64,000 nt of DNA from Sphaerochaeta associata (lineage in GTDB: Bacteria; Spirochaetota; Spirochaetia; Sphaerochaetales; Sphaerochaetaceae), in assembly GCF_022869165.1 (NCBI RefSeq), contig NZ_CP094929.1, forward strand, positions 3,286,001 to 3,350,000, in the 5' to 3' direction. The notes under the pieces are model-generated. The model ran no database searches. It saw only the letters and a list, made by a program, of their open reading frames with translations, and was not told the origin of the DNA. Made by a program: the position numbers and the translations under genes. How positions within the stretch are numbered: the stretch's first letter is position 1; every line of letters starts with the position of its first letter. Shown here one piece after another: positions 1 to 64,000 of the stretch.

Positions 1-156
1 AATACGAGCTGCCTCGATCTGGCGGTTTGTAATCCACTTCGGCTCGAGAGCCAACAGGGCAAACTCACCAAAAGCAATCGTAATACCGCGATGTGCAACA
101 CCATCGGTGGTGCCACGCTGCTTCTTTCTATATTTTACTCTCTTTGGACTAAGCAT
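1..156 (-). CDS. rplP: 50S ribosomal protein L16 (partial, C-terminus off window)
   Basis: Large-subunit protein L16, which binds 23S rRNA near the A site. Only the first 52 codons are present; the gene starts with ATG at 154-156 and runs off the left edge. The visible N-terminus ([15 protein letters not shown], then [13 protein letters not shown]) is the conserved L16 start. It follows rpsC with a 6-base gap, the usual S10-operon order, so it should be translated from the same transcript. This short frame is easy to overlook because it is truncated. Confidence 0.93.
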
Positions 157-162
157 GGCCTA

Positions 163-870
163 CTAACTCCTTGCCTCAAGGCTTTCGCTCTTGCTGGGCT
201 TTCTTACCAACCCGCCGGCGTCCTCTTTGATTGCACGATCGTAGATCTCACCATTGAATACCCAAACCTTGACACCAATGACACCAAAGGTTGTATTTGC
301 AGTAGTAAAACCATAGTCGATGTCGCTGCGAAGCGTATGAAGAGGAACACGGCCTTCCTTCATCCACTCGGAGCGTGCAATTTCTGCACCACCGATACGA
401 CCGCTGAGCCTGATCTTCACACCCTGAGCTCCACTCTGGATTGCCTTGGAAACAGCAGTCTTCATAGCTCTGCGGAATGAACCGCGGGAGACGAGCTGCT
501 TGGCAACGTTCATGGCGATCAACTGGGCGTCCGCCTCGGGCTTCTTGATCTCCTTGATCTTAATCTGCACCTTCTTGTTGGAAAGCTTCTGCAGACGTGC
601 ACCAAGCTTCTCAACGTTGGCGCCCTTGCTTCCGATAATGATGCCGGGGCGACTGGTGGTGATTACGATCGTGATGCGCTGAGGCTTGCGGATGATTTCC
701 ACATCCGAAATTTCAGCACCCTGAACTTCCGGGCATTCAACCAAAGCCTTTCTCAGCTTCAGATCTTCATGCAGGGTTTCTGCATACTCCCTGGGGTCCA
801 CATACCATTTGGACTTCCAGGTCTTGTTGACTCCAAGACGGAGTCCAATAGGATTAACTTTCTGGCCCAT
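163..870 (-). CDS. rpsC: 30S ribosomal protein S3
   Basis: Small-subunit protein S3 (235 aa), part of the mRNA entry tunnel and helicase activity. It begins MGQKVNPIGLRLG as the family does. It carries a KH-type RNA-binding segment around residues 60-110 (RPGIIIGSKGANVEKLG) and the conserved C-terminal domain with GRIGGAEIARSEW. The ATG at 868-870 abuts the rplV stop, so translation is probably coupled. Length is normal for bacterial S3. Confidence 0.98.
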   Translation of the reverse strand: MGQKVNPIGLRLGVNKTWKSKWYVDPREYAETLHEDLKLRKALVECPEVQGAEISDVEIIRKPQRITIVITTSRPGIIIGSKGANVEKLGARLQKLSNKKVQIKIKEIKKPEADAQLIAMNVAKQLVSRGSFRRAMKTAVSKAIQSGAQGVKIRLSGRIGGAEIARSEWMKEGRVPLHTLRSDIDYGFTTANTTFGVIGVKVWVFNGEIYDRAIKEDAGGLVRKPSKSESLEARS

Positions 871-1245
871 TTATTTCCTCACGCTTGCTTTTTCGTCAAC
901 GACGACGGTAATGTGTGACATCCTCTTAAGCAGAATATCCCGTCTTCCATGGGATCTCGGCCAGACTCTCTTGAGCCTCGGACCCTCGTTAACCTGCAAC
1001 TCCATGATCACAAGATTCTCTTCATCGATCTTCTTGTTCTGATCAAGAGCATTTGCACAAGCGGATTGCAAAACCTTCAGGATCAGGTTTGATCCCTTCT
1101 GGGGCATAGCCTCGAGAATTGCAACAGCCTCCACATAGGACTTATTCCTCACAAGATTGGCGACGGGGCGAACCTTGGAAGGAGATACCATCAGATACTT
1201 TGCAGTTGCTGAGTAACCTTTCTTTTCTTCCATATTAGTACCCAT
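871..1245 (-). CDS. rplV: 50S ribosomal protein L22
   Basis: L22 (124 aa) lines the peptide exit tunnel. It contains the core YLMVSPSKVRPVANLVR and the C-terminal hairpin ending with RRDILLKRMSHITVVV, as expected. The start is taken at ATG 1245. A second in-frame ATG at 1233 (MEEKKGYSA) is possible and would shorten it by 4 residues; an AAGAAGG motif about 12 bases upstream favours 1245. Between rpsS and rpsC in the S10 operon. Confidence 0.96.
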   Translation of the reverse strand: MGTNMEEKKGYSATAKYLMVSPSKVRPVANLVRNKSYVEAVAILEAMPQKGSNLILKVLQSACANALDQNKKIDEENLVIMELQVNEGPRLKRVWPRSHGRRDILLKRMSHITVVVDEKASVRK

Positions 1246-1250
1246 TGCGA

Positions 1251-1523
1251 TTAACCAACCTTCTTGTCGGATGCGTGCCCGCGGAAGATTCTGGTGGGTG
1301 AAAATTCACCGAGCTTGTGCCCTACCAGGTTCTCCGTCACAAATACAGGAATCCAAGTCTTTCCGTTGTACACGGAAATCGTGAATCCCACCATTTCAGG
1401 GATGATCGTTGAACAGCGGGAATAAGTCTTGATCATCTGCTTCTGATTAGTCTTGAGAGACTCCTGAATCCTCTTATACAACTTCTTCTCAATAAAAGGA
1501 CCTTTTTTGATTGATCTAGCCAC
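1251..1523 (-). CDS. rpsS: 30S ribosomal protein S19
   Basis: S19 (90 aa) of the 30S head, contacting S13 and the A-site finger. The sequence starts [10 protein letters not shown] and has the diagnostic [17 protein letters not shown] near the C-terminus. Length is typical. It lies between rplB and rplV with 9- and 5-base gaps, so it is co-transcribed. Confidence 0.98.
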
Positions 1524-1532
1524 TTTCTACTC

Positions 1533-2357
1533 CTACTTCCGCTTCTTCACAATAAAGGCACCGGAAGGCTTCTTCTTGGAACGAGTCTTGCCACCCTTGG
1601 TCGGCTTACCCCACGGGGTAACAGGGTTGCGTCCAGCTGCAGTCTTACCTTCACCACCACCATGCGGGTGATCAATCGGGTTCATTGCAACACCGCGAAC
1701 CTTTGGCCTTCTTCCGAGATGACGGCTTGCACCGGCCTTTCCGAGGCTGACGTTCATATGGTCTTCATTGCCGAGCTGCCCGAGGGTAGCGTAGCATTCA
1801 CCAAACACCATGCGCATTTCACCGGAGGGGAGGCGGAGGGTGACATAGTCCCCTTCCTTGGCAACAACGGTTGCACCAAGACCGGCAGAACGGACAAGCT
1901 GTCCACCGCGGCCGAGAGTGAGCTCAACGTTGTGAACCATCAACCCGAGGGGCACTTTCTTCAACGGAAGGGCATTGCCGCTCTGGATCGAAGCATCAGG
2001 ACCGGAAACAACAGTGGTTCCTACGGTCAGTCCCTTCGGAGCAATCATGTAGCGCTTCTCGCCGTCGGCATAGAATACCAAGGCAATGTTTGCGCTGCGG
2101 TTCGGATCGTACTCGATAGTCTTGACAGTTCCGGGAATACCGTACTTGTCGCGCTTGAAATCGATGATACGATATGCACGCTTATGGCCACCGCCTCTAC
2201 GGCGAACACTGATGCGCCCGAAGGTATCCCGACCAGCCTTTTTGCTAAGGCCAACGGTCAAGGACTTCTCAGGCTTGCTGGCAGTCAGCTCGCTGAAGAC
2301 CAAAGTGGTCTTCTGGCGAAGGCCGGGAGTATTGGGCTTGTAAGTTTTTAGAGCCAT
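1533..2357 (-). CDS. rplB: 50S ribosomal protein L2
   Basis: L2 (274 aa) is required for subunit association and peptidyl transferase assembly. The start is ATG 2355-2357 ([12 protein letters not shown]); the frame is open 26 codons further upstream, but that part overlaps rplW and does not look like L2. The conserved [17 protein letters not shown] containing the functionally important histidine is present, as is the basic C-terminal tail. S10 operon gene. Confidence 0.98.
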
Positions 2358-2371
2358 TTTCCAACTTCTCC

Positions 2372-2674
2372 TTATACGCCTTCGATGGCCTGGATGGATG
2401 CACCCTTGGCCAAGGTTACGACAGCCTTCTTCCAATCACCGGTGTTACCAAGGATGCTGCCACCCTTACCGCGGGAATACTTAGGCTTGCCCTTTACAAT
2501 CATCACGTTGCAATCGGCAACCTCAACTCCAAACAGCTCCTTTACAGCAGCCTTGATCTGGAATTTATTGCTGTCCATGCGGACCTTGAACGTGTACCTT
2601 TTCGTTTCGCCTTCGCGAGCAATGTTTGTCTTCTCGCTCAGAACGGGTTCAATAATAATTTGGTCTGCTCTCAT
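2372..2674 (-). CDS. rplW: 50S ribosomal protein L23
   Basis: L23 (100 aa) sits at the exit of the peptide tunnel and docks trigger factor and SRP. It has the N-terminal core [12 protein letters not shown] and the [13 protein letters not shown] segment. Normal length. 14 bases upstream of rplB and 11 downstream of rplD in the S10 operon. Confidence 0.97.
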
Positions 2675-2685
2675 TTCCGGTCCCC

Positions 2686-3315
2686 TTATTTGTCGCCGTA
2701 GAAATCGTTGAGATTTTTAGCGGCACCTTCCAGAACCAAGAGCTTTCTTCCATACAGCAGTTCCTTGGCGGAAAGCCTGTTGTATGAGAGAACACGCAGG
2801 TAGGGAATGTTCCTCGCAGCGCGGCGTACCATCTCATCGTCGTCCTTCAGAATCAAGATGGTTCTTGACGCATCCTTGACGAAATTCTTGATGATCAGGT
2901 CCAAATCCTTGGTCTTGCCACTATCAATGGAGAAATCCTCAACTACTACGAGGCGGTCCTCCTTGACTCCCAAAGAAAGCAGGCTTTTCATTGCAAGCCT
3001 CTTCATCTTCTTGGGAAGGGTGTAGCTATAATCACGCGGCTTGGGTCCGAAAATCGTACCACCACCAACCCAGACGGGAGACTTCTTGTCACCAGCACGT
3101 GCGTTACCGGTTCCCTTCTGTTTGTATGGTTTTACGTTGCTGTAATGGACCTCAGCGCGGGTCTTCGTGCATGCAGTACCGACGCGGCGGTTTGCAAGCT
3201 CGTTGTTTACGGCATAATAAATGGATCCGTCACTCACTTCTCTGTTGAACACTTGATCATTCAACTCAATGCTTCTGACTTCACTGCCGTCAATTGAAAA
3301 GACTTTCGTTTCCAT
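2686..3315 (-). CDS. rplD: 50S ribosomal protein L4
   Basis: L4 (209 aa) has an extended loop lining the peptide tunnel; in E. coli it also represses its own S10 operon. The loop region ([20 protein letters not shown], about residues 67-86) and the C-terminal [17 protein letters not shown] are clear. An L4 effect on this operon is possible, given the long untranslated leader upstream of tuf, but no E. coli-type S10 leader could be recognised. Confidence 0.97.
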
Positions 3316-3326
3316 ATATCTCGCCC

Positions 3327-3947
3327 CTACTTCTTAATCGCTTTCTTGACGATGACGACACTCTGGGCGGGGCCAGGGATAGCACCCTTAACCATAAGGA
3401 CCTGCATCTCTTCATCGACACGGACGACTTTCAGGTTCTGAACCGTCATCCTCTCATTACCCATGTGGCCAGCCATTCGGTGACCCTTGAACGTGCGAGC
3501 AGGGGTGGATGACATTGCAGTACCACCGATATCGCGGTGGAACTTGGAACCGTGGGTTGCGCGACCGCCAGAGAAGCCGTGACGCTTCATACCGCCGGCA
3601 TAACCCTTACCTTTCGTAGTCCCGGTGACATCCACAAAAGTGGCGTCCTTGAATATATCCACGCCCAACACCTCGCCGACCGTGAGTTCCTTATCATAAT
3701 CACGGAACTCGATCAAATGCTGCTTCGGCTCACACACATCGGTGAACTGGCCAGCATAAGGCTTGGTGATAGTGCTTTTCTTCTTGTCGACGGAACCCAG
3801 GACGGCAGCACTATATCCGTGCTTTTCGTCAGTACGTTCCCCGACAACAACATTGCCCTCAATTTTTATTACAGTCACTGGTGTGAGCCTGCCTTGCGCA
3901 TCAAACACCTGTGTCATTCCAACTTTTTTGCCGATAAGCCCTAACAT
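3327..3947 (-). CDS. rplC: 50S ribosomal protein L3
   Basis: L3 (206 aa) is an early assembly protein reaching the peptidyl transferase centre. It begins [16 protein letters not shown] and has the conserved [21 protein letters not shown] segment (about residues 118-137), which includes the glutamine/glycine-rich loop region. Second ribosomal gene after rpsJ in the operon. Length is normal. Confidence 0.98.
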
Positions 3948-3964
3948 CTCTTACCTCAACTCTC

Positions 3965-4273
3965 TTACTGTTTAATCTCTACATCCACACCGGCAGGGAG
4001 CTCAAGCTTCATGAGGGCATCCATGACTTTTGATGTAGGATCCAATATGTCAATCAACCTTTTGTGGGTTCTCATCTCGAACTGTTCGCGAGATTTTTTA
4101 TTGACAAAGGGCGATCTCAGGACAGTGTACTTGTTAATACGAGTCGGGAGAGGAACAGGACCTGACACCGTGGCACCAGCCCTGACGACAGTTTCAACGA
4201 TTGCTTTTGAGCTCTGTTCAACCAGCTCAATATCAAAGCCTCTCAACCTTACTCGAATTCTTTCTTTAGCCAT
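3965..4273 (-). CDS. rpsJ: 30S ribosomal protein S10
   Basis: S10 (102 aa), a 30S head protein also used as NusE in antitermination. It contains the signature [30 protein letters not shown] segment (read in part, residues about 39-68). It lies 64 bases downstream of tuf and starts the ribosomal part of the tuf-S10 operon, an order seen in other spirochaetes. Confidence 0.98.
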
Positions 4274-4337
4274 ATTTCCTCCAAAAAACGGGCCTTGCCA
4301 TCATCAGCCGATGATGGCAAGACATTCGTCAATGAAC

Positions 4338-5528
4338 TCAGTCGATAATCTCGGTTACTTGACCGGAAGCAACAGTCCTACCACCTTCACGAATAGCGAA
4401 GCGGAGACCCTTGTCCATAGCGATCGGGTGAATCAGTTCAACGATAATCTCAGTGTGGTCACCAGGCAGTACCATCTGCTTGCCTTCGGGCAGGTTTACG
4501 GTACCGGTGATGTCAGTGGTGCGGAAATAGAACTGCGGGCGATAGCCGCCGAAGAACGGAGAGTGACGTCCGCCTTCGTCCTTGCTCAACACGTATACGG
4601 TACCGGTGAACTTGGCGTGGGGCTGGATGGACTTGGGCTTTGCCAGAACCTGGCCGCGAACAACGTCCTTCTTGTCAACGCCGCGAAGCAGCAAACCAAC
4701 GTTATCACCAGCCTGACCTTCGTCGAGCAGCTTGTTGAACATCTCAACGCCGGTTACGACGGTGTCACGGGTTTCCTTGATACCGACGATGGAAGCGGGA
4801 TCGTTCACCTTGATGATACCGCGTTCGATACGACCGGTAACAACGGTACCACGACCGGAGATGGAGAAAATGTCCTCAATCGGCATCAGGAAGGGCTGGT
4901 CTACAGCGCGCTCCGGAAGCGGAATGTAGGTGTCCATTGCTTCGAGCAGGTCGTCGAGGCACTTGGTTGCTTCAGGATTGTCCGGCTGGGTCATGGCTTC
5001 GTAAGCGCTGCCGCGGATGACAGGAGCGTTGTCGCCATCGAATCCCTGTGCACGAAGCAGATCGCGCATCTCTTCCTCGACAAGGTCGATCAATTCAGGA
5101 TCGTCAACCTGGTCGCACTTGTTGATGAATACAACGAGGCAGGGTACACCAACCTGGCGAGCGAGCAGGATGTGCTCCTTGGTCTGAGCCATTGCACCGT
5201 CAGTTGCTGCAACGACGATGATGGCGCCGTCCATCTGCGCAGCACCGGTGATCATGTTCTTGATGTAGTCAGCGTGACCCGGGCAGTCAACGTGAGCATA
5301 GTGCCTGTTGGTGGACTGATACTCAACGTGTCTGGTGTTAATGGTAATACCACGCTCTTTTTCTTCAGGGGCGTTGTCAATCGCATCGTAACCAAGGGCC
5401 TTATCGCCGAACAGCTTAGCGCAATGCATGGTGATAGCAGCGGTAAGGGTAGTCTTACCATGGTCGACGTGACCGATGGTTCCTACGTTTACGTGTGGCT
5501 TGTTCCTCTGAAATTTCTCTTTTGCCAT
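4338..5528 (-). CDS. tuf: Elongation factor Tu
   Basis: EF-Tu (396 aa), the GTPase that delivers aminoacyl-tRNA to the ribosome. The start is the second of two adjacent ATGs (5526-5528), 5 bases after AAGGAGG, giving [19 protein letters not shown]. The G1 loop GHVDHGKT is at residues 19-26; DCPGH (G3) and NKCD (G4) follow, and the C-terminus [16 protein letters not shown] is typical. It is the first gene after a strong promoter and a leader of roughly 275 nt. tuf at the head of the S10 operon is the arrangement of Treponema and Borrelia. Confidence 0.99.
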
Positions 5529-5806
5529 CATTTCCTCCTTGTGACGTTCCATTGACTGTCACAAAAAATAATTAATATGTGCTCATAAAGGCCCAAAGCC
5601 TTTACCATTCCGCTTGAGACAAACTAATTACTTGGAAACAAAACATAAGAGGATTCCAGAGGTCCTCAGGCCTGGAGAATCCATCCTGACGACATAGTAT
5701 AAGTTTTAAAAAAAACTTCTTACTGACTGAAACCACCTTATCATTGCTTCTGCAATAATCGGTTTGGCTCTTCATAGCACCGCATAGGCATAGCTATACG
5801 GACACC
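5529..5806 (-). promoter_or_regulatory. Long untranslated leader of the tuf-S10 operon
   Basis: About 275 nt separate the predicted start point (near 5806) from the tuf ATG and contain no gene. Imperfect stems are visible, for example GGATTCCAG at 5651-5659 facing CTGGAGAATCC at 5672-5682, and a weak AAGTTTT/AAAACTT pair near 5702-5719. No known riboswitch class was recognised. A leader this long before the most highly expressed operon may carry growth-rate or ribosomal-protein control. Confidence 0.5.
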
Positions 5807-5812
5807 TTAAGC

Positions 5813-5841
5813 ACTATATGCGAAAGCTGTTTTTATGTCAA
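5813..5841 (-). promoter_or_regulatory. Promoter of the tuf-S10 operon
   Basis: Reading the minus strand, TTGACA (5836-5841), a 17-base spacer and TATAGT (5813-5818) make a near-consensus vegetative promoter. It lies just downstream of the terminator that ends the rpoBC-rpsLG operon, as expected for the start of the next transcription unit. Confidence 0.8.
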
Positions 5842-5869
5842 GCAATACTCTTTAATTATATACAGATAC

Positions 5870-5902
5870 AAAAAAAACCGGCTTTTCTTTTGAAAAAGCC
5901 GG
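5870..5902 (-). terminator. Rho-independent terminator after rpsG
   Basis: On the minus strand CCGGCTTTT, a short loop and AAAAGCCGG are followed by eight Ts (5870-5877). It separates the rpsG end from the tuf-S10 promoter. The flanking plus-strand T run (5904-5910) would let it work in both directions. Confidence 0.85.
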
Positions 5903-5920
5903 ATTTTTTTATGTACAGGA

Positions 5921-6394
<474 letters not shown>

Positions 6395-6409
6395 CTATCT
6401 CCTCCCTTA

Positions 6410-6784
6410 TCAAGCCTTGGGTCTCTTCGCACCATACTTGGAGCGACTTCTCTTCCGATCTGCAACACCGAGGGTATCCTTGGCACCGCGAACAATGTGA
6501 TAGCGGACACCGGGAAGGTCCTTGACCCTTCCTCCACGCAGAAGAACAACAGAGTGCTCCTGCAGGTTGTGGCCGATACCGGGGATGTACGCGGTAACTT
6601 CAATACCGTTGGAGAGGCGCACACGTGCGACCTTTCTCAGAGCAGAGTTCGGCTTCCTCGGGGTGACGGTCATGACCCTGGTGCAAACACCACGCTTCTG
6701 GGGACAACCTTCAAGGGCTGGGGACTTGGTCTTGTTGCGGACGCTCGTCCTCCCCTTTCTGATCAGCTGATTAATAGTAGGCAT
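6410..6784 (-). CDS. rpsL: 30S ribosomal protein S12
   Basis: S12 (124 aa) controls decoding accuracy at the A site. The start is ATG 6782-6784 ([12 protein letters not shown]), preceded by AAGGGAG. The streptomycin-sensitivity region [17 protein letters not shown] and the [13 protein letters not shown] loop, including the aspartate that is methylthiolated in many bacteria, are present. It lies 176 bases downstream of rpoC. Confidence 0.98.
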
Positions 6785-6960
6785 CTTGTAGACACACTCC
6801 CTTTTCTTTCTTTGATCCACCGCCTCTCACAAAAGCGGGGATCTGTGCCGCCCCTACGGGCAGCACCTCGTATGTAAAATCCGTACCCAGCATGGACACA
6901 ATGGTGTGGTTTTTTACACGAACCTTCCCAGGCTTCAGGATACGCCGACAGGCGCATCCA
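6785..6960 (-). other. rpoC-rpsL intergenic segment with a hairpin
   Basis: This 176-base spacer has no clear gene. On the minus strand GTGCTGCCC and GGGGCGGCAC (6845-6866) form a strong stem with a GTA loop and no following T run, so it looks like a processing or stabilising structure rather than a terminator. One frame stays open across it (ending at 6771, inside rpsL) and reads as a basic peptide, but no start with a ribosome site is evident. Confidence 0.4.
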
Positions 6961-9900
6961 TCATTCCTCGTCAGAATCGTCCACATCCACGGTATCACCT
7001 ACGGATTTCATGTCTGCCAAATCTTCGACGTCGAAATCATCGTCATCAATCATCTCTTGGCGCCTGGATTCCTTGACCGCATCAACTTTCTGCTGCAGTG
7101 CGAGCAACTCCTCGTCCTTGAGTTTTACGTCCCGGTACTTCTTCATGCCGGTTCCGGCAGGAATAAGGTGGCCGATGATGACGTTCTCTTTCAGACCGCG
7201 CAACTCATCTTTACTACCAGCAATTGCTGCGTTTGTCAAGACCTTGGTCGTCTCCTGGAAGGAGGCTGCACTGATGAAGGAGTCGATGCTCAAGGACGCA
7301 CGAGTGATACCGAGCAGCAACGGCCGTGCAACAGCAGGCTCACCGCCTTCGGTAATTACCCGATCATTTTCCTCGAAGAACCGATACTTATCCACCTGCT
7401 GCCCATGAATCAGGTTGGTGTCACCGACATGGACAACCTCGACCTTGCGGAGCATCTGTCTGACGATAACACCAAGGTGCTTGTCGTTGATCTGAACGCC
7501 CTGCATTCGATAGACCTCCTGAACCTCGTCCACCAGGAAGGACTGCAATGCATTCTCCCCAAGGATGTCCAGAATGTCGTGCGGATCTACAGAACCGTCA
7601 CACAGCGCCTCGGCGGCTTCCACCGAGTCTCCATCGCGCACCAGAAGGTTTCGTCCCATCGGTACCATGTGCTTGTACTCATGCCCGTAGGGATCGGTAA
7701 CCACGATGGTTCGTTTGCCCTTGACGATCGAAGCAAAACTGACCAAGCCGGCGACCTGGGCAAGAATTGCAGCATTGCGGGGCCTTCGAGCCTCGAAGAG
7801 CTCGCCGACACGGGGGAGACCACCGGTGATATCCTTGGTCTTGATACCTTCCTTCAGCAACTTGGCCAAAATGGTACCCTTGAAGACCTTGGTGTTGTCC
7901 TTGATCTGCAGATACGAACCGCCTGGCAGCAGGTATGCTGCGAGCACATCGCCCTTTCCATGCTCTGCACTCGTAATCTCGATGCGGGGCTGGAGGGACT
8001 CCAAGCTGTGTTCGGTAATCTTCTTCTCGATATTACCGGTTTCTTCGTTCACTTCCTCGATCAAGGTGGTTCCCAGCTTGATATCGACGAAGTTGACGTA
8101 ACCGCCTACTTCTGCCAATACGGGCTCACTGAACGGGTCGAAGGAGACAATGGGAGTCTTCGCATCCACAAACCTGCCGCTCTCAACCAAGAGCTCGGAA
8201 CCTGTCTTGACGACCTGGCTGGTTGAGTGACCGACAAGGTAGACCTTCGAATCCACTACCTTCACAGAGCCGTTCTCTTCACTGGTCACTTCCTTGCCCT
8301 TCTTGAGGTACAACGGAGTTCCCTTCGCTACAATCGAGCCATCCTCAACCAATAACTTGTCGTAACTGCCCTCATCAATGACAGCATTGACACGGAAGTA
8401 TTCAATATGGCCCTTACGGGTGAACACATTGACCGAATCGCTCTCACGAACAACCCTGGTTCCGGTGATGTTGCCGATAAGTACAGGATAGTTGAAGGTA
8501 AGCTTGTTCTCTTCGGCGCTCGTCGAGGCAGTACCACCAACGTGGAACGTACGCATCGTAAGCTGGGTACCCGGCTGCCCGATTGACTGGGCGGCTATGA
8601 TGCCGACTGCTTCACCGATGACTACGGGCCGGTTGGTAGCAAGGTTGCGGCCATAGCACTTACGGCATACACCATGCTTTGCTTCACAGGTAAGCACAGT
8701 CTTCAGCAGCACTTTCTCGATACCGGCTTCTTCGACCTTAAGTGCAGTAGCCTCGTCGATTTCAACGTTTGCATGTGCAATGACCTGTCTGGAGAAGGGA
8801 TGCAATACATCCTCGACGGGACAGCGTCCGACGATGCGTTCGGAGAGCGATTCAACGATTTCATCGCCATCCTTGAGGGCCCCTCTCCAAATACCGTTGA
8901 TCGTGTGGCAGTCATCCTCATTGATGACGACATCCTGGCTGATGTCAACCAGACGGCGGGTAAGGTACCCTGCCTCTGCGGTCTTGAGTGCGGTATCGGA
9001 CAGACCCTTACGGGCACCGTTGGTGGAGATGAAGAACTCGATGATCGAAAGACCTTCCTTGAAGTTCGACTTGATGGGGAACTCGATGACGTCGCCGGAC
9101 GGCTTTGCCATCAAACCACGCATACCACCAAGCTGCCTGATCTGGGTCTTCGATCCTCGGGCACCGGAGTCAGCCATGAGGAACAGCGGGTTGAAGCCGT
9201 TCTGGCTTACTCGCAACTCGCTCATCAAGGCATCGGTAAGCTGGTCATTGGTCTGGGTCCAGACCTCGATGACCCTGTTGTACCGTTCTTCCTGGGTGAT
9301 ATGCCCCTGACGATACTGCTCGAGGATTCTCTGCTGCTCGTTGTTCGCCTTGCTGACAAGCTCCTGTTTTGCAACAGGAACAATCATGTCCGACAGGCCG
9401 ATGGTAGCACCAAAAAGCGTTGCATACTTATAACCGACATCCTTGATGGAGTCGAGCATCTCAACGGCGATGGAGTTGTCATTTGCCTTCAAGGTGTCGC
9501 CGATCAAAGCCTTCAGTTCCTTGTCGCCAAGAGTTGCGTTCTGGAACGGAACACTCTTGGGAAGGACGGCATTGAAAAGAATTCGACCGGGAGTGGTCTC
9601 AATCTTGGTACCATTCTCAAGTTTATATCGAATCTTTGCATTATACGAGAGCAGACCACTGTCAAGTGCCATCTCCAACTCACCGATGTTGTCAAAGTAC
9701 TTGCCTTCACCGGCGGCACCCTTCATGTCACGGGTCAGGTAGTTGATACCGAGGACCATGTCCTGTGAAGGATATACAATCGGCTTGCCGTTGGCAGGGT
9801 CGAGCAGGTTGGTAACGCTGAGCATCAGCGTCCAGCATTCCAGCTGGGCGGCATGCGTCAACGGTACGTGGACTGCCATCTGGTCTCCGTCGAAGTCAGC

Positions 9901-11241
9901 GTTGTAGGCATGACATACCAATGGATGCAACTTGATTGCCTTTCCATCGACGAGAACGGGATCGAAAGCCTGGATACCGAGTCGGTGAAGCGTAGGTGCA
10001 CGGTTGAGCAGCACCGGATGCTCCTTGACTACTTCATCAAGAATGGACCATACAGCATCAGTCTCTTCCTCAACCAGGCTCTTTGCCTTCTTGATGTTGT
10101 AGACCACGCCATCCTGCACAAGCTTCTTCATGATGAAAGGCTTGTACAACTCAAGGGCCATCTTCGAGGGAAGACCGCACTGATGCATCCTGAGCTCGGG
10201 ACCGACGACGATAACCGAACGACCGGAGTAATCGACGCGCTTTCCAAGCAAGTTCTGTCGGAAACGCCCCTGTTTGCCTTTCAGCATGTCGGAGAGACTC
10301 TTCAAGGGCCTGTTGCTCGCACCCTTGACCACACGCTTGCGCTTCGAGTTGTCAAAAAGGGCATCCACCGCTTCCTGAAGCATTCGCTTCTCGTTGCGGA
10401 TGATGATGTCCGGGGCATTGAGCTTGACCAAACGGTCAAGACGATTGTTTCGGTTGATCACACGACGATACAGGTCATTGAGATCGCTGGTGGCAAACCT
10501 GCCGCCATCGAGCTGGACCATGGGTCGGAGATCGGGGGGAATGACAGGAATGACGGTGAGAATCATCCACTCAGGGCGGTTGCCGCTGTCGCGGAAGTTC
10601 TCACACACCTCGATGCGCTTGAGCAGGCGCTTGTCGGCCTTGTCGCCCTTGAGGCGCATCTGCTCGCGAAGTTCGCGGGAGAGCTCCTCGAGGTCGAGAT
10701 TGACCAGGAGCTTGCGCACCGCTTCAGCACCCATGCCCGCCTCAAACGAGTCGCCGTATTGCTCGCGTGCCTGCCAATACTCTTCCTCGGAAAGCAACTG
10801 CTTGCCCTTCAGGTTGGTATCCCCTGCATTGATCACTACATATTTCTCATAGTAAAGAATGCTCTGCAGGGAGTTGCGTGTAATATCGAGCAGCATGCTC
10901 ATGCGGCTGGGAACCGAACGATAGTACCAGATGTGGGAAACGGGGGCCGCCAGGGTGATGTGACCCATGCGTTCACGGCGTACCTTTGTATTGGTCACCT
11001 CAACACCACAGCGGTCACAAATCACACCCTTGTAACGGATCGACTTGAATTTGCCGCAGTAGCACTCCCACTCCTTGGTGGTACCGAAAATCTTCTCGCA
11101 GAAGAGACCATCGCGCTCCGGACGGAGGGTGCGGTAGTTGATCGTCTCCGGCTTCTTCACCTCGCCGTAGGACCAATCCTTGATCTGCTCCGGCGAAGCC
11201 AGCTTTATCATGATGCTATCGAAATCTTGAATTTCTTTCAT
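6961..11241 (-). CDS. rpoC: DNA-directed RNA polymerase subunit beta'
   Basis: RNA polymerase beta' subunit (1426 aa), which carries the catalytic magnesium. The zinc ribbon cysteines are C60, C62, C75 and C78, and the active-site NADFDGD is at residues 447-453. The switch/bridge region and the second zinc site ([13 protein letters not shown]) follow. The tail is strongly acidic ([10 protein letters not shown]...VDDSDEE). It is 15 bases downstream of rpoB. Confidence 0.99.
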
Positions 11242-11256
11242 CCGTACTTCTCCTGG

Positions 11257-14200
11257 TTAGTTGAGGGAGCCTTTCGACTGCTTGGCGATCAACTCTTCAT
11301 CACGTTCGGTAAGGGGCACCTGCCGACCCTTGGAGTCATACACAGACATATCCAGAGCCAAGCCACGGATCTCCTGAACCAACACATTGAATGCCTCGGG
11401 CATTCCTGCTGTAGTGGCGGGTTCACCCTTGACGATACTCTCATAAATCTTGACACGTCCGTTCATGTCGTCACTCTTGATGGTCAAGAGCTCCTGCAGC
11501 GTGTTGGCAGCGCCGTACGCCTCAAGGGCCCACATTTCCATCTCACCAAGTCTCTGACCACCGAACTGAGCCTTACCGCCGAGCGGCTGCTGGGTTACCA
11601 GTGAGTAGGGACCGGTTGAACGTGCATGCATCTTGTCATCCACCAGGTGGTGCAACTTCAGATAGTAGATATATCCGCAGAATACAGGATTCACAAAAGG
11701 AACACCGGTCAGACCGTTGTACAGAACAGTCTTGGAGTTCTCGGGAAGCCCTGCCTCACGCATCTTCTCCTCGATCTGTGCCATCGTGGCGCTCTGGAAT
11801 ACCGGAGTGGAATACCACTTGTCAAGCTTGACTGCAGCCCAGCCCAGCTGGGTCTCCATCAGCTGTCCGATGTTCATTCGGGACGGAACGCCAAGCGGGT
11901 TCAAACAGACATCAAGCGGAGTACCATCGGCCATGTACGGCATATCTTCCTCTGCGAGAATGCGGCTGACTACACCCTTGTTACCGTGTCGTCCTGCCAT
12001 CTTGTCACCCTGCCTGAGCTTGCGCTTGGTAGCAATGAGGACCTTCACCGTCTCCTCGACACCGGGGGGAAGCTCATCATTGTTGCTTCGCTTCAAGCGC
12101 TGGATGTCGATAACCGTACCCTCGGTTCCATGGGGAACCTTCAGGGAGGTGTCACGAACCTCTTTTGCCTTCTCACCGAAAATCGAGTTGAGCAACTTGA
12201 ACTCGGGCGTGGTATCACTTTCACTCTTGGGAGTTACCTTACCAACCAGAATCGAGCCCGGGCGGACTGCGGTTCCAATACGTACGATACCATCCTCATC
12301 AAGCTGCTCGAGCATTTTCTCGCTGGTGTTGGGGATATCACGGGTAAGCTTCTCAGGACCGAGCTTGGTCTCACGGATATCGGTAGTGAACTCCTTGATG
12401 TGGACGGAAGTGAAAATATCGTCCTTTACAACGCGCTCACTGATGAGAACGGCGTCCTCATAGTTGTATCCGTTCCAGGGAACGAAGCCGACGAGAATAT
12501 TGCGTCCGAGGGCCAGCTCTGCACTCTGGGTTGCAGGACCATCGGCCAGAACGTCTCCGGCTTCAACATGCTGGCCGAACGAAACAATCGGCTTCTGATT
12601 GAAACAGGTATCCTGGTTGGTTCTCTGGTACTTCTGCACCTCATAGGTGTCCAATTGACCCTGAATCTCTGCAGAATCAGGCTGAATCACCACGCGGTCG
12701 GAACTTACATAGGTAACCGTACCACTACGCTTGGCCTTCACCAACACACCGCTGTCATAGGCGGTCTTGCCTTCCATACCGGTACCGACTCGCGGGGTTT
12801 CGGGGAATACAAGAGGGACTGCCTGACGCTGCATGTTCGAACCCATCAGGGCTCGGTTGGCGTCGTCGTGCTCAAGGAACGGAATGAGGGAGGCTGCAAC
12901 ACTGATAACCTGCTTCGGGTCTACGTCCATGTACTTGATTTCGGCAGGCGGCTTGGTGGAGTAATCGCCACTTCTGCGTACCGGAACCTCATTCTCATGG
13001 AAATTACCGTCATCATCCAGCTTTGCTGAAGCCTGGGCGATGAAGAATTTCTCCTCATCGTTTGCATCCAAGTAGCGGTACTGCTTGGTGACCACACCAT
13101 TGACCACCTTACGGTAGGGGGTCTCCAAAAAGCCATGCTGATTGATGCGGGTATAGTTGGCCAACGAGACGATAAGACCGATGTTCGGTCCTTCAGGGGT
13201 CTCGATGGGACAGATGCGACCATAGTGGGTATAGTGGACGTCACGAACCTCAAAGCCTGCGCGGTCACGGGAAAGACCGCCGGGTCCGAGTGCGTTGAGC
13301 CTTCTCTTATGGGTAAGCTCGGCAAGCGGGTTGACCTGGTCCATGAACTGCGAAAGCTGGCTGCTGCCGAAGAACTCCTTGATCGCCGCCACAATCGGCT
13401 TGATCGAGATGAGGTCCTGCGGCTTGACAGAACCGGTCTCCAGGTTCATGCGTTCCTTGGCAATGCGCTCCATGCGGGCGAAAGCACTCTTCAGTGCATT
13501 CTGCAGAAGCTCGCCAACCGAACGGACACGCCTGTTGCCCAGATGGTCGATATCGTCGACGTTCTGTTCACGGATGAATACCTTGATCAGGAAATCCATC
13601 GTATTGACGATATCCTGAGGGGTGAGAACGGTCAGGTCTGTGGAAGCATTCTCCTCTTCCTCTTCGGTACCGGTTCCGAACTTCTTGTTGAACTTGTAAC
13701 GGCCGACCGAACCGAGATCATAGCGGCGATTTGAGAAGAACATGTCAGGAAGGTCCTTCTCTGCACGCTCGATGGCAATCATCTCACCGGGCATCAAGAC
13801 AGAGAAAATCGGAGAAAGAACATCTTCCTTGGTAGGCTCGTCGTACCCTTCACGCGTGTACTTTGCATCCTCGATTTCGAAACAATTGAGAATCATGTCA
13901 CTGTGCAGGGTTCCCTCTCCACGGAGGTTGACCAACTGTACTTCATGTACATTCAGCTTGAGCAGCTCATCGATTTCATGGGCGTGCAGCATGTCACCGG
14001 CTCGAAGGACCTTTTTCTCAGTCCCTTCAACCTGTGCATGGACGTCCTTGAAAAGGTAGCGGTTTTCCAAGCTTGCCTTCAAGTCGGCATCATCGACCAG
14101 TTCAACCGTTTCGGCAGAATAAAACTGCTCGAGAATCTTCTCACGTGTATCGAATCCGATGGCACGCAGGAAAAGCGTACCAAGGATACGCTTCTTGCGG

Positions 14201-14775
14201 TCGATCTTGGTGAAGATCAAATGCTTTTTATCATCAATTTCAAACTCCAGCCAAGACCCCCGGTAGGGGATGATCCTGGAGGAATAGACATCTTTTTCAT
14301 CTGAAAAGATTACACCTGGGGAGCGGTGGATCTGGCTGACCACAACGCGCTCTGCACCATTGATAATAAAGGTGCCACGGTCAGTCATCAGCGGAATGTC
14401 ACCGAAGAAAATCTCTTTCTCCCTCATTTCTCCATTGGAGAACTCAAGGCTGATTGTGACTTTGATGGGCACACTATAGGACCGACCTTTTTTCTTGCAC
14501 TCCGTTTCGGAGAACTTGATATTATCAAGATCAATCGTATACCCCTTGTATGCGAGACGCATCTCACCATTGGGGCTGTCAATGGGGAATGTCGACTGGA
14601 ACACTTCCTCAAGCCCGTACGACGAATCTGGACTCAGGCCCTGCCTACAGCGTTCCAGCTGCAAAAATCTCTCATAGGAATCAAGCTGGATCCCGATAAG
14701 GTTGGGCAGTTCACAGACTTCATGTAATTCAGAACCGATGTACGTGCGTGTTATGGATTTGCCTTTGGCAACCAT
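11257..14775 (-). CDS. rpoB: DNA-directed RNA polymerase subunit beta
   Basis: RNA polymerase beta subunit, about 1172 aa, shorter than the 1342 aa of E. coli, as in other spirochaetes. The start is the second of two adjacent ATGs ([14 protein letters not shown]), 7 bases after GGAGG. Visible blocks include the rifampicin region ([20 protein letters not shown] then [20 protein letters not shown]), [28 protein letters not shown] and the C-terminal [20 protein letters not shown]. The residues corresponding to S531 and H526 positions are N and H by eye ([12 protein letters not shown]); the N is also seen in naturally rifampicin-tolerant spirochaetes. Confidence 0.98.
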
Positions 14776-14949
14776 CATGTACCCTCCAAAGTCAATTGAG
14801 AAACAGACAGCATCCCTCGTAAGGAGAGGGAAACGAAAGACACAACAGGCCACCGGTGTCTATCCGGTGGCTCAATGAACCGGGCGTTGGCCCTCTTGCA
14901 AAAATCGAGAGCAGGGGGCCAGCCTTGCAGCCGGTCCCCTAATCCGAGA
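14776..14949 (-). promoter_or_regulatory. rplL-rpoB spacer with stacked hairpins
   Basis: Three stems lie in this spacer: CTAATC/GATTAG over the rplL stop (14939-14953), a GGGGACC-type stem (14914-14939), and a perfect 8-bp GCCACCGG/CCGGTGGC stem (14849-14871). None has a proper T run. In E. coli the same spacer holds an attenuator and an RNase III site that lower rpoBC expression relative to L7/L12. A similar role here is inferred from position. Confidence 0.5.
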
Positions 14950-15333
14950 TTAGTCAACGGGCTTAACTTCAACAGTACAACCAGCAGCTTCAAGTTTCTC
15001 CTTGAGGGATGCTGCATCGGCCTTGCTGACGCTTTCCTTGACAACCTTGTCACCAGCTTCAACCAGGTCCTTTGCTTCCTTGAGGCCGAGGCCGGTGATA
15101 GCACGGACTTCCTTGATTGCTGCAATCTTCTTGGTAGGATCACAAGCCTTGAGGATTACGTTGAATTCAGTGGGCTCTTCCACAGCGGCAGCAACCTCGG
15201 CGACAGGGCCGGCGGCAACGGCGGCGGCGGCAGCCACAACACCAAACTTCTCTTCCATCATCTTGATGAGGTCAGCGACTTCCATGACGGACATACTTGC
15301 GATCGATTCCAAAATCTCTTCTTTAGTAGCCAT
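14950..15333 (-). CDS. rplL: 50S ribosomal protein L7/L12
   Basis: The stalk protein L7/L12 (127 aa), which recruits translation GTPases. The start is ATG 15331-15333 ([11 protein letters not shown]). An N-terminal dimerisation domain, an alanine-rich hinge ([17 protein letters not shown]) and the C-terminal domain with [19 protein letters not shown] are all visible. It is downstream of rplJ. Confidence 0.98.
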
Positions 15334-15403
15334 ATTATCTTCTCCTTGTAAAAGTTTTGTCTGCACAGTCATAGCAGGTTACCTGTGAAGACTAAGACTG
15401 TGT

Positions 15404-15928
15404 TCAGTTCTCTTCGGTGGCGGAAACAGAACCGCCATTTCTCTCGACATAGGCAAGCAAGGTTGCTGCCAGCTTCTGCACCGGTGCCTTCATGGTCCCC
15501 ATCAAGGAAGCGATCAACTCCAGCTTGGTCGGGAGCTTGCTGAAAGCCTCGACCTCTTCAGGAGTGAAAAACTTACCATCGAGCATTGCGCCCTTGACCT
15601 GGATGGGAGAACCATCCTTGATAGTTGCAAACAGCTCCTTGGCAACCACATTGGCCTCATCACCGCGGACAAGTGCAATGGCCGTCGGGCCAACCAGCTG
15701 ATCGTCAGCCTGATTGTCCAACTCGGTCAAGGCAATCTTTGCAAACCGGTTCTTGACAACACGGTATGCAGCGTCCTTCTTCATGAGGATTCTTCTCAGT
15801 TTGGTGATCTGTTCAACAGTCATTCCGCGGTAATCGGTGAAGATGTAACCGGTATACTGGCTGAACTCATCCTTCAATGCCTTGACGGCCTCTTCCTTGG
15901 CGGGGGTAATACGAGTCTTGTAATCCAT
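15404..15928 (-). CDS. rplJ: 50S ribosomal protein L10
   Basis: L10 (174 aa) anchors L7/L12 dimers to the ribosome. The start is ATG 15928 (MDYKTRITPAKEEAV), 9 bases from the GAGGAG motif; an ATG three codons upstream directly touches that motif and is less likely. The TDYRGMTVEQITKLRR N-terminal segment and a C-terminal helix for L7/L12 binding are present. Only 15 bases separate it from rplA, so there is no room for an E. coli-like L10 leader. Confidence 0.96.
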   Translation of the reverse strand: MDYKTRITPAKEEAVKALKDEFSQYTGYIFTDYRGMTVEQITKLRRILMKKDAAYRVVKNRFAKIALTELDNQADDQLVGPTAIALVRGDEANVVAKELFATIKDGSPIQVKGAMLDGKFFTPEEVEAFSKLPTKLELIASLMGTMKAPVQKLAATLLAYVERNGGSVSATEEN

Positions 15929-15943
15929 AGTATGCATCTCCTC

Positions 15944-16633
15944 TTATACCGAAGCCGTCAGGTCCTTCACATTGACCCTGACACCAGGACCCATTGTGGA
16001 GGAAAGGGCGATGCTGACTACAAAGTCAGCCTTGGCATCGGAAGGCTTCTTGCGGATGATTTCCTTGACCACGGACCTGGCGTTTTCACTTACTTTGTCG
16101 GGATCCATGGAAACCTTTCCAACTGCAAGGTGAATAACGTTGGTCTTGTCGGAGCGGAACTCGACACGGCCCTTGGTAAGCTCTGCAAGAGCTCCCTTCA
16201 GGTCGAAGGTAACGGTCTGGGTCTTGGGGTTCGGCATCAAGCCTCTGCGACCAAGGATGGGACCGAGACGACCTACGTCCTTCATCATATCAGGAGTGGC
16301 GACAGCCACATCGAAATCCATCCAACCGCCGCGAATCTTCTCGATCAGGTCGTCATCACCGACAAATGCGGCACCGGCCTGGCGGGCTTCTTCAGCCTTC
16401 TCTCCCTTGGCGAAAACAAGTACGCGCTTCTGGGCTGAGAACTGGTTGGGAAGGACCACCGTATCACGAACACTCTGGCTCTTCTTGAGGGTAAGCTTGA
16501 CGGAAATCTCAACGGTCTCGTCGAACTTGGCAAATGCAACGTCCTTTACCAGGGCTGCAGCTTCTTCGAAGGTATAGAGCTTGGTACGGTCAATTTTCTT
16601 GATAGTCTCGCGATAATTCTTTCCGTGTTTCAT
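15944..16633 (-). CDS. rplA: 50S ribosomal protein L1
   Basis: L1 (229 aa) forms the mobile L1 stalk and binds helices 76-78 of 23S rRNA. In many bacteria it also binds its own mRNA. The signature [18 protein letters not shown] segment is present (about residues 129-146). A copy of the rRNA L1 site lies upstream of rplK, so L1 probably represses this operon. Confidence 0.98.
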
Positions 16634-16634
16634 C

Positions 16635-17066
16635 TTACTGCTCCACCTCTACGCCCATGCTGCGGGCAGTTCCTGCAACGATCTTCTTGGCAGCCTCAAT
16701 GTCATTTGCATTGAGATCTTCAAGCTTGGTCTGTGCAATCTCGGTCAGCTGTGCCTGGGAGAGCCTGCCAACCTTCACCTTGTTGGGACTGCCGCTTCCG
16801 CTGGTGATACCAAGAGCCTTCTTGATAAGCACGGCGGCCGGCGGAGTCTTCAGGATGAACGTGAAGCTCTTGTCGGCATACACAGTTATGATGACGGGAA
16901 GAATGAGTCCAGCTTCGTAGTTCTTCGTCTTATCGTTGAACTCCTGGACAAACTTTGGGGCACTGACACCATGAGGTCCAAGCGCGGGCCCGATCGGGGG
17001 TGCCGGCGTAGCCTTCTGGGCAGGGCACTGCAATTTGATGACTGCAGTTACCTTTTTCTTTGCCAT
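16635..17066 (-). CDS. rplK: 50S ribosomal protein L11
   Basis: L11 (143 aa) of the GTPase-associated centre. The start is ATG 17064-17066 ([19 protein letters not shown]), with a GGAGAG motif upstream. The proline-rich N-domain ([14 protein letters not shown]) and the [13 protein letters not shown] helix of the rRNA-binding C-domain are clear. The gene follows nusG after a 180-base leader containing an L1-type operator, and ends one base before the rplA start. Confidence 0.98.
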
Positions 17067-17089
17067 GTTTCTCTCCTTACGCGACAATC

Positions 17090-17158
17090 CCACCCATCGG
17101 GTGGTTTTTCGATTTCGCGCTGGTCTTAACGCCTGTCATACGATCAGGCTCCCACCTC
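17090..17158 (-). promoter_or_regulatory. L1-binding operator mimic in the rplK leader
   Basis: On the minus strand AGGTGGGAG (17149-17157), a short GCCTG/CAGGC hairpin and then ACCACCC (17099-17105) reproduce the L1 site of 23S rRNA. That site is also in this window: AGGTGGGAG and GAAATACCACCC between 33484 and 33544. The CCACCC can alternatively pair with GGGTGG at 17090-17095, just before the rplK ribosome site, so two helices compete. This fits L1 feedback control of rplK-rplA. Confidence 0.7.
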
Positions 17159-17246
17159 ATGCAACATGAGGGAGTAATCACACACAAAAGGACTCGGTTG
17201 TAAAAAATCAGAAAACTCTCGTGCAGCCATCCAGTCCTGAAGACGA

Positions 17247-17807
17247 CTACAGAATCTTTTCTACTTGCAGGAAATCCACCTCAACCGGAGTGGAGCGTCC
17301 GAAAATTCCGACACTGACCCGCATTCGGGCCTTTTCAAGATTGACCTCTTCAATGACTCCGGTAAAGGAGTCGAAGGGACCCTCGATAATACGAACCTGC
17401 TCTCCGATGGAGAACGACTGCTTGGGTTTAAAGACCTTTTCAGCAGGAAGATCGCCGGTTTTCTGGAAGAGACTCTTCACTTCAGCGGCATTCAGTGGTT
17501 GCGGCTTCACACTATCATTGGGTGTGACAAAACCGGTTACGCCTTGAATGCGCTTGATCTGGGAACACCAGGTTTTCCAGCTATGATCGGGCAAGTCGAG
17601 CTCAACGAGGATATATCCAGGAAGAATCTTGCGCTTTACATCGCGTCTCACCCCGTCCTTCACCTCAACGACGGTCTCGAAAGGGACCTTCACATCAGTG
17701 CAAACGAGCGCGAAGTCCGTATCGGTCTCGCGCATCTTGTTGATGATTCGCTCAATCTTTTGTTCGTATCCCGAATAAGTATGTACTACGTACCAGCCCT
17801 TTGCCAT
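17247..17807 (-). CDS. nusG: Transcription elongation/antitermination factor NusG
   Basis: NusG (186 aa) binds RNA polymerase and couples it to the ribosome or Rho. The N-terminal NGN domain starts KGWYVVHTYSGYEQK, and the C-terminal KOW domain holds GEQVRIIEGPFDSFTGVIEEV. It is 9 bases downstream of secE in the classic secE-nusG-rplK order. Confidence 0.98.
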   Translation of the reverse strand: MAKGWYVVHTYSGYEQKIERIINKMRETDTDFALVCTDVKVPFETVVEVKDGVRRDVKRKILPGYILVELDLPDHSWKTWCSQIKRIQGVTGFVTPNDSVKPQPLNAAEVKSLFQKTGDLPAEKVFKPKQSFSIGEQVRIIEGPFDSFTGVIEEVNLEKARMRVSVGIFGRSTPVEVDFLQVEKIL

Positions 17808-17816
17808 GTCGCCGCC

Positions 17817-17996
17817 TTACAGAATAAACAGCACACCCTTGAGCAGGAGGAAGTCCACCAACCCAAGGAATATTGCGACGATGACTGTAGAAACAAGTAC
17901 GACCTTAGTCGAAGAAATGACAGCTTCACGGGAGGGCCAGACAACTTTCTTCAGTTCCTGGTGGGACTCCTTGAAATACTTTAAAAGCTTCTTCAT
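17817..17996 (-). CDS. secE: Preprotein translocase subunit SecE
   Basis: SecE (59 aa) is the short single-span clamp of the SecYEG channel. The start is ATG 17994-17996 (MKKLLKYFKESHQELKKV) after AAGGAG. The amphipathic ELKKVVWPSREAVI segment and a single transmembrane helix (VVLVSTVIVAIFLGLVDFLL) are typical. It lies between tRNA-Trp and nusG. Confidence 0.96.
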   Translation of the reverse strand: MKKLLKYFKESHQELKKVVWPSREAVISSTKVVLVSTVIVAIFLGLVDFLLLKGVLFIL

Positions 17997-18030
17997 GAAA
18001 GGCTCCTTGTGGAAATGATCGAGAAGCCAA

Positions 18031-18104
18031 CAGGCCAAGAAGGACTCGAACCCTCAACATCCGGTTTTGGAGACCAGCGCTCTACCAATTGGAGCTATTG
18101 GCCT
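18031..18104 (-). tRNA. trnW: tRNA-Trp (CCA)
   Basis: The minus strand folds into a cloverleaf: acceptor AGGCCAA/TTGGCCT with G discriminator, D-arm with GCTC/GAGC, anticodon loop CTCCAAA giving CCA, and a T-arm with TTCGAGT. No CCA is encoded. It sits between rpmG and secE, as in other spirochaetes. Confidence 0.95.
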
Positions 18105-18128
18105 ATTCGCTTCTCGATCGAAACTACC

Positions 18129-18308
18129 TTATTTAATCTTTGTCTCGCGATGCAAGGTGTGCTTGCGTTCAAACGGACAATACTTGCTCAACTCAAGCTT
18201 TCCTTGAGTATTTCTCCGATTCTTTTCGGTGGTATAGTTCTTCTGCTTGCATTCGGTGCACTGGAGAGCAATTTTCTCCACGGGACCTTTTTTCTTTGCT
18301 TCACCCAT
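18129..18308 (-). CDS. rpmG: 50S ribosomal protein L33
   Basis: L33 (59 aa), translated here from the minus strand: [20 protein letters not shown] at the start, then the second cysteine-containing part [15 protein letters not shown]. Of the usual four zinc cysteines, C17 and C20 are present as CTEC, while the C-terminal pair is reduced to a single CPFERKH, so it may be a zinc-independent or intermediate form. The start ATG 18306-18308 follows GAGGAG. It is between tRNA-Thr and tRNA-Trp. Confidence 0.93.
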
Positions 18309-18373
18309 TACATGCTCCTCGGTGAGTGTTCACCTCATACCCATCCTACTAAACCGGAAGGGGATAAAAAAAG

Positions 18374-18446
18374 AGCCCTCGAACGGATTTGAACCGTTGA
18401 CCCCCACCTTACCATGGTGGTGCTCTACCGACTGAGCTACAAGGGC
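18374..18446 (-). tRNA. trnT: tRNA-Thr (GGU)
   Basis: Cloverleaf on the minus strand with acceptor GCCCTTG/CGAGGGC, anticodon stem CCACC/GGTGG and loop ATGGTAA, giving GGU (decodes ACC/ACU). The discriminator base is U, as in Firmicutes; E. coli tRNA-Thr has A. This U matches the pairing base of the thrS T-box at 42.6 kb. Confidence 0.95.
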
Positions 18447-18472
18447 GTCGGTCATATTACAGGGCATCCACG

Positions 18473-18502
18473 AGTATACCAACCTGCAACATGCAGAAGC
18501 AA
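18473..18502 (-). promoter_or_regulatory. Promoter upstream of tRNA-Thr/rpmG/secE operon
   Basis: Minus-strand TTGCTT (18497-18502), 18-base spacer, TATACT (18473-18478). The expected start is about 20 bases before the mature tRNA. It is the only good promoter seen upstream of the tRNA-Thr-to-rpsG run. Confidence 0.6.
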
Positions 18503-18566
18503 ACTTACCAGAGTGCGTTCTTTTTGTCAATATACATCAGCAACATTAGGGAAAAACTTGGACCTG

Positions 18567-18595
18567 TTGCTCAGTTATCTTCAATCATATATAGT
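18567..18595 (+). promoter_or_regulatory. Promoter of glgP
   Basis: TTGCTC (18567-18572), 17-base spacer and TATAGT (18590-18595) lie 38 bases before the glgP start, divergent from the tRNA-Thr promoter. Confidence 0.55.
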
Positions 18596-18632
18596 TTATA
18601 CGAGTTATTTGTACCAATTACAAGGAGTTCCT

Positions 18633-21146
18633 ATGAAGGATCAACAAAAGACCCGTTACGGCCATACTGCCAAGGACATCGCTCAGGATTTTGCCGAGCA
18701 CCTCAAGTACAGCCAGGACGCCGATATGTACCATACCACCCAGGAGGGCCGTTATACCGCCCTTGCCCTTACTGTACGTGACAGAATCATACATCAATGG
18801 AACCTCAGCCGCAAAACACAGAGACAGCAGAGCGCCAAGCGCGTATACTATCTCTCACTCGAATTTCTCATGGGCCGTGCCATGACCAACAACATCATCA
18901 ACCTGGGAATTGAGGGACCGGTGAGAGAAGCCCTCGCCTCCCTTGGCTATACCTACGAGGAGTTGAGCGAGGTGGAGCCTGATGCAGGTCTGGGTAACGG
19001 CGGCCTCGGCCGACTTGCCGCCTGTTTTCTCGATTCACTGGCAACCCTTGAGATACCCGCCTACGGGTACGGCATCCGCTACAACTACGGCATCTTCCGC
19101 CAGCAGATCAAAAACGGCTGGCAGGCGGAACAACCTGACAACTGGCTTCGAGACGGAAACCCTTGGGAAGTCCTGCGACCGGATGTAGTCTATCCGGTAC
19201 AGTTCGGAGGAGAAGTACAAATCATCCGGGAGCGGGGCAAGGACCAGTTCAAGTGGATCGGCAGCGAAATCGTACAAGGTATCGCCTACGACACCCCCAT
19301 CATCGGATTTGGTTGTAAAACAGTGAACACCTTGCGCTTGTGGTCGGCCAAAAGCCCCGAGGAGTTCAACTTCCATGAGTTCAACGACGGCGACTACACC
19401 GAAGCGGTACGCTCCAAGATTTCGGCGGAAAACCTCAGCCAGGTCCTCTACCCCAACGACACCCAGTATATGGGTAAGGAACTCAGGCTGAAACAGCAAT
19501 ACTTCTTCGTTGCCTGCTCATTGGCCGACATCATCCGGCGATTCAAACGCGAGAACAAAAGCTGGTCGATGCTTCCCGACTTTGCGGCGATCCAGCTCAA
19601 CGACACCCACCCGTCCCTTGCAGTACCCGAGCTCATGCGCATTCTTCTCGATGAGGAGTTGCTTGATTGGGACGGTGCCTGGGATATCACAACCCGTACA
19701 CTCGCATATACAAACCACACCCTCATGCCCGAAGCCTTGGAGAAGTGGTCGCTTCCCATGCTGCAGAAAATCCTGCCGCGCCACATGCAGATCATCTACG
19801 AAATCAACCATCGCTTCTTACAGCAGGCAGTCTCCTATTTCCCGTTGCAGCCGCAGATGCTCGGAAAAATCAGTGTCATTGAAGAGTCAAACCCGAAGCA
19901 GGTCAGGATGGCCAACCTTGCCATCATCGGCAGCCACAGCACCAACGGGGTGGCAGCTCTGCACTCACAACTGCTGAAGAAGCAGATGTTCCCCCAGTTC
20001 AACCTGATCTTCCCCGACCGGTTCAACAACAAGACCAACGGCATCACCCAACGAAGGTGGCTGCTCGCTTCCAATCCCAAGCTTGCCGATCTGATCAAGA
20101 GTGCGATCGGCGATGCATGGATCACCGATTTCAGCAGGATTTCCGACCTGGCTCCCTTTGCAGAGGACAAGAATTTCCTTCTGGACTTCAAGGCGATAAA
20201 AGAAGAGAACAAGGTTCGTTGTGCAGCTTTCCTGAAAGCAGAGAGCGGCTTGATCATCAACCCAAGCTCCTTCTTTGACGTACAGGTCAAACGAATCCAC
20301 GAGTACAAGCGCCAGCTGCTCAATGCACTGAATATCCTGATTATCTACAACGATTTGAAAAACGGAGGAGAGGCTACCAAGAACATGGAGAGCACCACCT
20401 TCCTCTTCGGGGGAAAAGCTGCACCGGGATATGTGAATGCAAAGCTGATCATCAAGCTCATCAACAACATCGCCAAGGTGATCAATGCAGACCCCGCCAC
20501 CCGCGACCGTCTGGCCATTCACTTCATGCCCAACTATCGGGTATCCATGGCGGAAATCGTCATCCCGGCCACCAACCTCAGCCAGCAGATTTCCACAGCG
20601 GGAACAGAGGCTTCGGGAACCGGTAACATGAAGTTCATGTGCAACGGTGCTTTGACCATCGGTACGATGGACGGTGCGAATGTGGAAATCGCTGAGGAAG
20701 TCGGCAAGGAGAACATGTTCATCTTTGGTCACACCGAAGAGCAGATTGCAAAACTCAGCCATACCTACGATCCCTTCTCCACCGTCATGGCGGATAAGGA
20801 GATCAAGAAGGCAATCGACTTGTTGTTCAGCGGTTACTTCAATGTGAATGAACCAAACATCTTTGAACCGCTTCGTAGAAGCCTCTTCGAGGAAGGCGAC
20901 CGATACTACCACTTTGCCGACCTCAGGATGTACAGTGAAGCACACCGAACGGCAAGGGAACTCTACGCCACCGATGGCATGGAATGGAATCGTCGTGCGA
21001 CGCTCAATGTGGCCTCAAGTGGAAAATTCTCCAGCGACCGAACCATTGCAGAGTATGCCAACGACATTTGGAACATCAAGGCATGCCCTGTCGCCAAGGA
21101 TACAGGCGACGACACTGCGCTGCAGGATGCAAAAAAGCGTACATAA
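18633..21146 (+). CDS. glgP: Glycogen/starch/maltodextrin phosphorylase
   Basis: Releases glucose-1-phosphate from alpha-1,4-glucans with phosphate (837 aa, GT35 family). The start is ATG 18633, 5 bases after AAGGAG; the frame is open upstream, but that part overlaps tRNA-Thr. The pyridoxal phosphate motif EASGTGNMKFMCNGALTIGT places the cofactor lysine at residue 667. Other conserved parts are DAGLGNGGLGRLAACFLDS and QLNDTHPSLAVPELMRIL. Monocistronic, with its own promoter and terminator. Confidence 0.97.
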   Translation: MKDQQKTRYGHTAKDIAQDFAEHLKYSQDADMYHTTQEGRYTALALTVRDRIIHQWNLSRKTQRQQSAKRVYYLSLEFLMGRAMTNNIINLGIEGPVREALASLGYTYEELSEVEPDAGLGNGGLGRLAACFLDSLATLEIPAYGYGIRYNYGIFRQQIKNGWQAEQPDNWLRDGNPWEVLRPDVVYPVQFGGEVQIIRERGKDQFKWIGSEIVQGIAYDTPIIGFGCKTVNTLRLWSAKSPEEFNFHEFNDGDYTEAVRSKISAENLSQVLYPNDTQYMGKELRLKQQYFFVACSLADIIRRFKRENKSWSMLPDFAAIQLNDTHPSLAVPELMRILLDEELLDWDGAWDITTRTLAYTNHTLMPEALEKWSLPMLQKILPRHMQIIYEINHRFLQQAVSYFPLQPQMLGKISVIEESNPKQVRMANLAIIGSHSTNGVAALHSQLLKKQMFPQFNLIFPDRFNNKTNGITQRRWLLASNPKLADLIKSAIGDAWITDFSRISDLAPFAEDKNFLLDFKAIKEENKVRCAAFLKAESGLIINPSSFFDVQVKRIHEYKRQLLNALNILIIYNDLKNGGEATKNMESTTFLFGGKAAPGYVNAKLIIKLINNIAKVINADPATRDRLAIHFMPNYRVSMAEIVIPATNLSQQISTAGTEASGTGNMKFMCNGALTIGTMDGANVEIAEEVGKENMFIFGHTEEQIAKLSHTYDPFSTVMADKEIKKAIDLLFSGYFNVNEPNIFEPLRRSLFEEGDRYYHFADLRMYSEAHRTARELYATDGMEWNRRATLNVASSGKFSSDRTIAEYANDIWNIKACPVAKDTGDDTALQDAKKRT

Positions 21147-21167
21147 AGCGTGTCTGTGACGAAGGAT

Positions 21168-21198
21168 TATCACCTCGATTCTCGAGGTGATATTTTTT
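21168..21198 (+). terminator. Rho-independent terminator of glgP
   Basis: A perfect 11-bp stem (TATCACCTCGA/TCGAGGTGATA) with a 3-base loop is followed by TTTTTT, 22 bases after the glgP stop. Confidence 0.92.
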
Positions 21199-21248
21199 CG
21201 TCACATTACGTAGTATTATTTTCATATCTATTCGATACTTATTTATTT

Positions 21249-21276
21249 GTTATTAAATATAGCATATTTTAATGAC
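21249..21276 (+). promoter_or_regulatory. AT-rich dyad upstream of the HTH gene
   Basis: GTTATTAAATAT and ATATTTTAATGAC form an imperfect inverted repeat about 45 bases before the HTH start codon. It could be an operator, possibly for the HTH protein itself. No direct evidence. Confidence 0.3.
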
Positions 21277-21318
21277 ATATTCTCGTCACTCCACCCTGTC
21301 CCCTGCTATATTCATACC

Positions 21319-21669
21319 ATGTCAAAATTCTGGGATAGAGTAAAAGTTTTGATGAGCGCCCCGACGGTTGTTGATTTAGCCAACCAGCTTGAGGTGAAGC
21401 GTAGCACACTCTCCAGTTGGCTGCATACAGACAGACGTCCGCCTATGAGCGTATTGCTCAAGATATCGGAGAAGACCGGTGTCACCATCGAGCAGCTTGA
21501 GTATGGGTTGGACTACAAACTGCTGGACGAGGAAGAAGCAGCAGAAGACATCCCCTCTTGCAAAAAAGAGCTCAAGATGTGGATCGACGACCTTCAGGCG
21601 AGGGAGCTATTCATTCTCAGACCCCTGATTTCCTATCTTAGAAACCAATCCCTTGAACGAAAGCCTTGA
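21319..21669 (+). CDS. Small helix-turn-helix (phage CI/XRE-like) DNA-binding protein
   Basis: 116 aa. An N-terminal HTH domain (about residues 1-65) reads like the CI-repressor/XRE family: VVDLANQLEVKRSTLSSWL with the recognition helix KRSTLSSWL, then PPMSVLLKISEKTGVTIEQL. The C-terminal half is acidic and of unknown role. There is no Shine-Dalgarno motif before ATG 21319. TATATT sits 6 bases upstream, so the message may be leaderless. Its end overlaps the convergent DUF554 gene by 32 bases. There is no phage context, so this is likely a resident regulator. Confidence 0.75.
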   Translation: MSKFWDRVKVLMSAPTVVDLANQLEVKRSTLSSWLHTDRRPPMSVLLKISEKTGVTIEQLEYGLDYKLLDEEEAAEDIPSCKKELKMWIDDLQARELFILRPLISYLRNQSLERKP

Positions 21670-22366
21670 TCAAAGGCGAAGCCAACGCCAACAGCGGAGC
21701 AATAATCATCGCGGGAAGGAAATTTCCTGTCTTGCTCTTGCGGATATCCAGCAAACCGAACCCGATCATCATGAGAAGCACCCCGCCCACAGCCGCCAGT
21801 TCGGTAATCCCAGCCTCACCGAGAACCGGGGCGATGGCACCTCCGGCAAGGGTGAAAAAGCCCTGGTACAACAGTACGAACAAGGCACTGGCCATGACTC
21901 CGGGACCATAGGCTGCACTGAATATTATCGCCATGCACCCATCCATGATCGACTTGACAAGAATCAGCTGATAATCGCCCACGGTCCCCGCCTGGATCGA
22001 CCCAACCACGGTCATTGCACCGCTGCAGAACAAAAGGGATGCGTTGAGAAAACCCAAGGCAAAATTACGGGCGCTCTCTGCATTGCCCCTTCCCCTGGAC
22101 AGGCGTCGTTCCATCCATGTGCCGAGGGCCAGGACTCCATCCTCGATTCTCAAGGCATAGCCGACAAACCCGCCTATCACCACTGAGAACAACAGGATCA
22201 GGTAGGATCCTGTCTGCATCGCCATGGAGATACCGATAACCAACGTGACCAAACCCGAAGAGGTAAATACAACCTCCTGATAAGAGGCCTTGAGCTTGTT
22301 CTTCACCAAGAGTCCGAGCAAGGACCCGACGATTACCATGAGGGCGTTGAAATAGGTAGCAATCAT
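21638..22366 (-). CDS. DUF554 family integral membrane protein
   Basis: 242 aa, seven or so hydrophobic segments, first one MVIVGSLLGLL after ATG 22366. The conserved GSLLGLL start, the GYALRIEDGVLALG loop and the GFLNASLLFCSGAMTVVGS stretch fit the DUF554 (YdfK/YqgA-like) family, whose transport function is not established. The ATG falls only about 4 bases after the predicted start of a strong promoter, so translation is probably leaderless. The 3' end overlaps the HTH gene tail to tail. Confidence 0.85.
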   Translation of the reverse strand: MIATYFNALMVIVGSLLGLLVKNKLKASYQEVVFTSSGLVTLVIGISMAMQTGSYLILLFSVVIGGFVGYALRIEDGVLALGTWMERRLSRGRGNAESARNFALGFLNASLLFCSGAMTVVGSIQAGTVGDYQLILVKSIMDGCMAIIFSAAYGPGVMASALFVLLYQGFFTLAGGAIAPVLGEAGITELAAVGGVLLMMIGFGLLDIRKSKTGNFLPAMIIAPLLALASPLIKAFVQGIGF

Positions 22367-22376
22367 AATGCCAACG

Positions 22377-22405
22377 AGTATAATGGTTTTGGAATACTCA
22401 CTCAA
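22377..22405 (-). promoter_or_regulatory. Promoter of the DUF554 gene
   Basis: Minus-strand TTGAGT (22400-22405), 17-base spacer, TATACT (22377-22382). The predicted start point is around 22370, almost at the ATG (22366). The promoter overlaps the ribosome site of the divergent MobA-like gene. Confidence 0.65.
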
Positions 22406-22414
22406 GGAAGCAAC

Positions 22415-23008
22415 ATGCAAAACATCTTGCTGGCCGCAGGGCTGGGCTCACGAAGCGAAGGAAAGAAACTGTTGCTCCCCTATCAGGGGGAGACGTTGGT
22501 CCATCATGCGGTCAAGGAATCCCTTCTTGCAGGCCTGTACACGGTGCTTGTGACCGGATACAAGGCTGACGAAGTGAAAGAAGCCGTCAAGGACCTGTAC
22601 TGCGACAATCTGCTGGTTGTGCACAACAGCGAATATGCGCAGGGACAAGGCAGTTCCACCCGCTGTGGGGCATTTTATCTCAGAGAAGAGGAAAGCTTCT
22701 TCATCTCCCTTAGCGACATGCCACTTATCAAGGCAAGACACTATCACCACCTTGTTCGATGTGCAACACACGCTGCAGCCAGGCCCAGCTATAAAGGCAG
22801 GCTGGGCCATCCGGTGCTCCTTGCCCCGACATTTCTGTCGGTCATCAGAGACCGGAACGGCCCGTTCACCATGCGAAGCCTGCTATCTTCCTATGAAGTA
22901 CAGGCAATCGAAGTGGACGAAGAAGCCTATATCCTCGATATAGATACGCTGGATGAGTACCACGCGCTGCTCGCTAGCGGGCAACCACCTCAGAGCCCTC
23001 CATTGTAA
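22415..23008 (+). CDS. MobA/MocA-like nucleotidyltransferase
   Basis: 197 aa, NTP_transf_3 superfamily. The N-terminus LLAAGLGSRSEGKKLLLPYQG matches the nucleotide-binding loop of molybdenum cofactor guanylyl/cytidylyltransferases; SLSDMPLIKARHY holds the metal-binding aspartate and GHPVLLAP follows. Such proteins attach a nucleotide to molybdopterin, or to another small phosphate ester. No other cofactor genes are near, so the substrate is open. AAGGAAG precedes the ATG. The 3' end overlaps the convergent clpB by 35 bases. Confidence 0.8.
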   Translation: MQNILLAAGLGSRSEGKKLLLPYQGETLVHHAVKESLLAGLYTVLVTGYKADEVKEAVKDLYCDNLLVVHNSEYAQGQGSSTRCGAFYLREEESFFISLSDMPLIKARHYHHLVRCATHAAARPSYKGRLGHPVLLAPTFLSVIRDRNGPFTMRSLLSSYEVQAIEVDEEAYILDIDTLDEYHALLASGQPPQSPPL

Positions 23009-25547
23009 GATGGATTGAAGAGCCGGGGGCGAAACCGCCGCCGAGCAGTTTCACCGACAAGGGATCCTCAACCATACGCTGGATGGCACGCTTGATGGGC
23101 CTTGCACCGAAGGCGGGATCATAGCCTTCGCGGTACAGAGCATCCACCACCTCATCGTCCCAACGCAACGAGAAACCCCGCTTCTGCAGACGAGTCTGCA
23201 GTTGCTTCAGTTGCAATCCCACAATTCTACGGACCTGCTCCTCTCCCAGCCGTTCAAAGACTATGATCTCATCCAACCGATTGATGAACTCAGGCTTGAA
23301 GGAACTGTGGATGATTTGATTCACCATGCTCACTCCTTCCTCGTGACTCGGGGCATTCAAGAGCTGCTGGCTGCCCAGATTGCTGGTCATGATGATCACT
23401 GCGTTGGTAAAGTCGACGACCCGGCCTTGGCCATCGGTCAATCGGCCGTCGTCGAGCAGCTGCAGCAGGACGTTGAATACATCCGGATGCGCCTTCTCAA
23501 TCTCGTCGAAGAGAATGACCGAATACGGACGTCGCCTGACCACCTCGGTCAGCTGTCCGCCTTGGTCGTATCCTACATACCCCGGAGGAGCACCGATGAG
23601 GCGGCTTACGGAGAATTTCTCCATGTACTCGCTCATGTCGATGCGGGTCAAAGCCTTCTCATCATCAAAGAGCAGTTGGGCAAGCACCTTGGCAAGCAAG
23701 GTCTTTCCAACACCCGTAGGACCGGCGAACAGGAATGTTCCCAGCGGCTTGTGCTCATCGGAGATGCCCGCCTTATTGCGTCTGATGGCGTTGCTGACTG
23801 CTTCAATGGCTTGCTTCTGGCCGACCACCTGCTCTGAGAGCGTCTTTTCCAGCTGCAGATATTTAGCCATCTCACTACCTTTCATCTTAGCAACAGGCAC
23901 TCCTGTCCAGTTGCTGACGATGCGGGCGATATCGTCTTCACTGACCTCTTCACGCAGCATCTGTTTGCCTTCGTTCTGTACACCGGCAAGTTGCTGGTTC
24001 ATCGCTTCGATTTCTCGGACCAATTCGGGAATCTGGCCGTGTTTGATCTGGGCTGCCTTGGCAAGGTCCCCATCACGTTCTGCGCGCTGCTCCTCCAGAT
24101 TCAACTGCTCCAAGCGAGCCTTGCTCTCACGCAGCTTCGCAATGAACGAGCGTTCGTTTACCCACTGCAGATGCATGGCATCGCGCTTGTTCTTCAAGTC
24201 CCCCAGCTCCTTGTGCAGCTTCTCCCGCCGTTCACCGCTTGCCTTGTCCGTCTCACGGTTGAGCGCCTGGTCTTCTATGTTCAATTGCAGGATCTTGCGC
24301 TCGATCTGGTCCAGTTCATCCGGTTGACTTTCGATCTCCATCTTCAGCTGGCTGGCCGCCTCATCCACCAAGTCGATGGCCTTGTCAGGGAGGAAACGGT
24401 TGGTAATGTACCGGTTGCTCAAGGTGGCTGCAGCCACCAAGGCCTCATCCTTGATTCGAACCCCATGGTGCACCTCATAGCGCTCCTTGAGCCCGCGCAG
24501 AATGGCAATCGTGGACTCAACCGACGGCTCCTTGGTGTAGACCGGCTGGAAACGCCGCTCCAAAGCCTTGTCAGGCTCGATGTACTTGCGGTACTCATCC
24601 AAGGTGGTCGCCCCGATCGTGTGCAGTTCCCCGCGGCTGAGCGCCGGCTTGATCAGGTTTGATGCATCGGTGGAACCTTCACTGGCCCCGGCTCCGACGA
24701 TGGTATGCAGTTCATCGATGAACAGAATGATCGCCCCTTCGCTGGAAGTCACTTCCTTGACAACCGCCTTCAGGCGCTCCTCGAACTCACCCCTGTACTT
24801 CGCCCCTGCAACCAGAGAGCCGACATCAAGGCTCAAAAGACGTTTATGCTTCAACGACTCCGGCACATCTCCTGAGGAAATACGAAGGGCGAGCCCCTCG
24901 ACAATGGCGGTTTTCCCAACACCGGGTTCCCCGATGAGAACCGGATTGTTCTTGGTCTTTCGGGAGAGCACCTGCATCAGGCGACGGATCTCCTCATCGC
25001 GCCCGATGACCGGATCGAGCTTGCCTTGGCGGGCAAGGGTCGTCATATCCCTGCAGTATTTCTCCAGTGCCTGGTATCGGCTCTCCGGGTCCTCGCTTTG
25101 GATGCTCTGGTTTCCCCGGATGGTTTGGAGCGCCTGCATCACCGAGTCCTTGGTCAACCCAAGACTCTTGAGGGCCTTGCCGACCTGACTGCCATCATCA
25201 AGAACTGCAAGCAGCACGTGCTCGGCACTCAAGTATTGGTCCTTGAACTCCAAGGCCACTTTGTCGGCTGCGTACAACTGACCGCCCAACTGCGCAGAAA
25301 GCGAACGCTGTACGTTCGATCCATAGGCTTTGGGAAGTCGGTTGAGCAACCCTTCAATCTTCTCTTTCACCAGTTTGTGCGGTACGCCCAGCCGCTCGAG
25401 AAGCGGAGGCAGCAAGCCCTCCTTCTGGTCCAAAAGGGCTAGAATCAGATGCTCGGTGGTAATCTCTGCATTACCGTGCTCATTGGCAAGCATATCTGCA
25501 TCAGCGATTGCCTGACGCAGTTTAATGGTCATTTTATCTAAATTCAT
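22974..25547 (-). CDS. clpB: ATP-dependent disaggregase ClpB
   Basis: 857 aa, Hsp100 disaggregase that works with DnaK to rescue aggregated proteins in the cytoplasm. Order of parts: N-terminal Clp_N repeats ([20 protein letters not shown]), first AAA+ domain with GEPGVGKT, a long coiled-coil middle domain (about residues 400-520), second AAA+ domain with GPTGVGKT, and an alpha/beta C-terminal domain. ATG 25547 follows GAGGAG. No CIRCE element was seen. It lies 85 bases downstream of tetR and may share its transcript. Confidence 0.98.
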
Positions 25548-25632
25548 GGATACTCCTCATCTTCGGGCATGAAGCAACGCGACCCTTTGCAGGGCCCTGT
25601 CCTGTACATACCAAATATACTGAGGTTTTTAC

Positions 25633-26244
25633 TTATCGACTAGGAAAGGCCTTCGCGCTGTAGAAGGCAAGATAGGTACTTACCAGATGCTTGGAGTGCT
25701 GCATATCAAACGTATCGAGGAAAGCAACCTGGAAACAGGAGGACTCTAGCAGCAAGAGCAGATGGTCCGCCACCCGGTTCACATCACAGCCGATGATGTC
25801 CCCTTCCTTGATGCCCATCCGCAAAAGGCGCTTGAACAAAATGGTAAGCTTGGCCGTTCGGCGCAGGATGATTTCGTTGAAATCCCTGCCTTCCTTCTTC
25901 ATTTGCAGCATCACATCGACCAAGCTGGTAAGCTCGCCTTCATGCTCGCTGGCTGTCTGCATGATATCCAGGCAGATGTTGGTGATGCGCACAATATAGT
26001 TCTGGTCGGTCGACCAGGCAAAGGAAGCATACTTGTTGAACATCCGGCCGGTAACCAGTTTTACCGCGTAATAATAGATTTCTTCCTTGTCCTTGAAGTA
26101 TTGATAGATGGTCGGCCGGGAAATGCCGCATTCTGTGGCGATCAAAGAGAGATTGGAGTCACGATACCCCTCCCGCGCAAACACTTTCAGTGCTGTTTGC
26201 AGGATTTTCTCCTTCCTCTGCTCATGATCTATCTTCTTGGGCAT
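25633..26244 (-). CDS. TetR/AcrR family transcriptional regulator
   Basis: 203 aa. N-terminal TetR HTH (about residues 10-57): EKILQTALKVFAREGYRDSN followed by LIATECGISRPTIYQYFKDKEEIYYY. The C-terminal ligand-binding domain is not recognisable to a ligand class. It is divergent from the M20 peptidase gene. A dyad in the shared spacer overlaps the peptidase -10 box, so repression of the peptidase is likely. Confidence 0.92.
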   Translation of the reverse strand: MPKKIDHEQRKEKILQTALKVFAREGYRDSNLSLIATECGISRPTIYQYFKDKEEIYYYAVKLVTGRMFNKYASFAWSTDQNYIVRITNICLDIMQTASEHEGELTSLVDVMLQMKKEGRDFNEIILRRTAKLTILFKRLLRMGIKEGDIIGCDVNRVADHLLLLLESSCFQVAFLDTFDMQHSKHLVSTYLAFYSAKAFPSR

Positions 26245-26279
26245 GCGTCTATTAACTCCCTGGTTCCGCTACAAAACTG

Positions 26280-26310
26280 TTGTTACTGTACAATATATCA
26301 TTATAATGTA
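26280..26310 (+). promoter_or_regulatory. Promoter of the M20 peptidase gene with overlapping dyad (candidate TetR operator)
   Basis: TTGTTA (26280-26285), a 16-base spacer and a consensus TATAAT (26302-26307). The imperfect palindrome TACAATATAT-CA-TTATAATGTA (26289-26310) matches 8 of 10 arm positions and covers the -10 box. Its position between tetR and the peptidase is typical for a TetR-family operator. Confidence 0.5.
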
Positions 26311-26341
26311 GAAAACACTAGAATGGAATTGGAGAATCAGC

Positions 26342-27775
26342 ATGGTTTTATCTCTCCTTGCAGGTATTTTTCTACTCCTGTTGCTCATAATGATTGCTCG
26401 AACGATGGTGCTGCAACAATCCAAAGAGGCTGCGCCACAAACCCGTCGGACCGTCGACGAACAGGATGCCCTCGGCATACTGAGCAAAGCCGTACAATGC
26501 AAAACCATCTCCCATCAGGACCCGGAGAGGACCGATTGGAATGAATTCATCCGTCTGGCCGACCTGTTTGCACAAACTTATCCACGCTGTGAGAGTCATC
26601 GTATTACACCAGATGCCGGAGCCTATAACCTTGTGTATCGGTTCGAGGGGGAGGACACCCAAGCCGCTCCCGCTCTTCTGACTGCACACCTCGATGTCGT
26701 AGGAGCCCAGGAGGAGGCGTGGTCGCATCCACCTTTTTCCGGCGTCATCGAGGATGGGTATCTTTACGGACGAGGCAGTTTCGACTGTAAGGTACAGGCA
26801 GTTGCAATCCTCACTGCATTCGAGTCACTGCTTGCACAACACAAGAGACCGAAGCGGACCTTCTATGTTGCGTTCGGTTGTGACGAGGAGTGCAACGGCT
26901 CGCAGGAAGGAGCATGTTCCATCGCCTCCTGGTTTGAAAAGCAAGGGATCAGCTTTGCATATGTCCTCGATGAAGGCGGCGTGGTCAGCCAACGCTACAT
27001 CAAGGGATTCGATCAGGACATCGCCGTGGTGGGAGTGGCCGAGAAGGGTTACATGGACGTAGAGCTGTCTGCTGCGAGCAGCGCAGGGCACTCTTCCACC
27101 CCATCCTTCCCTACTGCACTGGGATTGGTCTGTCAGGCTGTACAGAGCCTTGAGAGAAGAACAATGCCGGCCAGACTCACCGTCCCTGTCAGGGCAATGC
27201 TCGATTCCCTTGGGCGGCAGGCGAAATTTCCGTTCCGCTTGCTCTTCTTGAACCTGTGGATCACCAAGCCGATGCTACTGGGAATCTTCAGCAGAAGCCC
27301 GACTCTCAACGCCTTGATCAGGACAACGGTTGTTCCGACGATGATTGAGGCCAGCGACAAGAGCAATGTCATAGCCGAGCAGGCCAAGGCCATGGTCAAC
27401 GTCCGACTGCTTCCCGGCCAAACCCCTGATGAGGTGCTTGCGTGGATGGAGAAGGTCATCGGCAATCCAAAGGTCAAGCTCAAAGCCGTACGCTTCACCG
27501 CTGCATCAGAGGTGAGCCCTGCCAAGGGAGAGGCTTTCGACCATCTTGAAAAGACCATCACGGCCTGTTTCGATCATGTCCTGGTGACCCCTTATCTGAT
27601 GCTTGGCGCAACCGATGCGCGCAAGTATCAGAAGCTGAGCAAGCATATCTATCGATTCACACCGGTACGGATGGATAGAAGTGAAGTCGAGCGCATGCAT
27701 GGGGTGGATGAGCGAATCAGCGAACAGAACATCCGCCTTGCCGCCACGTTCTACGCAACGCTGATCCAAGGCTGA
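26342..27775 (+). CDS. Membrane-anchored M20 family metallopeptidase (carboxypeptidase/aminoacylase type)
   Basis: 477 aa with an N-terminal hydrophobic anchor (LLAGIFLLLLLIMIARTMVL). The zinc-binding signature is intact: LLTAHLDVVGA, GRGSFDCK and FGCDEECNGSQEG, in which the EE pair supplies the catalytic and metal glutamates; a lid domain lies in the middle and a late histidine in MHGVDER. The overall layout resembles PM20D1-type N-acyl amino acid hydrolases and yeast carboxypeptidase S. The catalytic domain would face outside the cytoplasmic membrane. Divergent from tetR. Confidence 0.9.
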   Translation: MVLSLLAGIFLLLLLIMIARTMVLQQSKEAAPQTRRTVDEQDALGILSKAVQCKTISHQDPERTDWNEFIRLADLFAQTYPRCESHRITPDAGAYNLVYRFEGEDTQAAPALLTAHLDVVGAQEEAWSHPPFSGVIEDGYLYGRGSFDCKVQAVAILTAFESLLAQHKRPKRTFYVAFGCDEECNGSQEGACSIASWFEKQGISFAYVLDEGGVVSQRYIKGFDQDIAVVGVAEKGYMDVELSAASSAGHSSTPSFPTALGLVCQAVQSLERRTMPARLTVPVRAMLDSLGRQAKFPFRLLFLNLWITKPMLLGIFSRSPTLNALIRTTVVPTMIEASDKSNVIAEQAKAMVNVRLLPGQTPDEVLAWMEKVIGNPKVKLKAVRFTAASEVSPAKGEAFDHLEKTITACFDHVLVTPYLMLGATDARKYQKLSKHIYRFTPVRMDRSEVERMHGVDERISEQNIRLAATFYATLIQG

Positions 27776-27776
27776 G

Positions 27777-27813
27777 CATGCAAAGGCCCCGCACAATGGC
27801 GGGGTCTTGCATG
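27777..27813. terminator. Long hairpin between convergent genes
   Basis: CATGCAA-GGCCCCGC and GGCGGGGTC-TTGCATG form a long stem just after the peptidase stop and 25 bases from the end of the convergent hsp20. There is no T run on either strand, so termination is inferred from position and strength. Confidence 0.55.
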
Positions 27814-27837
27814 TACAGGACAGGTTGTTTCAGCCGT

Positions 27838-28263
27838 TTATGTAATCTTTACTTCAATGGCCTTGGGCTTTGCAACTTCCTTCTTGGGAAGGGTGAGCCT
27901 CAGAAGCCCATCGGCGAATGCACCTTCAATCTTTTCCTCATCCACATCCTCGGGAAGGGTGAAGGAACGTTCGAAGCACTGGTAGCAACGTTCGGAAACA
28001 AGCCTTCTCTTGTCCTTCTCCTCCTTCTTGCTCTGCTTTGCCGAACTCAGCTTCAGCACATGCTTCTCAACCTGCACCTTCACTTCCTCCTGCTTATATC
28101 CGGGAAGCTCAGCCTCCAAAACATAGGCATCGTCGTTTTCAACAATGTCTACAGCAGGGAAGCGGGAGGGCATCAGGCCCCAGTCACCGAGCATGTCATT
28201 GAAGAGCGAGTCAAATGCTGACACCATCGGGGAATTGTAATCACGTTTTGCCAAGTATTTCAT
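27838..28263 (-). CDS. Small heat shock protein, Hsp20/alpha-crystallin family
   Basis: 141 aa holdase chaperone. The start is ATG 28261-28263 (MKYLAKRDYNSPM) after GGAGG. The alpha-crystallin domain spans about residues 38-130 (VDIVENDDAYVLEAELPGYK to the conserved FADGLLRLTLPK containing the GxLxLxxPK-like end), and the C-terminus AIEVKIT holds an IxV motif for oligomer contacts. The upstream region has a full sigma-54 promoter consensus and no CIRCE element. Confidence 0.95.
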   Translation of the reverse strand: MKYLAKRDYNSPMVSAFDSLFNDMLGDWGLMPSRFPAVDIVENDDAYVLEAELPGYKQEEVKVQVEKHVLKLSSAKQSKKEEKDKRRLVSERCYQCFERSFTLPEDVDEEKIEGAFADGLLRLTLPKKEVAKPKAIEVKIT

Positions 28264-28324
28264 AGTACACCTCCGTGTTTTGTTGTATTCTGTTTTGCTC
28301 CCTTTTCGGGTTCGATAATACAGA
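28264..28324 (-). other. 5' leader of hsp20
   Basis: About 50 nt between the predicted sigma-54 start point (near 28314) and the ATG. It carries the GGAGG ribosome site and an A-rich stretch. No distinct structure was recognised. Confidence 0.3.
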
Positions 28325-28341
28325 TGCAACAAGCGTGCCAA
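28325..28341 (-). promoter_or_regulatory. Sigma-54 (RpoN) type promoter of hsp20
   Basis: Minus-strand TTGGCACG-N4-TTGCA at 28341-28325 matches the -24/-12 consensus YTGGCACGNNNNTTGCW at every fixed position, including the invariant GG and GC with correct spacing. The hsp20 start codon is about 60 bases downstream. A sigma-70 reading (TTGGCA to TATTAT) has a poor 15-base spacer. Confidence 0.75.
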
Positions 28342-28676
28342 GTTTTCCATACAAGGAGGTTATATTTTATATTTATATGTATTATATATACTTAAGCGTC
28401 TTTTTACATAAACAGTAATCTACAAGACCATGAGGAGAACAGCAAGAGAATGGGACAATCCGATCCCGCCATGCACAAGACTGATTCGATATTGAGTCAA
28501 TTTGACACACCTATGCCATAGAAACTCCACCAAAGTGGCTCATCAAGAGCCACCCTGCGGAAATTCTTCATCACAACTCTCTTATTTGCATATAATTATC
28601 TTTCTATTCGGCTTGTTACTCTTCTACAACACAACCTTTGCCTGTCCCACTCGAGAAGACCAAAACAATCAAAGAA
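28342..28676. other. AT-rich intergenic region between argF and hsp20
   Basis: No gene is credible here. It contains a very AT-rich block (28363-28397), a short stem GTGGCTC/GAGCCAC (28535-28553) that may end argF transcripts, and an 11-base dyad GTCAA-T-TTGAC (28496-28506) about 160 bases upstream of the sigma-54 site. That dyad is a candidate activator site. The bendable AT-rich tract between dyad and promoter is what enhancer-type activation would need. Confidence 0.35.
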
Positions 28677-29678
28677 TCAGAGTATACCCGTCATAGTGGC
28701 AACCATGACGGCCTTGATCGTATGCATGCGGTTTTCAGCCTCATCGAAGACCACCGAGTGCTTGCTGCGAAAAACCTCGTCGGTCACTTCAAGCTCCTTC
28801 AAGCCGAACTGGTCATGAATCTGCTGTGCCACAGCGGTATTGAGGTCATGGAAGGAGGGCAGGCAGTGCTCGAACAGTACATCGGGGTTTCCCGATGCCT
28901 GCAGGACATCCATGGTCACCTGATAGTCCTTCAAGAGTGCAATCCTCGTCGCTGTCTGATCCTCCTCACCCATCGAGACCCAGACATCGGTGTAGATGAC
29001 ATCCACTCCCTGCACGGCCTCTTGGATGCTGGTGGTCGCCGTTATGACGGCACCTGAGTTCTTGCAAGAGGGAGCAAGTTCCTCAAGCAGGCTCCGGGAT
29101 GGAAACAGCTCCTTGGGACTTGCAATACGATACTCCATGCCCAGCTTGGCAGCCCCTATCATCAATGCATTGGAAACATTGTTGCGCCCATCACCGATAT
29201 AGGCGAACTTCAAATCCTTGGGCTCTTTTCCGGTATGCTCCATGGCGGTCAACACATCGGCGAGCACCTGGGTGGGATGGTCGTCATCGGTAAGTCCGTT
29301 CCACACCGGAACACCGCTGTACGTTGCGATTTCACGGATGACTTCAGGTGAGAAACCCCGGTATTGGATGCCGTCGTACATTCTGCCCAGCACCTTGGCG
29401 GTATCCTCAATCGATTCTTTCTTTCCCATCTGGCTGTTGGTGAGGAAGGTGACCTGGGCGCCTTCATCAAAGGCGGCTACTTCAAAGGAACAACGGGTGC
29501 GGGTGGAGCTCTTGTCAAAGATGAGCACGATGTTTTTATCTGCGAGCAACTTTCCTTCCAGCTTGGTAGGACAACCCTGCCCTTTCTTCTTTGCCTTAAG
29601 GTCGATCGACAACTGCAAAAGAGCCAGTATCTCTTCGGCCGTGAAATCCTTAAGTGTCAAAAAACTGCGTCCTTTCAT
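28677..29678 (-). CDS. argF: Ornithine carbamoyltransferase
   Basis: 333 aa. Transfers the carbamoyl group to ornithine to give citrulline (or the reverse in the arginine deiminase route). The carbamoyl phosphate loop is [13 protein letters not shown], the ornithine-side motif is DVWVSMGEE, and the HCLPSFHD motif carries the catalytic cysteine. No other arginine genes adjoin it, so the biosynthetic or catabolic direction cannot be decided from context. Paired ARG boxes on its promoter favour arginine-responsive control by the ArgR encoded at 60.5 kb. Confidence 0.95.
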
Positions 29679-29705
29679 ACGTTCCTCCGAAAGTGATGGA
29701 TACTT

Positions 29706-29744
29706 ATTGTAGATATTTATACAATAACTGTCAATATTTATGCA
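29706..29744 (-). promoter_or_regulatory. argF promoter overlapped by two ARG boxes
   Basis: Minus-strand TTGACA (29729-29734), 17-base spacer, TACAAT (29706-29711). Two ArgR-like boxes overlap it: TGCATAAATATTGACA (29729-29744) and TGTATAAATATCTACA (29708-29723). Their starts are exactly 21 bases apart, the spacing of tandem ARG boxes in E. coli. Against the TGAAT-N4-ATTCA core they match 8/10 and 7/10. Confidence 0.75.
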
Positions 29745-29783
29745 TTTTTCTTCGAATCACAAATTATTATATGCATAACTATA

Positions 29784-29813
29784 CAAAAAAACCTCCCAGC
29801 GTATGCCAGGAGG
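29784..29813 (-). terminator. Terminator after metQ
   Basis: Minus strand: CCTCCTGGC, ATAC loop, GCTGGGAGG, then seven Ts (29785-29791). It ends the metNIQ unit before the argF promoter. Confidence 0.85.
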
Positions 29814-29834
29814 CTGTACAAAAAAGGAAAATGC

Positions 29835-30641
29835 CTACTTTGAAACCAGAACGACTTCTCCGTTGGTATAGTGCTGAGCAACATACGCCTTGATCTTCTC
29901 GCCGCGCAGTGCCTTTACCAAGGCGACGATTGCAGCATCGCTCTCACGACCCTGCTTGACTGCTACGACATTGACGTACGGGCTGTCCGAACCTTCAACG
30001 ATCAAGCCGTCGCGGGTGGCGATCAGACCGGCGGGAATCGCATAGTTGCCATTGATGATGGCGGCATCGACATCCTGAAGGACACGGGGAAGGCTGGCCG
30101 CCTCAATCTCACGGAACTTGAAGTTCTTGGGATTGGCGGTGACATCAAGAGGGGTGGCTTCAAGACCGGCATTCGCAGCGAGTGTGAGCAGACCGGCGCT
30201 CTGCAGCAACAGCAATGCCCTGCCTTCGTTGGTGGGGTCGTTGGGAATTGCAATGGTCGCACCATTAGGAAGGTCTGTGAGGGCCTTGTACTTCTTGGAG
30301 TAGAGTGCGAACGGCTCGACGTGGATGCCGCCGGCATTGGCCAGATGATATCCCTTCTCCTTGTTGAAGGATTCCAGATAGGGGATGTGCTGGAAGAAGT
30401 TGGCATCAAGCTCTCCGCTCTCCAGTGCTTCGTTCGGTGTGACATAGTCAGTGAACTCCTGCACCTTGAGGGTATAGCCCTCTGCAGCAAGGTCCTCGAC
30501 GATCAGATTGAGGAATGCAGCATGAGGCTCGGGGGTTGCTCCAACAACGATGGTCTTGGAGGTTGCCTGCTCTTTGGTACCTGCTGCGAACAGTGAGAAC
30601 GCCAGCAACAGTACAAGGGTGATGCTTAGAATCTTTTTCAT
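29835..30641 (-). CDS. metQ: D-methionine-type ABC transporter substrate-binding protein
   Basis: 268 aa, NlpA/MetQ family, binds methionine outside the membrane for MetNI. The start is ATG 30641 (MKKILSITLVLLLAFSLFAAG) after GGAG. The body begins KTIVVGATPEPHAAFLNLI as in MetQ proteins, with NDPTNEGRALLLLQ further on. The signal peptide lacks a lipobox cysteine (FAAGTKEQ), unlike most MetQ proteins, which are lipoproteins. Third gene of metN-metI-metQ. Confidence 0.93.
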   Translation of the reverse strand: MKKILSITLVLLLAFSLFAAGTKEQATSKTIVVGATPEPHAAFLNLIVEDLAAEGYTLKVQEFTDYVTPNEALESGELDANFFQHIPYLESFNKEKGYHLANAGGIHVEPFALYSKKYKALTDLPNGATIAIPNDPTNEGRALLLLQSAGLLTLAANAGLEATPLDVTANPKNFKFREIEAASLPRVLQDVDAAIINGNYAIPAGLIATRDGLIVEGSDSPYVNVVAVKQGRESDAAIVALVKALRGEKIKAYVAQHYTNGEVVLVSK

Positions 30642-30691
30642 AATTTCTCCTTCTCTCCCCCACAAGGCGAGAGGTATGCACAACTGATGCA

Positions 30692-31354
30692 TCAGCGGCG
30701 GGCTATAAGCCTCGCACTGATTTTGTTGCCTATCACCTGCACGATCTCAACGAGAACGAGGATGATTACAACGGCAACGAACATAATATCGCCTCGGAAG
30801 CGCTGGTATCCATACCGAATCGCCAGATCTCCCAGGCCGCCTCCACCGATTGCTCCGGCCATGGCCGAATAACCGATCAGGTTGATGATGGTGAGCGTCA
30901 CACCGCTGACCAAGGAGGGCAGTGCCTCAGGAATCAAGACCTTCCGGACAATCTGAAAATTGGTGGATCCCATAGCACGGGCGGCCTGAACGACCCCCGG
31001 ATCCACCTCCTTCAGTGCAGTCTCAATCACTCGAGCCACAAATGGTGCTGCCGCAATGGACAGCGGGACGATAGTAGCGGTGGTACCGATACTCGTGCCG
31101 ATGAGAATCCTTGAAAGCGGAAAGAGCAGAATCATCAGGATGATGAAGGGAAACGAGCGCAACACATTGACGATTCGCCCCAGGACACTATTCAACATGG
31201 GATGAGGGATGATGCCCCCCTGTTCCTCACTTGACGTGGCGGATAGCAGAATCCCCAAGGGAAGGCCCAAAATCAGGGAGAACAGGGTGGAGAAGAAGAC
31301 CATGCTCAATGTTTGTAATGTGGCGTCGAAAACCAACAACCAAATCTTGCTCAT
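30692..31354 (-). CDS. metI: Methionine ABC transporter permease
   Basis: 220 aa with about five transmembrane segments, MetI family. The EAA loop that docks the ATPase is ARAMGSTNFQIVRKVLIPEA (about residues 128-147). It overlaps metN by 4 bases (ATGA) and precedes metQ by 50 bases. Confidence 0.95.
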   Translation of the reverse strand: MSKIWLLVFDATLQTLSMVFFSTLFSLILGLPLGILLSATSSEEQGGIIPHPMLNSVLGRIVNVLRSFPFIILMILLFPLSRILIGTSIGTTATIVPLSIAAAPFVARVIETALKEVDPGVVQAARAMGSTNFQIVRKVLIPEALPSLVSGVTLTIINLIGYSAMAGAIGGGGLGDLAIRYGYQRFRGDIMFVAVVIILVLVEIVQVIGNKISARLIARR

Positions 31355-32367
31355 TCTGCATCCTCCTCTTCAACGACGACACCCATCTGTTTCAAAGCCT
31401 CGATGGCCCGCTTCTTCTCCTCTTCACTGCCGCTGATGTCTACAAGCATGGTTCCGATCTCAACATCACTGACTTTCTGAACCCCACCTGCGCGGATATT
31501 GAAATCCACCCCTATCTGTCGGCTTATCTTGCTGAGAATGGGTTGGTCCGTGGTCCCCCCACGGAACCGCAGGGTATATGCTCCCCGCTTCTTCGACCAG
31601 TGGACCATATGGTCATCGGCAAGCGAAGCCTCATCGATGCCTACAAGGTGAGTAAGAAATTCCTTGGTCACTTCACTGGAGGGATTGGCAAAGATATCGG
31701 TGACCAAACCCTGCTCCACGACAACTCCGTCATCCAATACAGCCACTTGATCGCAGGCATCCCGTACCACTTCCATCTGATGGGTAATCATTACCACAGT
31801 CAAGGACATCTTGCGTTGGATTTCCTTCAGGAGAGCCAAGATGGAGTGGGTTGTCTGGGGGTCGAGAGCGCTGGTGGCCTCATCACAGAATAGTATATCG
31901 GGATCACAGGCAAGGGCGCGGGCGATGGCCACGCGCTGCTTCTGTCCACCGCTGAGCGTGCTGATAGGGGCATTGCCCCTTCCTTCAAGCCCGACGAGGG
32001 CGAGCAATCTCTCAACCTTCTGCTTGATTTCCTGTTTCGGAATTCCGGTTATTTCCAATGGATAAGCAATATTCTGTTCTGCATTCCGGCTGGAAAACAG
32101 ATTGAAATTCTGGAAAATCATACCAATACGGCGGCGTCTCTGAATAAGACTGTCCTTCTCCAAATCGTCAACCCGCTTGTCATCAAAATAGACTTCACCT
32201 GCATCAGGTCGTTCCAACAGGCTGATCAACCGAACCAAGGTCGACTTTCCGGCCCCGCTCTTACCGATGATGCCGTAGATGGTGTTTGAGGGTATCGAAA
32301 GAGAGATGCCATTGACTGCATGCAATGTACCATACGTTCTCTTTAGATTTTTCAACATAATCTGCAT
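31351..32367 (-). CDS. metN: Methionine ABC transporter ATP-binding protein
   Basis: 338 aa. The start is ATG 32365-32367 (MQIMLKNLKRTYG), 7 bases after GAGGG. Walker A is GKSGAGKST, the signature is LSGGQKQRVAIARAL, and Walker B is ILFCDEATSALD. The C-terminal NIL domain (about 255-338) binds methionine and gives trans-inhibition in characterised MetN proteins. It heads the operon behind a promoter at 32409-32437; no SAM riboswitch was recognised. Confidence 0.96.
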   Translation of the reverse strand: MQIMLKNLKRTYGTLHAVNGISLSIPSNTIYGIIGKSGAGKSTLVRLISLLERPDAGEVYFDDKRVDDLEKDSLIQRRRRIGMIFQNFNLFSSRNAEQNIAYPLEITGIPKQEIKQKVERLLALVGLEGRGNAPISTLSGGQKQRVAIARALACDPDILFCDEATSALDPQTTHSILALLKEIQRKMSLTVVMITHQMEVVRDACDQVAVLDDGVVVEQGLVTDIFANPSSEVTKEFLTHLVGIDEASLADDHMVHWSKKRGAYTLRFRGGTTDQPILSKISRQIGVDFNIRAGGVQKVSDVEIGTMLVDISGSEEEKKRAIEALKQMGVVVEEEDAE

Positions 32368-32408
32368 ACATATACCCTCTGTATTCACTTTGGAGTTGAA
32401 TTGTTACC

Positions 32409-32437
32409 ATCATAGTGAAAAGGGTTGTATTGGACAA
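32409..32437 (-). promoter_or_regulatory. Promoter of metNIQ
   Basis: Minus-strand TTGTCC (32432-32437), 17-base spacer, TATGAT (32409-32414). About 35 nt of leader before metN leave no room for a riboswitch. Confidence 0.55.
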
Positions 32438-32500
32438 GACACAGATGGGATAAAATCGTGATACCCTATCATACAGATAGCATTTGTCTGCCTAACGACG

Positions 32501-32524
32501 AAAAGAGGACGTTTTCACGTCCCC
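32501..32524 (-). terminator. Terminator of the rRNA operon
   Basis: Minus strand: GGGGACGT, GAAA loop, ACGTCCTC, then TTTT. It lies about 50 bases after the 5S 3' end. Confidence 0.8.
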
Positions 32525-32575
32525 TTCTCTATCTATGTATATACAACCGGCAAGCCGGTGCAAGGCAAAAAGAAG

Positions 32576-32689
<114 letters not shown>

Positions 32690-32760
32690 CGGCCAACGCC
32701 TGGGAGCACGGATGGATCCGTACGACCGGCCTTGGCAGCCCTGGGACTGGAAGGATGATA

Positions 32761-35695
<2,935 letters not shown>

Positions 35696-35780
35696 ATCAT
35701 TCTTCCAATCCCTGCGCTATGTTGACTTGCTCTATTCGCAAATGCTCTGTAAAAAAACAAGTTGCCAACGCAACTGAAAA
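35696..35780 (-). other. tRNA-Ile to 23S spacer with 23S processing stem
   Basis: The 25 bases before and into the 23S 5' end (about 35688-35712) pair with those around its 3' end (about 32750-32768); the arms include GGAAG/CTTCC and ATGATATGG/CCATATCAT with two mismatches. This is the double-stranded RNase III type stem that brackets 23S. Confidence 0.65.
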
Positions 35781-35854
35781 TGGGACTGATAAGACTTGAA
35801 CTTATGACCTCGTGCTTATCAGGCACGCGCTCTAACCACCTGAGCTACAGTCCC
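35781..35854 (-). tRNA. trnI: tRNA-Ile (GAU)
   Basis: Spacer tRNA between 16S and 23S. Acceptor GGGACTG with A discriminator, anticodon stem CGTGC/GCACG and loop CTGATAA, giving GAU. No encoded CCA. A single tRNA-Ile without tRNA-Ala is in the spacer. Confidence 0.95.
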
Positions 35855-37527
<1,673 letters not shown>

Positions 37528-37782
37528 TAGGAATCCCGCACCCGAAGGTGCGGGCTCTACTTCTTCAATAGTTCGCCCTGTCATTCCTCGCAAACGAACG
37601 TAGCTTTTCACTACTGTTCATCATTTTCTTAGGTAATTGACTGGGAAGCCCTTACAGCTTCCACACACTCGATCAACGGCCAATTGGCAATCATCTCGTG
37701 TCTTTTATCTTCTCTTCTCTTCTCTCATATATCTGTCAAAAAACAATCGCTGTCGACTTGGTGTCGCTCAGCGTGCTCCGAT
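37528..37782 (-). other. 16S rRNA leader
   Basis: About 255 nt between the promoter and 16S. It contains the 5' arm of the 16S processing stem (37712-37725), a second TTGACA without a good -10 partner near 37733-37738, and a GCACC/GGTGC-type hairpin directly before 16S (37535-37553). No gene. Confidence 0.55.
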
Positions 37783-37812
37783 AACATAACAAAAGACGCC
37801 TTCTAGTGTCAA
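37783..37812 (-). promoter_or_regulatory. rRNA operon promoter
   Basis: Minus-strand TTGACA (37807-37812), 18-base spacer, TATGTT (37783-37788). It lies 26 bases after the stop of the upstream HAD gene, and no terminator was seen between them. Confidence 0.65.
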
Positions 37813-37837
37813 GCATCCCTTGCAACTATTTCTGCAT

Positions 37838-38629
37838 TTAATTTGCTCGTTTCCTCAGAAGCTCATGCACAATCTCGGAAAAGCCCGCACCACCCTCGCT
37901 CTCAGAAGCATACCGAGGAAGCACTTGCATCGATTGCACATGCTTCTGTATGTTACCGACTCCGAAACTCAACGGAAAACGAGAAAACATCACCTGGTCG
38001 TTGGGAGCATCTCCACAATAGCAACTTTTTTCAATCATGGTCTTTTCATCAAGGCCCAGAACATCTGCAAAAAAGGCCTTTGTACCCTGATACTTGTCAA
38101 ACGACCCGAACCATGCATTCACATGAATCGAGCTGACGGCAGTCCCCGCCCCCATGCTTTTACATACCTCGACCACACGGGCAATCTGATCTGCATCCAA
38201 ATAGGGCGGCTCGCTTCCATGATCGAACGCAACATCGAAAATTCTGGCAAACTGGTCGCTTGAAAGTTTGGAACCCGGTACAAGGGAGAGTACTTTCTCG
38301 ATCAACGCACTTTTACGCTGTTCATACCCCTCTTGCACAATGGATGGGTGTACGTACTTACGGATGGCACCATTCTTACGGTAGAGGCATACCGCCCCGC
38401 TTTCGCTGAGCACGGCTTCAACCGGCCACTGACGCAGATAGGTATCTCCCCATCCAGCAGACCCCCCGGTCACACAGATGGTCCGAATGCCAGCTTCTTT
38501 CAAGACATACAAGGCTTCAAGGGCAACAGGCCTGAGCTTTCCTTCGGTGGTAATCGTATCATCAACATCAGTAAGCAGGAACGAGACCCTTCCGGCCTCG
38601 TCCCCTCTGAGATTCTGCACACTCTGCAT
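37838..38629 (-). CDS. HAD superfamily hydrolase (Cof-like, type IIB)
   Basis: 263 aa from ATG 38629, 7 bases after GAGGA (a GTG at 38635 is too close to that motif). HAD motif I is LLTDVDDTIT, motif II is in ICVTGG, and motif IV is CGDAPNDQVMF. A cap domain of the IIB type lies in the middle. Likely a sugar-phosphate or similar small phosphatase; the substrate is not evident. It is 10 bases downstream of pgsA, last in the T-box run. Confidence 0.88.
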   Translation of the reverse strand: MQSVQNLRGDEAGRVSFLLTDVDDTITTEGKLRPVALEALYVLKEAGIRTICVTGGSAGWGDTYLRQWPVEAVLSESGAVCLYRKNGAIRKYVHPSIVQEGYEQRKSALIEKVLSLVPGSKLSSDQFARIFDVAFDHGSEPPYLDADQIARVVEVCKSMGAGTAVSSIHVNAWFGSFDKYQGTKAFFADVLGLDEKTMIEKSCYCGDAPNDQVMFSRFPLSFGVGNIQKHVQSMQVLPRYASESEGGAGFSEIVHELLRKRAN

Positions 38630-38639
38630 ATTCACATCC

Positions 38640-39236
38640 TCAGCGGGTCATCGTCGAAAGACTGCCGTCACGTATAATCGCCTTAATGTAGGTAAGAAAG
38701 GACATGACTGAAGAAAGGGCTGCCAATACGAAAATCACATACAAGCCGATGCGGGCCCCTTCCATGAAAGGAGCATCGGAGAACCAGTTGCCCAAGGCGA
38801 TGTAAAGAATGCCTAAGGCTCCGCTGATGGCGTACAGCACAGCCTTGCTCTTCCCCCACAGGTTTGCCGCAACAGGCTTGCCCTTTCCCATCATCAGCAT
38901 ACGCACGAACAGGATGGAAAACTCCCTCCACATAATGAGGATGAAGGTCCAAAGGGGCATGACACCGGCACCCGACAGACACACAAAGTACGTCAGTCGA
39001 GAGAACGTATCGGCAAACGGATCCATTACCTTTCCCAAGTCGGTAACCAAATTCCTGCGTCGGGCAATTTGGCCGTCCAGCAGATCCGTCAGCTCGGTAC
39101 ATGCCCATAAAATGAGGGTGAGGATGGAAGAAAGAGTTTGAAAGTCCTCTCCGAACCAACCGCCCAGATGGAATGCGATGAAGAACATAGGAGCCATAAT
39201 CAGCCGCGATACCGTAAGCTTATTCGGAATATTCAT
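38640..39236 (-). CDS. pgsA: CDP-diacylglycerol-glycerol-3-phosphate 3-phosphatidyltransferase
   Basis: 198 aa membrane enzyme making phosphatidylglycerophosphate. It carries the exact CDP-alcohol phosphatidyltransferase pattern DGx2ARx8Gx3Dx3D (DGQIARRRN...DPFAD, about residues 53-75) and starts MNIPNKLTVSRLIMAP, typical of PgsA. Four to five membrane segments. Specificity for glycerol phosphate is inferred from the N-terminus. Confidence 0.87.
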   Translation of the reverse strand: MNIPNKLTVSRLIMAPMFFIAFHLGGWFGEDFQTLSSILTLILWACTELTDLLDGQIARRRNLVTDLGKVMDPFADTFSRLTYFVCLSGAGVMPLWTFILIMWREFSILFVRMLMMGKGKPVAANLWGKSKAVLYAISGALGILYIALGNWFSDAPFMEGARIGLYVIFVLAALSSVMSFLTYIKAIIRDGSLSTMTR

Positions 39237-39248
39237 GAATACCTCTGA

Positions 39249-40733
39249 TTAGCCGAACAGCCGGCTGAATTTGTTTTCAAGGTAGCTTGTGAACACTGTT
39301 GCGTCAAGAGCTTTTCCGGTTACCGATTCGGCAGTCCTCCGCCCTGTCTGCAAGGCGCCTTTCTCATACACGGCATACCTCAGATATGAGCTGATACCTT
39401 CCACATCATCAGGTCTCAGGCCGAGATTGTTCTGTATATGAGCCCAAATCTGAGCACCGTAGAGATTGCCCAGGGCATAGGTGGGGAAGTACCCGAAATC
39501 ACCGCTGCTCCAATGTACATCCTGCAGCACACCCTCGCTTGCAGTTGCCGGCTTGAACCCGAACAGACGGGCAAACTCCTCATCCCATGCATGGGGAAGC
39601 TCTTCAACCGAAAGGTCTCCGGCAAGCAAAGCCTGTTCAAGACCAAAACGGAGGAAGATATGAAGACTGTAACTCATCTCGTCGGCATTGACGCGGATGC
39701 ATGTCCGCCCGACCTTGTTGACCGCCCTGACAAAGTGGTCAAGGCCGATACCGGCTGTCTGGGTCGGGAAAAGCTTGCTGAACTGCGGATAGTAGCGCTC
39801 CCAGAACTCAGGGCTTTTGGAGACCATATTCTCCCAAAGCCGACTTTGCGACTCATGCATCCCATGGGACGCCCCGCCGGCAAGACTGGTGCCCCTGAGT
39901 CTTGTGCTTGAAGCACCCATCTCATACAGCGCATGCCCTCCCTCGTGTATCGAGGAGGCAAAACTGTCCATGACGCTGGGATCGGTATAGCGGGTGGTGA
40001 TCCGGATATCGTCGCTGGCAATGGTGGTGGTGAAGGGATGCACCGAGACGGCACAGCTGCCGCGGGTGAAATCGAATCCCATATCGGTCAGCACCTGATT
40101 GGCAAACGCCTGTTGGCCCTCGATCGGATACGCTTGACGCAGAAAGGAAGCATCCACATCCTTCTCTGCATAGGTCTGCACCAAATCGGACAATGGTTTC
40201 TTGATCGAGTCAAAAAGGGTCGCCACCTCCTTGGTACTCATTCCTTCCTCGAACTCGGCTAGCAGGGCGTCATACAAGGAAGAGCTGTCATCGGATAAGC
40301 AGGAAGCTTTCTCCCTTGCCAGATCAACCATGACCGCCAGGTCCTGGGAAAAGAGGGAGAAGTCGCTGGCTTTACGGGCCGTCACCCAACTCTGATGGGC
40401 TTTTGCACCCCCCTCGGTGATGGCCCGCACCAGATCCTTGGGCATTCTCCGCTTTCTTTCATACTCCTTCCTACGGATCCTGATCAGCGCCTGCTCAAAT
40501 ACCGACTCACTCTTGGTCTCATCCAAGAGGGCGAGCAACTGTCCCATCTCATCACCGCTTGCCACCGCATGGGACTGCTCGGCAAGCCAGCCGAGTTGAT
40601 TCGCACGTTCGTCCACCGCCTTCTCGCTGAGAATCGTCTCCTGATCCCACTGCAGGGCGGCGCCGATATGTTCAAGCATCACCAAATGGCGGTCAAGCGC
40701 CTCAAGGCGTGCAAAGGCTTGTTGTTGTTTCAT
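39249..40733 (-). CDS. Thermostable carboxypeptidase, M32 (Taq) family
   Basis: 494 aa cytoplasmic zinc carboxypeptidase. The start is ATG 40733 (MKQQQAFARLEALD) after GGGAGG. The zinc site is HEGGH, first histidine near residue 263, followed by HESQSRLWENM downstream, which holds the third ligand. M32 enzymes release C-terminal amino acids with broad specificity. It lies between thrS and pgsA with gaps of 48 and 12 bases, so it probably shares the T-box leader. Confidence 0.95.
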   Translation of the reverse strand: MKQQQAFARLEALDRHLVMLEHIGAALQWDQETILSEKAVDERANQLGWLAEQSHAVASGDEMGQLLALLDETKSESVFEQALIRIRRKEYERKRRMPKDLVRAITEGGAKAHQSWVTARKASDFSLFSQDLAVMVDLAREKASCLSDDSSSLYDALLAEFEEGMSTKEVATLFDSIKKPLSDLVQTYAEKDVDASFLRQAYPIEGQQAFANQVLTDMGFDFTRGSCAVSVHPFTTTIASDDIRITTRYTDPSVMDSFASSIHEGGHALYEMGASSTRLRGTSLAGGASHGMHESQSRLWENMVSKSPEFWERYYPQFSKLFPTQTAGIGLDHFVRAVNKVGRTCIRVNADEMSYSLHIFLRFGLEQALLAGDLSVEELPHAWDEEFARLFGFKPATASEGVLQDVHWSSGDFGYFPTYALGNLYGAQIWAHIQNNLGLRPDDVEGISSYLRYAVYEKGALQTGRRTAESVTGKALDATVFTSYLENKFSRLFG

Positions 40734-40781
40734 ACATCCTCCCAGAGATTGAGAGCCGGATTGCTCCGGCTCCCATTGCAT

Positions 40782-42527
40782 TTACAGCTGCTCCTTGTTC
40801 TCTACCTTCTGCTTCACCATATCGATGAAAGCCTGGGTGGAGAGTCCATTCTCCTGCTTGCCGGTTCTCAGTCGTACCGACACCTGGTCGTTCTGAGCCT
40901 CCCGGTCGCCGATGATCACCATATAGGGGATCTTCTGCTGCTGGGCATTGCGGATCTTTGCATTCATGCGGTCGTCGCCAAGATCGGCCGATACCCGCAA
41001 GCCTTCCTTGCGCAGCCTTCGTTCCAATTCCTTGGCATAATCGAAGAAAGTCTCCCCTACAGGAATAATCTTGATCTGCTCGGGTGACAACCACGGCGGG
41101 AACGCTCCTGCATAGTGCTCGATCAGAACTCCGAAGAACCGTTCGATGGAGCCCAGCAGGGCACGGTGGATCATGTACGGACGCTTTTCCACCCCGTCCT
41201 TGTCCACGAACGTCATATCAAAGCGTTCAGGCTCATTGAAGTCGAACTGCACGGTGGAGAGCTGCCATTCACGACCGATGGCATCCTTGATCTTGAGGTC
41301 GATCTTCGGACCGTAGAAAGCACCGCCGCCTTCATCAATCTCATAAGAGAGACCCTCGGCCACAATCGCCTTGCGCAGCGCCTCGGTTGCATCAGCCCAC
41401 CGAGCCGGATCACCAACCGATTTCTCAGGCATGGTGGAAAGGTACGCGTTGATCTCGGTAAAGCCGAATGAGTGAAGCATGTGCAGCGAAAAGCGCAATA
41501 CTTCCAGAATTTCGTCATTCATCTGGTCGGGGGTGACAAAGAGGTGGGCGTCATCCTGAGTGAAACCTCGCACCCTCATCAAACCATGCATGGCACCAGC
41601 CTTCTCATATCGATACACCGTACCAAGTTCAGCCCAACGGAAGGGCAGGTCCCTGTAGGAACGCTTGCTGTTCTTGTAAATCATTATATGGAACGGGCAG
41701 TTCATCGGCTTCACATAATAGTCGCTCTTGTCCATCTCCATCGGAGGATACATACCCTCCTTGTAGAAGCCCAAATGACCGCTGGTCTCCCAGAGCCACG
41801 AACGGCCGAGGTGGGGGGTATAGACCATCTCATAGCCGTTGGCATAATGCTCGTTGCGCCAGAAGTTCTCGATCGCCTGACGAATACGCGCCCCCATCGG
41901 GTGCCAATAGACCAGGCCGGGACCGGCTTCCTCATGCAGACTGAACAAATCGAGCTCCTTGCCGAGCTTGCGGTGGTCGCGTTTCTCCACATCCTCAAGG
42001 TGCTGCAGATAGAGCCTCAGCTCCTTGGCATTTGCCCATGCAGTGCCGTAGATGCGGGTAAGCATCGGATTGGTCTCCTTGCCACGCCAATAGGCACCTG
42101 CAATACTCATCAGCTTGAAGGCATCGGCCTTCAGCTCCTTGGTCGACTCCACATGAGGTCCGCGGCAAAGGTCGGTAAAACCGCCTTGGCTGTACAGGGA
42201 GACCTCCTCGTCCTCGGGAATCGCCTGCAGCAATTCAAGCTTGTAGGTCTGGTCGGCAAACTGCTTCTGAGCTTCGGCTCTACTGACCACCGTCCGGACA
42301 AACGGCTTGCCCTCGGCGATGATGGCCTTCATCCTCTCAGTGATCTCCTCGAGGTCCTCGTTCACCAACTGCCTGGGCAGATCGAAATCATAGTAAAAGC
42401 CGTTGTCAATCGCAGGGCCGATCGTTATCTGTGCCGAGGGAAACATCTGCAGCACTGCTTCCGCCATGACATGCGCCATTGAGTGTCTAATTCTGGAGAG
42501 TCTCTCTCCTGCATCTTCCTTTGCCAT
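40782..42527 (-). CDS. thrS: Threonyl-tRNA synthetase
   Basis: 581 aa. It starts MAKEDAGERLSRIRHSMAHV, directly at the editing (N2/SAD) domain with its HxxxH-type site (HSMAHVMAEAV) and DLCRGPHVESTKEL. The usual N-terminal TGS domain of about 60 residues is missing. Class II catalytic motifs follow (motif 2 around FRWAELGTVYRYEKAGAMHGLMRVRGF, motif 3 near the C-terminal part of the core) and then the anticodon-binding domain (KIIPVGETFFDYAKEL). ATG 42527 follows AGGAG. Controlled by a T-box leader. Confidence 0.97.
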   Translation of the reverse strand: MAKEDAGERLSRIRHSMAHVMAEAVLQMFPSAQITIGPAIDNGFYYDFDLPRQLVNEDLEEITERMKAIIAEGKPFVRTVVSRAEAQKQFADQTYKLELLQAIPEDEEVSLYSQGGFTDLCRGPHVESTKELKADAFKLMSIAGAYWRGKETNPMLTRIYGTAWANAKELRLYLQHLEDVEKRDHRKLGKELDLFSLHEEAGPGLVYWHPMGARIRQAIENFWRNEHYANGYEMVYTPHLGRSWLWETSGHLGFYKEGMYPPMEMDKSDYYVKPMNCPFHIMIYKNSKRSYRDLPFRWAELGTVYRYEKAGAMHGLMRVRGFTQDDAHLFVTPDQMNDEILEVLRFSLHMLHSFGFTEINAYLSTMPEKSVGDPARWADATEALRKAIVAEGLSYEIDEGGGAFYGPKIDLKIKDAIGREWQLSTVQFDFNEPERFDMTFVDKDGVEKRPYMIHRALLGSIERFFGVLIEHYAGAFPPWLSPEQIKIIPVGETFFDYAKELERRLRKEGLRVSADLGDDRMNAKIRNAQQQKIPYMVIIGDREAQNDQVSVRLRTGKQENGLSTQAFIDMVKQKVENKEQL

Positions 42528-42550
42528 ACCATCTCCTCGTATATACCAAC

Positions 42551-42852
42551 AAAAAAAGCCTTCATGCCTTCCCTCTCCGGTACGGCATCATCCGCATCCG
42601 GCAAGGACGAAGACATGAAAGCTCTCATGTTCCGCGGTTCCACCTTGCTTCCCTTTTCGATTCTATCCCACCGAAAAGGACGCTCAATTTACCTGTATCG
42701 CCAGGTGTGCGGCATAGTCTACTGGGTTTCCCGTTCGGTATGCGGCTCAAAAGGGGTTTTCATCGAGCGCCTGCCGGACTCCTCTCAACCAAGGGAATCC
42801 TCTCTGTTGCCCCGCCATCGACTACTCGTCTTTCTCAACGCCTTGTAAGATA
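42551..42852 (-). ncRNA. T-box leader (threonine) upstream of thrS
   Basis: The minus strand has the T-box sequence AAGGTGGAACCGCG (42633-42646), a Stem I region with AGAAAGACGAGTAG and CAGAGAGG motifs, and a terminator whose arms AGCTTTCATG (42614-42623) and CATGAAGGCT (42557-42566) are followed by seven Ts (42551-42557). A candidate ACC (Thr) specifier is at 42755-42757. The variable T-box base is A, which pairs with the U discriminator of the tRNA-Thr(GGU) at 18374-18446. Uncharged tRNA-Thr should thus permit thrS transcription. Confidence 0.9.
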
Positions 42853-42876
42853 GAATGCTTACATTGGAAAAAATAG

Positions 42877-43356
42877 TCAAGAGTACAACAATTGGGAAAT
42901 TATCTTCGCAGCATCGTCGAGCAGCTTCTGGTCCTCAAGCGTAAAGCGTGAAAGCGTGGGGCTGTCCACATCCAACACCCCCACCACCCTGCCTTTTGCA
43001 TCGACAAGGGGAGCGACCACTTCGCTGTTGCTTGCACTGTCGCAGGCGATGTGATCGGCAAAGGCATGCACATCGTCGACGCGCACACTCTTGCCGGTAC
43101 GGGCGCACAACCCGCACACCCCCCTGGAAAAGGGGATGTCGGTACACGCCACCTTACCCTGGAATGGACCGAGCATCAAGTTCTGACCTGAATCGTCGAC
43201 AAGGTAAAACCCCACCCAGTTGATGTCTCCCAGATGTTCGGCAAGCAAGGCCGAGGCGTTGGCCAGATGACAATAACGCCTGGGAACAGAACCATCCCAA
43301 TCGCGTATGAGAGCAGCCAGCTGCTCAAGCATTCCCTCTGAATTGTGCAAATCCAT
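42877..43356 (-). CDS. msrC: Free methionine-(R)-sulfoxide reductase (GAF domain)
   Basis: 159 aa, a single GAF domain. The three cysteines of the fRMsr family are at C71 (KVACTDIPF), C81 (RGVCG) and C105 (HIACDSASNSEVV), which match C84, C94 and C118 of the E. coli enzyme. It reduces free methionine R-sulfoxide in the cytoplasm. It is 16 bases downstream of the second hydrogenase gene, so it appears to be the last gene of that operon. ATG 43356 follows AAGGAG. Confidence 0.92.
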   Translation of the reverse strand: MDLHNSEGMLEQLAALIRDWDGSVPRRYCHLANASALLAEHLGDINWVGFYLVDDSGQNLMLGPFQGKVACTDIPFSRGVCGLCARTGKSVRVDDVHAFADHIACDSASNSEVVAPLVDAKGRVVGVLDVDSPTLSRFTLEDQKLLDDAAKIISQLLYS

Positions 43357-43372
43357 GGAAGCAGCTCCTTGT

Positions 43373-44833
43373 TTATAGTACCGACCGCATGGCTTTCACC
43401 GGGGCGGCAGCCTTGTTGCCCCCCCGCAGCTTCATAGCCACCGAGGGTTTTACTACCACACCCGGGCCGTTGATGCAACCGCCTTCGCAGCACATCACCT
43501 CGACCAAGTCGGCTTCGGCCGGACGTTTCTCCCAGATTTTCATCGTCCTGAACATCTTCTTATCGACCCCATTGACCGGCAGCACCTGCACTTCGTGACT
43601 CGGGGCAAAGCGGCTGAGCACACACGAGGCAACCCCACCGGAGAGGGCGAACTGCCTGCAGTCCTCAAAGGAGGCGGTATCACCCAAGTCGGCTCCCTCC
43701 ATCTCCCGCACATCGATGTTCTTGGCAATGAACAGGGAGGCGAGCTCGCTGAAGGTAATCACAGCGTCGATGGTCTTCAACCGTACAGCCTCCACCTTCT
43801 TGGCAAGACAAGGGCCGATGAAAACACTCTTGGTTGCAGGATTGAGTGCTTTTGCCTTCAAAGCAATATAGCCCATGGGTGAGAGGGCGGACGAACGTCG
43901 TTCATCGAGGAACGGCAGGTGCTTGTCCACCAACTCCATGTACGCAGGACAGCAGCTGGTAGTCATATACCCTTTCCCTCTTGCTTTACGCTCCGCCAGT
44001 TCCTCGGCCTCATGCAGACTCGTTGTCTCGGCTCCTTCGCTGACCTCCAGTACAGAAGAGAATCCAGCTGCAAGCAAAGCCGCCTTGATCTGTGAAAGCG
44101 TACCGGGAAACTGACCTTCGATTGCAGGAGCGATCAGGGCTGTGACATGCTCTTCCTTGGCGAGCATCTTGACCACCGGAATCAAGGCCGAGCGCTCGAC
44201 GATGGCCCCGAACGGGCAGCTCATTGCACATCGTCCGCAGCTGATGCACTTCTGGTAGTCAATCTCCACATACCCCTCTTCATTCTTCTTCACTGCATTG
44301 ACAGGGCAGGCTTCCTCACAGGGGACCGGAATATGGACAACTGCATGGAAGGGACATACTTCCTTGCACTTGCCGCAGCGTATGCAGCGGCTCTCGTCTA
44401 TGTGAGCCTGCCCACCGGCGAACGTGATGCAATCCTTGGGGCAGTTTGCCAGACAGGGCCGGGCAAAACAGCCCCTGCAAGCGTCACTGATGAGATAGCG
44501 GTCCGGCGGACAGGAAGAGCAAGCCGTACTGATGGTCGTCAGGATCGGAGCTGCGGGTTTATCTTTCTGCATCACCTCTTCGACATATTCGGAGAGGCTT
44601 TTCAGCTCATCGTCATCGGTTTCGATGTTGATCCCCAAAAGCGCCATGATCCTGTAGCGGACCATCGCCCGCTCCTTATAGATGCAACACCTGTTGGGAA
44701 CCCTCTGCTTGGGAATGATCCTGATGGGCAGCTTGTCGACATTCTCCTTCAACGTTCCTGCAAAGAACTCCTTGAGCACCTCTGCATGAACCTGACGCTT
44801 CATCAGCGTATATTGGTTGTTCAATTCAAGCAC
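43373..44833 (-). CDS. [FeFe]-hydrogenase, monomeric ferredoxin-domain type (group B-like)
   Basis: 486 aa. The start is GTG 44831-44833, 6 bases after GGAGG and overlapping the upstream stop; TTG at 44848 is an alternative. An N-terminal cysteine-rich region and ferredoxin clusters (CIRCGKCKEVCP, CISCGRCAMSCP) precede the H-cluster domain: L1 TTSCCPAY (C294, C295), L2 IGPCLAKK (C342), L3 EVMCCEGGC (C449, C453). The proton-relay cysteine is kept. The form TSCCPAY and GPCxAKK rather than TSCCPxW and MPCxxKxxE suggests group B. Electron partner unknown. Confidence 0.88.
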   Translation of the reverse strand: MLELNNQYTLMKRQVHAEVLKEFFAGTLKENVDKLPIRIIPKQRVPNRCCIYKERAMVRYRIMALLGINIETDDDELKSLSEYVEEVMQKDKPAAPILTTISTACSSCPPDRYLISDACRGCFARPCLANCPKDCITFAGGQAHIDESRCIRCGKCKEVCPFHAVVHIPVPCEEACPVNAVKKNEEGYVEIDYQKCISCGRCAMSCPFGAIVERSALIPVVKMLAKEEHVTALIAPAIEGQFPGTLSQIKAALLAAGFSSVLEVSEGAETTSLHEAEELAERKARGKGYMTTSCCPAYMELVDKHLPFLDERRSSALSPMGYIALKAKALNPATKSVFIGPCLAKKVEAVRLKTIDAVITFSELASLFIAKNIDVREMEGADLGDTASFEDCRQFALSGGVASCVLSRFAPSHEVQVLPVNGVDKKMFRTMKIWEKRPAEADLVEVMCCEGGCINGPGVVVKPSVAMKLRGGNKAAAPVKAMRSVL

Positions 44834-45092
44834 GGGTCGCCTCCGCAAGAAGTTTGCACAGTTTCTCCTGGTTCACACTGCCGTAGACATTCTCCCCGAT
44901 GCGAACATAGGGAGGGCGCTCCTTGGATTGGGCGTCCTTGCAGCCGCCGATGCAGCTTACCCCCTCGATCTCGCAGCCGCCAAGAACAGCCGGATCCAAA
45001 AACTCGTTATAAAGGAGCAGGTCGGCACCTCCCTGTACAAAACAGGCGGTTCCTACACAAATCTGTACACGTACTTTATCTTTCTTACCCAT
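44826..45092 (-). CDS. Small thioredoxin-like [2Fe-2S] ferredoxin (NuoE C-terminal type)
   Basis: 88 aa. The cysteines C12-x4-C17 and C47-x3-C51 (ICVGTACFVQ, SCIGGC) are the 2Fe-2S ligands of NuoE/HydC-like domains. It overlaps the hydrogenase gene by 8 bases (GTGCTTGA), implying coupled translation and perhaps a physical partnership in electron transfer. Confidence 0.88.
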   Translation of the reverse strand: MGKKDKVRVQICVGTACFVQGGADLLLYNEFLDPAVLGGCEIEGVSCIGGCKDAQSKERPPYVRIGENVYGSVNQEKLCKLLAEATRA

Positions 45093-45107
45093 ATGCTTCT
45101 CCTCTGT

Positions 45108-46301
45108 TCAGATATATTCCTGCGAGGTCTCTTTCAGATACACATCTTCCAATGCCTTTCGGAGCCTGCCGATCAAGTTTCTTCGAATCCCTATCTCCAC
45201 CGGAATGCTCGGGTCCTGATGGGCCTCATTGATTTTCGTCCCCACGATGAAGTGCACCTGGTCGCTGTCCTGCATGACTTGGATGAACTTCTTCACAGCA
45301 TCATTGGTCATCGACCGAACCGGCTTCTTCTGCTCCAACGCGGTGGCCACCTTGCTGAGTGTGAGCATTCCTTCGGTCACCAGGTCTATACCCTCCATCA
45401 TCGAACACGGAGGAACCTGGGGCGACCAACAACTCATATCCACTTTCAAGGGTTTTTGCATCAGACGGGAGACGATTTGCGCCGTTGTTCCACCACTGAC
45501 AATTTTTTTCCCCTCGAACTCCTTGATCTTCTGCACCAGCTGTTCATCGTGCTCCTTGGTGAACGGAGGACCGGTGACCACCAGCGTACGCCTGGGCCTG
45601 CGGACATACACCACCATGCAGGTGATGTCGTCCTTGGCGCTCAGGCGGTCCAGGCTGTGCGCACGACAGACAATGGCCTGGGCGAGATCATGGCTGGAGA
45701 TATCGGGATTTGCCTCAATCTGGGTACGGGTGAACTCCCGCACCCCATCCAGGCGCCAACCCAGGGGAAGCGACCTGCCCATACCGGCCTGGGTGACCCC
45801 GTCACTGAAAATCACGAGACGGCTGCCGATCGGCAGTGTAAGCAGGGAGTGGCCCAGCACCTCTTTCTTGAATGCTCCATCGCGCTGCAGATCGATATGC
45901 TCGACATCCCACTGCACGCTCGTGCTTCCTTGAAACACCAATGCGCTGGGATTGTCGTACTCCACCAGGTTCATGGCGACCTGGTCGCTGGCAAGCATCC
46001 TGAGGTCTGCGATGGTAAAGGTTGCATAGCTGATCTTGCGCTCCTTGCACACCGGCAGCGTATTCATGATGATCCGCGCCGAATGTGTCAGGTCCATCGG
46101 GCTGAAGCTCAGTTTGTGAGCCATTCGGGCCGTCAAGCTGGCAAGGACATTCGCCTTGACTCCACTTCCGAGTCCATCACTGAGCGTGCACACGATTTGG
46201 TTGTTCTCGGGGTTCCGGGAGAGCAGAAACACATCCCCCCCGATTTTCTGCCCGTCCTTGTAGATTTGGGCGTAGTCGACATCGATGAAAAGGTCGTTCA
46301 T
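45108..46301 (-). CDS. SpoIIE-type PP2C serine/threonine phosphatase
   Basis: 397 aa. The first ~240 residues are a PPM/PP2C SpoIIE domain with metal-binding motifs SDGLGSGVKA (D42), FSDGVTQAGMG and DDITCMVV. The last ~150 residues form a separate region of unknown function with GGTTAQIVSRL and CSMMEGIDLVTEG. It overlaps hydS by 4 bases (ATGA). A phosphatase next to a sensory hydrogenase points to signalling by protein dephosphorylation; the target is not in the operon. Confidence 0.87.
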   Translation of the reverse strand: MNDLFIDVDYAQIYKDGQKIGGDVFLLSRNPENNQIVCTLSDGLGSGVKANVLASLTARMAHKLSFSPMDLTHSARIIMNTLPVCKERKISYATFTIADLRMLASDQVAMNLVEYDNPSALVFQGSTSVQWDVEHIDLQRDGAFKKEVLGHSLLTLPIGSRLVIFSDGVTQAGMGRSLPLGWRLDGVREFTRTQIEANPDISSHDLAQAIVCRAHSLDRLSAKDDITCMVVYVRRPRRTLVVTGPPFTKEHDEQLVQKIKEFEGKKIVSGGTTAQIVSRLMQKPLKVDMSCWSPQVPPCSMMEGIDLVTEGMLTLSKVATALEQKKPVRSMTNDAVKKFIQVMQDSDQVHFIVGTKINEAHQDPSIPVEIGIRRNLIGRLRKALEDVYLKETSQEYI

Positions 46302-48109
46302 GACTCAACCTTGGTGAAGCCGTCGCTCTGACTGCTCCCGGGGACCTTGAAGGCATCGATGAGGCTGTTGAGCATGATCTCGGTCTCGGCGGCATTCTCA
46401 CCGAGCAGGCTGGCGATCTGCTGCACCGTCTCCAAACTCTTCTGAATGACATCCTCGGCTTTCTTGATCACCGTCTCCCTTCTCACCGTGGGGGTGGTGA
46501 TGTCTTCGAACAAGGCTCCTACAAGATGCTGTTTTTCCACCGAGAAGAAAGTCACCTTCAAAAACTTGTCTTGATAATGCAACCGATACTGCTGCGCCCT
46601 GGGATTGGAAAACTGATTCTTGAATTTCTCATGGAACGGTACGAACCGTTCAAGCGGCAAGCCGCCGACCAGACCCAGCAAGTCGCCTTCGATGGAGAAG
46701 TCGATGTCACCGAAAAGCTTGAGAAAGCTGTTGTTGCAATCTACGATTTTCAGCTGGTCATCGACGATGACCACACCGATCGGTATGGTTCTGAGCAGTA
46801 CATCAATCTTGCTCTGTGCCTCCTTTCGCATCTTGGTGACACACATCTCCGGCTCGGCCATCCCGTCGAGATACGCGATCGCCATCTCGCGGCAACTGTT
46901 GTAGCCGCAGCCGCCGCAGTTCAGCTCCTCGGCTTTGTCACGCTTGCCGAGAATCTTCAAGGCTCTTTCTATCTCCAATTCGCTGTGTATCGATACGAAG
47001 CTGGAAACCGGCGGGTTCTGCACACCGTTTCCTGGTTTTTCAATCAAGGAATATCCCTTCTCAAGCAAGGTGGAAACAAACGACCGGTCACCGGCGAACA
47101 GCGGGCCTTCATCAGTGATACGACTTCGGGTATAGCGCGAAGAACTACCTTTCTTTGCCGCCGAGGATCGCCCTTTCTCACAACCCGGCCCATTGATGCA
47201 ACCGCCTTCGCAGAAGAGCAGCTCCAAAAAGTCGGAATTGATTTGACCTTTCGCCATTCCCCCAAGCGTCCCCACCACCTGCGTCGCGCCGCTTATGGCG
47301 ACAGCCTTGGTCTGGAACGGGTCGCTTCCCCAGGCAAGCGAAGCGATCATGCCGCCTTCGATCGGATAAAGGGTCGAGGAACCTGCCCTGCAGGGTACAA
47401 ACGGAGGGACCAAGGAAGGATCGGCGTCTATCTGCTGGGCAAGCAGATCCAAATCGATGTTCTCCAATTTCAGCCACGTGCGAAGCTCCTCAAAGGTAAG
47501 GGCGAAATCAGGGTATCCAGGCGTCTCATCGGCCTCCACCTTCTTTGCGATGCAGGGACCGATGAATACGACTCCGATCTCCTGTCCATAAAGCTTTCTC
47601 AGGTAGGCACTGTGGCATTGAAGCGGAGAGGGAACCTCGCTTAAGGCGGGAACCAAGGATGGGTAATACTTCTTGACCGTTTGTACAACGGTGGGACAAG
47701 CTGTGGAAATCCACGCGCAAGTCCCATCATGCCCGCCGGCATGCACTTCAATTGATTCGTTGACCAAGGCGGCCCCGATGGCGGTCTCACTTACCGCAAA
47801 AAAACCAAGACGCTCCAAGGCCAGGACCAAGGCGTCGACGCCTTGGACAAACTCACTGGCGGCCGAGGGTGCAAGACTGCAGTAAATCTTTCTCCCACTG
47901 GTTAGAAACTGCCTGACCCTGGCCAAGTCGTTGCGGATTTTCTTTGCATGGGAAGGACAGATATCGACACAATGGCCGCAATAGATGCAGCGATCCTTCA
48001 CGACCACCGCCGAGCCGTCCTTGACCTGAATCGCCTTCACCGGACAGCCCCGGACACACTTATAACAGTCCCTGCACTCAGTCAGTTCGGTATAGATGGG
48101 ATGGATCAC
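46298..48109 (-). CDS. hydS: HydS-like sensory [FeFe]-hydrogenase with PAS domain (group C)
   Basis: 603 aa from GTG 48109 after GGGAGG. Order: two 4Fe-4S clusters (C12/15/18/22 and C41/44/47/51), H-cluster domain with L1 STACP (C138), L2 IGPCIAKK (C186) and L3 LFCEGGC (C300, C304), a further 4Fe-4S motif (C398, C401, C406, C423), a PAS domain (about 435-540) and a helical tail (545-590). In L1 an alanine (A137) replaces the proton-relay cysteine. These are hallmarks of HydS sensors, which detect H2 or redox state rather than turn over fast. It overlaps genes on both sides. Confidence 0.88.
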   Translation of the reverse strand: MIHPIYTELTECRDCYKCVRGCPVKAIQVKDGSAVVVKDRCIYCGHCVDICPSHAKKIRNDLARVRQFLTSGRKIYCSLAPSAASEFVQGVDALVLALERLGFFAVSETAIGAALVNESIEVHAGGHDGTCAWISTACPTVVQTVKKYYPSLVPALSEVPSPLQCHSAYLRKLYGQEIGVVFIGPCIAKKVEADETPGYPDFALTFEELRTWLKLENIDLDLLAQQIDADPSLVPPFVPCRAGSSTLYPIEGGMIASLAWGSDPFQTKAVAISGATQVVGTLGGMAKGQINSDFLELLFCEGGCINGPGCEKGRSSAAKKGSSSRYTRSRITDEGPLFAGDRSFVSTLLEKGYSLIEKPGNGVQNPPVSSFVSIHSELEIERALKILGKRDKAEELNCGGCGYNSCREMAIAYLDGMAEPEMCVTKMRKEAQSKIDVLLRTIPIGVVIVDDQLKIVDCNNSFLKLFGDIDFSIEGDLLGLVGGLPLERFVPFHEKFKNQFSNPRAQQYRLHYQDKFLKVTFFSVEKQHLVGALFEDITTPTVRRETVIKKAEDVIQKSLETVQQIASLLGENAAETEIMLNSLIDAFKVPGSSQSDGFTKVES

Positions 48110-48366
48110 GCCTTCCCTCCCCTGGTGTGCAGCTCGGTTTTAACCAGTTCGAGAACGCTTGCAGTATCGAGTCCGCTGTAGGTCTCACTCCCGATTCTCA
48201 GGTTCGGCCCTTTTGCACAGTTGCCAAGACAGAGATGGCCGACCAATTCAACACGATCGGATAGATTCTCTTCCTTGAGATAGGCCTCCAAGGCCTGCAG
48301 GGTTTGCGAATTGCCTCGTGCAAAACAAGAGCTCCCCAAGCAGAGTTCCACAACCAATGTATCCAT
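48106..48366 (-). CDS. Small thioredoxin-like [2Fe-2S] ferredoxin heading the hydrogenase operon
   Basis: 86 aa from ATG 48366 (GTG at 48369 also possible). 2Fe-2S cysteines are C9-x4-C14 and C46-x3-C50 (LCLGSSCFARG, HLCLGNC). It is paralogous to the protein at 44826-45092 and overlaps hydS by 4 bases. Comparable small ferredoxins precede HydS in Thermotoga-type loci. Confidence 0.87.
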   Translation of the reverse strand: MDTLVVELCLGSSCFARGNSQTLQALEAYLKEENLSDRVELVGHLCLGNCAKGPNLRIGSETYSGLDTASVLELVKTELHTRGGKA

Positions 48367-48388
48367 CACTACGACCTCTCAACCTGTT

Positions 48389-48400
48389 ATTGAGCTCAAT
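48389..48400. promoter_or_regulatory. 12-bp perfect palindrome at the hydrogenase operon start site
   Basis: ATTGAGCTCAAT overlaps the -10 box edge and the predicted start point. It is a candidate operator. It does not match the Rex (TTGTTAA-type) or FNR (TTGAT-N4-ATCAA) consensus well. Confidence 0.4.
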
Positions 48401-48427
48401 CGTACTGCGAACACCCTTACAAGTCAA
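48399..48427 (-). promoter_or_regulatory. Promoter of the hydrogenase/HydS operon
   Basis: Minus-strand TTGACT (48422-48427), 17-base spacer, TACGAT (48399-48404). The start is about 25 nt before the first gene. Confidence 0.6.
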
Positions 48428-48443
48428 TATTTCTTGATGATTA

Positions 48444-48483
48444 GGTATTTTATTCTGATTTTTTGGTATTTTTAAGGTATATT
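48444..48483 (+). repeat. Three phased GGTATTTT-type repeats upstream of the hydrogenase promoter
   Basis: GGTATTTT at 48444, GGTATTTT at 48465 and GGTATATT at 48476 (plus strand) begin 21 and 11 bases apart, about two and one helical turns. All would face the same side of the DNA, 20-55 bases upstream of the -35 box. The tract is very AT-rich. Confidence 0.45.
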
Positions 48484-48528
48484 AATTAATAATTAACTTA
48501 TTTAATATTCCTATAAGAATATTATAAT

Positions 48529-48549
48529 GGGGTATCGTTACGATACCCC
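48529..48549 (-). terminator. Hairpin after rex
   Basis: A perfect 9-bp stem GGGGTATCG/CGATACCCC, 18 bases after the rex stop, followed on the minus strand by ATTATAATATT rather than a clean T run. Probable terminator separating rex from the hydrogenase operon. Confidence 0.6.
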
Positions 48550-48567
48550 ACATTACAACAGTTTGAT

Positions 48568-49239
48568 TTACCACTCGTCATCTTCATCCAGCAAATCTTC
48601 CTTGGCCATCTTCCGCTTGACCTTGGCAGAGAGCACGGCAAAGCTGGTCGCCAAATCGGTGCGCTGCACCACCACGCGGGGGGGAAGCTTCAGATCCTTG
48701 GGAGCGAAGTTCCAAATGGCGAGGATTCCGCATGCCACCAGTTTCTCTGCAACCTCCTGGGCTTGCACGGCAGGAACTGCAAGTACGCCGATGTTCACAT
48801 GGTTTTCCTCAAGATATTGCTGCAGATGGGTGAGAGGATAAACCGGGACATCCCCCAGTTTTGCACCCCATTTCTGTTGGTCGATATCGAAGGCGGCGAC
48901 TATCTTCAGGCCATAGCTCTCAAAGCCCTCATACCGGGCAAGAGCAGAACCGAGATGCCCGGCCCCGATGAGCACCGCATCGGTGGCGTTGTCCCAACCC
49001 AAGGTATGAACAATCGCATCAATGAGCTTCACCACGGTGAAGCCCACCTTCGGCTTGCCTTCGATTCCTGTACACGAAATATCCTTGCGGACCTGAATTG
49101 GTTTAAGGCCAAGCTCATCGGCGAGCATGGTAGCCGATACCATCTCCATCCCCTCGTCGCGATAGCCTTTCAGAAGGCGGAGGTAGGAAGGAAAGCGCTT
49201 GATGGTAGGGATAGGTATGCCACGGTTGTCTGTTGCCAT
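48568..49239 (-). CDS. rex: Redox-sensing transcriptional repressor Rex
   Basis: 223 aa. The start is ATG 49237-49239 after AGGAG, overlapping the ispH stop. An N-terminal winged helix (IPTIKRFPSYLRLLKGYRDEG, LGLKPIQVRKDISCTG) is followed by a Rossmann domain with VLIGAGHLGSALARY (GxGxxG) and the conserved AFDIDQQKWG. Rex senses the NADH/NAD+ ratio and represses fermentation and hydrogenase genes in anaerobes. It sits directly upstream of the hydrogenase operon, a plausible target. Confidence 0.95.
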   Translation of the reverse strand: MATDNRGIPIPTIKRFPSYLRLLKGYRDEGMEMVSATMLADELGLKPIQVRKDISCTGIEGKPKVGFTVVKLIDAIVHTLGWDNATDAVLIGAGHLGSALARYEGFESYGLKIVAAFDIDQQKWGAKLGDVPVYPLTHLQQYLEENHVNIGVLAVPAVQAQEVAEKLVACGILAIWNFAPKDLKLPPRVVVQRTDLATSFAVLSAKVKRKMAKEDLLDEDDEW

Positions 49240-50099
49240 CATTTCTCCTGTTGCAGTGCATCCACGATGTTCTCTACGAGAGAGTGCGGAGTGGAGGCTC
49301 CCGCTGTTATACCCAGTATAGCACACTGGCGCATTTCATCTACGATTTCTGATTCATCCTCTATATGCCACGCTTTCCTGCCCATTTCAATAACCATGGA
49401 GTACAACGCCCTGGTATTTGCGCTGTCCTTGCCTCCGATGACCACTACTCCGTCGCACTGCCGGGCGAGCTCGATCAAGGCGGTCCTGCGGTTCACCGAG
49501 CTCGGACAGACCTCATTTGCAAACACCACTTCAACACCCTTCCGGCGCCAGGAGATCAACACATCCTTTATCTGGGCCCACAGGCTCTGGTCGAACGTGG
49601 TCTGCACGAAGACAGCGTAGGCGACTCCGTCTTCAGGCTCTCCTACATCGTCAAGGGCTGTGACGAGCTTGGTGGTGATGGGCTTTCCATCAAGCAGAAC
49701 CTCAAGCATGGCCGTCGATTCGGGGTGCTTATTGTGTCCGACAACGAGAATTGTATGCGTGCAAGCATAGCGGCCGATATGCAAAAGGTTGCGCTTGACC
49801 ACCGGGCAGGTGGCATCGACTATATGGTATCCGGCATCCAGAAAATCGGAACGCAACGCATCGCCGACTCCATGCGCCCTGATCACCACCAAGCCTTTTT
49901 CATGCCCTTCGGGCCCGGATATCTCTGTCATCCCCTCTTGGGCGAACCGGTTGCAGACTTGCTTGTTATGAATCAATTTTCCCAAGGAGTATACAGGAAG
50001 ACCTGCCCTGCGGGCATCCTCTATGGCATTTTGGGCCATATCAAGGGCTCGGGAAACTCCCTTGCAATACCCCATGGTATGCGACATGACTATTTTCAT
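49239..50099 (-). CDS. ispH: 4-hydroxy-3-methylbut-2-enyl diphosphate reductase
   Basis: 286 aa, last enzyme of the MEP isoprenoid pathway, a 4Fe-4S reductase. Cluster cysteines are C12 (GYCKGV), C98 (DATCPVV) and C198 (NEVCPSS), matching C12, C96 and C197 of E. coli. HGV and the SANT motif (DSANT) are also present. The start is ATG 50097-50099; the ribosome site (TGGATG) is weak. A terminator ends only 15 bases upstream, so transcription must come by read-through or an unseen promoter. Confidence 0.96.
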   Translation of the reverse strand: MKIVMSHTMGYCKGVSRALDMAQNAIEDARRAGLPVYSLGKLIHNKQVCNRFAQEGMTEISGPEGHEKGLVVIRAHGVGDALRSDFLDAGYHIVDATCPVVKRNLLHIGRYACTHTILVVGHNKHPESTAMLEVLLDGKPITTKLVTALDDVGEPEDGVAYAVFVQTTFDQSLWAQIKDVLISWRRKGVEVVFANEVCPSSVNRRTALIELARQCDGVVVIGGKDSANTRALYSMVIEMGRKAWHIEDESEIVDEMRQCAILGITAGASTPHSLVENIVDALQQEK

Positions 50100-50113
50100 A
50101 GCATCCAGTATGA

Positions 50114-50149
50114 CAAAAATACTGCCGTAAGGTAACCCCACGGCAGTAT
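50114..50149 (-). terminator. Terminator after secF
   Basis: Perfect 10-bp stem ATACTGCCGT/ACGGCAGTAT followed by TTTTT on the minus strand, between secF and ispH. Confidence 0.85.
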
Positions 50150-50178
50150 GTGATAGTTCGAGATGAGTAGAATGCCGG

Positions 50179-51375
50179 TTACTTGGCCTCAACCACCGCA
50201 GTCTGCTTCTTCTGAGCCTTACTGATCCAGTACAGCATGGAAGGAGCGAGGAAGTTGGAGGAGAAGGTTCCAAAAAGAATACCGAACATCATGTTGATGG
50301 CAAAGAGCTGGATATCACCCGATGCGAAGACTGCGAGCGGCAGAATTGCAACCACAGTAGTAAGAGCACTCATGATCGTTCTGCTCACCGACTGAGTCAC
50401 ACTCAGGTCGATCTGCTTGGCCAGGGCGGCACTCTTGTTCAACTCAACATTCTCACGAACACGGTCGAAGATGACGATGGTGTTGTTCAGTGAGTAACCG
50501 ATAATCGTCAAGAGCGCGGCAATGGTCGTACTGTTGAACTCAAGACGAAGAATCGAGATTGCAGTAAGCATCATCAGAATGTCATGCAACAAGGCGATCA
50601 AGGAGGAGGCTGCATAGGCAAAGCGGAATCTGATCCAGACATAGAGCAGAATCAAGGCCATGGCGACAACAATAGCCAGAATCGAGCTGGAAAGCAGGGT
50701 TGCACTGAACTTTGGCCCGATGTAGTCACTCTGCAGCACTACAACGTTTCCCTGTCCGAAGAAGGACGCAAGAGCATTCTTCACCTCCTCTTCCATGGAA
50801 ACCTGATTTGCACCGTCTTTGATGCCCAAGCGGACCTGGAAGGTCTGGTTTTCGGAAGAACCCACAGTCTGCACCTTCACGTTTCCAAGAGAAGCGAGCG
50901 CCGAGCGTACATCCTCGATGGTGGAAGTTCCGGTACCCTGGAAATTCAGCTTGGTCGGAGTCTCTCCAAGTGTTGCAGGGAATCCGTAACCTGAAAGAAG
51001 GTCGGCCGTATTCAATGAACCGTCGACTGCAGTTGCAGTCACTTCAGGCACTGCATTGAGTGCAGCAGCTAGATCCTTGGCGGTAGGATACGCTTGGGAG
51101 CGGAAGCTGGTTGCAGAAACGCCTTCCTCACCGCGGAACTCGAGACTCAAAGCAGAACCGGAAATGGCGAGGACTGCATCCTTGTTGCCACTGTAGGTCA
51201 CTTCAAGTCCGACGGGGGCGATTTGGATGCGCTGGCTCAAGCCGCTTTCGAAGTCAACACCGAGGTTGAAGCCTCCGAACACACCCAAGGTGACGGCTCC
51301 GGCAAGCAGGAGGACCACAGCCAAAGCCCATGCATACCAGCGAAGTTTGATGACAGGAATATCGTTCTTAAGCAT
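50179..51375 (-). CDS. secF: Protein translocase subunit SecF
   Basis: 398 aa, six-span RND-like subunit that pulls exported proteins using the proton gradient. The first segment is followed by GFNLGVDFESGLSQRIQI, the family's conserved GIDFxGG-like loop (here GVDFESG), and the C-terminal block has IIGYSLNNTIVIFDRVREN. The periplasmic domain is larger than usual (about residues 50-230). It starts directly after the secD stop. Confidence 0.95.
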   Translation of the reverse strand: MLKNDIPVIKLRWYAWALAVVLLLAGAVTLGVFGGFNLGVDFESGLSQRIQIAPVGLEVTYSGNKDAVLAISGSALSLEFRGEEGVSATSFRSQAYPTAKDLAAALNAVPEVTATAVDGSLNTADLLSGYGFPATLGETPTKLNFQGTGTSTIEDVRSALASLGNVKVQTVGSSENQTFQVRLGIKDGANQVSMEEEVKNALASFFGQGNVVVLQSDYIGPKFSATLLSSSILAIVVAMALILLYVWIRFRFAYAASSLIALLHDILMMLTAISILRLEFNSTTIAALLTIIGYSLNNTIVIFDRVRENVELNKSAALAKQIDLSVTQSVSRTIMSALTTVVAILPLAVFASGDIQLFAINMMFGILFGTFSSNFLAPSMLYWISKAQKKQTAVVEAK

Positions 51376-53103
51376 TTAGTTTTTCCTCCAGCTGATGTGC
51401 AATTTCTTGCCCTCACGGTGAGCAACAGTCGCATCAAAAATGAGATGCGAGACAAACAGGGCGGTGAACACCGAGCTGACGATACCGATGGCCAGGGTGT
51501 TGGCAAAGCCCTTGACCGAGCTGCTTCCGAGCTGCGAAAGCACCAAGGCTGCGATGATCGTAGTGATGTTGGCATCCATGACCGTCCAGAACGCCTTGTC
51601 GAACCCTGCCTTGATGGAGGCAATGTCGCTCTTTCCCAATCGCCGTTCTTCCTTGATGCGCTCAAAGATGATGACGTTGGTGTCGACTGCCATACCCAAG
51701 GTGAGTATCAGACCGGCCACGCTGGTCAGGGTCAAGGTGAAGTTGAAGGCGGAAAGCACGCTGATCATGATAAAGAGGTTGAACAGCAGAGCCAGGTCGG
51801 CAACCAAACCGGACACATGGTAGTAGGCGAACATCAGGATGACGACCAAGGCGAGACCGATGGCAATCGCCTTCACACCGGCACTTACTGCATCCTCACC
51901 CAAGGTTGCGCCGACAGCCTGCTGGCTGGAGACAATCAACTCGATGGGAAGGGCGGCGGTCCGCAGTACGATGGCCAGGTCACTGGCTTCCTCTGCATTG
52001 AAACCGGAGATCTGTACGCTGTTTCGGATTCCCTCATTGATGGTGGCCATAGCCTTGACTTTGCCATCCATGACAACGGCCATGGTATCACCGACATGAG
52101 TGGAGGTGAGCTTGTAGAAAATATCCCCGCCAAGGCTGTCAAGCTGGAAGTTTACAACCGGTCGACCGGTGATGCCGTCGGTCCCGGTGGTTGCGCTCTC
52201 GAGATGGATGCCGTCCAAGCCGACTTCCTCTTCGATGACTACATAACTCTCAAGCTCGTCAATGCCGTAGGCATCGCTGACATAGTAGCCGGCTGCAATC
52301 TTGCCTGCAGGCAGGAAGGAGGGCTGCTTGAGGGCGCCTGTATCGGTATAGACTTCAGAGGGATTAGCCTTGTAGTACGCGTCAAGCTCGGCGGTCAAAG
52401 CTGTGTCAACCATCTTGAAAACCAGGGAGCCCTTGCCACGGAGGAACGAGTTCACACGTTCGGGATCGGCGGCTCCAGGGACCTCGATCAGAATCTGATC
52501 GCTGCCCTGCAATCTGATGACCGGCTCACTGACGCCGAACTGGTCGATGCGCTTCTCCAGGATCTCGATATCCTGGCGGATGGCTTCGGCAATCTCGGCA
52601 GAAGATGCGCTGCCGCCCTTCTTTGCCTCATAGCTTGCCGTATCTGCTTCCAAGAGGATGCTCATACCACCGCGCAGGTCCAAACCAAGTTGCAAGGCCT
52701 TGTTGCCAAGGGTCTTCAGCTCAAGCAGGGAGGTGCGATAATAGGACTCGATGGTATCGAACAGATTCTGCTCGTTGTAGAACCCACCAAAGACGGCTTC
52801 CAACGTCCAGGTCTTGGGGACAGGGCGCTTCATTGCCTTGTAATTTTCCTTGGCACTGTCCTTGAGGTAGGAATACTGGGCGGGAAGTGCCGCCTTGGAA
52901 TCTTGGGCCACCAAATCCTTCAGGGAACGCAAGTCCCGTGAAGCCTGCCCGCGGGCATACTCCTTGATCTGTACATTTGAGCCTGTTGCCAGTTCCTTGG
53001 CGTCCTGCGGTACGAATCCATACCACTTGATGGTGGGATACAAAAAATATCCACACAACAAGATGACAGCCAGAACGATCACCAGACGACTCCGTTTTTT
53101 CAT
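51376..53103 (-). CDS. secD: Protein translocase subunit SecD
   Basis: 575 aa, partner of SecF. Features: one N-terminal span (RLVIVLAVILLCGYFLYPTI), the LGLDLRGGMSILLE motif, a large periplasmic domain, then five spans with LTLGMAVDTNVIIFERIKEE carrying the proton-path aspartate. 29 bases downstream of yajC, in the standard yajC-secD-secF order. Confidence 0.96.
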   Translation of the reverse strand: MKKRSRLVIVLAVILLCGYFLYPTIKWYGFVPQDAKELATGSNVQIKEYARGQASRDLRSLKDLVAQDSKAALPAQYSYLKDSAKENYKAMKRPVPKTWTLEAVFGGFYNEQNLFDTIESYYRTSLLELKTLGNKALQLGLDLRGGMSILLEADTASYEAKKGGSASSAEIAEAIRQDIEILEKRIDQFGVSEPVIRLQGSDQILIEVPGAADPERVNSFLRGKGSLVFKMVDTALTAELDAYYKANPSEVYTDTGALKQPSFLPAGKIAAGYYVSDAYGIDELESYVVIEEEVGLDGIHLESATTGTDGITGRPVVNFQLDSLGGDIFYKLTSTHVGDTMAVVMDGKVKAMATINEGIRNSVQISGFNAEEASDLAIVLRTAALPIELIVSSQQAVGATLGEDAVSAGVKAIAIGLALVVILMFAYYHVSGLVADLALLFNLFIMISVLSAFNFTLTLTSVAGLILTLGMAVDTNVIIFERIKEERRLGKSDIASIKAGFDKAFWTVMDANITTIIAALVLSQLGSSSVKGFANTLAIGIVSSVFTALFVSHLIFDATVAHREGKKLHISWRKN

Positions 53104-53132
53104 GATACTCTCCAGATTGTCTTCAATAGAAT

Positions 53133-53582
53133 TTAGTTGTTGTCTTTTTTCTCAGCATCGGCTTCGACTGCAGCCACTTCAGGCTTTGCTTCAACGGCCT
53201 CGGGAGCACTCACCTGCTCTTTCTTGGCTTTCTTCTTACTCGAAGGTTCAGTCGTCTCAGCTTTGCGGTTAACAATGCTGCTGATTGCATTCCTGGAGAA
53301 CTCAATGCGGGTATTGTCATCGACCTTGACCACAACGGTAGTCTCTTTTACTGCAACTACGGTTCCGTGGATGCCACCGATGGATACAACCTTGTCTCCC
53401 TTCTTGATGGCGGCAAGCATCTCCTTGGTCTCCTTGTCCCGCTTCTTCTGCGGTCGGATGATCAAGAAGTAAAAGATGACAATGATGAGACCAAAGGTGA
53501 CAAAGGTGGTCATCATTGAACCAGTTGAGCCCGCGGCACCTGATGCCTCTGGGGCGGCCATAGCACTAAGCAATGAAAGCAT
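53133..53582 (-). CDS. yajC: Preprotein translocase subunit YajC
   Basis: 149 aa from ATG 53582. One transmembrane helix (TTFVTFGLIIVIFYFLIIRP) followed by QKKRDKETKEMLAAIKKGDKVV and IGGIHGTVVAVKETTVVVKV, all typical. An extra C-terminal tail of about 50 residues rich in K, E and A is longer than in most YajC proteins. Confidence 0.95.
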   Translation of the reverse strand: MLSLLSAMAAPEASGAAGSTGSMMTTFVTFGLIIVIFYFLIIRPQKKRDKETKEMLAAIKKGDKVVSIGGIHGTVVAVKETTVVVKVDDNTRIEFSRNAISSIVNRKAETTEPSSKKKAKKEQVSAPEAVEAKPEVAAVEADAEKKDNN

Positions 53583-53664
53583 GGGGTAATCCTCACTTTG
53601 CAAGAAATCGGATGCAGAAAAGAGGTGGAAGGGGTCTTCGCATCCAATTTTCCAAGTATCGATA

Positions 53665-53694
53665 AAAGTAGCACGTTCACTACATGGTAGTCAA
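53665..53694 (-). promoter_or_regulatory. Promoter of yajC-secD-secF
   Basis: Minus-strand TTGACT (53689-53694), 18-base spacer, TACTTT (53665-53670), between the groL terminator and yajC. Confidence 0.5.
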
Positions 53695-53711
53695 GTTTTA
53701 CCATTATAGCC

Positions 53712-53738
53712 AAAAAAGGGCCGCAGTAGTTGCGGCCC
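53712..53738 (-). terminator. Terminator of groL
   Basis: Minus strand GGGCCGCA, ACTAC loop, TGCGGCCC, then TTTTTT; 19 bases after the groL stop. Confidence 0.92.
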
Positions 53739-53756
53739 CCGTCTGAAAGCGATAAT

Positions 53757-55406
<1,650 letters not shown>

Positions 55407-55463
55407 TTAAAGAATATGTTGTGCGATTACGTGTAGTAGGACCAAACGGCTCTACCGTCATGT

Positions 55464-55492
55464 AACATACAAATAAAAATGCCGAGAAGCAA
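55464..55492 (-). promoter_or_regulatory. Promoter of groL
   Basis: Minus-strand TTGCTT (55487-55492), 17-base spacer, TATGTT (55464-55469), giving a leader of about 65 nt. Confidence 0.55.
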
Positions 55493-55506
55493 GTGAAAAA
55501 TGCAGA

Positions 55507-56385
55507 TTACGTGATTATCAAGGCCAAAGACATGCCCAAAATGGCGGAAACGACATTACTGACCAAGTTCACAACATCATTATCCACCCACCTTAGACCA
55601 CGCTCCAGCGGCAATACTCTTCCTTCGACGACAGGCCGCTCGGTTATACGGTCGTTGACTTCATCATAATAGTGTGCCTGTACGGTCGCCCCCAAAACGC
55701 TGTCCAAAAGGCACCCGAAGAAGGAGCTGAGAGCAATCACAGAAGCCGCAAGAGCGCTCTTGGCAGTAATCGGGAGAAAGCAACCCCACATACACAAAGC
55801 AATCAGGACCGCGCCGACAAGACCGCTTGCAAGGCCGAGCGGACTGACTGCACCGCTCAAGCCGGCTTTCATCGGACGACCGGTAATAATGGAGACCGGC
55901 TTGGTTTTGGAGAGAATTCCCACCTCACTTGCAAAGGTGTCGCTTGCAGCCTCCCCCACGGCCGAGCCGAACATCACCAGAAAGGGGAGAGATGGATTGA
56001 ATGCATACAGAAGAGCGGAAACAAGGGCCATCAAACCGTTGGCGTACACCTGGGCGGCATCACGCCGGCCGCCCTTCTTATGGATCTTCATGACATCGAA
56101 GGAAATCGCACGCTTGGCGAGCTTGCCGAGCACCCCTGCCGCCATGAAGAACAACAGCAAGGTCGTCAGGGCCCCAAAGCCCAGTACCCAAGTCGGACCA
56201 AAACCGACCAGATATGCCGCGACAGCCCCTCCAAATGTAAGTTGCCGGGCGGCATAGGAGCCTATGGAGACTACCAGCATAATCAGGACAAGAGCCCAGA
56301 ATGCAAAGGGAAAGGAGAAAAAGAACTCATTGAAATAGGAGGCGAGGGAACCGGTAGCTGGAACGAGGTTCGCAAACTCGCTCAT
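55507..56385 (-). CDS. DUF92 membrane protein (TMEM19 / VTE6-like)
   Basis: 292 aa, about seven membrane spans. The motifs GGAVAAYLVGF, RDAAQVYANG, GSAVGEAASDTFASEVG and SIITGRPMKAGLSGAVSPLGL are those of the DUF92 family. Plant VTE6 of this family phosphorylates phytyl phosphate to the diphosphate. It overlaps the VTE5/SEC59-like gene by 4 bases, so the pair may salvage an isoprenoid alcohol in two steps. The substrate is inferred. Confidence 0.85.
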   Translation of the reverse strand: MSEFANLVPATGSLASYFNEFFFSFPFAFWALVLIMLVVSIGSYAARQLTFGGAVAAYLVGFGPTWVLGFGALTTLLLFFMAAGVLGKLAKRAISFDVMKIHKKGGRRDAAQVYANGLMALVSALLYAFNPSLPFLVMFGSAVGEAASDTFASEVGILSKTKPVSIITGRPMKAGLSGAVSPLGLASGLVGAVLIALCMWGCFLPITAKSALAASVIALSSFFGCLLDSVLGATVQAHYYDEVNDRITERPVVEGRVLPLERGLRWVDNDVVNLVSNVVSAILGMSLALIIT

Positions 56386-57050
56386 AGGAACACCTCAAGG
56401 AGGAAAACTGCGAGCAAAGGAACGGTGATATTATCCAATGCAAGGGGGGTAACGGCTTCCACCAATGCACTGACCAAGCCGATCAGCAGAGAAATTCCAA
56501 CAATTGAAGTCATTCCGAGCGTGCTGTAAGAAGCAAGGCCGATGAAGGTGATGATGAAACTTACACCGGCCATGACCAGCGTCCCGAGGTATGATTTCTT
56601 GGCAAACCGGATTGGCAGCTTCTTTTTTCCCCACTTCGCACCAATGAGGGCCGCCAAGCCATCCCCGTACCCCATGATCAGCACGGCGATGCTGCAAGCC
56701 AGGGAAGAAACAATGCCTTGGTACTGCATCACCACCAGAATCAATAACGTAATGGGGAAGTAGATGAGACCGTAGTTGCGCTTGCGGTCATCCATTCCCA
56801 ACGCCTTGCCCCAACCCAAGAAGGTGAAAAGGCTGTTGGTGATGATGAAAAAAATCGGACCGACAAGGGCGTAAGCGAGGGTGGTGAAGAAATTCACCTC
56901 GATGAACCACCAGTTTGAAACACCGATGTGCACAAACTTTCGCATCGATTCGCTGGTAATCGAGAACCGATGCTTCAAAAAAATTCCTACGGCGATGACC
57001 AAGGCTAAAAAGGGAAACGATATGAGCAATCCGATGATATTACTATTCAT
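56382..57050 (-). CDS. Dolichol/phytol kinase-like CTP-dependent membrane kinase (SEC59/VTE5 family)
   Basis: 222 aa from ATG 57050 (MNSNIIGLLISFPF); ATG 57059 is an alternative and neither has a good ribosome site. Family marks: SESMRKFVHIGVSNWWFI, YGLIYFPITLLIL, MGYGDGLAALIGAKWGKKKL and KKSYLGTLVM; the DG and the basic run are typical of CTP-using phosphatidate/polyprenol kinases. About six spans. Operon partner of the DUF92 gene. Confidence 0.83.
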   Translation of the reverse strand: MNSNIIGLLISFPFLALVIAVGIFLKHRFSITSESMRKFVHIGVSNWWFIEVNFFTTLAYALVGPIFFIITNSLFTFLGWGKALGMDDRKRNYGLIYFPITLLILVVMQYQGIVSSLACSIAVLIMGYGDGLAALIGAKWGKKKLPIRFAKKSYLGTLVMAGVSFIITFIGLASYSTLGMTSIVGISLLIGLVSALVEAVTPLALDNITVPLLAVFLLEVFL

Positions 57051-57143
57051 ACGCGTCATGATGCAGGGAATGTATAAGAATTTCAAGAGATTAGGCGAGT
57101 AACAGGCATGTATGCAAAACATCAAAAATGATTAGACGGAGAA

Positions 57144-57172
57144 TTGACAGCACTACTGCCTCATGCTACCGT
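57144..57172 (+). promoter_or_regulatory. Possible promoter of the RRM gene
   Basis: TTGACA (57144-57149), 17-base spacer, weak -10 TACCGT (57167-57172). Confidence 0.4.
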
Positions 57173-57332
57173 TTTATTGCTTTCGATTTTGTGTTGCAGC
57201 TGGTACGTAATTCCTAAATGTTCGCACGCGTGCGTTACTGAATCGCTCCCGCAGACAGGTAAGAGTTCAAGACTGCGCCACATGAAGCAATATTGCAGTG
57301 CAGGTGCAGTGAACCTGCGAAGGATGCTTTGA
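57173..57332 (+). other. Long 5' leader of the RRM gene
   Basis: Roughly 150 nt of untranslated RNA. A GCAGGT/ACCTGC stem (57300-57318) sits directly before the AAGGA ribosome site (57320-57324), and a two-codon ATG-CTT-TGA open frame ends at the RRM start codon. Such leaders often make cold-shock mRNAs temperature-responsive. Confidence 0.4.
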
Positions 57333-57611
57333 ATGGCAAAGAAAATCTACGTTGGAAACATGAGTTACAACACTTCCGAAGAAGAACTTCGGGACCTGTT
57401 CGCACAGTACGGCACCGTTGTCAGTGCCAATATCATCATTGACCGCGAAACACGCCGCCCCAAGGGCTTCGGTTTTGTGGAGATGCAGGAGGATGCTGCT
57501 GCCGATGCCGCAATTTCCCAGCTTGATGGCAAGGAAGTGGGCGGGCGCAATCTTCGTGTCAACGAAGCGATTGCAAAGCCCCGGCCGGCGCATGGAAACT
57601 ATCGCAACTAA
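57333..57611 (+). CDS. RRM-domain RNA-binding protein
   Basis: 92 aa, almost entirely one RNA recognition motif. RNP2 is IYVGNM (residues 5-10) and RNP1 is KGFGFVEM. The C-terminal tail is short and basic (KPRPAHGNYRN). Bacterial RRM proteins of this type occur in cyanobacteria, spirochaetes and others; several are cold-induced. Own leader and terminator. Confidence 0.95.
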   Translation: MAKKIYVGNMSYNTSEEELRDLFAQYGTVVSANIIIDRETRRPKGFGFVEMQEDAAADAAISQLDGKEVGGRNLRVNEAIAKPRPAHGNYRN

Positions 57612-57639
57612 GTAGCCATTGTATGATTCAGTAACGGGA

Positions 57640-57664
57640 ACGGAGCCTCGCGGCTCCGTTTTTC
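57640..57664 (+). terminator. Terminator of the RRM gene
   Basis: ACGGAGCC, TCGC loop, GGCTCCGT and five Ts. It ends at the stop codon of the convergent DUF1653 gene. Confidence 0.9.
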
Positions 57665-57889
57665 TTATCGTGCTTCCTCCAGCTGAAAACGCAACAACCT
57701 CTTGCCGTCATGCTCCACGGTCTCGCAGAACATCTCGTACGGACGAACCCACCAATAAGGGGTCCCAAGGGGGCGGTAGAGCACCATCGTCTTCAGCGTC
57801 TCGCTGTCGATGACGGTGTCCACCACTTCATACAGCCCGCCCTTGAAGTGCCGATAGACACCCTTGTGGATGCTTTGGGGCTCTACCAT
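57665..57889 (-). CDS. DUF1653 family protein
   Basis: 74 aa from ATG 57889 after GGAGGAG. HKGVYRHFKGGLYEV, MVLYRPL and WVRPYEMFCETVE are the hallmarks of DUF1653, a small beta domain of unknown function. It overlaps the DUF2207 gene by 7 bases and is likely co-translated. Confidence 0.9.
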   Translation of the reverse strand: MVEPQSIHKGVYRHFKGGLYEVVDTVIDSETLKTMVLYRPLGTPYWWVRPYEMFCETVEHDGKRLLRFQLEEAR

Positions 57890-59742
57890 GCTCCTCCTCC
57901 GCCACCGCCGAAACCTCCGCCACTGAATCCGCTTGACCCGAAGGAGGAGTGAATCGGAGAACGGCTTCCACCCTTTGCCTGGGTATAGACGGCTTTTTCC
58001 ATGACCGACCCGTGCAGTCGGTGTGAGAGAGCGCTGTAGAACACCGCATCCCTGATCGGGCGGCTGCCTACATACCACGAAGGTTGCTCGATTGCGATCT
58101 TGGCGAACTTCTTCGCCCATACATCCTCAAGCCCCAGAACGATGGCGAAGCCAAGCACATGGTAGAAGATCTGCGGGTCGGAGTCGATCATCATCTTCAG
58201 CCTGTCCATTTCCACCTTGCTGATGAACTCTTTGTAACCAACAATCTGTTCAAGCTTTGCTTGGGCGTACGCGCTCCGCTTGGCCGTCATGATCGTAAGG
58301 AAGCCGAAATACACGGGGAAAAGCACCACCGCAAGACTCATGACCGTCGAATACGGCAGACTGTGCTCCAACACAGCATATTCGAACATGAATGCAAAAC
58401 CGAACATTGCGATGCAAAAGAGGGCCAGGGCGAAGAACTTGATCGTCTTCTTGGCAGGCGAACTCATAACCCACGTCGATGAAAGCCGGCTTGCCGACAA
58501 AAGGGCGATGCCCATGCTGAAGAAACCGATGACCAAAAAGGGAACCGTCTCAGCCGATATATAGGTGATGGTGGATGCAATGGCATTGAGCACCACCACC
58601 AAAGCCCCATAGAGCATGGCGATGACCCGCTTTTTCTCGGCAGTACTGTCGTTGAGTCTGCGCTCTCCCTTGAAGTAGGCGTGTACATCTGTTTTCGCCT
58701 TCATCAAAGCTTCTGCAAATTTGCCCTTTTCCAGTTGCTTCAGGGTAACCGTTGTGCCGTCTCCACAGGCAAAGAACGCATCAAACAGCTTCTTCTCGTG
58801 GGCTTTGGTTGTTGCAGGCTCGCTGAGCTTGGTAAAGAGGAACTCCTTCTTCGCCTGCTCCTCGATGGTCAGACAGCCCTGGTCCGCCCAGGTAAAGAGC
58901 ATGCTTGTCACGTCCTTGTTGTCCACCACCCCGTCGGCCAGATAGCCGACTTCCATCGGACTCAGACCCTCGGGGGGATCGAAGCGGACAACGGGAATAA
59001 ACAACTCCTCCCTGCCGTACCGGCGAAACAGCATCAGGGCATGAAAGCCGGCAAGCAGGGCGACCAGCCATGAAATGATGGAAGCCGGAATTGTATAGTC
59101 GATAAACGGCTTTACCTCGGAAAAGTAGCCCTCTTCCATCTGAACCCGCAAGGTAAGCGCTTCCCCGGGAAGAAGGTTGCTTGCTTTTCCCTCGATGGTC
59201 CGCCCATCGGAACCGAGGGTGAAAACCCCCCGCTGGGCGGTTGAACCATAGGAGCCTCCGGTCAGAAAGACCATGGAAGGATCAACCGGTTTGGGGAAGG
59301 TGATGCGAAACGTCATCTCCTTGATCGGAGCCTGCCAGCCCGGTCCGACCAGATTGTAGTAGAACTCGTCATACTCATCGTTGCGATCGTCCCCGATTGC
59401 ATAGGTATAGCCTATCAAATACTCCTTCAGGCCCGTAACCGTCCGATTCTCCGAGCCGAGGCGGAAGGTCACCCAATCGGAGGAAACGGAATCCTCCTTG
59501 ATGGGCTCATTGGATTGAAGGTCCTTCAGTTTGACCCGTACCTTGCCGAAGCGAATGGGAATCTCGCGGAAAATTCCGTGGCGCGGAGTGGAGAAATTAG
59601 CCACTATCTGCTCTTTCACTGCATAACTATTGTCCAATGCGGCTTCCATCTCGAGATGGAAGCGCTCGAATACATAGTCCTGGGCAAAGAGCAGAGAGAG
59701 ACTGCACACGATCAAAATTACAAGAAGCAGTGTCCGTTTCAT
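57883..59742 (-). CDS. DUF2207 domain membrane protein
   Basis: 619 aa. A signal peptide (MKRTLLLVILIVCSLSLLFA) is followed by a beta-rich extracytoplasmic DUF2207 domain (about 21-210), one span near 225, a soluble part, and two to four further spans in the C-terminal half. The tail is a glycine-rich run ending GGGGGGAW, characteristic of the family. DUF2207 proteins are commonly encoded with LemA, as here; the function is unknown. Confidence 0.9.
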   Translation of the reverse strand: MKRTLLLVILIVCSLSLLFAQDYVFERFHLEMEAALDNSYAVKEQIVANFSTPRHGIFREIPIRFGKVRVKLKDLQSNEPIKEDSVSSDWVTFRLGSENRTVTGLKEYLIGYTYAIGDDRNDEYDEFYYNLVGPGWQAPIKEMTFRITFPKPVDPSMVFLTGGSYGSTAQRGVFTLGSDGRTIEGKASNLLPGEALTLRVQMEEGYFSEVKPFIDYTIPASIISWLVALLAGFHALMLFRRYGREELFIPVVRFDPPEGLSPMEVGYLADGVVDNKDVTSMLFTWADQGCLTIEEQAKKEFLFTKLSEPATTKAHEKKLFDAFFACGDGTTVTLKQLEKGKFAEALMKAKTDVHAYFKGERRLNDSTAEKKRVIAMLYGALVVVLNAIASTITYISAETVPFLVIGFFSMGIALLSASRLSSTWVMSSPAKKTIKFFALALFCIAMFGFAFMFEYAVLEHSLPYSTVMSLAVVLFPVYFGFLTIMTAKRSAYAQAKLEQIVGYKEFISKVEMDRLKMMIDSDPQIFYHVLGFAIVLGLEDVWAKKFAKIAIEQPSWYVGSRPIRDAVFYSALSHRLHGSVMEKAVYTQAKGGSRSPIHSSFGSSGFSGGGFGGGGGGAW

Positions 59743-60293
59743 TAAAACTTAACCTCGACACGGGCTCTTGCCTCTTCTTCAATGGCCAGGTAAGGCTTCT
59801 TGCCAAAGTGGAAGATGGAGGCAACCAGAGAAGAAGGAAAGACCTCGATGATGGTATTCAAGCCCTTGATGATGGCATTGTAGTACTTGCGCGCCCCAAG
59901 CAGCTGTTCCTCGATTTTCTGCAGTTGGGCCTGAAGGTCCAGAAAACCCTGGTTGGCTTTGAGATCCGGATAGGCTTCGCTGAGGGCGAACAGGGATTTG
60001 AGGGTGGAGCTGAAGGCCTTGTCTGCGGAATCCTTGTTCTCGAGACCGGTTGCATTGATGGCCTTGTTGCGGGCTTCGATGACGGCGGTCAGGGTCTTTT
60101 CCTCATGCTTGGCATACCCCTTGACGGTTTCCACCAGATTGGGGACCAGATCGTAGCGCTGCTTCAGGTGGGCGTCGATCGCCGATTCGGCTTCCTCGCC
60201 TTGGTTTCGCAGGCGCACATACTTGTTGTAAACGCTGACCACATACAGACCGATCAAGATGACGACACCAATGAGAATATACAAAATTGTCAT
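59742..60293 (-). CDS. lemA: LemA family protein
   Basis: 183 aa from ATG 60293, 5 bases after GGAGG. An N-terminal span (ILYILIGVVILIGLYVVSVY) is followed by the helical LemA domain with NQGEEAESAIDAHLKQRYDLVPNLVETVKGY region motifs. Overlaps the DUF2207 start by one base. LemA proteins are membrane-tethered and poorly understood. A perfect palindrome covers the promoter. Confidence 0.93.
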   Translation of the reverse strand: MTILYILIGVVILIGLYVVSVYNKYVRLRNQGEEAESAIDAHLKQRYDLVPNLVETVKGYAKHEEKTLTAVIEARNKAINATGLENKDSADKAFSSTLKSLFALSEAYPDLKANQGFLDLQAQLQKIEEQLLGARKYYNAIIKGLNTIIEVFPSSLVASIFHFGKKPYLAIEEEARARVEVKF

Positions 60294-60320
60294 ACCAACC
60301 TCCATGTTGGGAATACCAAT

Positions 60321-60336
60321 TTGTAGCATGCTACAA
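60321..60336. promoter_or_regulatory. 16-bp perfect palindrome over the lemA promoter
   Basis: TTGTAGCATGCTACAA lies 28 bases before the lemA start. With TTGACC at 60348-60353 and a 17-base spacer, the -10 (CATGCT, 60325-60330) falls in the palindrome centre. A strong operator candidate for an unidentified repressor. Confidence 0.5.
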
Positions 60337-60381
60337 GGGCGGCCCTCGGTCAAGAGTTCGACAAAAAGGGAAGAGGGAAGC

Positions 60382-60439
60382 TTGCATTAGATACGATAGT
60401 ACTGTATCTTTATTCGTGTAAATCGCATAAATATTCCAT
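60382..60439 (+). promoter_or_regulatory. argR promoter with two ARG boxes
   Basis: TTGCAT (60382-60387), 17-base spacer, TATCTT (60405-60410). Two boxes, TGTATCTTTATTCGTG (60403-60418) and CGCATAAATATTCCAT (60424-60439), start 21 bases apart, as at argF, and share GCATAAATATT with it. The first covers the -10 box. Points to autoregulation. Confidence 0.65.
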
Positions 60440-60457
60440 TCCAGGAGAATCCAAACC

Positions 60458-60928
60458 ATGAGGGAACGACACAACCGGTTGGCGGTAGTCAAGGAATTGA
60501 TAAAGAACAACCGCATCGACAATCAGGATACGCTGCTGGAGCTGCTTAGAACCGAAGGGTACTCGGTTACCCAGGCAACACTCTCCCGTGACTTGAAAAT
60601 GCTCAAGGTGGGCAAAATCAGCGACGGTTGGTCGGGGTACTACTACAGCCTCCCCGAGAACGACTTGATCAGCGAATCAGAGAAAAGCTATATCCAGGAT
60701 GTGCGCAGAGGCATCCTGTCCATTGAATTTTCCGGCAACTTCGGAGTCATCAAGACAAGACCCGGCCACGCCAACTCTGTCGGCATTGCCTTGGATGTGC
60801 TTGCCATTCCGGAGATCCTCGGAACCCTTGCAGGTGATGACACCATTTTCATCATCCTTCGTGAAGGAATGACCAAGGAAGACTTGCAGGAGAGTTTCAA
60901 GACCCGCATCCCCGATATAGAAGAGTAA
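60458..60928 (+). CDS. argR: Arginine repressor ArgR
   Basis: 156 aa. N-terminal winged helix: RLAVVKELIKNNRIDNQDTL then TQATLSRDLKMLKVGK, with the SRDL recognition helix. C-terminal arginine-binding and trimerisation domain: TRPGHANSVGIALD and LGTLAGDDTIFII with the paired aspartates (GDD) that bind arginine. It represses biosynthesis or activates catabolism in response to arginine. It probably acts on argF at 29.7 kb and on itself. Confidence 0.96.
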   Translation: MRERHNRLAVVKELIKNNRIDNQDTLLELLRTEGYSVTQATLSRDLKMLKVGKISDGWSGYYYSLPENDLISESEKSYIQDVRRGILSIEFSGNFGVIKTRPGHANSVGIALDVLAIPEILGTLAGDDTIFIILREGMTKEDLQESFKTRIPDIEE

Positions 60929-60947
60929 AGCCACCTTGCACACCACC

Positions 60948-60976
60948 GCCCCTCCGCTTACAATGGGGGGGCTTTT
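60948..60976 (+). terminator. Terminator of argR
   Basis: GCCCCTCC, loop, GGGGGGGC and TTTT, 20 bases after the argR stop and 24 before pgi. Confidence 0.75.
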
Positions 60977-60999
60977 GTGTACCATCAGGAGAACAGCAT

Positions 61000-62571
61000 A
61001 TGACATTTAAGAATCTCGATACCAGCAGTGCATTCAAACAGTTGCAGGCCCTGCCTGCAAGCGACTTGAAACTCGTTCTGAGTCCGGATCGTATCAAAGC
61101 CTGCCATGCATATGCAGGAGGAGGGCTTACCTACCATTATGGGGCCATGCCCGTAGCACAAGAGCATATGAAGGTACTGCAGCAGCTCAGCGACGAGCTG
61201 TCGTTGACCGGGAAATATCAGGCCTTGGTTGATGGAAAGGTCATGAACACCGGCGAAAATCGTTTGGTGCTCCACCACCTGACCCGCGGACAAGTCGGAA
61301 AATCCGTAACTGCCGACGGTGAGGACAAGGGAGCCTTCTACCAGGCTCAGCTGGAGAAGATCAAACGTTTCTCCGACCAGGTACGCAGCGGAGCCATTCT
61401 GGGTTCGACAGGCAAGAAGTTCTCCACTGTGGTACAGATAGGTATCGGCGGCAGTGATCTGGGGCCCCGTGCACTCTATCTTGCCCTCAAAGGTTGGTGC
61501 ACGAGTTCTGAAATTGAGTTGCTCGATGCCCAATTCATCAGCAATGTCGATCCCGATGATGCACAAGCGGTGCTTCAGAACCTCGATCTGGAAAGCACTC
61601 TTTTCATCCTGGTCTCCAAGAGCGGAACAACATTGGAGACGCTCACCAACCGCGACCTTGTCTTCCAAGCCATCGCAGAAAGCGGCATCAGGGGTATCGA
61701 CCCTGCCAAGCACATGGTTGCCGTTACCAGCAAGACCAGCCCGCTGGCCGCCTCATCCTCTGTTCTCGACTCCTTCTTCATCGACGACTACATCGGAGGT
61801 CGCTACAGCTCGACCAGTGCGGTAGGAGCAGTGGTACTCTCCCTTGCCTTCGGCTTTGAGACCTTCAAAGCCTTTCTCAACGGCGCCCATGAAGCCGACA
61901 TGCTCGCCCTCAATCCCAAGGTTGAGGAGAATGCCGCATTGCTCGATGCCCTGTTGGGAGTATACCTTCGCAACGTCCTTCAGTATCCCACTACGGCAAT
62001 CCTCCCCTACTCACAGGCTTTGAGCCGATTTCCCGCTCACCTGCAACAGTTGGACATGGAGAGCAACGGCAAACATGTGAACCGGGATGGGCAGAACCTC
62101 TCCTATCCGACCGGACCGGTCATTTTCGGTGAGCCGGGAACCAACGGCCAGCACTCCTTCTACCAGCTGCTGCATCAGGGGACCGATATCGTGCCTCTGC
62201 AGTTCATCGGCTTCTCCGAGTCTCAGTACCAAAAGGATGTCGTTGTGGAGGGCTCCACCAGCCAAGAGAAGCTGAACGCCAATCTTGTCGCCCAGATCGT
62301 CGCCTTTGCCTTGGGCAAGAGTGATGGAAATGCAAACAAGCAGTTTGCAGGCAACCGGCCTTCCTCGCTGCTGTGTGCCAGACAACTCGACCCCAAGGCC
62401 CTCGGAGCGCTGCTTGCGCACTACGAGAACAAGGTCATGTTCCAGGGCTTTGTGTGGAACCTCAACAGCTTCGACCAAGAAGGAGTCCAATTGGGCAAGG
62501 TCCTGGCAGCCAAGGTCCTGGACGGCTGCAAGGGCGACGAGGTGCTCAAGGCATTCTCAGAGTTGCTCTAA
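61000..62571 (+). CDS. pgi: Glucose-6-phosphate isomerase
   Basis: 523 aa, interconverts glucose-6-phosphate and fructose-6-phosphate. Signatures: VQIGIGGSDLGPRALYLALKG, VSKSGTTLETLTNRDL, GGRYSSTSAVG, the N-MESNGKHVNRDG block, and the C-terminal GLxxFDQEGVQLGK-like segment (NLNSFDQEGVQLGKV). ATG 61000 follows AGGAG. No promoter was recognised between the argR terminator and pgi. Confidence 0.97.
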   Translation: MTFKNLDTSSAFKQLQALPASDLKLVLSPDRIKACHAYAGGGLTYHYGAMPVAQEHMKVLQQLSDELSLTGKYQALVDGKVMNTGENRLVLHHLTRGQVGKSVTADGEDKGAFYQAQLEKIKRFSDQVRSGAILGSTGKKFSTVVQIGIGGSDLGPRALYLALKGWCTSSEIELLDAQFISNVDPDDAQAVLQNLDLESTLFILVSKSGTTLETLTNRDLVFQAIAESGIRGIDPAKHMVAVTSKTSPLAASSSVLDSFFIDDYIGGRYSSTSAVGAVVLSLAFGFETFKAFLNGAHEADMLALNPKVEENAALLDALLGVYLRNVLQYPTTAILPYSQALSRFPAHLQQLDMESNGKHVNRDGQNLSYPTGPVIFGEPGTNGQHSFYQLLHQGTDIVPLQFIGFSESQYQKDVVVEGSTSQEKLNANLVAQIVAFALGKSDGNANKQFAGNRPSSLLCARQLDPKALGALLAHYENKVMFQGFVWNLNSFDQEGVQLGKVLAAKVLDGCKGDEVLKAFSELL

Positions 62572-62578
62572 ACGTTGT

Positions 62579-62600
62579 ACGGCCCCCCGCGGGGCCGTTG
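62579..62600 (+). terminator. GC-rich hairpin after pgi
   Basis: ACGGCCCC and GGGGCCGT form a stem 7 bases after the pgi stop, without a clear T run. Likely a weak or Rho-assisted terminator. Confidence 0.5.
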
Positions 62601-62635
62601 CTATTTGTTCTTCATATATCTTCTTGAAAAACCCG

Positions 62636-62679
62636 TTGCCGCTTTTCTGGTTTTTCACTATTATCGTTAGCATCCTAAC
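62636..62679 (+). promoter_or_regulatory. Promoter and candidate operator of the marR-ABC operon
   Basis: TTGCCG (62636-62641), 17-base spacer, TATTAT (62659-62664). An inverted repeat GTTAG-N4-CTAAC (62666-62679) directly follows the -10 box and could bind the MarR protein encoded downstream. Confidence 0.55.
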
Positions 62680-62695
62680 AAATAGTCTGGAACAC

Positions 62696-63139
62696 ATGGA
62701 AACAACACCGCGCATTGGATTCACCATCAAAACCCTCTCCCATCGCATCGGAAGGAACCTGGGACAGCAACTCAGGCTGGGGCATGACTGTGCCTCGACC
62801 GCCGTACGCAGCCACATCCTGGGCTACTTCGCCCACCATGAGAAAGAAACCGTACTGCAAAGCGAGCTGCAACAGCACCTGCTCGTCAGGCGCTCGACCA
62901 TGACCAATATACTGGCCGGTATGGAAAGCGAGGGGCTGGTCACCCGAGAAGACTGTCTTGCCGACAAGCGACAGAAACAAGTCCGCCTGACAGAGAAGGC
63001 GAAGGCTCTGTGCAACGAGCACCTCAAGCTGGTCAATGAGTTTGAGGACACCCTGAGAAGCTGCCTTACCGATGAAGAGCTGCAACAGTTCTTCACCATC
63101 ACCGAGAAACTGAATCAACTATTGGATAGCTATACATGA
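62696..63139 (+). CDS. MarR family transcriptional regulator
   Basis: 147 aa from ATG 62696. The winged helix is clear: LQSELQQHLLVRRSTMTNIL then MESEGLVTREDCLADKRQKQVRLTEKA, with the DxRxxxxxLT wing (DKRQKQVRLT). Its stop overlaps the ABC transporter start (ATGA), so the two are translationally coupled. Autoregulation through the dyad at 62666-62679 is likely. Confidence 0.93.
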   Translation: METTPRIGFTIKTLSHRIGRNLGQQLRLGHDCASTAVRSHILGYFAHHEKETVLQSELQQHLLVRRSTMTNILAGMESEGLVTREDCLADKRQKQVRLTEKAKALCNEHLKLVNEFEDTLRSCLTDEELQQFFTITEKLNQLLDSYT

Positions 63140-64000
63140 TACACAACCTGAAAAAACAAGCAAAAGGCAATCTGGCCCCCACCTTCCTGACAATCCTCTT
63201 CGTCATTCTTGAGGTCGTCATGGACGTCACCATTCCCTTCCTGATGGCATTTCTGCTGGACAGGGGCGTCGATGCAGGAAACCTCTCGGAAATCATCAAA
63301 TGGGGATTGCTGTTGTTGCTCTGCGCCTCGATCGCCCTGCTCTTCGGAGTGCTTGCCGGCCACTTTGCCGCCAAGGCATCAACCGGCTTTGCACGTAATG
63401 TCCGCAGAAGTCTTTTCCACAGGGTGCAGGACTTCTCCTTCTCCAACATTGATAAGTTTTCCACTGCATCCTTGGTCACCCGCATGACCAGCGACGTCAC
63501 CAATATCCAACATGCGTATCAAATGCTCACCAGAATTGCGGTGCGCAGCCCGGTCATGCTGCTCTTCAGTTTCATTATGGCCTACAGCATCAATGCCCGC
63601 CTGAGCATGGTGTACCTGGTCGCAATTCCCGTACTCGGCATCGGTCTTTTCTTTTTAATCCGTGCAGCCTACCCGATTTTCACCCGGGTCTTCAAAATTT
63701 ACGATCGGCTGAATATGGTGGTGCAGGAGAACATCCGAGGAATCAGGGTGGTCAAATCATTCGTCCGTGAGGAGCATGAGAAAACAAAGTTCAACACCGT
63801 CTCCGATGAGATTTTCAAGAACTTCATGAAGGCTGAAAAAATTGTGGCCTACAACAGCCCCCTGATGCAGGGCACGATGTATGTATCCATCCTTGCAATC
63901 TCCTACATTGCAGCCCGCCTTATCGTCTCCTCCAGCATGACAACCGGCCAACTGATGAGCTTCATCACCTATACCTCGCAGATCCTGATGAGCCTGATGA
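63136..64000 (+). CDS. ABC-type multidrug/lipid exporter, membrane-ATPase fusion (partial)
   Basis: First 288 codons; the gene runs off the right edge. It starts MIHNLKKQAKGNLAPTF after ATG 63136. Six-span exporter domain features are visible: LEVVMDVTIPFLMAFLLDRG, the intracellular loop FSNIDKFSTASLVTRMTSDV, and VQENIRGIRVVKSFVREEHE. The last two are diagnostic of MsbA/BmrA-type half transporters, whose ATPase domain would follow. Behind marR, so probably a drug-inducible exporter with a second subunit downstream. Confidence 0.93.
   Translation, partial: MIHNLKKQAKGNLAPTFLTILFVILEVVMDVTIPFLMAFLLDRGVDAGNLSEIIKWGLLLLLCASIALLFGVLAGHFAAKASTGFARNVRRSLFHRVQDFSFSNIDKFSTASLVTRMTSDVTNIQHAYQMLTRIAVRSPVMLLFSFIMAYSINARLSMVYLVAIPVLGIGLFFLIRAAYPIFTRVFKIYDRLNMVVQENIRGIRVVKSFVREEHEKTKFNTVSDEIFKNFMKAEKIVAYNSPLMQGTMYVSILAISYIAARLIVSSSMTTGQLMSFITYTSQILMSLM

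Follow-up and report, generated by a model that had tools for sequence, protein, structure and literature searches.

Class I T-box riboswitches of the thrS type, as described by the Rfam model RF00230, carry a Thr specifier and a UGGN core, and their antiterminator competes with a terminator. In an excerpt of one review, the contact with the tRNA end is described as four Watson-Crick pairs (PMC7583486). Bacillota thrS genes are frequently found under two or three tandem T-boxes, as stated in an excerpt of a further paper (PMC12452182). In a 2008 survey that covered 6 spirochaete genomes, their T-box count was 0 (PMC2494555), and the matches listed in a search of the open-access literature contained no earlier paper on spirochaete T-boxes.

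Here, we describe a thrS leader from Sphaerochaeta associata, located within a 64,000-nucleotide stretch of contig NZ_CP094929.1 (hereafter, the window). The leader resembles the RF00230 thrS type in that it matches the full-length model and possesses a Thr specifier, a UGGN core, and an antiterminator set against a terminator. Unlike that type, it resides in a spirochaete and scores 2 bits under the curated cut-off, and thrS here has a single leader, in contrast to the tandem arrangement excerpted from PMC12452182. We confirm that the thrS T-box in this spirochaete is real: the element is a genuine, ordinary class I T-box of a kind that is already known.

Results

A class I T-box leader lies directly upstream of thrS

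We scanned positions 42480-42960 with permissive Rfam settings and obtained a match to RF00230 on the minus strand (42600-42847) that spans model positions 1-219 of 219, with 91 bits and an E-value of 1.2e-20. The T-box had been proposed from the letters alone, and this full-length match bears it out, albeit 2 bits below the curated gathering score of 93. Because of that difference, no T-box is listed when the window is scanned with Rfam at its gathering thresholds. Two same-genus orthologues are above the 93-bit cut-off (G092, 96.5; G108, 93.4). In all 99 spirochaete thrS T-boxes examined, the window's included, the specifier is ACC (92 read by an anchored pattern and seven, L004, L137, L144, L152, L154, L157, and L161, by eye; an earlier pattern, which matched 94 leaders, prefers ACC by construction). 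This constancy at the specifier position, together with the E-value, argues that the leader is not a chance match. At E <= 0.001, there is no second T-box in the 3,554,903-base single-contig genome. The parts of the locus and the predicted ligand are as follows:

42852-42880, minus strand: weak candidate promoter, by eye, TTGACT (42875-42880), 17 nt, CATTCT (42852-42857)
42600-42847, minus strand: T-box leader, from Stem I to the antiterminator (RF00230 full-model match)
42822-42827, minus strand: GAGTAG, Stem I S-turn (AGUA) motif, by motif position and alignment to the RF00230 consensus AGUA
42755-42757, minus strand: specifier codon ACC (Thr), from the GAA-A-ACC-C placement in the RF00230 alignment
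42719-42724, minus strand: CAGTAG, Stem II S-turn (AGUA) motif, by RF00230 alignment and motif position
42704-42713, minus strand: Stem IIA/B region, aligned to the corresponding RF00230 positions
42651-42680, minus strand: Stem III hairpin, predicted fold
42633-42646, minus strand: T-box core AAGGTGGAACCGCG / AAGGUGGAACCGCG, with UGGA at 42639-42642 and the variable base A at 42639
42601-42648, minus strand: antiterminator, predicted fold, with helix A1 (GCAAGG/CCUUGC), a 7-nt bulge (UGGAACC), and helix A2
42554-42626, minus strand: intrinsic terminator stem, predicted fold with genus covariation, overlapping the antiterminator 3' arm
42551-42557, minus strand: run of 7 T ending the terminator, from the sequence
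42533-42538, minus strand: GAGGAG, likely ribosome-binding site outside the terminator, from the sequence
40782-42527, minus strand: thrS, threonyl-tRNA synthetase, 581 aa
18374-18446, minus strand: tRNA-Thr(GGU), predicted ligand (ARAGORN and Rfam), with U73 at 18374 and no encoded CCA

The coordinates and motifs of the original prediction, its core, specifier, and tRNA among them, are correct. Formation of the Stem IIA/B pseudoknot is expected by analogy with the family. The leader promoter is uncertain: GCATNCT at the candidate site is conserved in the genus alignment, and the site is missing from a promoter scan whose one promoter-like site falls inside the leader.

The thrS product matches the bacterial ThrRS equivalog model TIGR00418 (731 bits; cut-off 384), and its Pfam domains are tRNA_SAD, tRNA-synt_2b, and HGTP_anticodon only, with no Pfam match to an N-terminal TGS domain at E <= 0.001. 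The TGS-bearing enzyme is a common, although not universal, bacterial form of ThrRS. Among the best 80 loci, relatives of the window's thrS outside Spirochaetota (55-62% identity) include members of Chloroflexota, Lentisphaerota, and Elusimicrobiota as well as a few Bacillota.

The specifier fits the amino acid handled by the downstream enzyme. A pattern search allowing up to 3 mismatches returned tRNA-Thr(GGU) as the sole GGU-anticodon tRNA in its own genome; its anticodon is complementary to ACC, and its U73 is complementary to the variable A of UGGA, in line with the NCCA end of a tRNA. The ACC codon, at first only a candidate, and the A-U73 match had both been predicted, and the leader and the tRNA gene of the same window do form an internally consistent RNA pair at the level of complementarity.

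We consider it very probable that a class I transcriptional T-box riboswitch controls thrS according to threonine supply. By analogy with the family, we infer that the leader binds the tRNA and senses its charging, and in which direction control runs. When threonine is short, uncharged tRNA-Thr(GGU) would contact the leader twice, its anticodon pairing with the Stem I specifier ACC and its free UCCA end with UGGA in the T-box bulge. The docked tRNA would hold the antiterminator, and RNA polymerase would read into thrS. The end of a charged tRNA-Thr would be unable to dock, upon which the far more stable terminator would form and transcription would stop at the T run.

Two competing folds are predicted, and the terminator covaries within the genus

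In its predicted fold, the antiterminator (42648-42601) has a bulge of exactly seven nucleotides; it is mutually exclusive with the intrinsic terminator, which captures the antiterminator 3' arm and then runs into 7 T. Predicted fold energies are -16.9 kcal/mol for the antiterminator versus -44.4 kcal/mol for the terminator. A consensus terminator scan (loops 3-8, at most 20 pairs counted) did not include the hairpin at 42554-42626. We aligned 13 of the 24 same-genus genomes with a T-box match, the window's own included. Across these 13 members, both sides are changed in 8 of the 31 terminator pairs; 0 of 500 shuffles reach 8 pairs, and slid versions reach 0 to 3. The antiterminator is nearly invariant in sequence and has no covariation in the same set, and the T-box core is invariant.

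The slightly sub-threshold Rfam score might suggest a decayed or inactive relic. Within the genus, however, conservation extends to the core, the specifier, the two competing hairpins, and the T run, and the terminator shows covariation; we rejected this reading on these grounds and regard it as extremely unlikely. Control of translation, as in class II elements, was likewise rejected as exceedingly improbable: we found no support for it, a strong predicted hairpin runs into the T run, and the likely ribosome-binding site is outside that hairpin. Because both this site and the thrS ATG (42527) lie beyond the terminator, the arrangement fits control of transcription.

Across the class, the antiterminator 3' arm was found in 98 of 99 Spirochaetia thrS leaders and not found in one. 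All five A1 pairs are kept in 92 of these 98, the remaining 6 being not fully paired, and the pairs are of several types (CAAGG/CCTTG in 52, TAAGG/CCTTA in 24, CGGGG/CCCCG in 3, AAAGG/CCTTT in 1, and others).

T-boxes are ordinary in the family

The original prediction regarded a T-box as unusual for a spirochaete. This view does not hold, as at least 122 of 139 genomes of the window's family and at least 72 of 392 sampled across the phylum carry one. Both counts are lower bounds because the search scored at most 15 (family) or 5 (phylum) first-look candidates per genome; a match is missing in 17 of the 139. Of the 72 phylum genomes, 31 belong to the family, 40 to other families of the class, and 1 lies elsewhere. 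T-boxes are therefore ordinary in this family, of which Bullifex porci (locus L077, genome G502) is one T-box-bearing member. The T-box coordinates of G502 coincide with those of G001 in the family set, which makes the family probably Sphaerochaetaceae.

We fetched a subset of these family and phylum matches, 129 T-box loci in total. Ninety-nine, from 99 genomes, are upstream of thrS (95 assigned by ORF match and four more, L156, L158, L160, and L161, by tblastn), and 30 are upstream of other genes. Seventeen of the fetched family loci (L012 and L162-L177) precede proteins with similar starts. In each of the two proteins searched with Pfam (L012 and L164), helix-turn-helix, cupin, and AMP-binding domains are combined in a single chain. 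Seven of 10 genomes have two T-boxes of this type, and the specifiers read by eye are GTC (Val) in L012 and ATC (Ile) in L164. Judged from these codons, control of an acid-CoA ligase by branched-chain amino acids is possible.

In family f9 of the class, UGGU T-boxes occur at L032, L033, L034, L035, L036, and L130-L132. According to Pfam searches of L032, L033, and L036, these T-boxes precede genes for a sodium:solute symporter, an AMP-binding enzyme, and a beta-eliminating lyase. By eye, the f9 specifiers are TAC (Tyr), and that of the symporter could also be ACA one base later. In one genome of the window's family, a 3.5 kb contig that is possibly a contamination carries a T-box (L003; G049:C241) whose specifier, by eye, is TTC (Phe) and which lies near a pheS-like gene.

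The UGGN base is often mismatched to a constant U73

While the specifier is fixed, the UGGN base varies: 57 of the 99 spirochaete leaders have A, 29 have U, 12 have G, and 1 has C. We tallied tRNA-Thr(GGU) in 45 of the 99 genomes, and the discriminator is U73 in all 45. The original prediction had called a U discriminator rare; this is not borne out, as U73 is also present in all 12 tallied Clostridia tRNA-Thr(GGU), whose partner leaders are 11 UGGA and 1 UGGG. Spirochaete Thr tRNAs with UGU or CGU anticodons, where listed, also have U73. Outside the count of 12, a Clostridia GGU tRNA with a variant loop (G512) has U73 as well, and a Clostridia UGU-anticodon tRNA that looks chimeric (G522:C55) ends in A73.

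By leader type, the 45 spirochaete genomes divide into 14 UGGA, 5 UGGG, 25 UGGU, and 1 UGGC, and in 26 of them the UGGN base is mismatched to U73. The mismatch genomes include the single-contig G433, G332, G341, G350, and G461. Among the 29 UGGU genomes, the tRNA was read in 25, each time with U73 and hence a U-U mismatch, the four left unread being G466, G436, G268, and G399. U versus not-U at the UGGN base changed at least 3 times within the main spirochaete thrS clade, in a direction that the tree does not tell. Since the UGGN base is often mismatched to U73 in related families, the A-U73 match in the window argues less strongly for pairing than it appears to.

The mismatch would disappear if, in the UGGU relatives only, the specifier were read one base later as proline (CCN) by a tRNA with A73. 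Shifted by one base, ACC and whatever follows it spell CCN, a Pro codon. In the 94 leaders scored, the next base is C, A, or G and never T, and tRNA-Pro usually has A73. We nonetheless consider this shift quite unlikely: the downstream gene is thrS, and ACC is found at the same position whether the leader has UGGA or UGGU. The Clostridia thrS leader L264 (GAAAACTACC) also contradicts it, with ACU (Thr) in frame and CUA (Leu) in the shifted frame.

We tentatively propose, as a reading that is quite possible rather than probable, that thrS T-boxes in much of Spirochaetia function with UGGU facing U73 in a U-U mismatch. The UGGN-N73 pairing rule would then be relaxed, with docking on three pairs or through another geometry, and the UGGA of the window would represent the paired reference state. 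Alternatively, the mismatch at the UGGN base may simply be tolerated.

Two other T-boxes of the family (L202 and L203) are upstream of genes for ABC-transporter substrate-binding proteins (Pfam on L202). Both have UGGC and, by eye, a TGG (Trp) specifier, and the window's tRNA-Trp ends in G73. Judged against this tRNA, which is the window's rather than that of the L202 and L203 genomes, UGGN pairing seems to be kept for tryptophan in the same family.

The Clostridia thrS T-boxes provide a comparison. An exact UGGNACC core is present at 21 of 30 thrS loci (L250-L279), as 20 UGGA and 1 UGGG, and L258 additionally shows a UGGC-like match that lies 44 bases upstream of the first. These cores were found by pattern, with Rfam run only on L076 (same sequence as L251). 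As in the window, a Thr codon is found wherever the specifier motif is readable, for example in L253, L255, L258, L259, L264, L265, L274, L276, and L278. Most of these T-boxes precede a canonical thrS whose product shares 40-51% identity with the enzyme of the window, and two precede a 60% relative.

The leader was most likely inherited within Spirochaetia

We built a quick thrS tree, without bootstrap, from 97 selected rows of those fetched, some of them partial. In this tree, 51 spirochaete thrS rows, including the window's, form one clade (SH-aLRT 99), and ten canonical Clostridia thrS form a separate clade (SH-aLRT 99). The nearest outside rows to the spirochaete clade are three Chloroflexota with UGGA T-boxes on the same gene. 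Lentisphaerota and Elusimicrobiota lie beyond them, and the 60%-identical Clostridia type is further out. The exact core is missing in the stretch searched for 12 of the 51 clade rows, some of which are on short contigs.

The Chloroflexota loci (L069, L070, and L073) are like the window: RF00230 matches just upstream of thrS, the bulge is UGGA, the specifier is ACC by eye, and the enzymes are 59-62% identical to that of the window. They differ in that each Chloroflexota genome has 5 to 7 T-box matches, against one in the window's genome. Two of these loci, both from Anaerolineae, have a tRNA gene just upstream of the thrS T-box (L070, 2552-2625; L073, 183-256).

The original prediction had suggested import from Firmicutes. 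A recent import of leader and thrS together could draw on the UGGNACC cores, mostly UGGA, at 21 of the 30 thrS loci above, which come from the class of a Clostridiaceae MAG. It could also draw on a 60%-identical thrS in 2 of 31 genomes, G508 and G495 (the latter assigned to Clostridia by inference and chosen as the centre because it is a carrier). Against it, the spirochaete thrS clade stands apart from the canonical Clostridia, so that a recent import is not supported; the nearest outside rows are from other phyla, and the leader extends through the family and beyond it to many others in the class. We consider such an import very unlikely. The element was most likely inherited within Spirochaetia rather than newly imported; most simply, it would be a long-standing trait of Spirochaetia that some members have lost. 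An exchange in the distant past is possible, the partner being Chloroflexota or the few Bacillota with the related thrS type. A literature search found no paper on gene transfer in Sphaerochaeta.

A second spirochaete thrS lineage is placed outside the main clade (L145, L154, L142, L153, L137, L045, and L116, of which L045 and L116 may represent one organism). Its genes are also under T-boxes, with UGGU in 6 of 7 rows. Possibly, the gene was replaced under a kept leader, or the leader spread.

Discussion

The thrS leader of S. associata and its relatives place tRNA-sensing transcription control firmly in Spirochaetia. The combination of a fixed ACC specifier, a constant U73, and a varying UGGN base amounts to a natural experiment on the weight of the discriminator contact.

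Follow-up and report, generated by a model that had tools for sequence, protein, structure and literature searches.

The [FeFe]-hydrogenases of HydDB group C3 are listed as 'phosphatase-linked (putative)', and H2 sensing via a phosphatase has already been proposed for this class (PMC5037454). A similar arrangement is known from the hfsABCD operon of Thermoanaerobacterium, which encodes a PAS-bearing hydrogenase (HfsB), a serine phosphatase (HfsC) and a hydrogenase called group B (HfsD) (PMC5707799, PMC11837493, PMC8924675). In the hydS cluster of Ruminococcus albus, a sensory group C hydrogenase and a putative Ser/Thr phosphatase are co-transcribed with a further hydrogenase (PMC6776011), and for the spirochaete Rectinema cohabitans both C3 and B hydrogenases were reported as well (PMC6052044). 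With regard to the signal relay from sensory [FeFe]-hydrogenases, a 2026 study of the group D protein TamHydS calls the finding of interaction partners critical (PMC13104023).

In the window analysed here, a stretch of 64,000 nucleotides of the Sphaerochaeta associata genome, Pfam and TIGR profile matches confirmed five genes at positions 43373-48366, each at the place given by the first-pass annotation. In the order of the minus strand, on which all features of the window described below are located, they encode a [2Fe-2S] ferredoxin (Fd1), the sensory hydrogenase HydS, a SpoIIE-type phosphatase, a second [2Fe-2S] ferredoxin (Fd2) and a group B [FeFe]-hydrogenase (HydB). The operon is of the C3, phosphatase-linked kind of HydDB combined with a group B enzyme in the order of hfsBCD, a type that is already catalogued. 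It resembles the C3 class in its H-domain, PAS domain, adjoining Ser/Thr phosphatase and the proposed H2 sensing (PMC5037454), and no feature was found that sets it apart from this class. In comparison with hfsABCD, however, a ferredoxin gene (Fd1) takes the first place here and a second one (Fd2) precedes the last hydrogenase, whereas the R. albus cluster contains a gene for an alcohol/aldehyde dehydrogenase, and its co-transcribed hydrogenase belongs to group A1 (PMC6776011). New in our analysis is a previously undescribed Rossmann-like domain at the C-terminus of the phosphatase, which is confidently predicted from a structural model.

Both ferredoxins are of the thioredoxin-fold type. Fd1 (48106..48369, 87 aa; PF01257, E 3.7e-9) is similar to the C-terminal part of NuoE and has its ligand cysteines at positions 10, 15, 47 and 51; Fd2 (44826..45092, 88 aa) matches the same profile with an E-value of 5e-7. 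Overlaps of 4 bp were found between Fd1 and HydS and between HydS and the phosphatase gene, and the overlap of Fd2 and HydB amounts to 8 bp with the HydB start GTG at 44833 and to 23 bp with the start TTG at 44848. The phosphatase and Fd2 genes are separated by a gap of 15 bp, so that the description as five overlapping genes holds for three of the four junctions. The deduction of a fixed stoichiometry from these overlaps is rejected; they rather suggest translational coupling, and one junction has none.

HydS (46298..48109, 603 aa; Fe_hyd_lg_C 5e-40, FeS 2.5e-8, PAS 1.9e-7) starts with a double 4Fe-4S module (aa 8-55, 47945..48088; CxxCxxCxxxC motifs at aa 12 and 41, Fer4_10), followed by the H-domain (aa 74-310, 47180..47890), which was delimited by PF02906 (5e-40), by motifs and by alignment to solved hydrogenases. 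According to this alignment, all four cysteine ligands of the H-cluster are kept (C138, C186, C300, C304). The L1 motif reads STACP and places Ala137 where the proton-transfer cysteine would stand. A 4Fe-4S motif with the exact spacing Cx2Cx4Cx16C (aa 398-423, 46838..46924; PF04060, 2.5e-8) and a PAS domain (aa 437-538, 46496..46801; PF13188 1.9e-7, PF13426 8.1e-6) form the C-terminal part. With the four ligands, the replaced cysteine, this motif, the PAS domain and the adjoining Ser/Thr phosphatase, the features that define C3 are present. In a phylogenetic tree HydS falls into a clade which consists of phosphatase-linked HydS proteins only, from many phyla (support 99/96); the tree was built without HydDB C3 reference sequences, and the class is assigned here by features and by this grouping. 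The PAS match and the SpoIIE gene overlapping by 4 bp bear out the earlier statement that a PAS-bearing sensory hydrogenase is joined to a PP2C phosphatase.

This linkage extends far beyond the spirochaetes. HydS lies directly upstream of the same phosphatase architecture in 68 of 71 loci from many phyla, 27 of them with the identical 4-bp overlap, and the recurrence of the pair in about 70 loci shows that it is not due to chance. In Marinifilum the two genes are even duplicated as a pair. A group B hydrogenase is encoded near the unit in 39 of the 71 loci; elsewhere, in many phyla, there is none nearby. In some phyla the unit has genes for HydE, HydF and HydG as neighbours, as would be anticipated for a HydS with an H-cluster. 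When the phosphatase loci were screened for additional conserved genes, HydE/HydF/HydG, AspA, response regulators and ABC proteins came up, and no consistent new partner. The near-strict link to one phosphatase architecture across phyla makes this phosphatase the first partner of HydS to test.

The phosphatase gene (45108-46301; PF07228, 6.4e-10) is the only one of the SpoIIE type in the genome. Its PP2C domain (aa 1-234, 45600..46301) shares the catalytic fold and the metal-site aspartates with the SpoIIE/RsbU family (B. subtilis SpoIIE, 5mqh; Foldseek 9.4e-13), and D23, D42, D167, D224 and D225 are invariant in 25 homologues. In contrast to this family, the protein is cytosolic, the Rossmann-like C-terminal domain replaces the N-terminal regulatory domains, and the genome lacks a STAS substrate. 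This domain of about 163 residues (aa 235-397, 45108..45599) was delimited by an AF2 model with a pLDDT of 91.4 and by conservation among homologues, with the motifs TGPP, GGTT, VTEG and VGTKINEAHQDP. Searches with the domain gave nothing below an E-value of 0.13 in Pfam and, with a profile run against PDB sequences, nothing below 0.6, and Foldseek with the domain alone gave no match below 0.001. The top rows of VIA-align were Rossmann-like domains of complex I NuoG, formate dehydrogenases and formylmethanofuran dehydrogenases. The Z-scores for those of NuoG and formate dehydrogenases were 7.0-10.2, compared to at most 6.4 in other rows, without support from sequence or Foldseek, and this match of the model is read as a resemblance of fold only. 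In the literature on the HydDB C3 class and on Rectinema cohabitans no mention of the domain was found.

HydB (43373..44833; TIGR04105, 496.1 bits at a cut-off of 450) is a monomeric [FeFe]-hydrogenase which falls into the group B clade with a support of 99/99. The start codon GTG at 44833 is preferred to the TTG of the ORF list (44848) because GGAGG is located just upstream. The loops read TSCCP (L1), GPCLAKKVE (L2) and EVMCCEGGC (L3), with Gly in place of Met beside the loop-2 cysteine. The complete H-cluster attributed to this second hydrogenase was confirmed, as the four cysteine ligands and the proton-transfer cysteine are kept (C299/C300, C347, C454, C458).

We consider it fairly probable that the operon provides an H2- or redox-gated dephosphorylation of a non-STAS protein which controls hydrogenase and fermentation genes; it would then comprise a gated protein phosphatase together with one of its outputs. 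The first-pass annotation had put forward that HydS senses H2 or redox state with the phosphatase as its outlet, and this is supported by the anatomy of the proteins, the linkage across phyla and the published work on related operons, namely hfs genetics (PMC5707799, PMC11837493) and regulation in R. albus (PMC6776011). The H-cluster of HydS may be tuned for slow turnover, with Fd1 feeding or draining HydS, and the state of HydS would reach the phosphatase by way of its C-terminal 4Fe-4S region and PAS domain. This enzyme would take a phosphate off Ser or Thr of a partner other than an RsbV-type STAS protein, which would alter how strongly hydrogenases and fermentation enzymes are expressed or how active they are. 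The probable role of the Rossmann-like domain is to bind the partner or a small ligand, as a second input. Fd2 and HydB may form the effector pair, producing H2 from reduced ferredoxin. Deletion of hfsB alters adhE expression and hydrogenase activity, while in T. saccharolyticum the loss of the phosphatase gene hfsC, unlike that of hfsB, left adhE transcripts unchanged (PMC5707799). Two further observations count against our reading: the C-terminal cluster of TamHydS is not reduced by H2 (PMC13104023), and no HydF was found above the cut-off in the genome, which leaves H-cluster maturation putative. The proposed function bears on the split of electrons between ethanol and H2 in hfs-type fermenters and on H2 production in the gut by group B enzymes.

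The nature of the substrate is the point at which other readings have to be weighed. An anti-sigma antagonist had been named as a possible target, and in a classical RsbU-V-W switch the phosphatase would dephosphorylate such a STAS anti-anti-sigma factor, whereupon the freed sigma factor would transcribe the hydrogenase genes. The SpoIIE/RsbU-type domain and two RsbW-like ATPases with N and G boxes, encoded outside the operon, fit this scheme. However, STAS and STAS_2 searches, which both gave matches in control genomes, detected no stand-alone RsbV/SpoIIAA protein, the sole match in the genome lying in the tail of a 549-aa ORF for a SulP-type transporter. The classical scheme therefore fails on its substrate, and we regard it as quite improbable. 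Hanks kinases are absent from the genome too, and the search for SpoIIAA/RsbV-like targets and kinases, as suggested earlier, left the RsbW-like ATPases as candidate opposing kinases. Both of their genes adjoin a gene for a DRTGG-domain protein, a neighbourhood found in 22 of 30 loci, and a Ser-Asp pair is invariant in 28 DRTGG proteins (motif SDL[LM]SDV); the boxes of the kinases are conserved as well. A switch without STAS proteins, in which these kinases phosphorylate that serine, the single SpoIIE phosphatase reverses the reaction and a group D protein serves as the opposing H2 or redox sensor, would agree with the finding that phosphatase and kinase tend to occur in the same genera (OR 5.6, p 1e-4). 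Yet this association drops to p 0.04 among FeFe-bearing genera, without phylogenetic correction; of 41 Spirochaetota genomes that bear the phosphatase, 20 lack the kinase, as do 20 of the 31 genomes to which other loci belong, and none of 80 phosphatase loci contains a DRTGG or RsbW-like gene. We rate such a switch as rather unlikely. An obligate pairing of kinase and phosphatase is ruled out by the partial co-occurrence across genomes.

The group D hydrogenase-like gene (C1:2719605-2720942) is comparable to that of TamHydS (PMC8163306, PMC13104023), separate from the operon, and has genes for an RsbW-like ATPase and a DRTGG protein as neighbours; its clade is sister to the HydS group and, unlike HydS, it has no PAS domain and no phosphatase. 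Two opposed hydrogenase-derived sensors, group D acting on the RsbW-like kinase and C3 HydS on the phosphatase, with a shared DRTGG substrate phosphorylated at the invariant serine and the Rossmann-like domain as metabolite input, are conceivable at similarly low probability. Alternatively, the phosphatase may act locally and post-translationally on an enzyme encoded in the operon or on a ferredoxin-linked enzyme, in a complex with HydS and HydB and with no role in transcription. The tight packing of the genes and the two thioredoxin-fold ferredoxins flanking the hydrogenases speak for this; but deletions of hfsA and hfsB both change transcripts of the unlinked adhE (PMC5707799), and group B enzymes accompany the unit in little more than half of the loci, so that we think it unlikely. 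HydS could also be merely a slow catalytic hydrogenase with all its H-cluster ligands and 4Fe-4S motifs, linked to the phosphatase by inherited synteny. This is very improbable, as the pair is kept across many phyla despite changing surroundings and duplicated together, and HydS has another residue in place of the proton-transfer cysteine and carries a PAS domain. For the favoured dephosphorylation of a non-STAS protein, the C-terminal domain, the missing STAS proteins and Hanks kinases and the DRTGG/RsbW-like pairs narrow the question of the target.

Upstream of Fd1, a weak candidate promoter of the sigma-70 type (TTGACT-17-TACGAT, 48399..48427) was found, such sites being no more frequent than in shuffled sequences; scans for promoters and terminators likewise gave matches no commoner than in shuffled sequence. 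The gene directly upstream of the operon encodes the redox-sensing repressor Rex (48568..49326; NF003994, 261 bits at a cut-off of 130) and is likely a separate transcription unit. No Rex operator (TTGTTAA-N4-TTAACAA, up to 3 mismatches) was detected near the operon. Rex is possibly a regulator here, and its adjacency was seen again in relatives.

The operon, which runs on the minus strand (window 43373-48369) in the order first ferredoxin, HydS, SpoIIE phosphatase, second ferredoxin and group B [FeFe]-hydrogenase, is real, and its successive junctions measure -4, -4, +15 and -8 bp. The last value assumes that the hydrogenase starts at GTG 44833, closely preceded by GGAGG, and not at TTG 44848 as in the ORF list. 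The first-pass annotation had read the five genes as overlapping and deduced a fixed stoichiometry. Overlap is present at three of the four junctions, a 15-bp gap separating phosphatase and second ferredoxin; this suggests translational coupling of the genes and lends no support to fixed stoichiometry. Immediately 5' of the operon lies a Rex gene (window 48568-49326), which adjoins it in Sphaerochaeta relatives too and is likewise found 5' of HydS in a Geobacteraceae MAG (locus L139). A canonical Rex site was looked for at the operon and not found. The next gene downstream, on the operon's strand and 16 bp from the end of the group B hydrogenase gene, encodes a GAF-domain protein (window 42877-43356), possibly a free-methionine sulfoxide reductase.

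The description of HydS as a PAS-bearing sensory hydrogenase holds: two 4Fe-4S motifs, an H-domain with four cluster cysteines, the PAS domain and the Cx2Cx4Cx16C motif of [FeFe]-hydrogenase groups C and D (PMC8163306) are all present, and the proton-transfer Cys position is Ala137. The H-cluster ligands of the second hydrogenase are complete as annotated, with TSCCP and the others, and the enzyme passes TIGR04105 (496 bits, cut-off 450). A maximum-likelihood tree built on 54 sequences gathered in the analysis places HydS in a clade with 23 further phosphatase-linked HydS proteins (99/96) and the group B enzyme in one with 11 more (99/99); in the midpoint-rooted drawing, group D proteins are the sister of the HydS clade.

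A phosphatase profile search with one genome per species delivered at least 586 relatives; the closest named relative among the matches was a Sphaerochaeta. Within the best 80, the arrangement could be tested at 71 loci: HydS lies directly 5' of the phosphatase in 68, of which 27 show the identical 4-bp overlap, and in the other three HydS is present as well, its start mis-placed or its frame broken. In Marinifilum (L143, L145) the pair is duplicated as a unit, in tandem around a ferredoxin, and the second HydS branches apart in the tree. Both genes thus travel and duplicate together. Among the 71 loci, 39 have a group B hydrogenase nearby and 11 have bifurcating HydABC genes. A HydG-AspA-HydF-HydE maturation set, named by NCBIfam, contains or borders the unit in Acidobacteria, a Nitrospirae and a deltaproteobacterial MAG (L097, L102, L112, L115, L121).

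The kind of operon and the H2-sensing hypothesis are already known. HydDB calls group B "colonic-type" and describes group C3 as "phosphatase-linked (putative)", with possible H2 sensing via Ser/Thr phosphatases (PMC5037454); the spirochaete Rectinema cohabitans has C3 plus A1/B-type and A3 enzymes (PMC6052044). In the hfs operon of Thermoanaerobacterium, too, a sensory hydrogenase is followed by a phosphatase and then by a hydrogenase, the last (HfsD) being classed as group B (PMC8924675). There, deletion of hfsA or hfsB raised adhE transcripts two- to three-fold, hfsB deletion also raised hydrogenase activity, and deletion of hfsC or hfsD left adhE unchanged (PMC5707799). A R. albus cluster, likewise joining HydS to a putative phosphatase, dropped 111-fold in co-culture, which was ascribed to low H2 (PMC6776011). 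We consider it fairly probable that HydS and the phosphatase form such a sensing system. In the accessible literature, we did not find the phosphatase C-terminal domain, the HydS linkage count or the missing STAS and Hanks partners described.

The metal-site Asp residues of the PP2C domain are invariant in 25 homologues, and the phosphatase model (pLDDT 88.6) matches B. subtilis SpoIIE (5mqh, Foldseek E 9.4e-13). Residues 235-397 matched no Pfam family, and their profile matched no PDB sequence. Folded alone on 52 sequences, they gave a confident alpha/beta model (pLDDT 91.4), in which the conserved motifs TGPP, GGTT, VTEG and VGTKINEAHQDP sit at the C-terminal ends of predicted strands. Rossmann-like domains bind ligands at these ends, and this domain may do so at the conserved motifs. 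Foldseek returned nothing below E 0.001 for it; VIA-align ranked domains of complex I NuoG, formate dehydrogenase and formylmethanofuran dehydrogenase highest (Z 7-10, other rows at most 6.4), a likeness of predicted fold, without sequence support.

An anti-sigma antagonist had been proposed as the phosphatase target, together with a genome search for SpoIIAA/RsbV-like proteins and kinases. In the single 3.55-Mb contig of the host, STAS was matched only by the tail of a SulP-type transporter, so that a STAS substrate is disfavoured; no Hanks-type kinase was found, both families being matched in control genomes. The PP2C search, restricted to the SpoIIE family, found one such phosphatase. The search did yield candidate opposing kinases, an HPr kinase and two RsbW-like ATPases. 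One of the latter (140 aa) has a DRTGG gene on one side and a group D hydrogenase-like gene on the other (host contig C1:2718840-2720942; L015:6840-8942), a trio found again in other Spirochaetota. The second is part of a longer protein with a CBS-like N-terminal half and adjoins DRTGG-like and PHP-like genes (C1:1333659-1335649; L010:413-2403; these names given by eye and similarity, not by family search), an arrangement kept in several Spirochaetota.

As a lead, the DRTGG protein might be the phospho-acceptor of the RsbW-like kinase, opposed by the phosphatase. It is a candidate since 22 of the 30 related Spirochaetota loci have a DRTGG gene next to the RsbW-like one, the Ser-Asp of SDL[LM]SDV is invariant across 28 DRTGG proteins, and the N, G1 and G2 boxes are retained by nearly all of the RsbW-like kinases. 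Phosphatase and kinase are also positively associated across genera (OR 5.6, p 1e-4, ignoring phylogeny), but among FeFe-bearing genera only at p 0.04, again ignoring phylogeny. However, the kinase was not seen in 20 of 41 phosphatase-bearing Spirochaetota genomes, nor in 20 of 31 genomes behind other loci, and DRTGG and RsbW-like genes are absent from all 80 phosphatase loci examined.

One caveat concerns H-cluster maturation in the host: the HydF model TIGR03918 found nothing above cut-off there, its best matches reading as the GTPases EngA, Era, MnmE and HflX, although a control genome does pass. The host genome carries five [FeFe]-hydrogenase-domain genes. A second bifurcating-type HydA is encoded at C1:1936234-1938018 (L017:6234-8018). 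In its loop-1 motif, TSCSPGW, Ser replaces a cluster-ligand Cys, and the neighbouring gene encodes a 1090-aa protein in which HydB-like and glutamate-synthase-like parts are fused.
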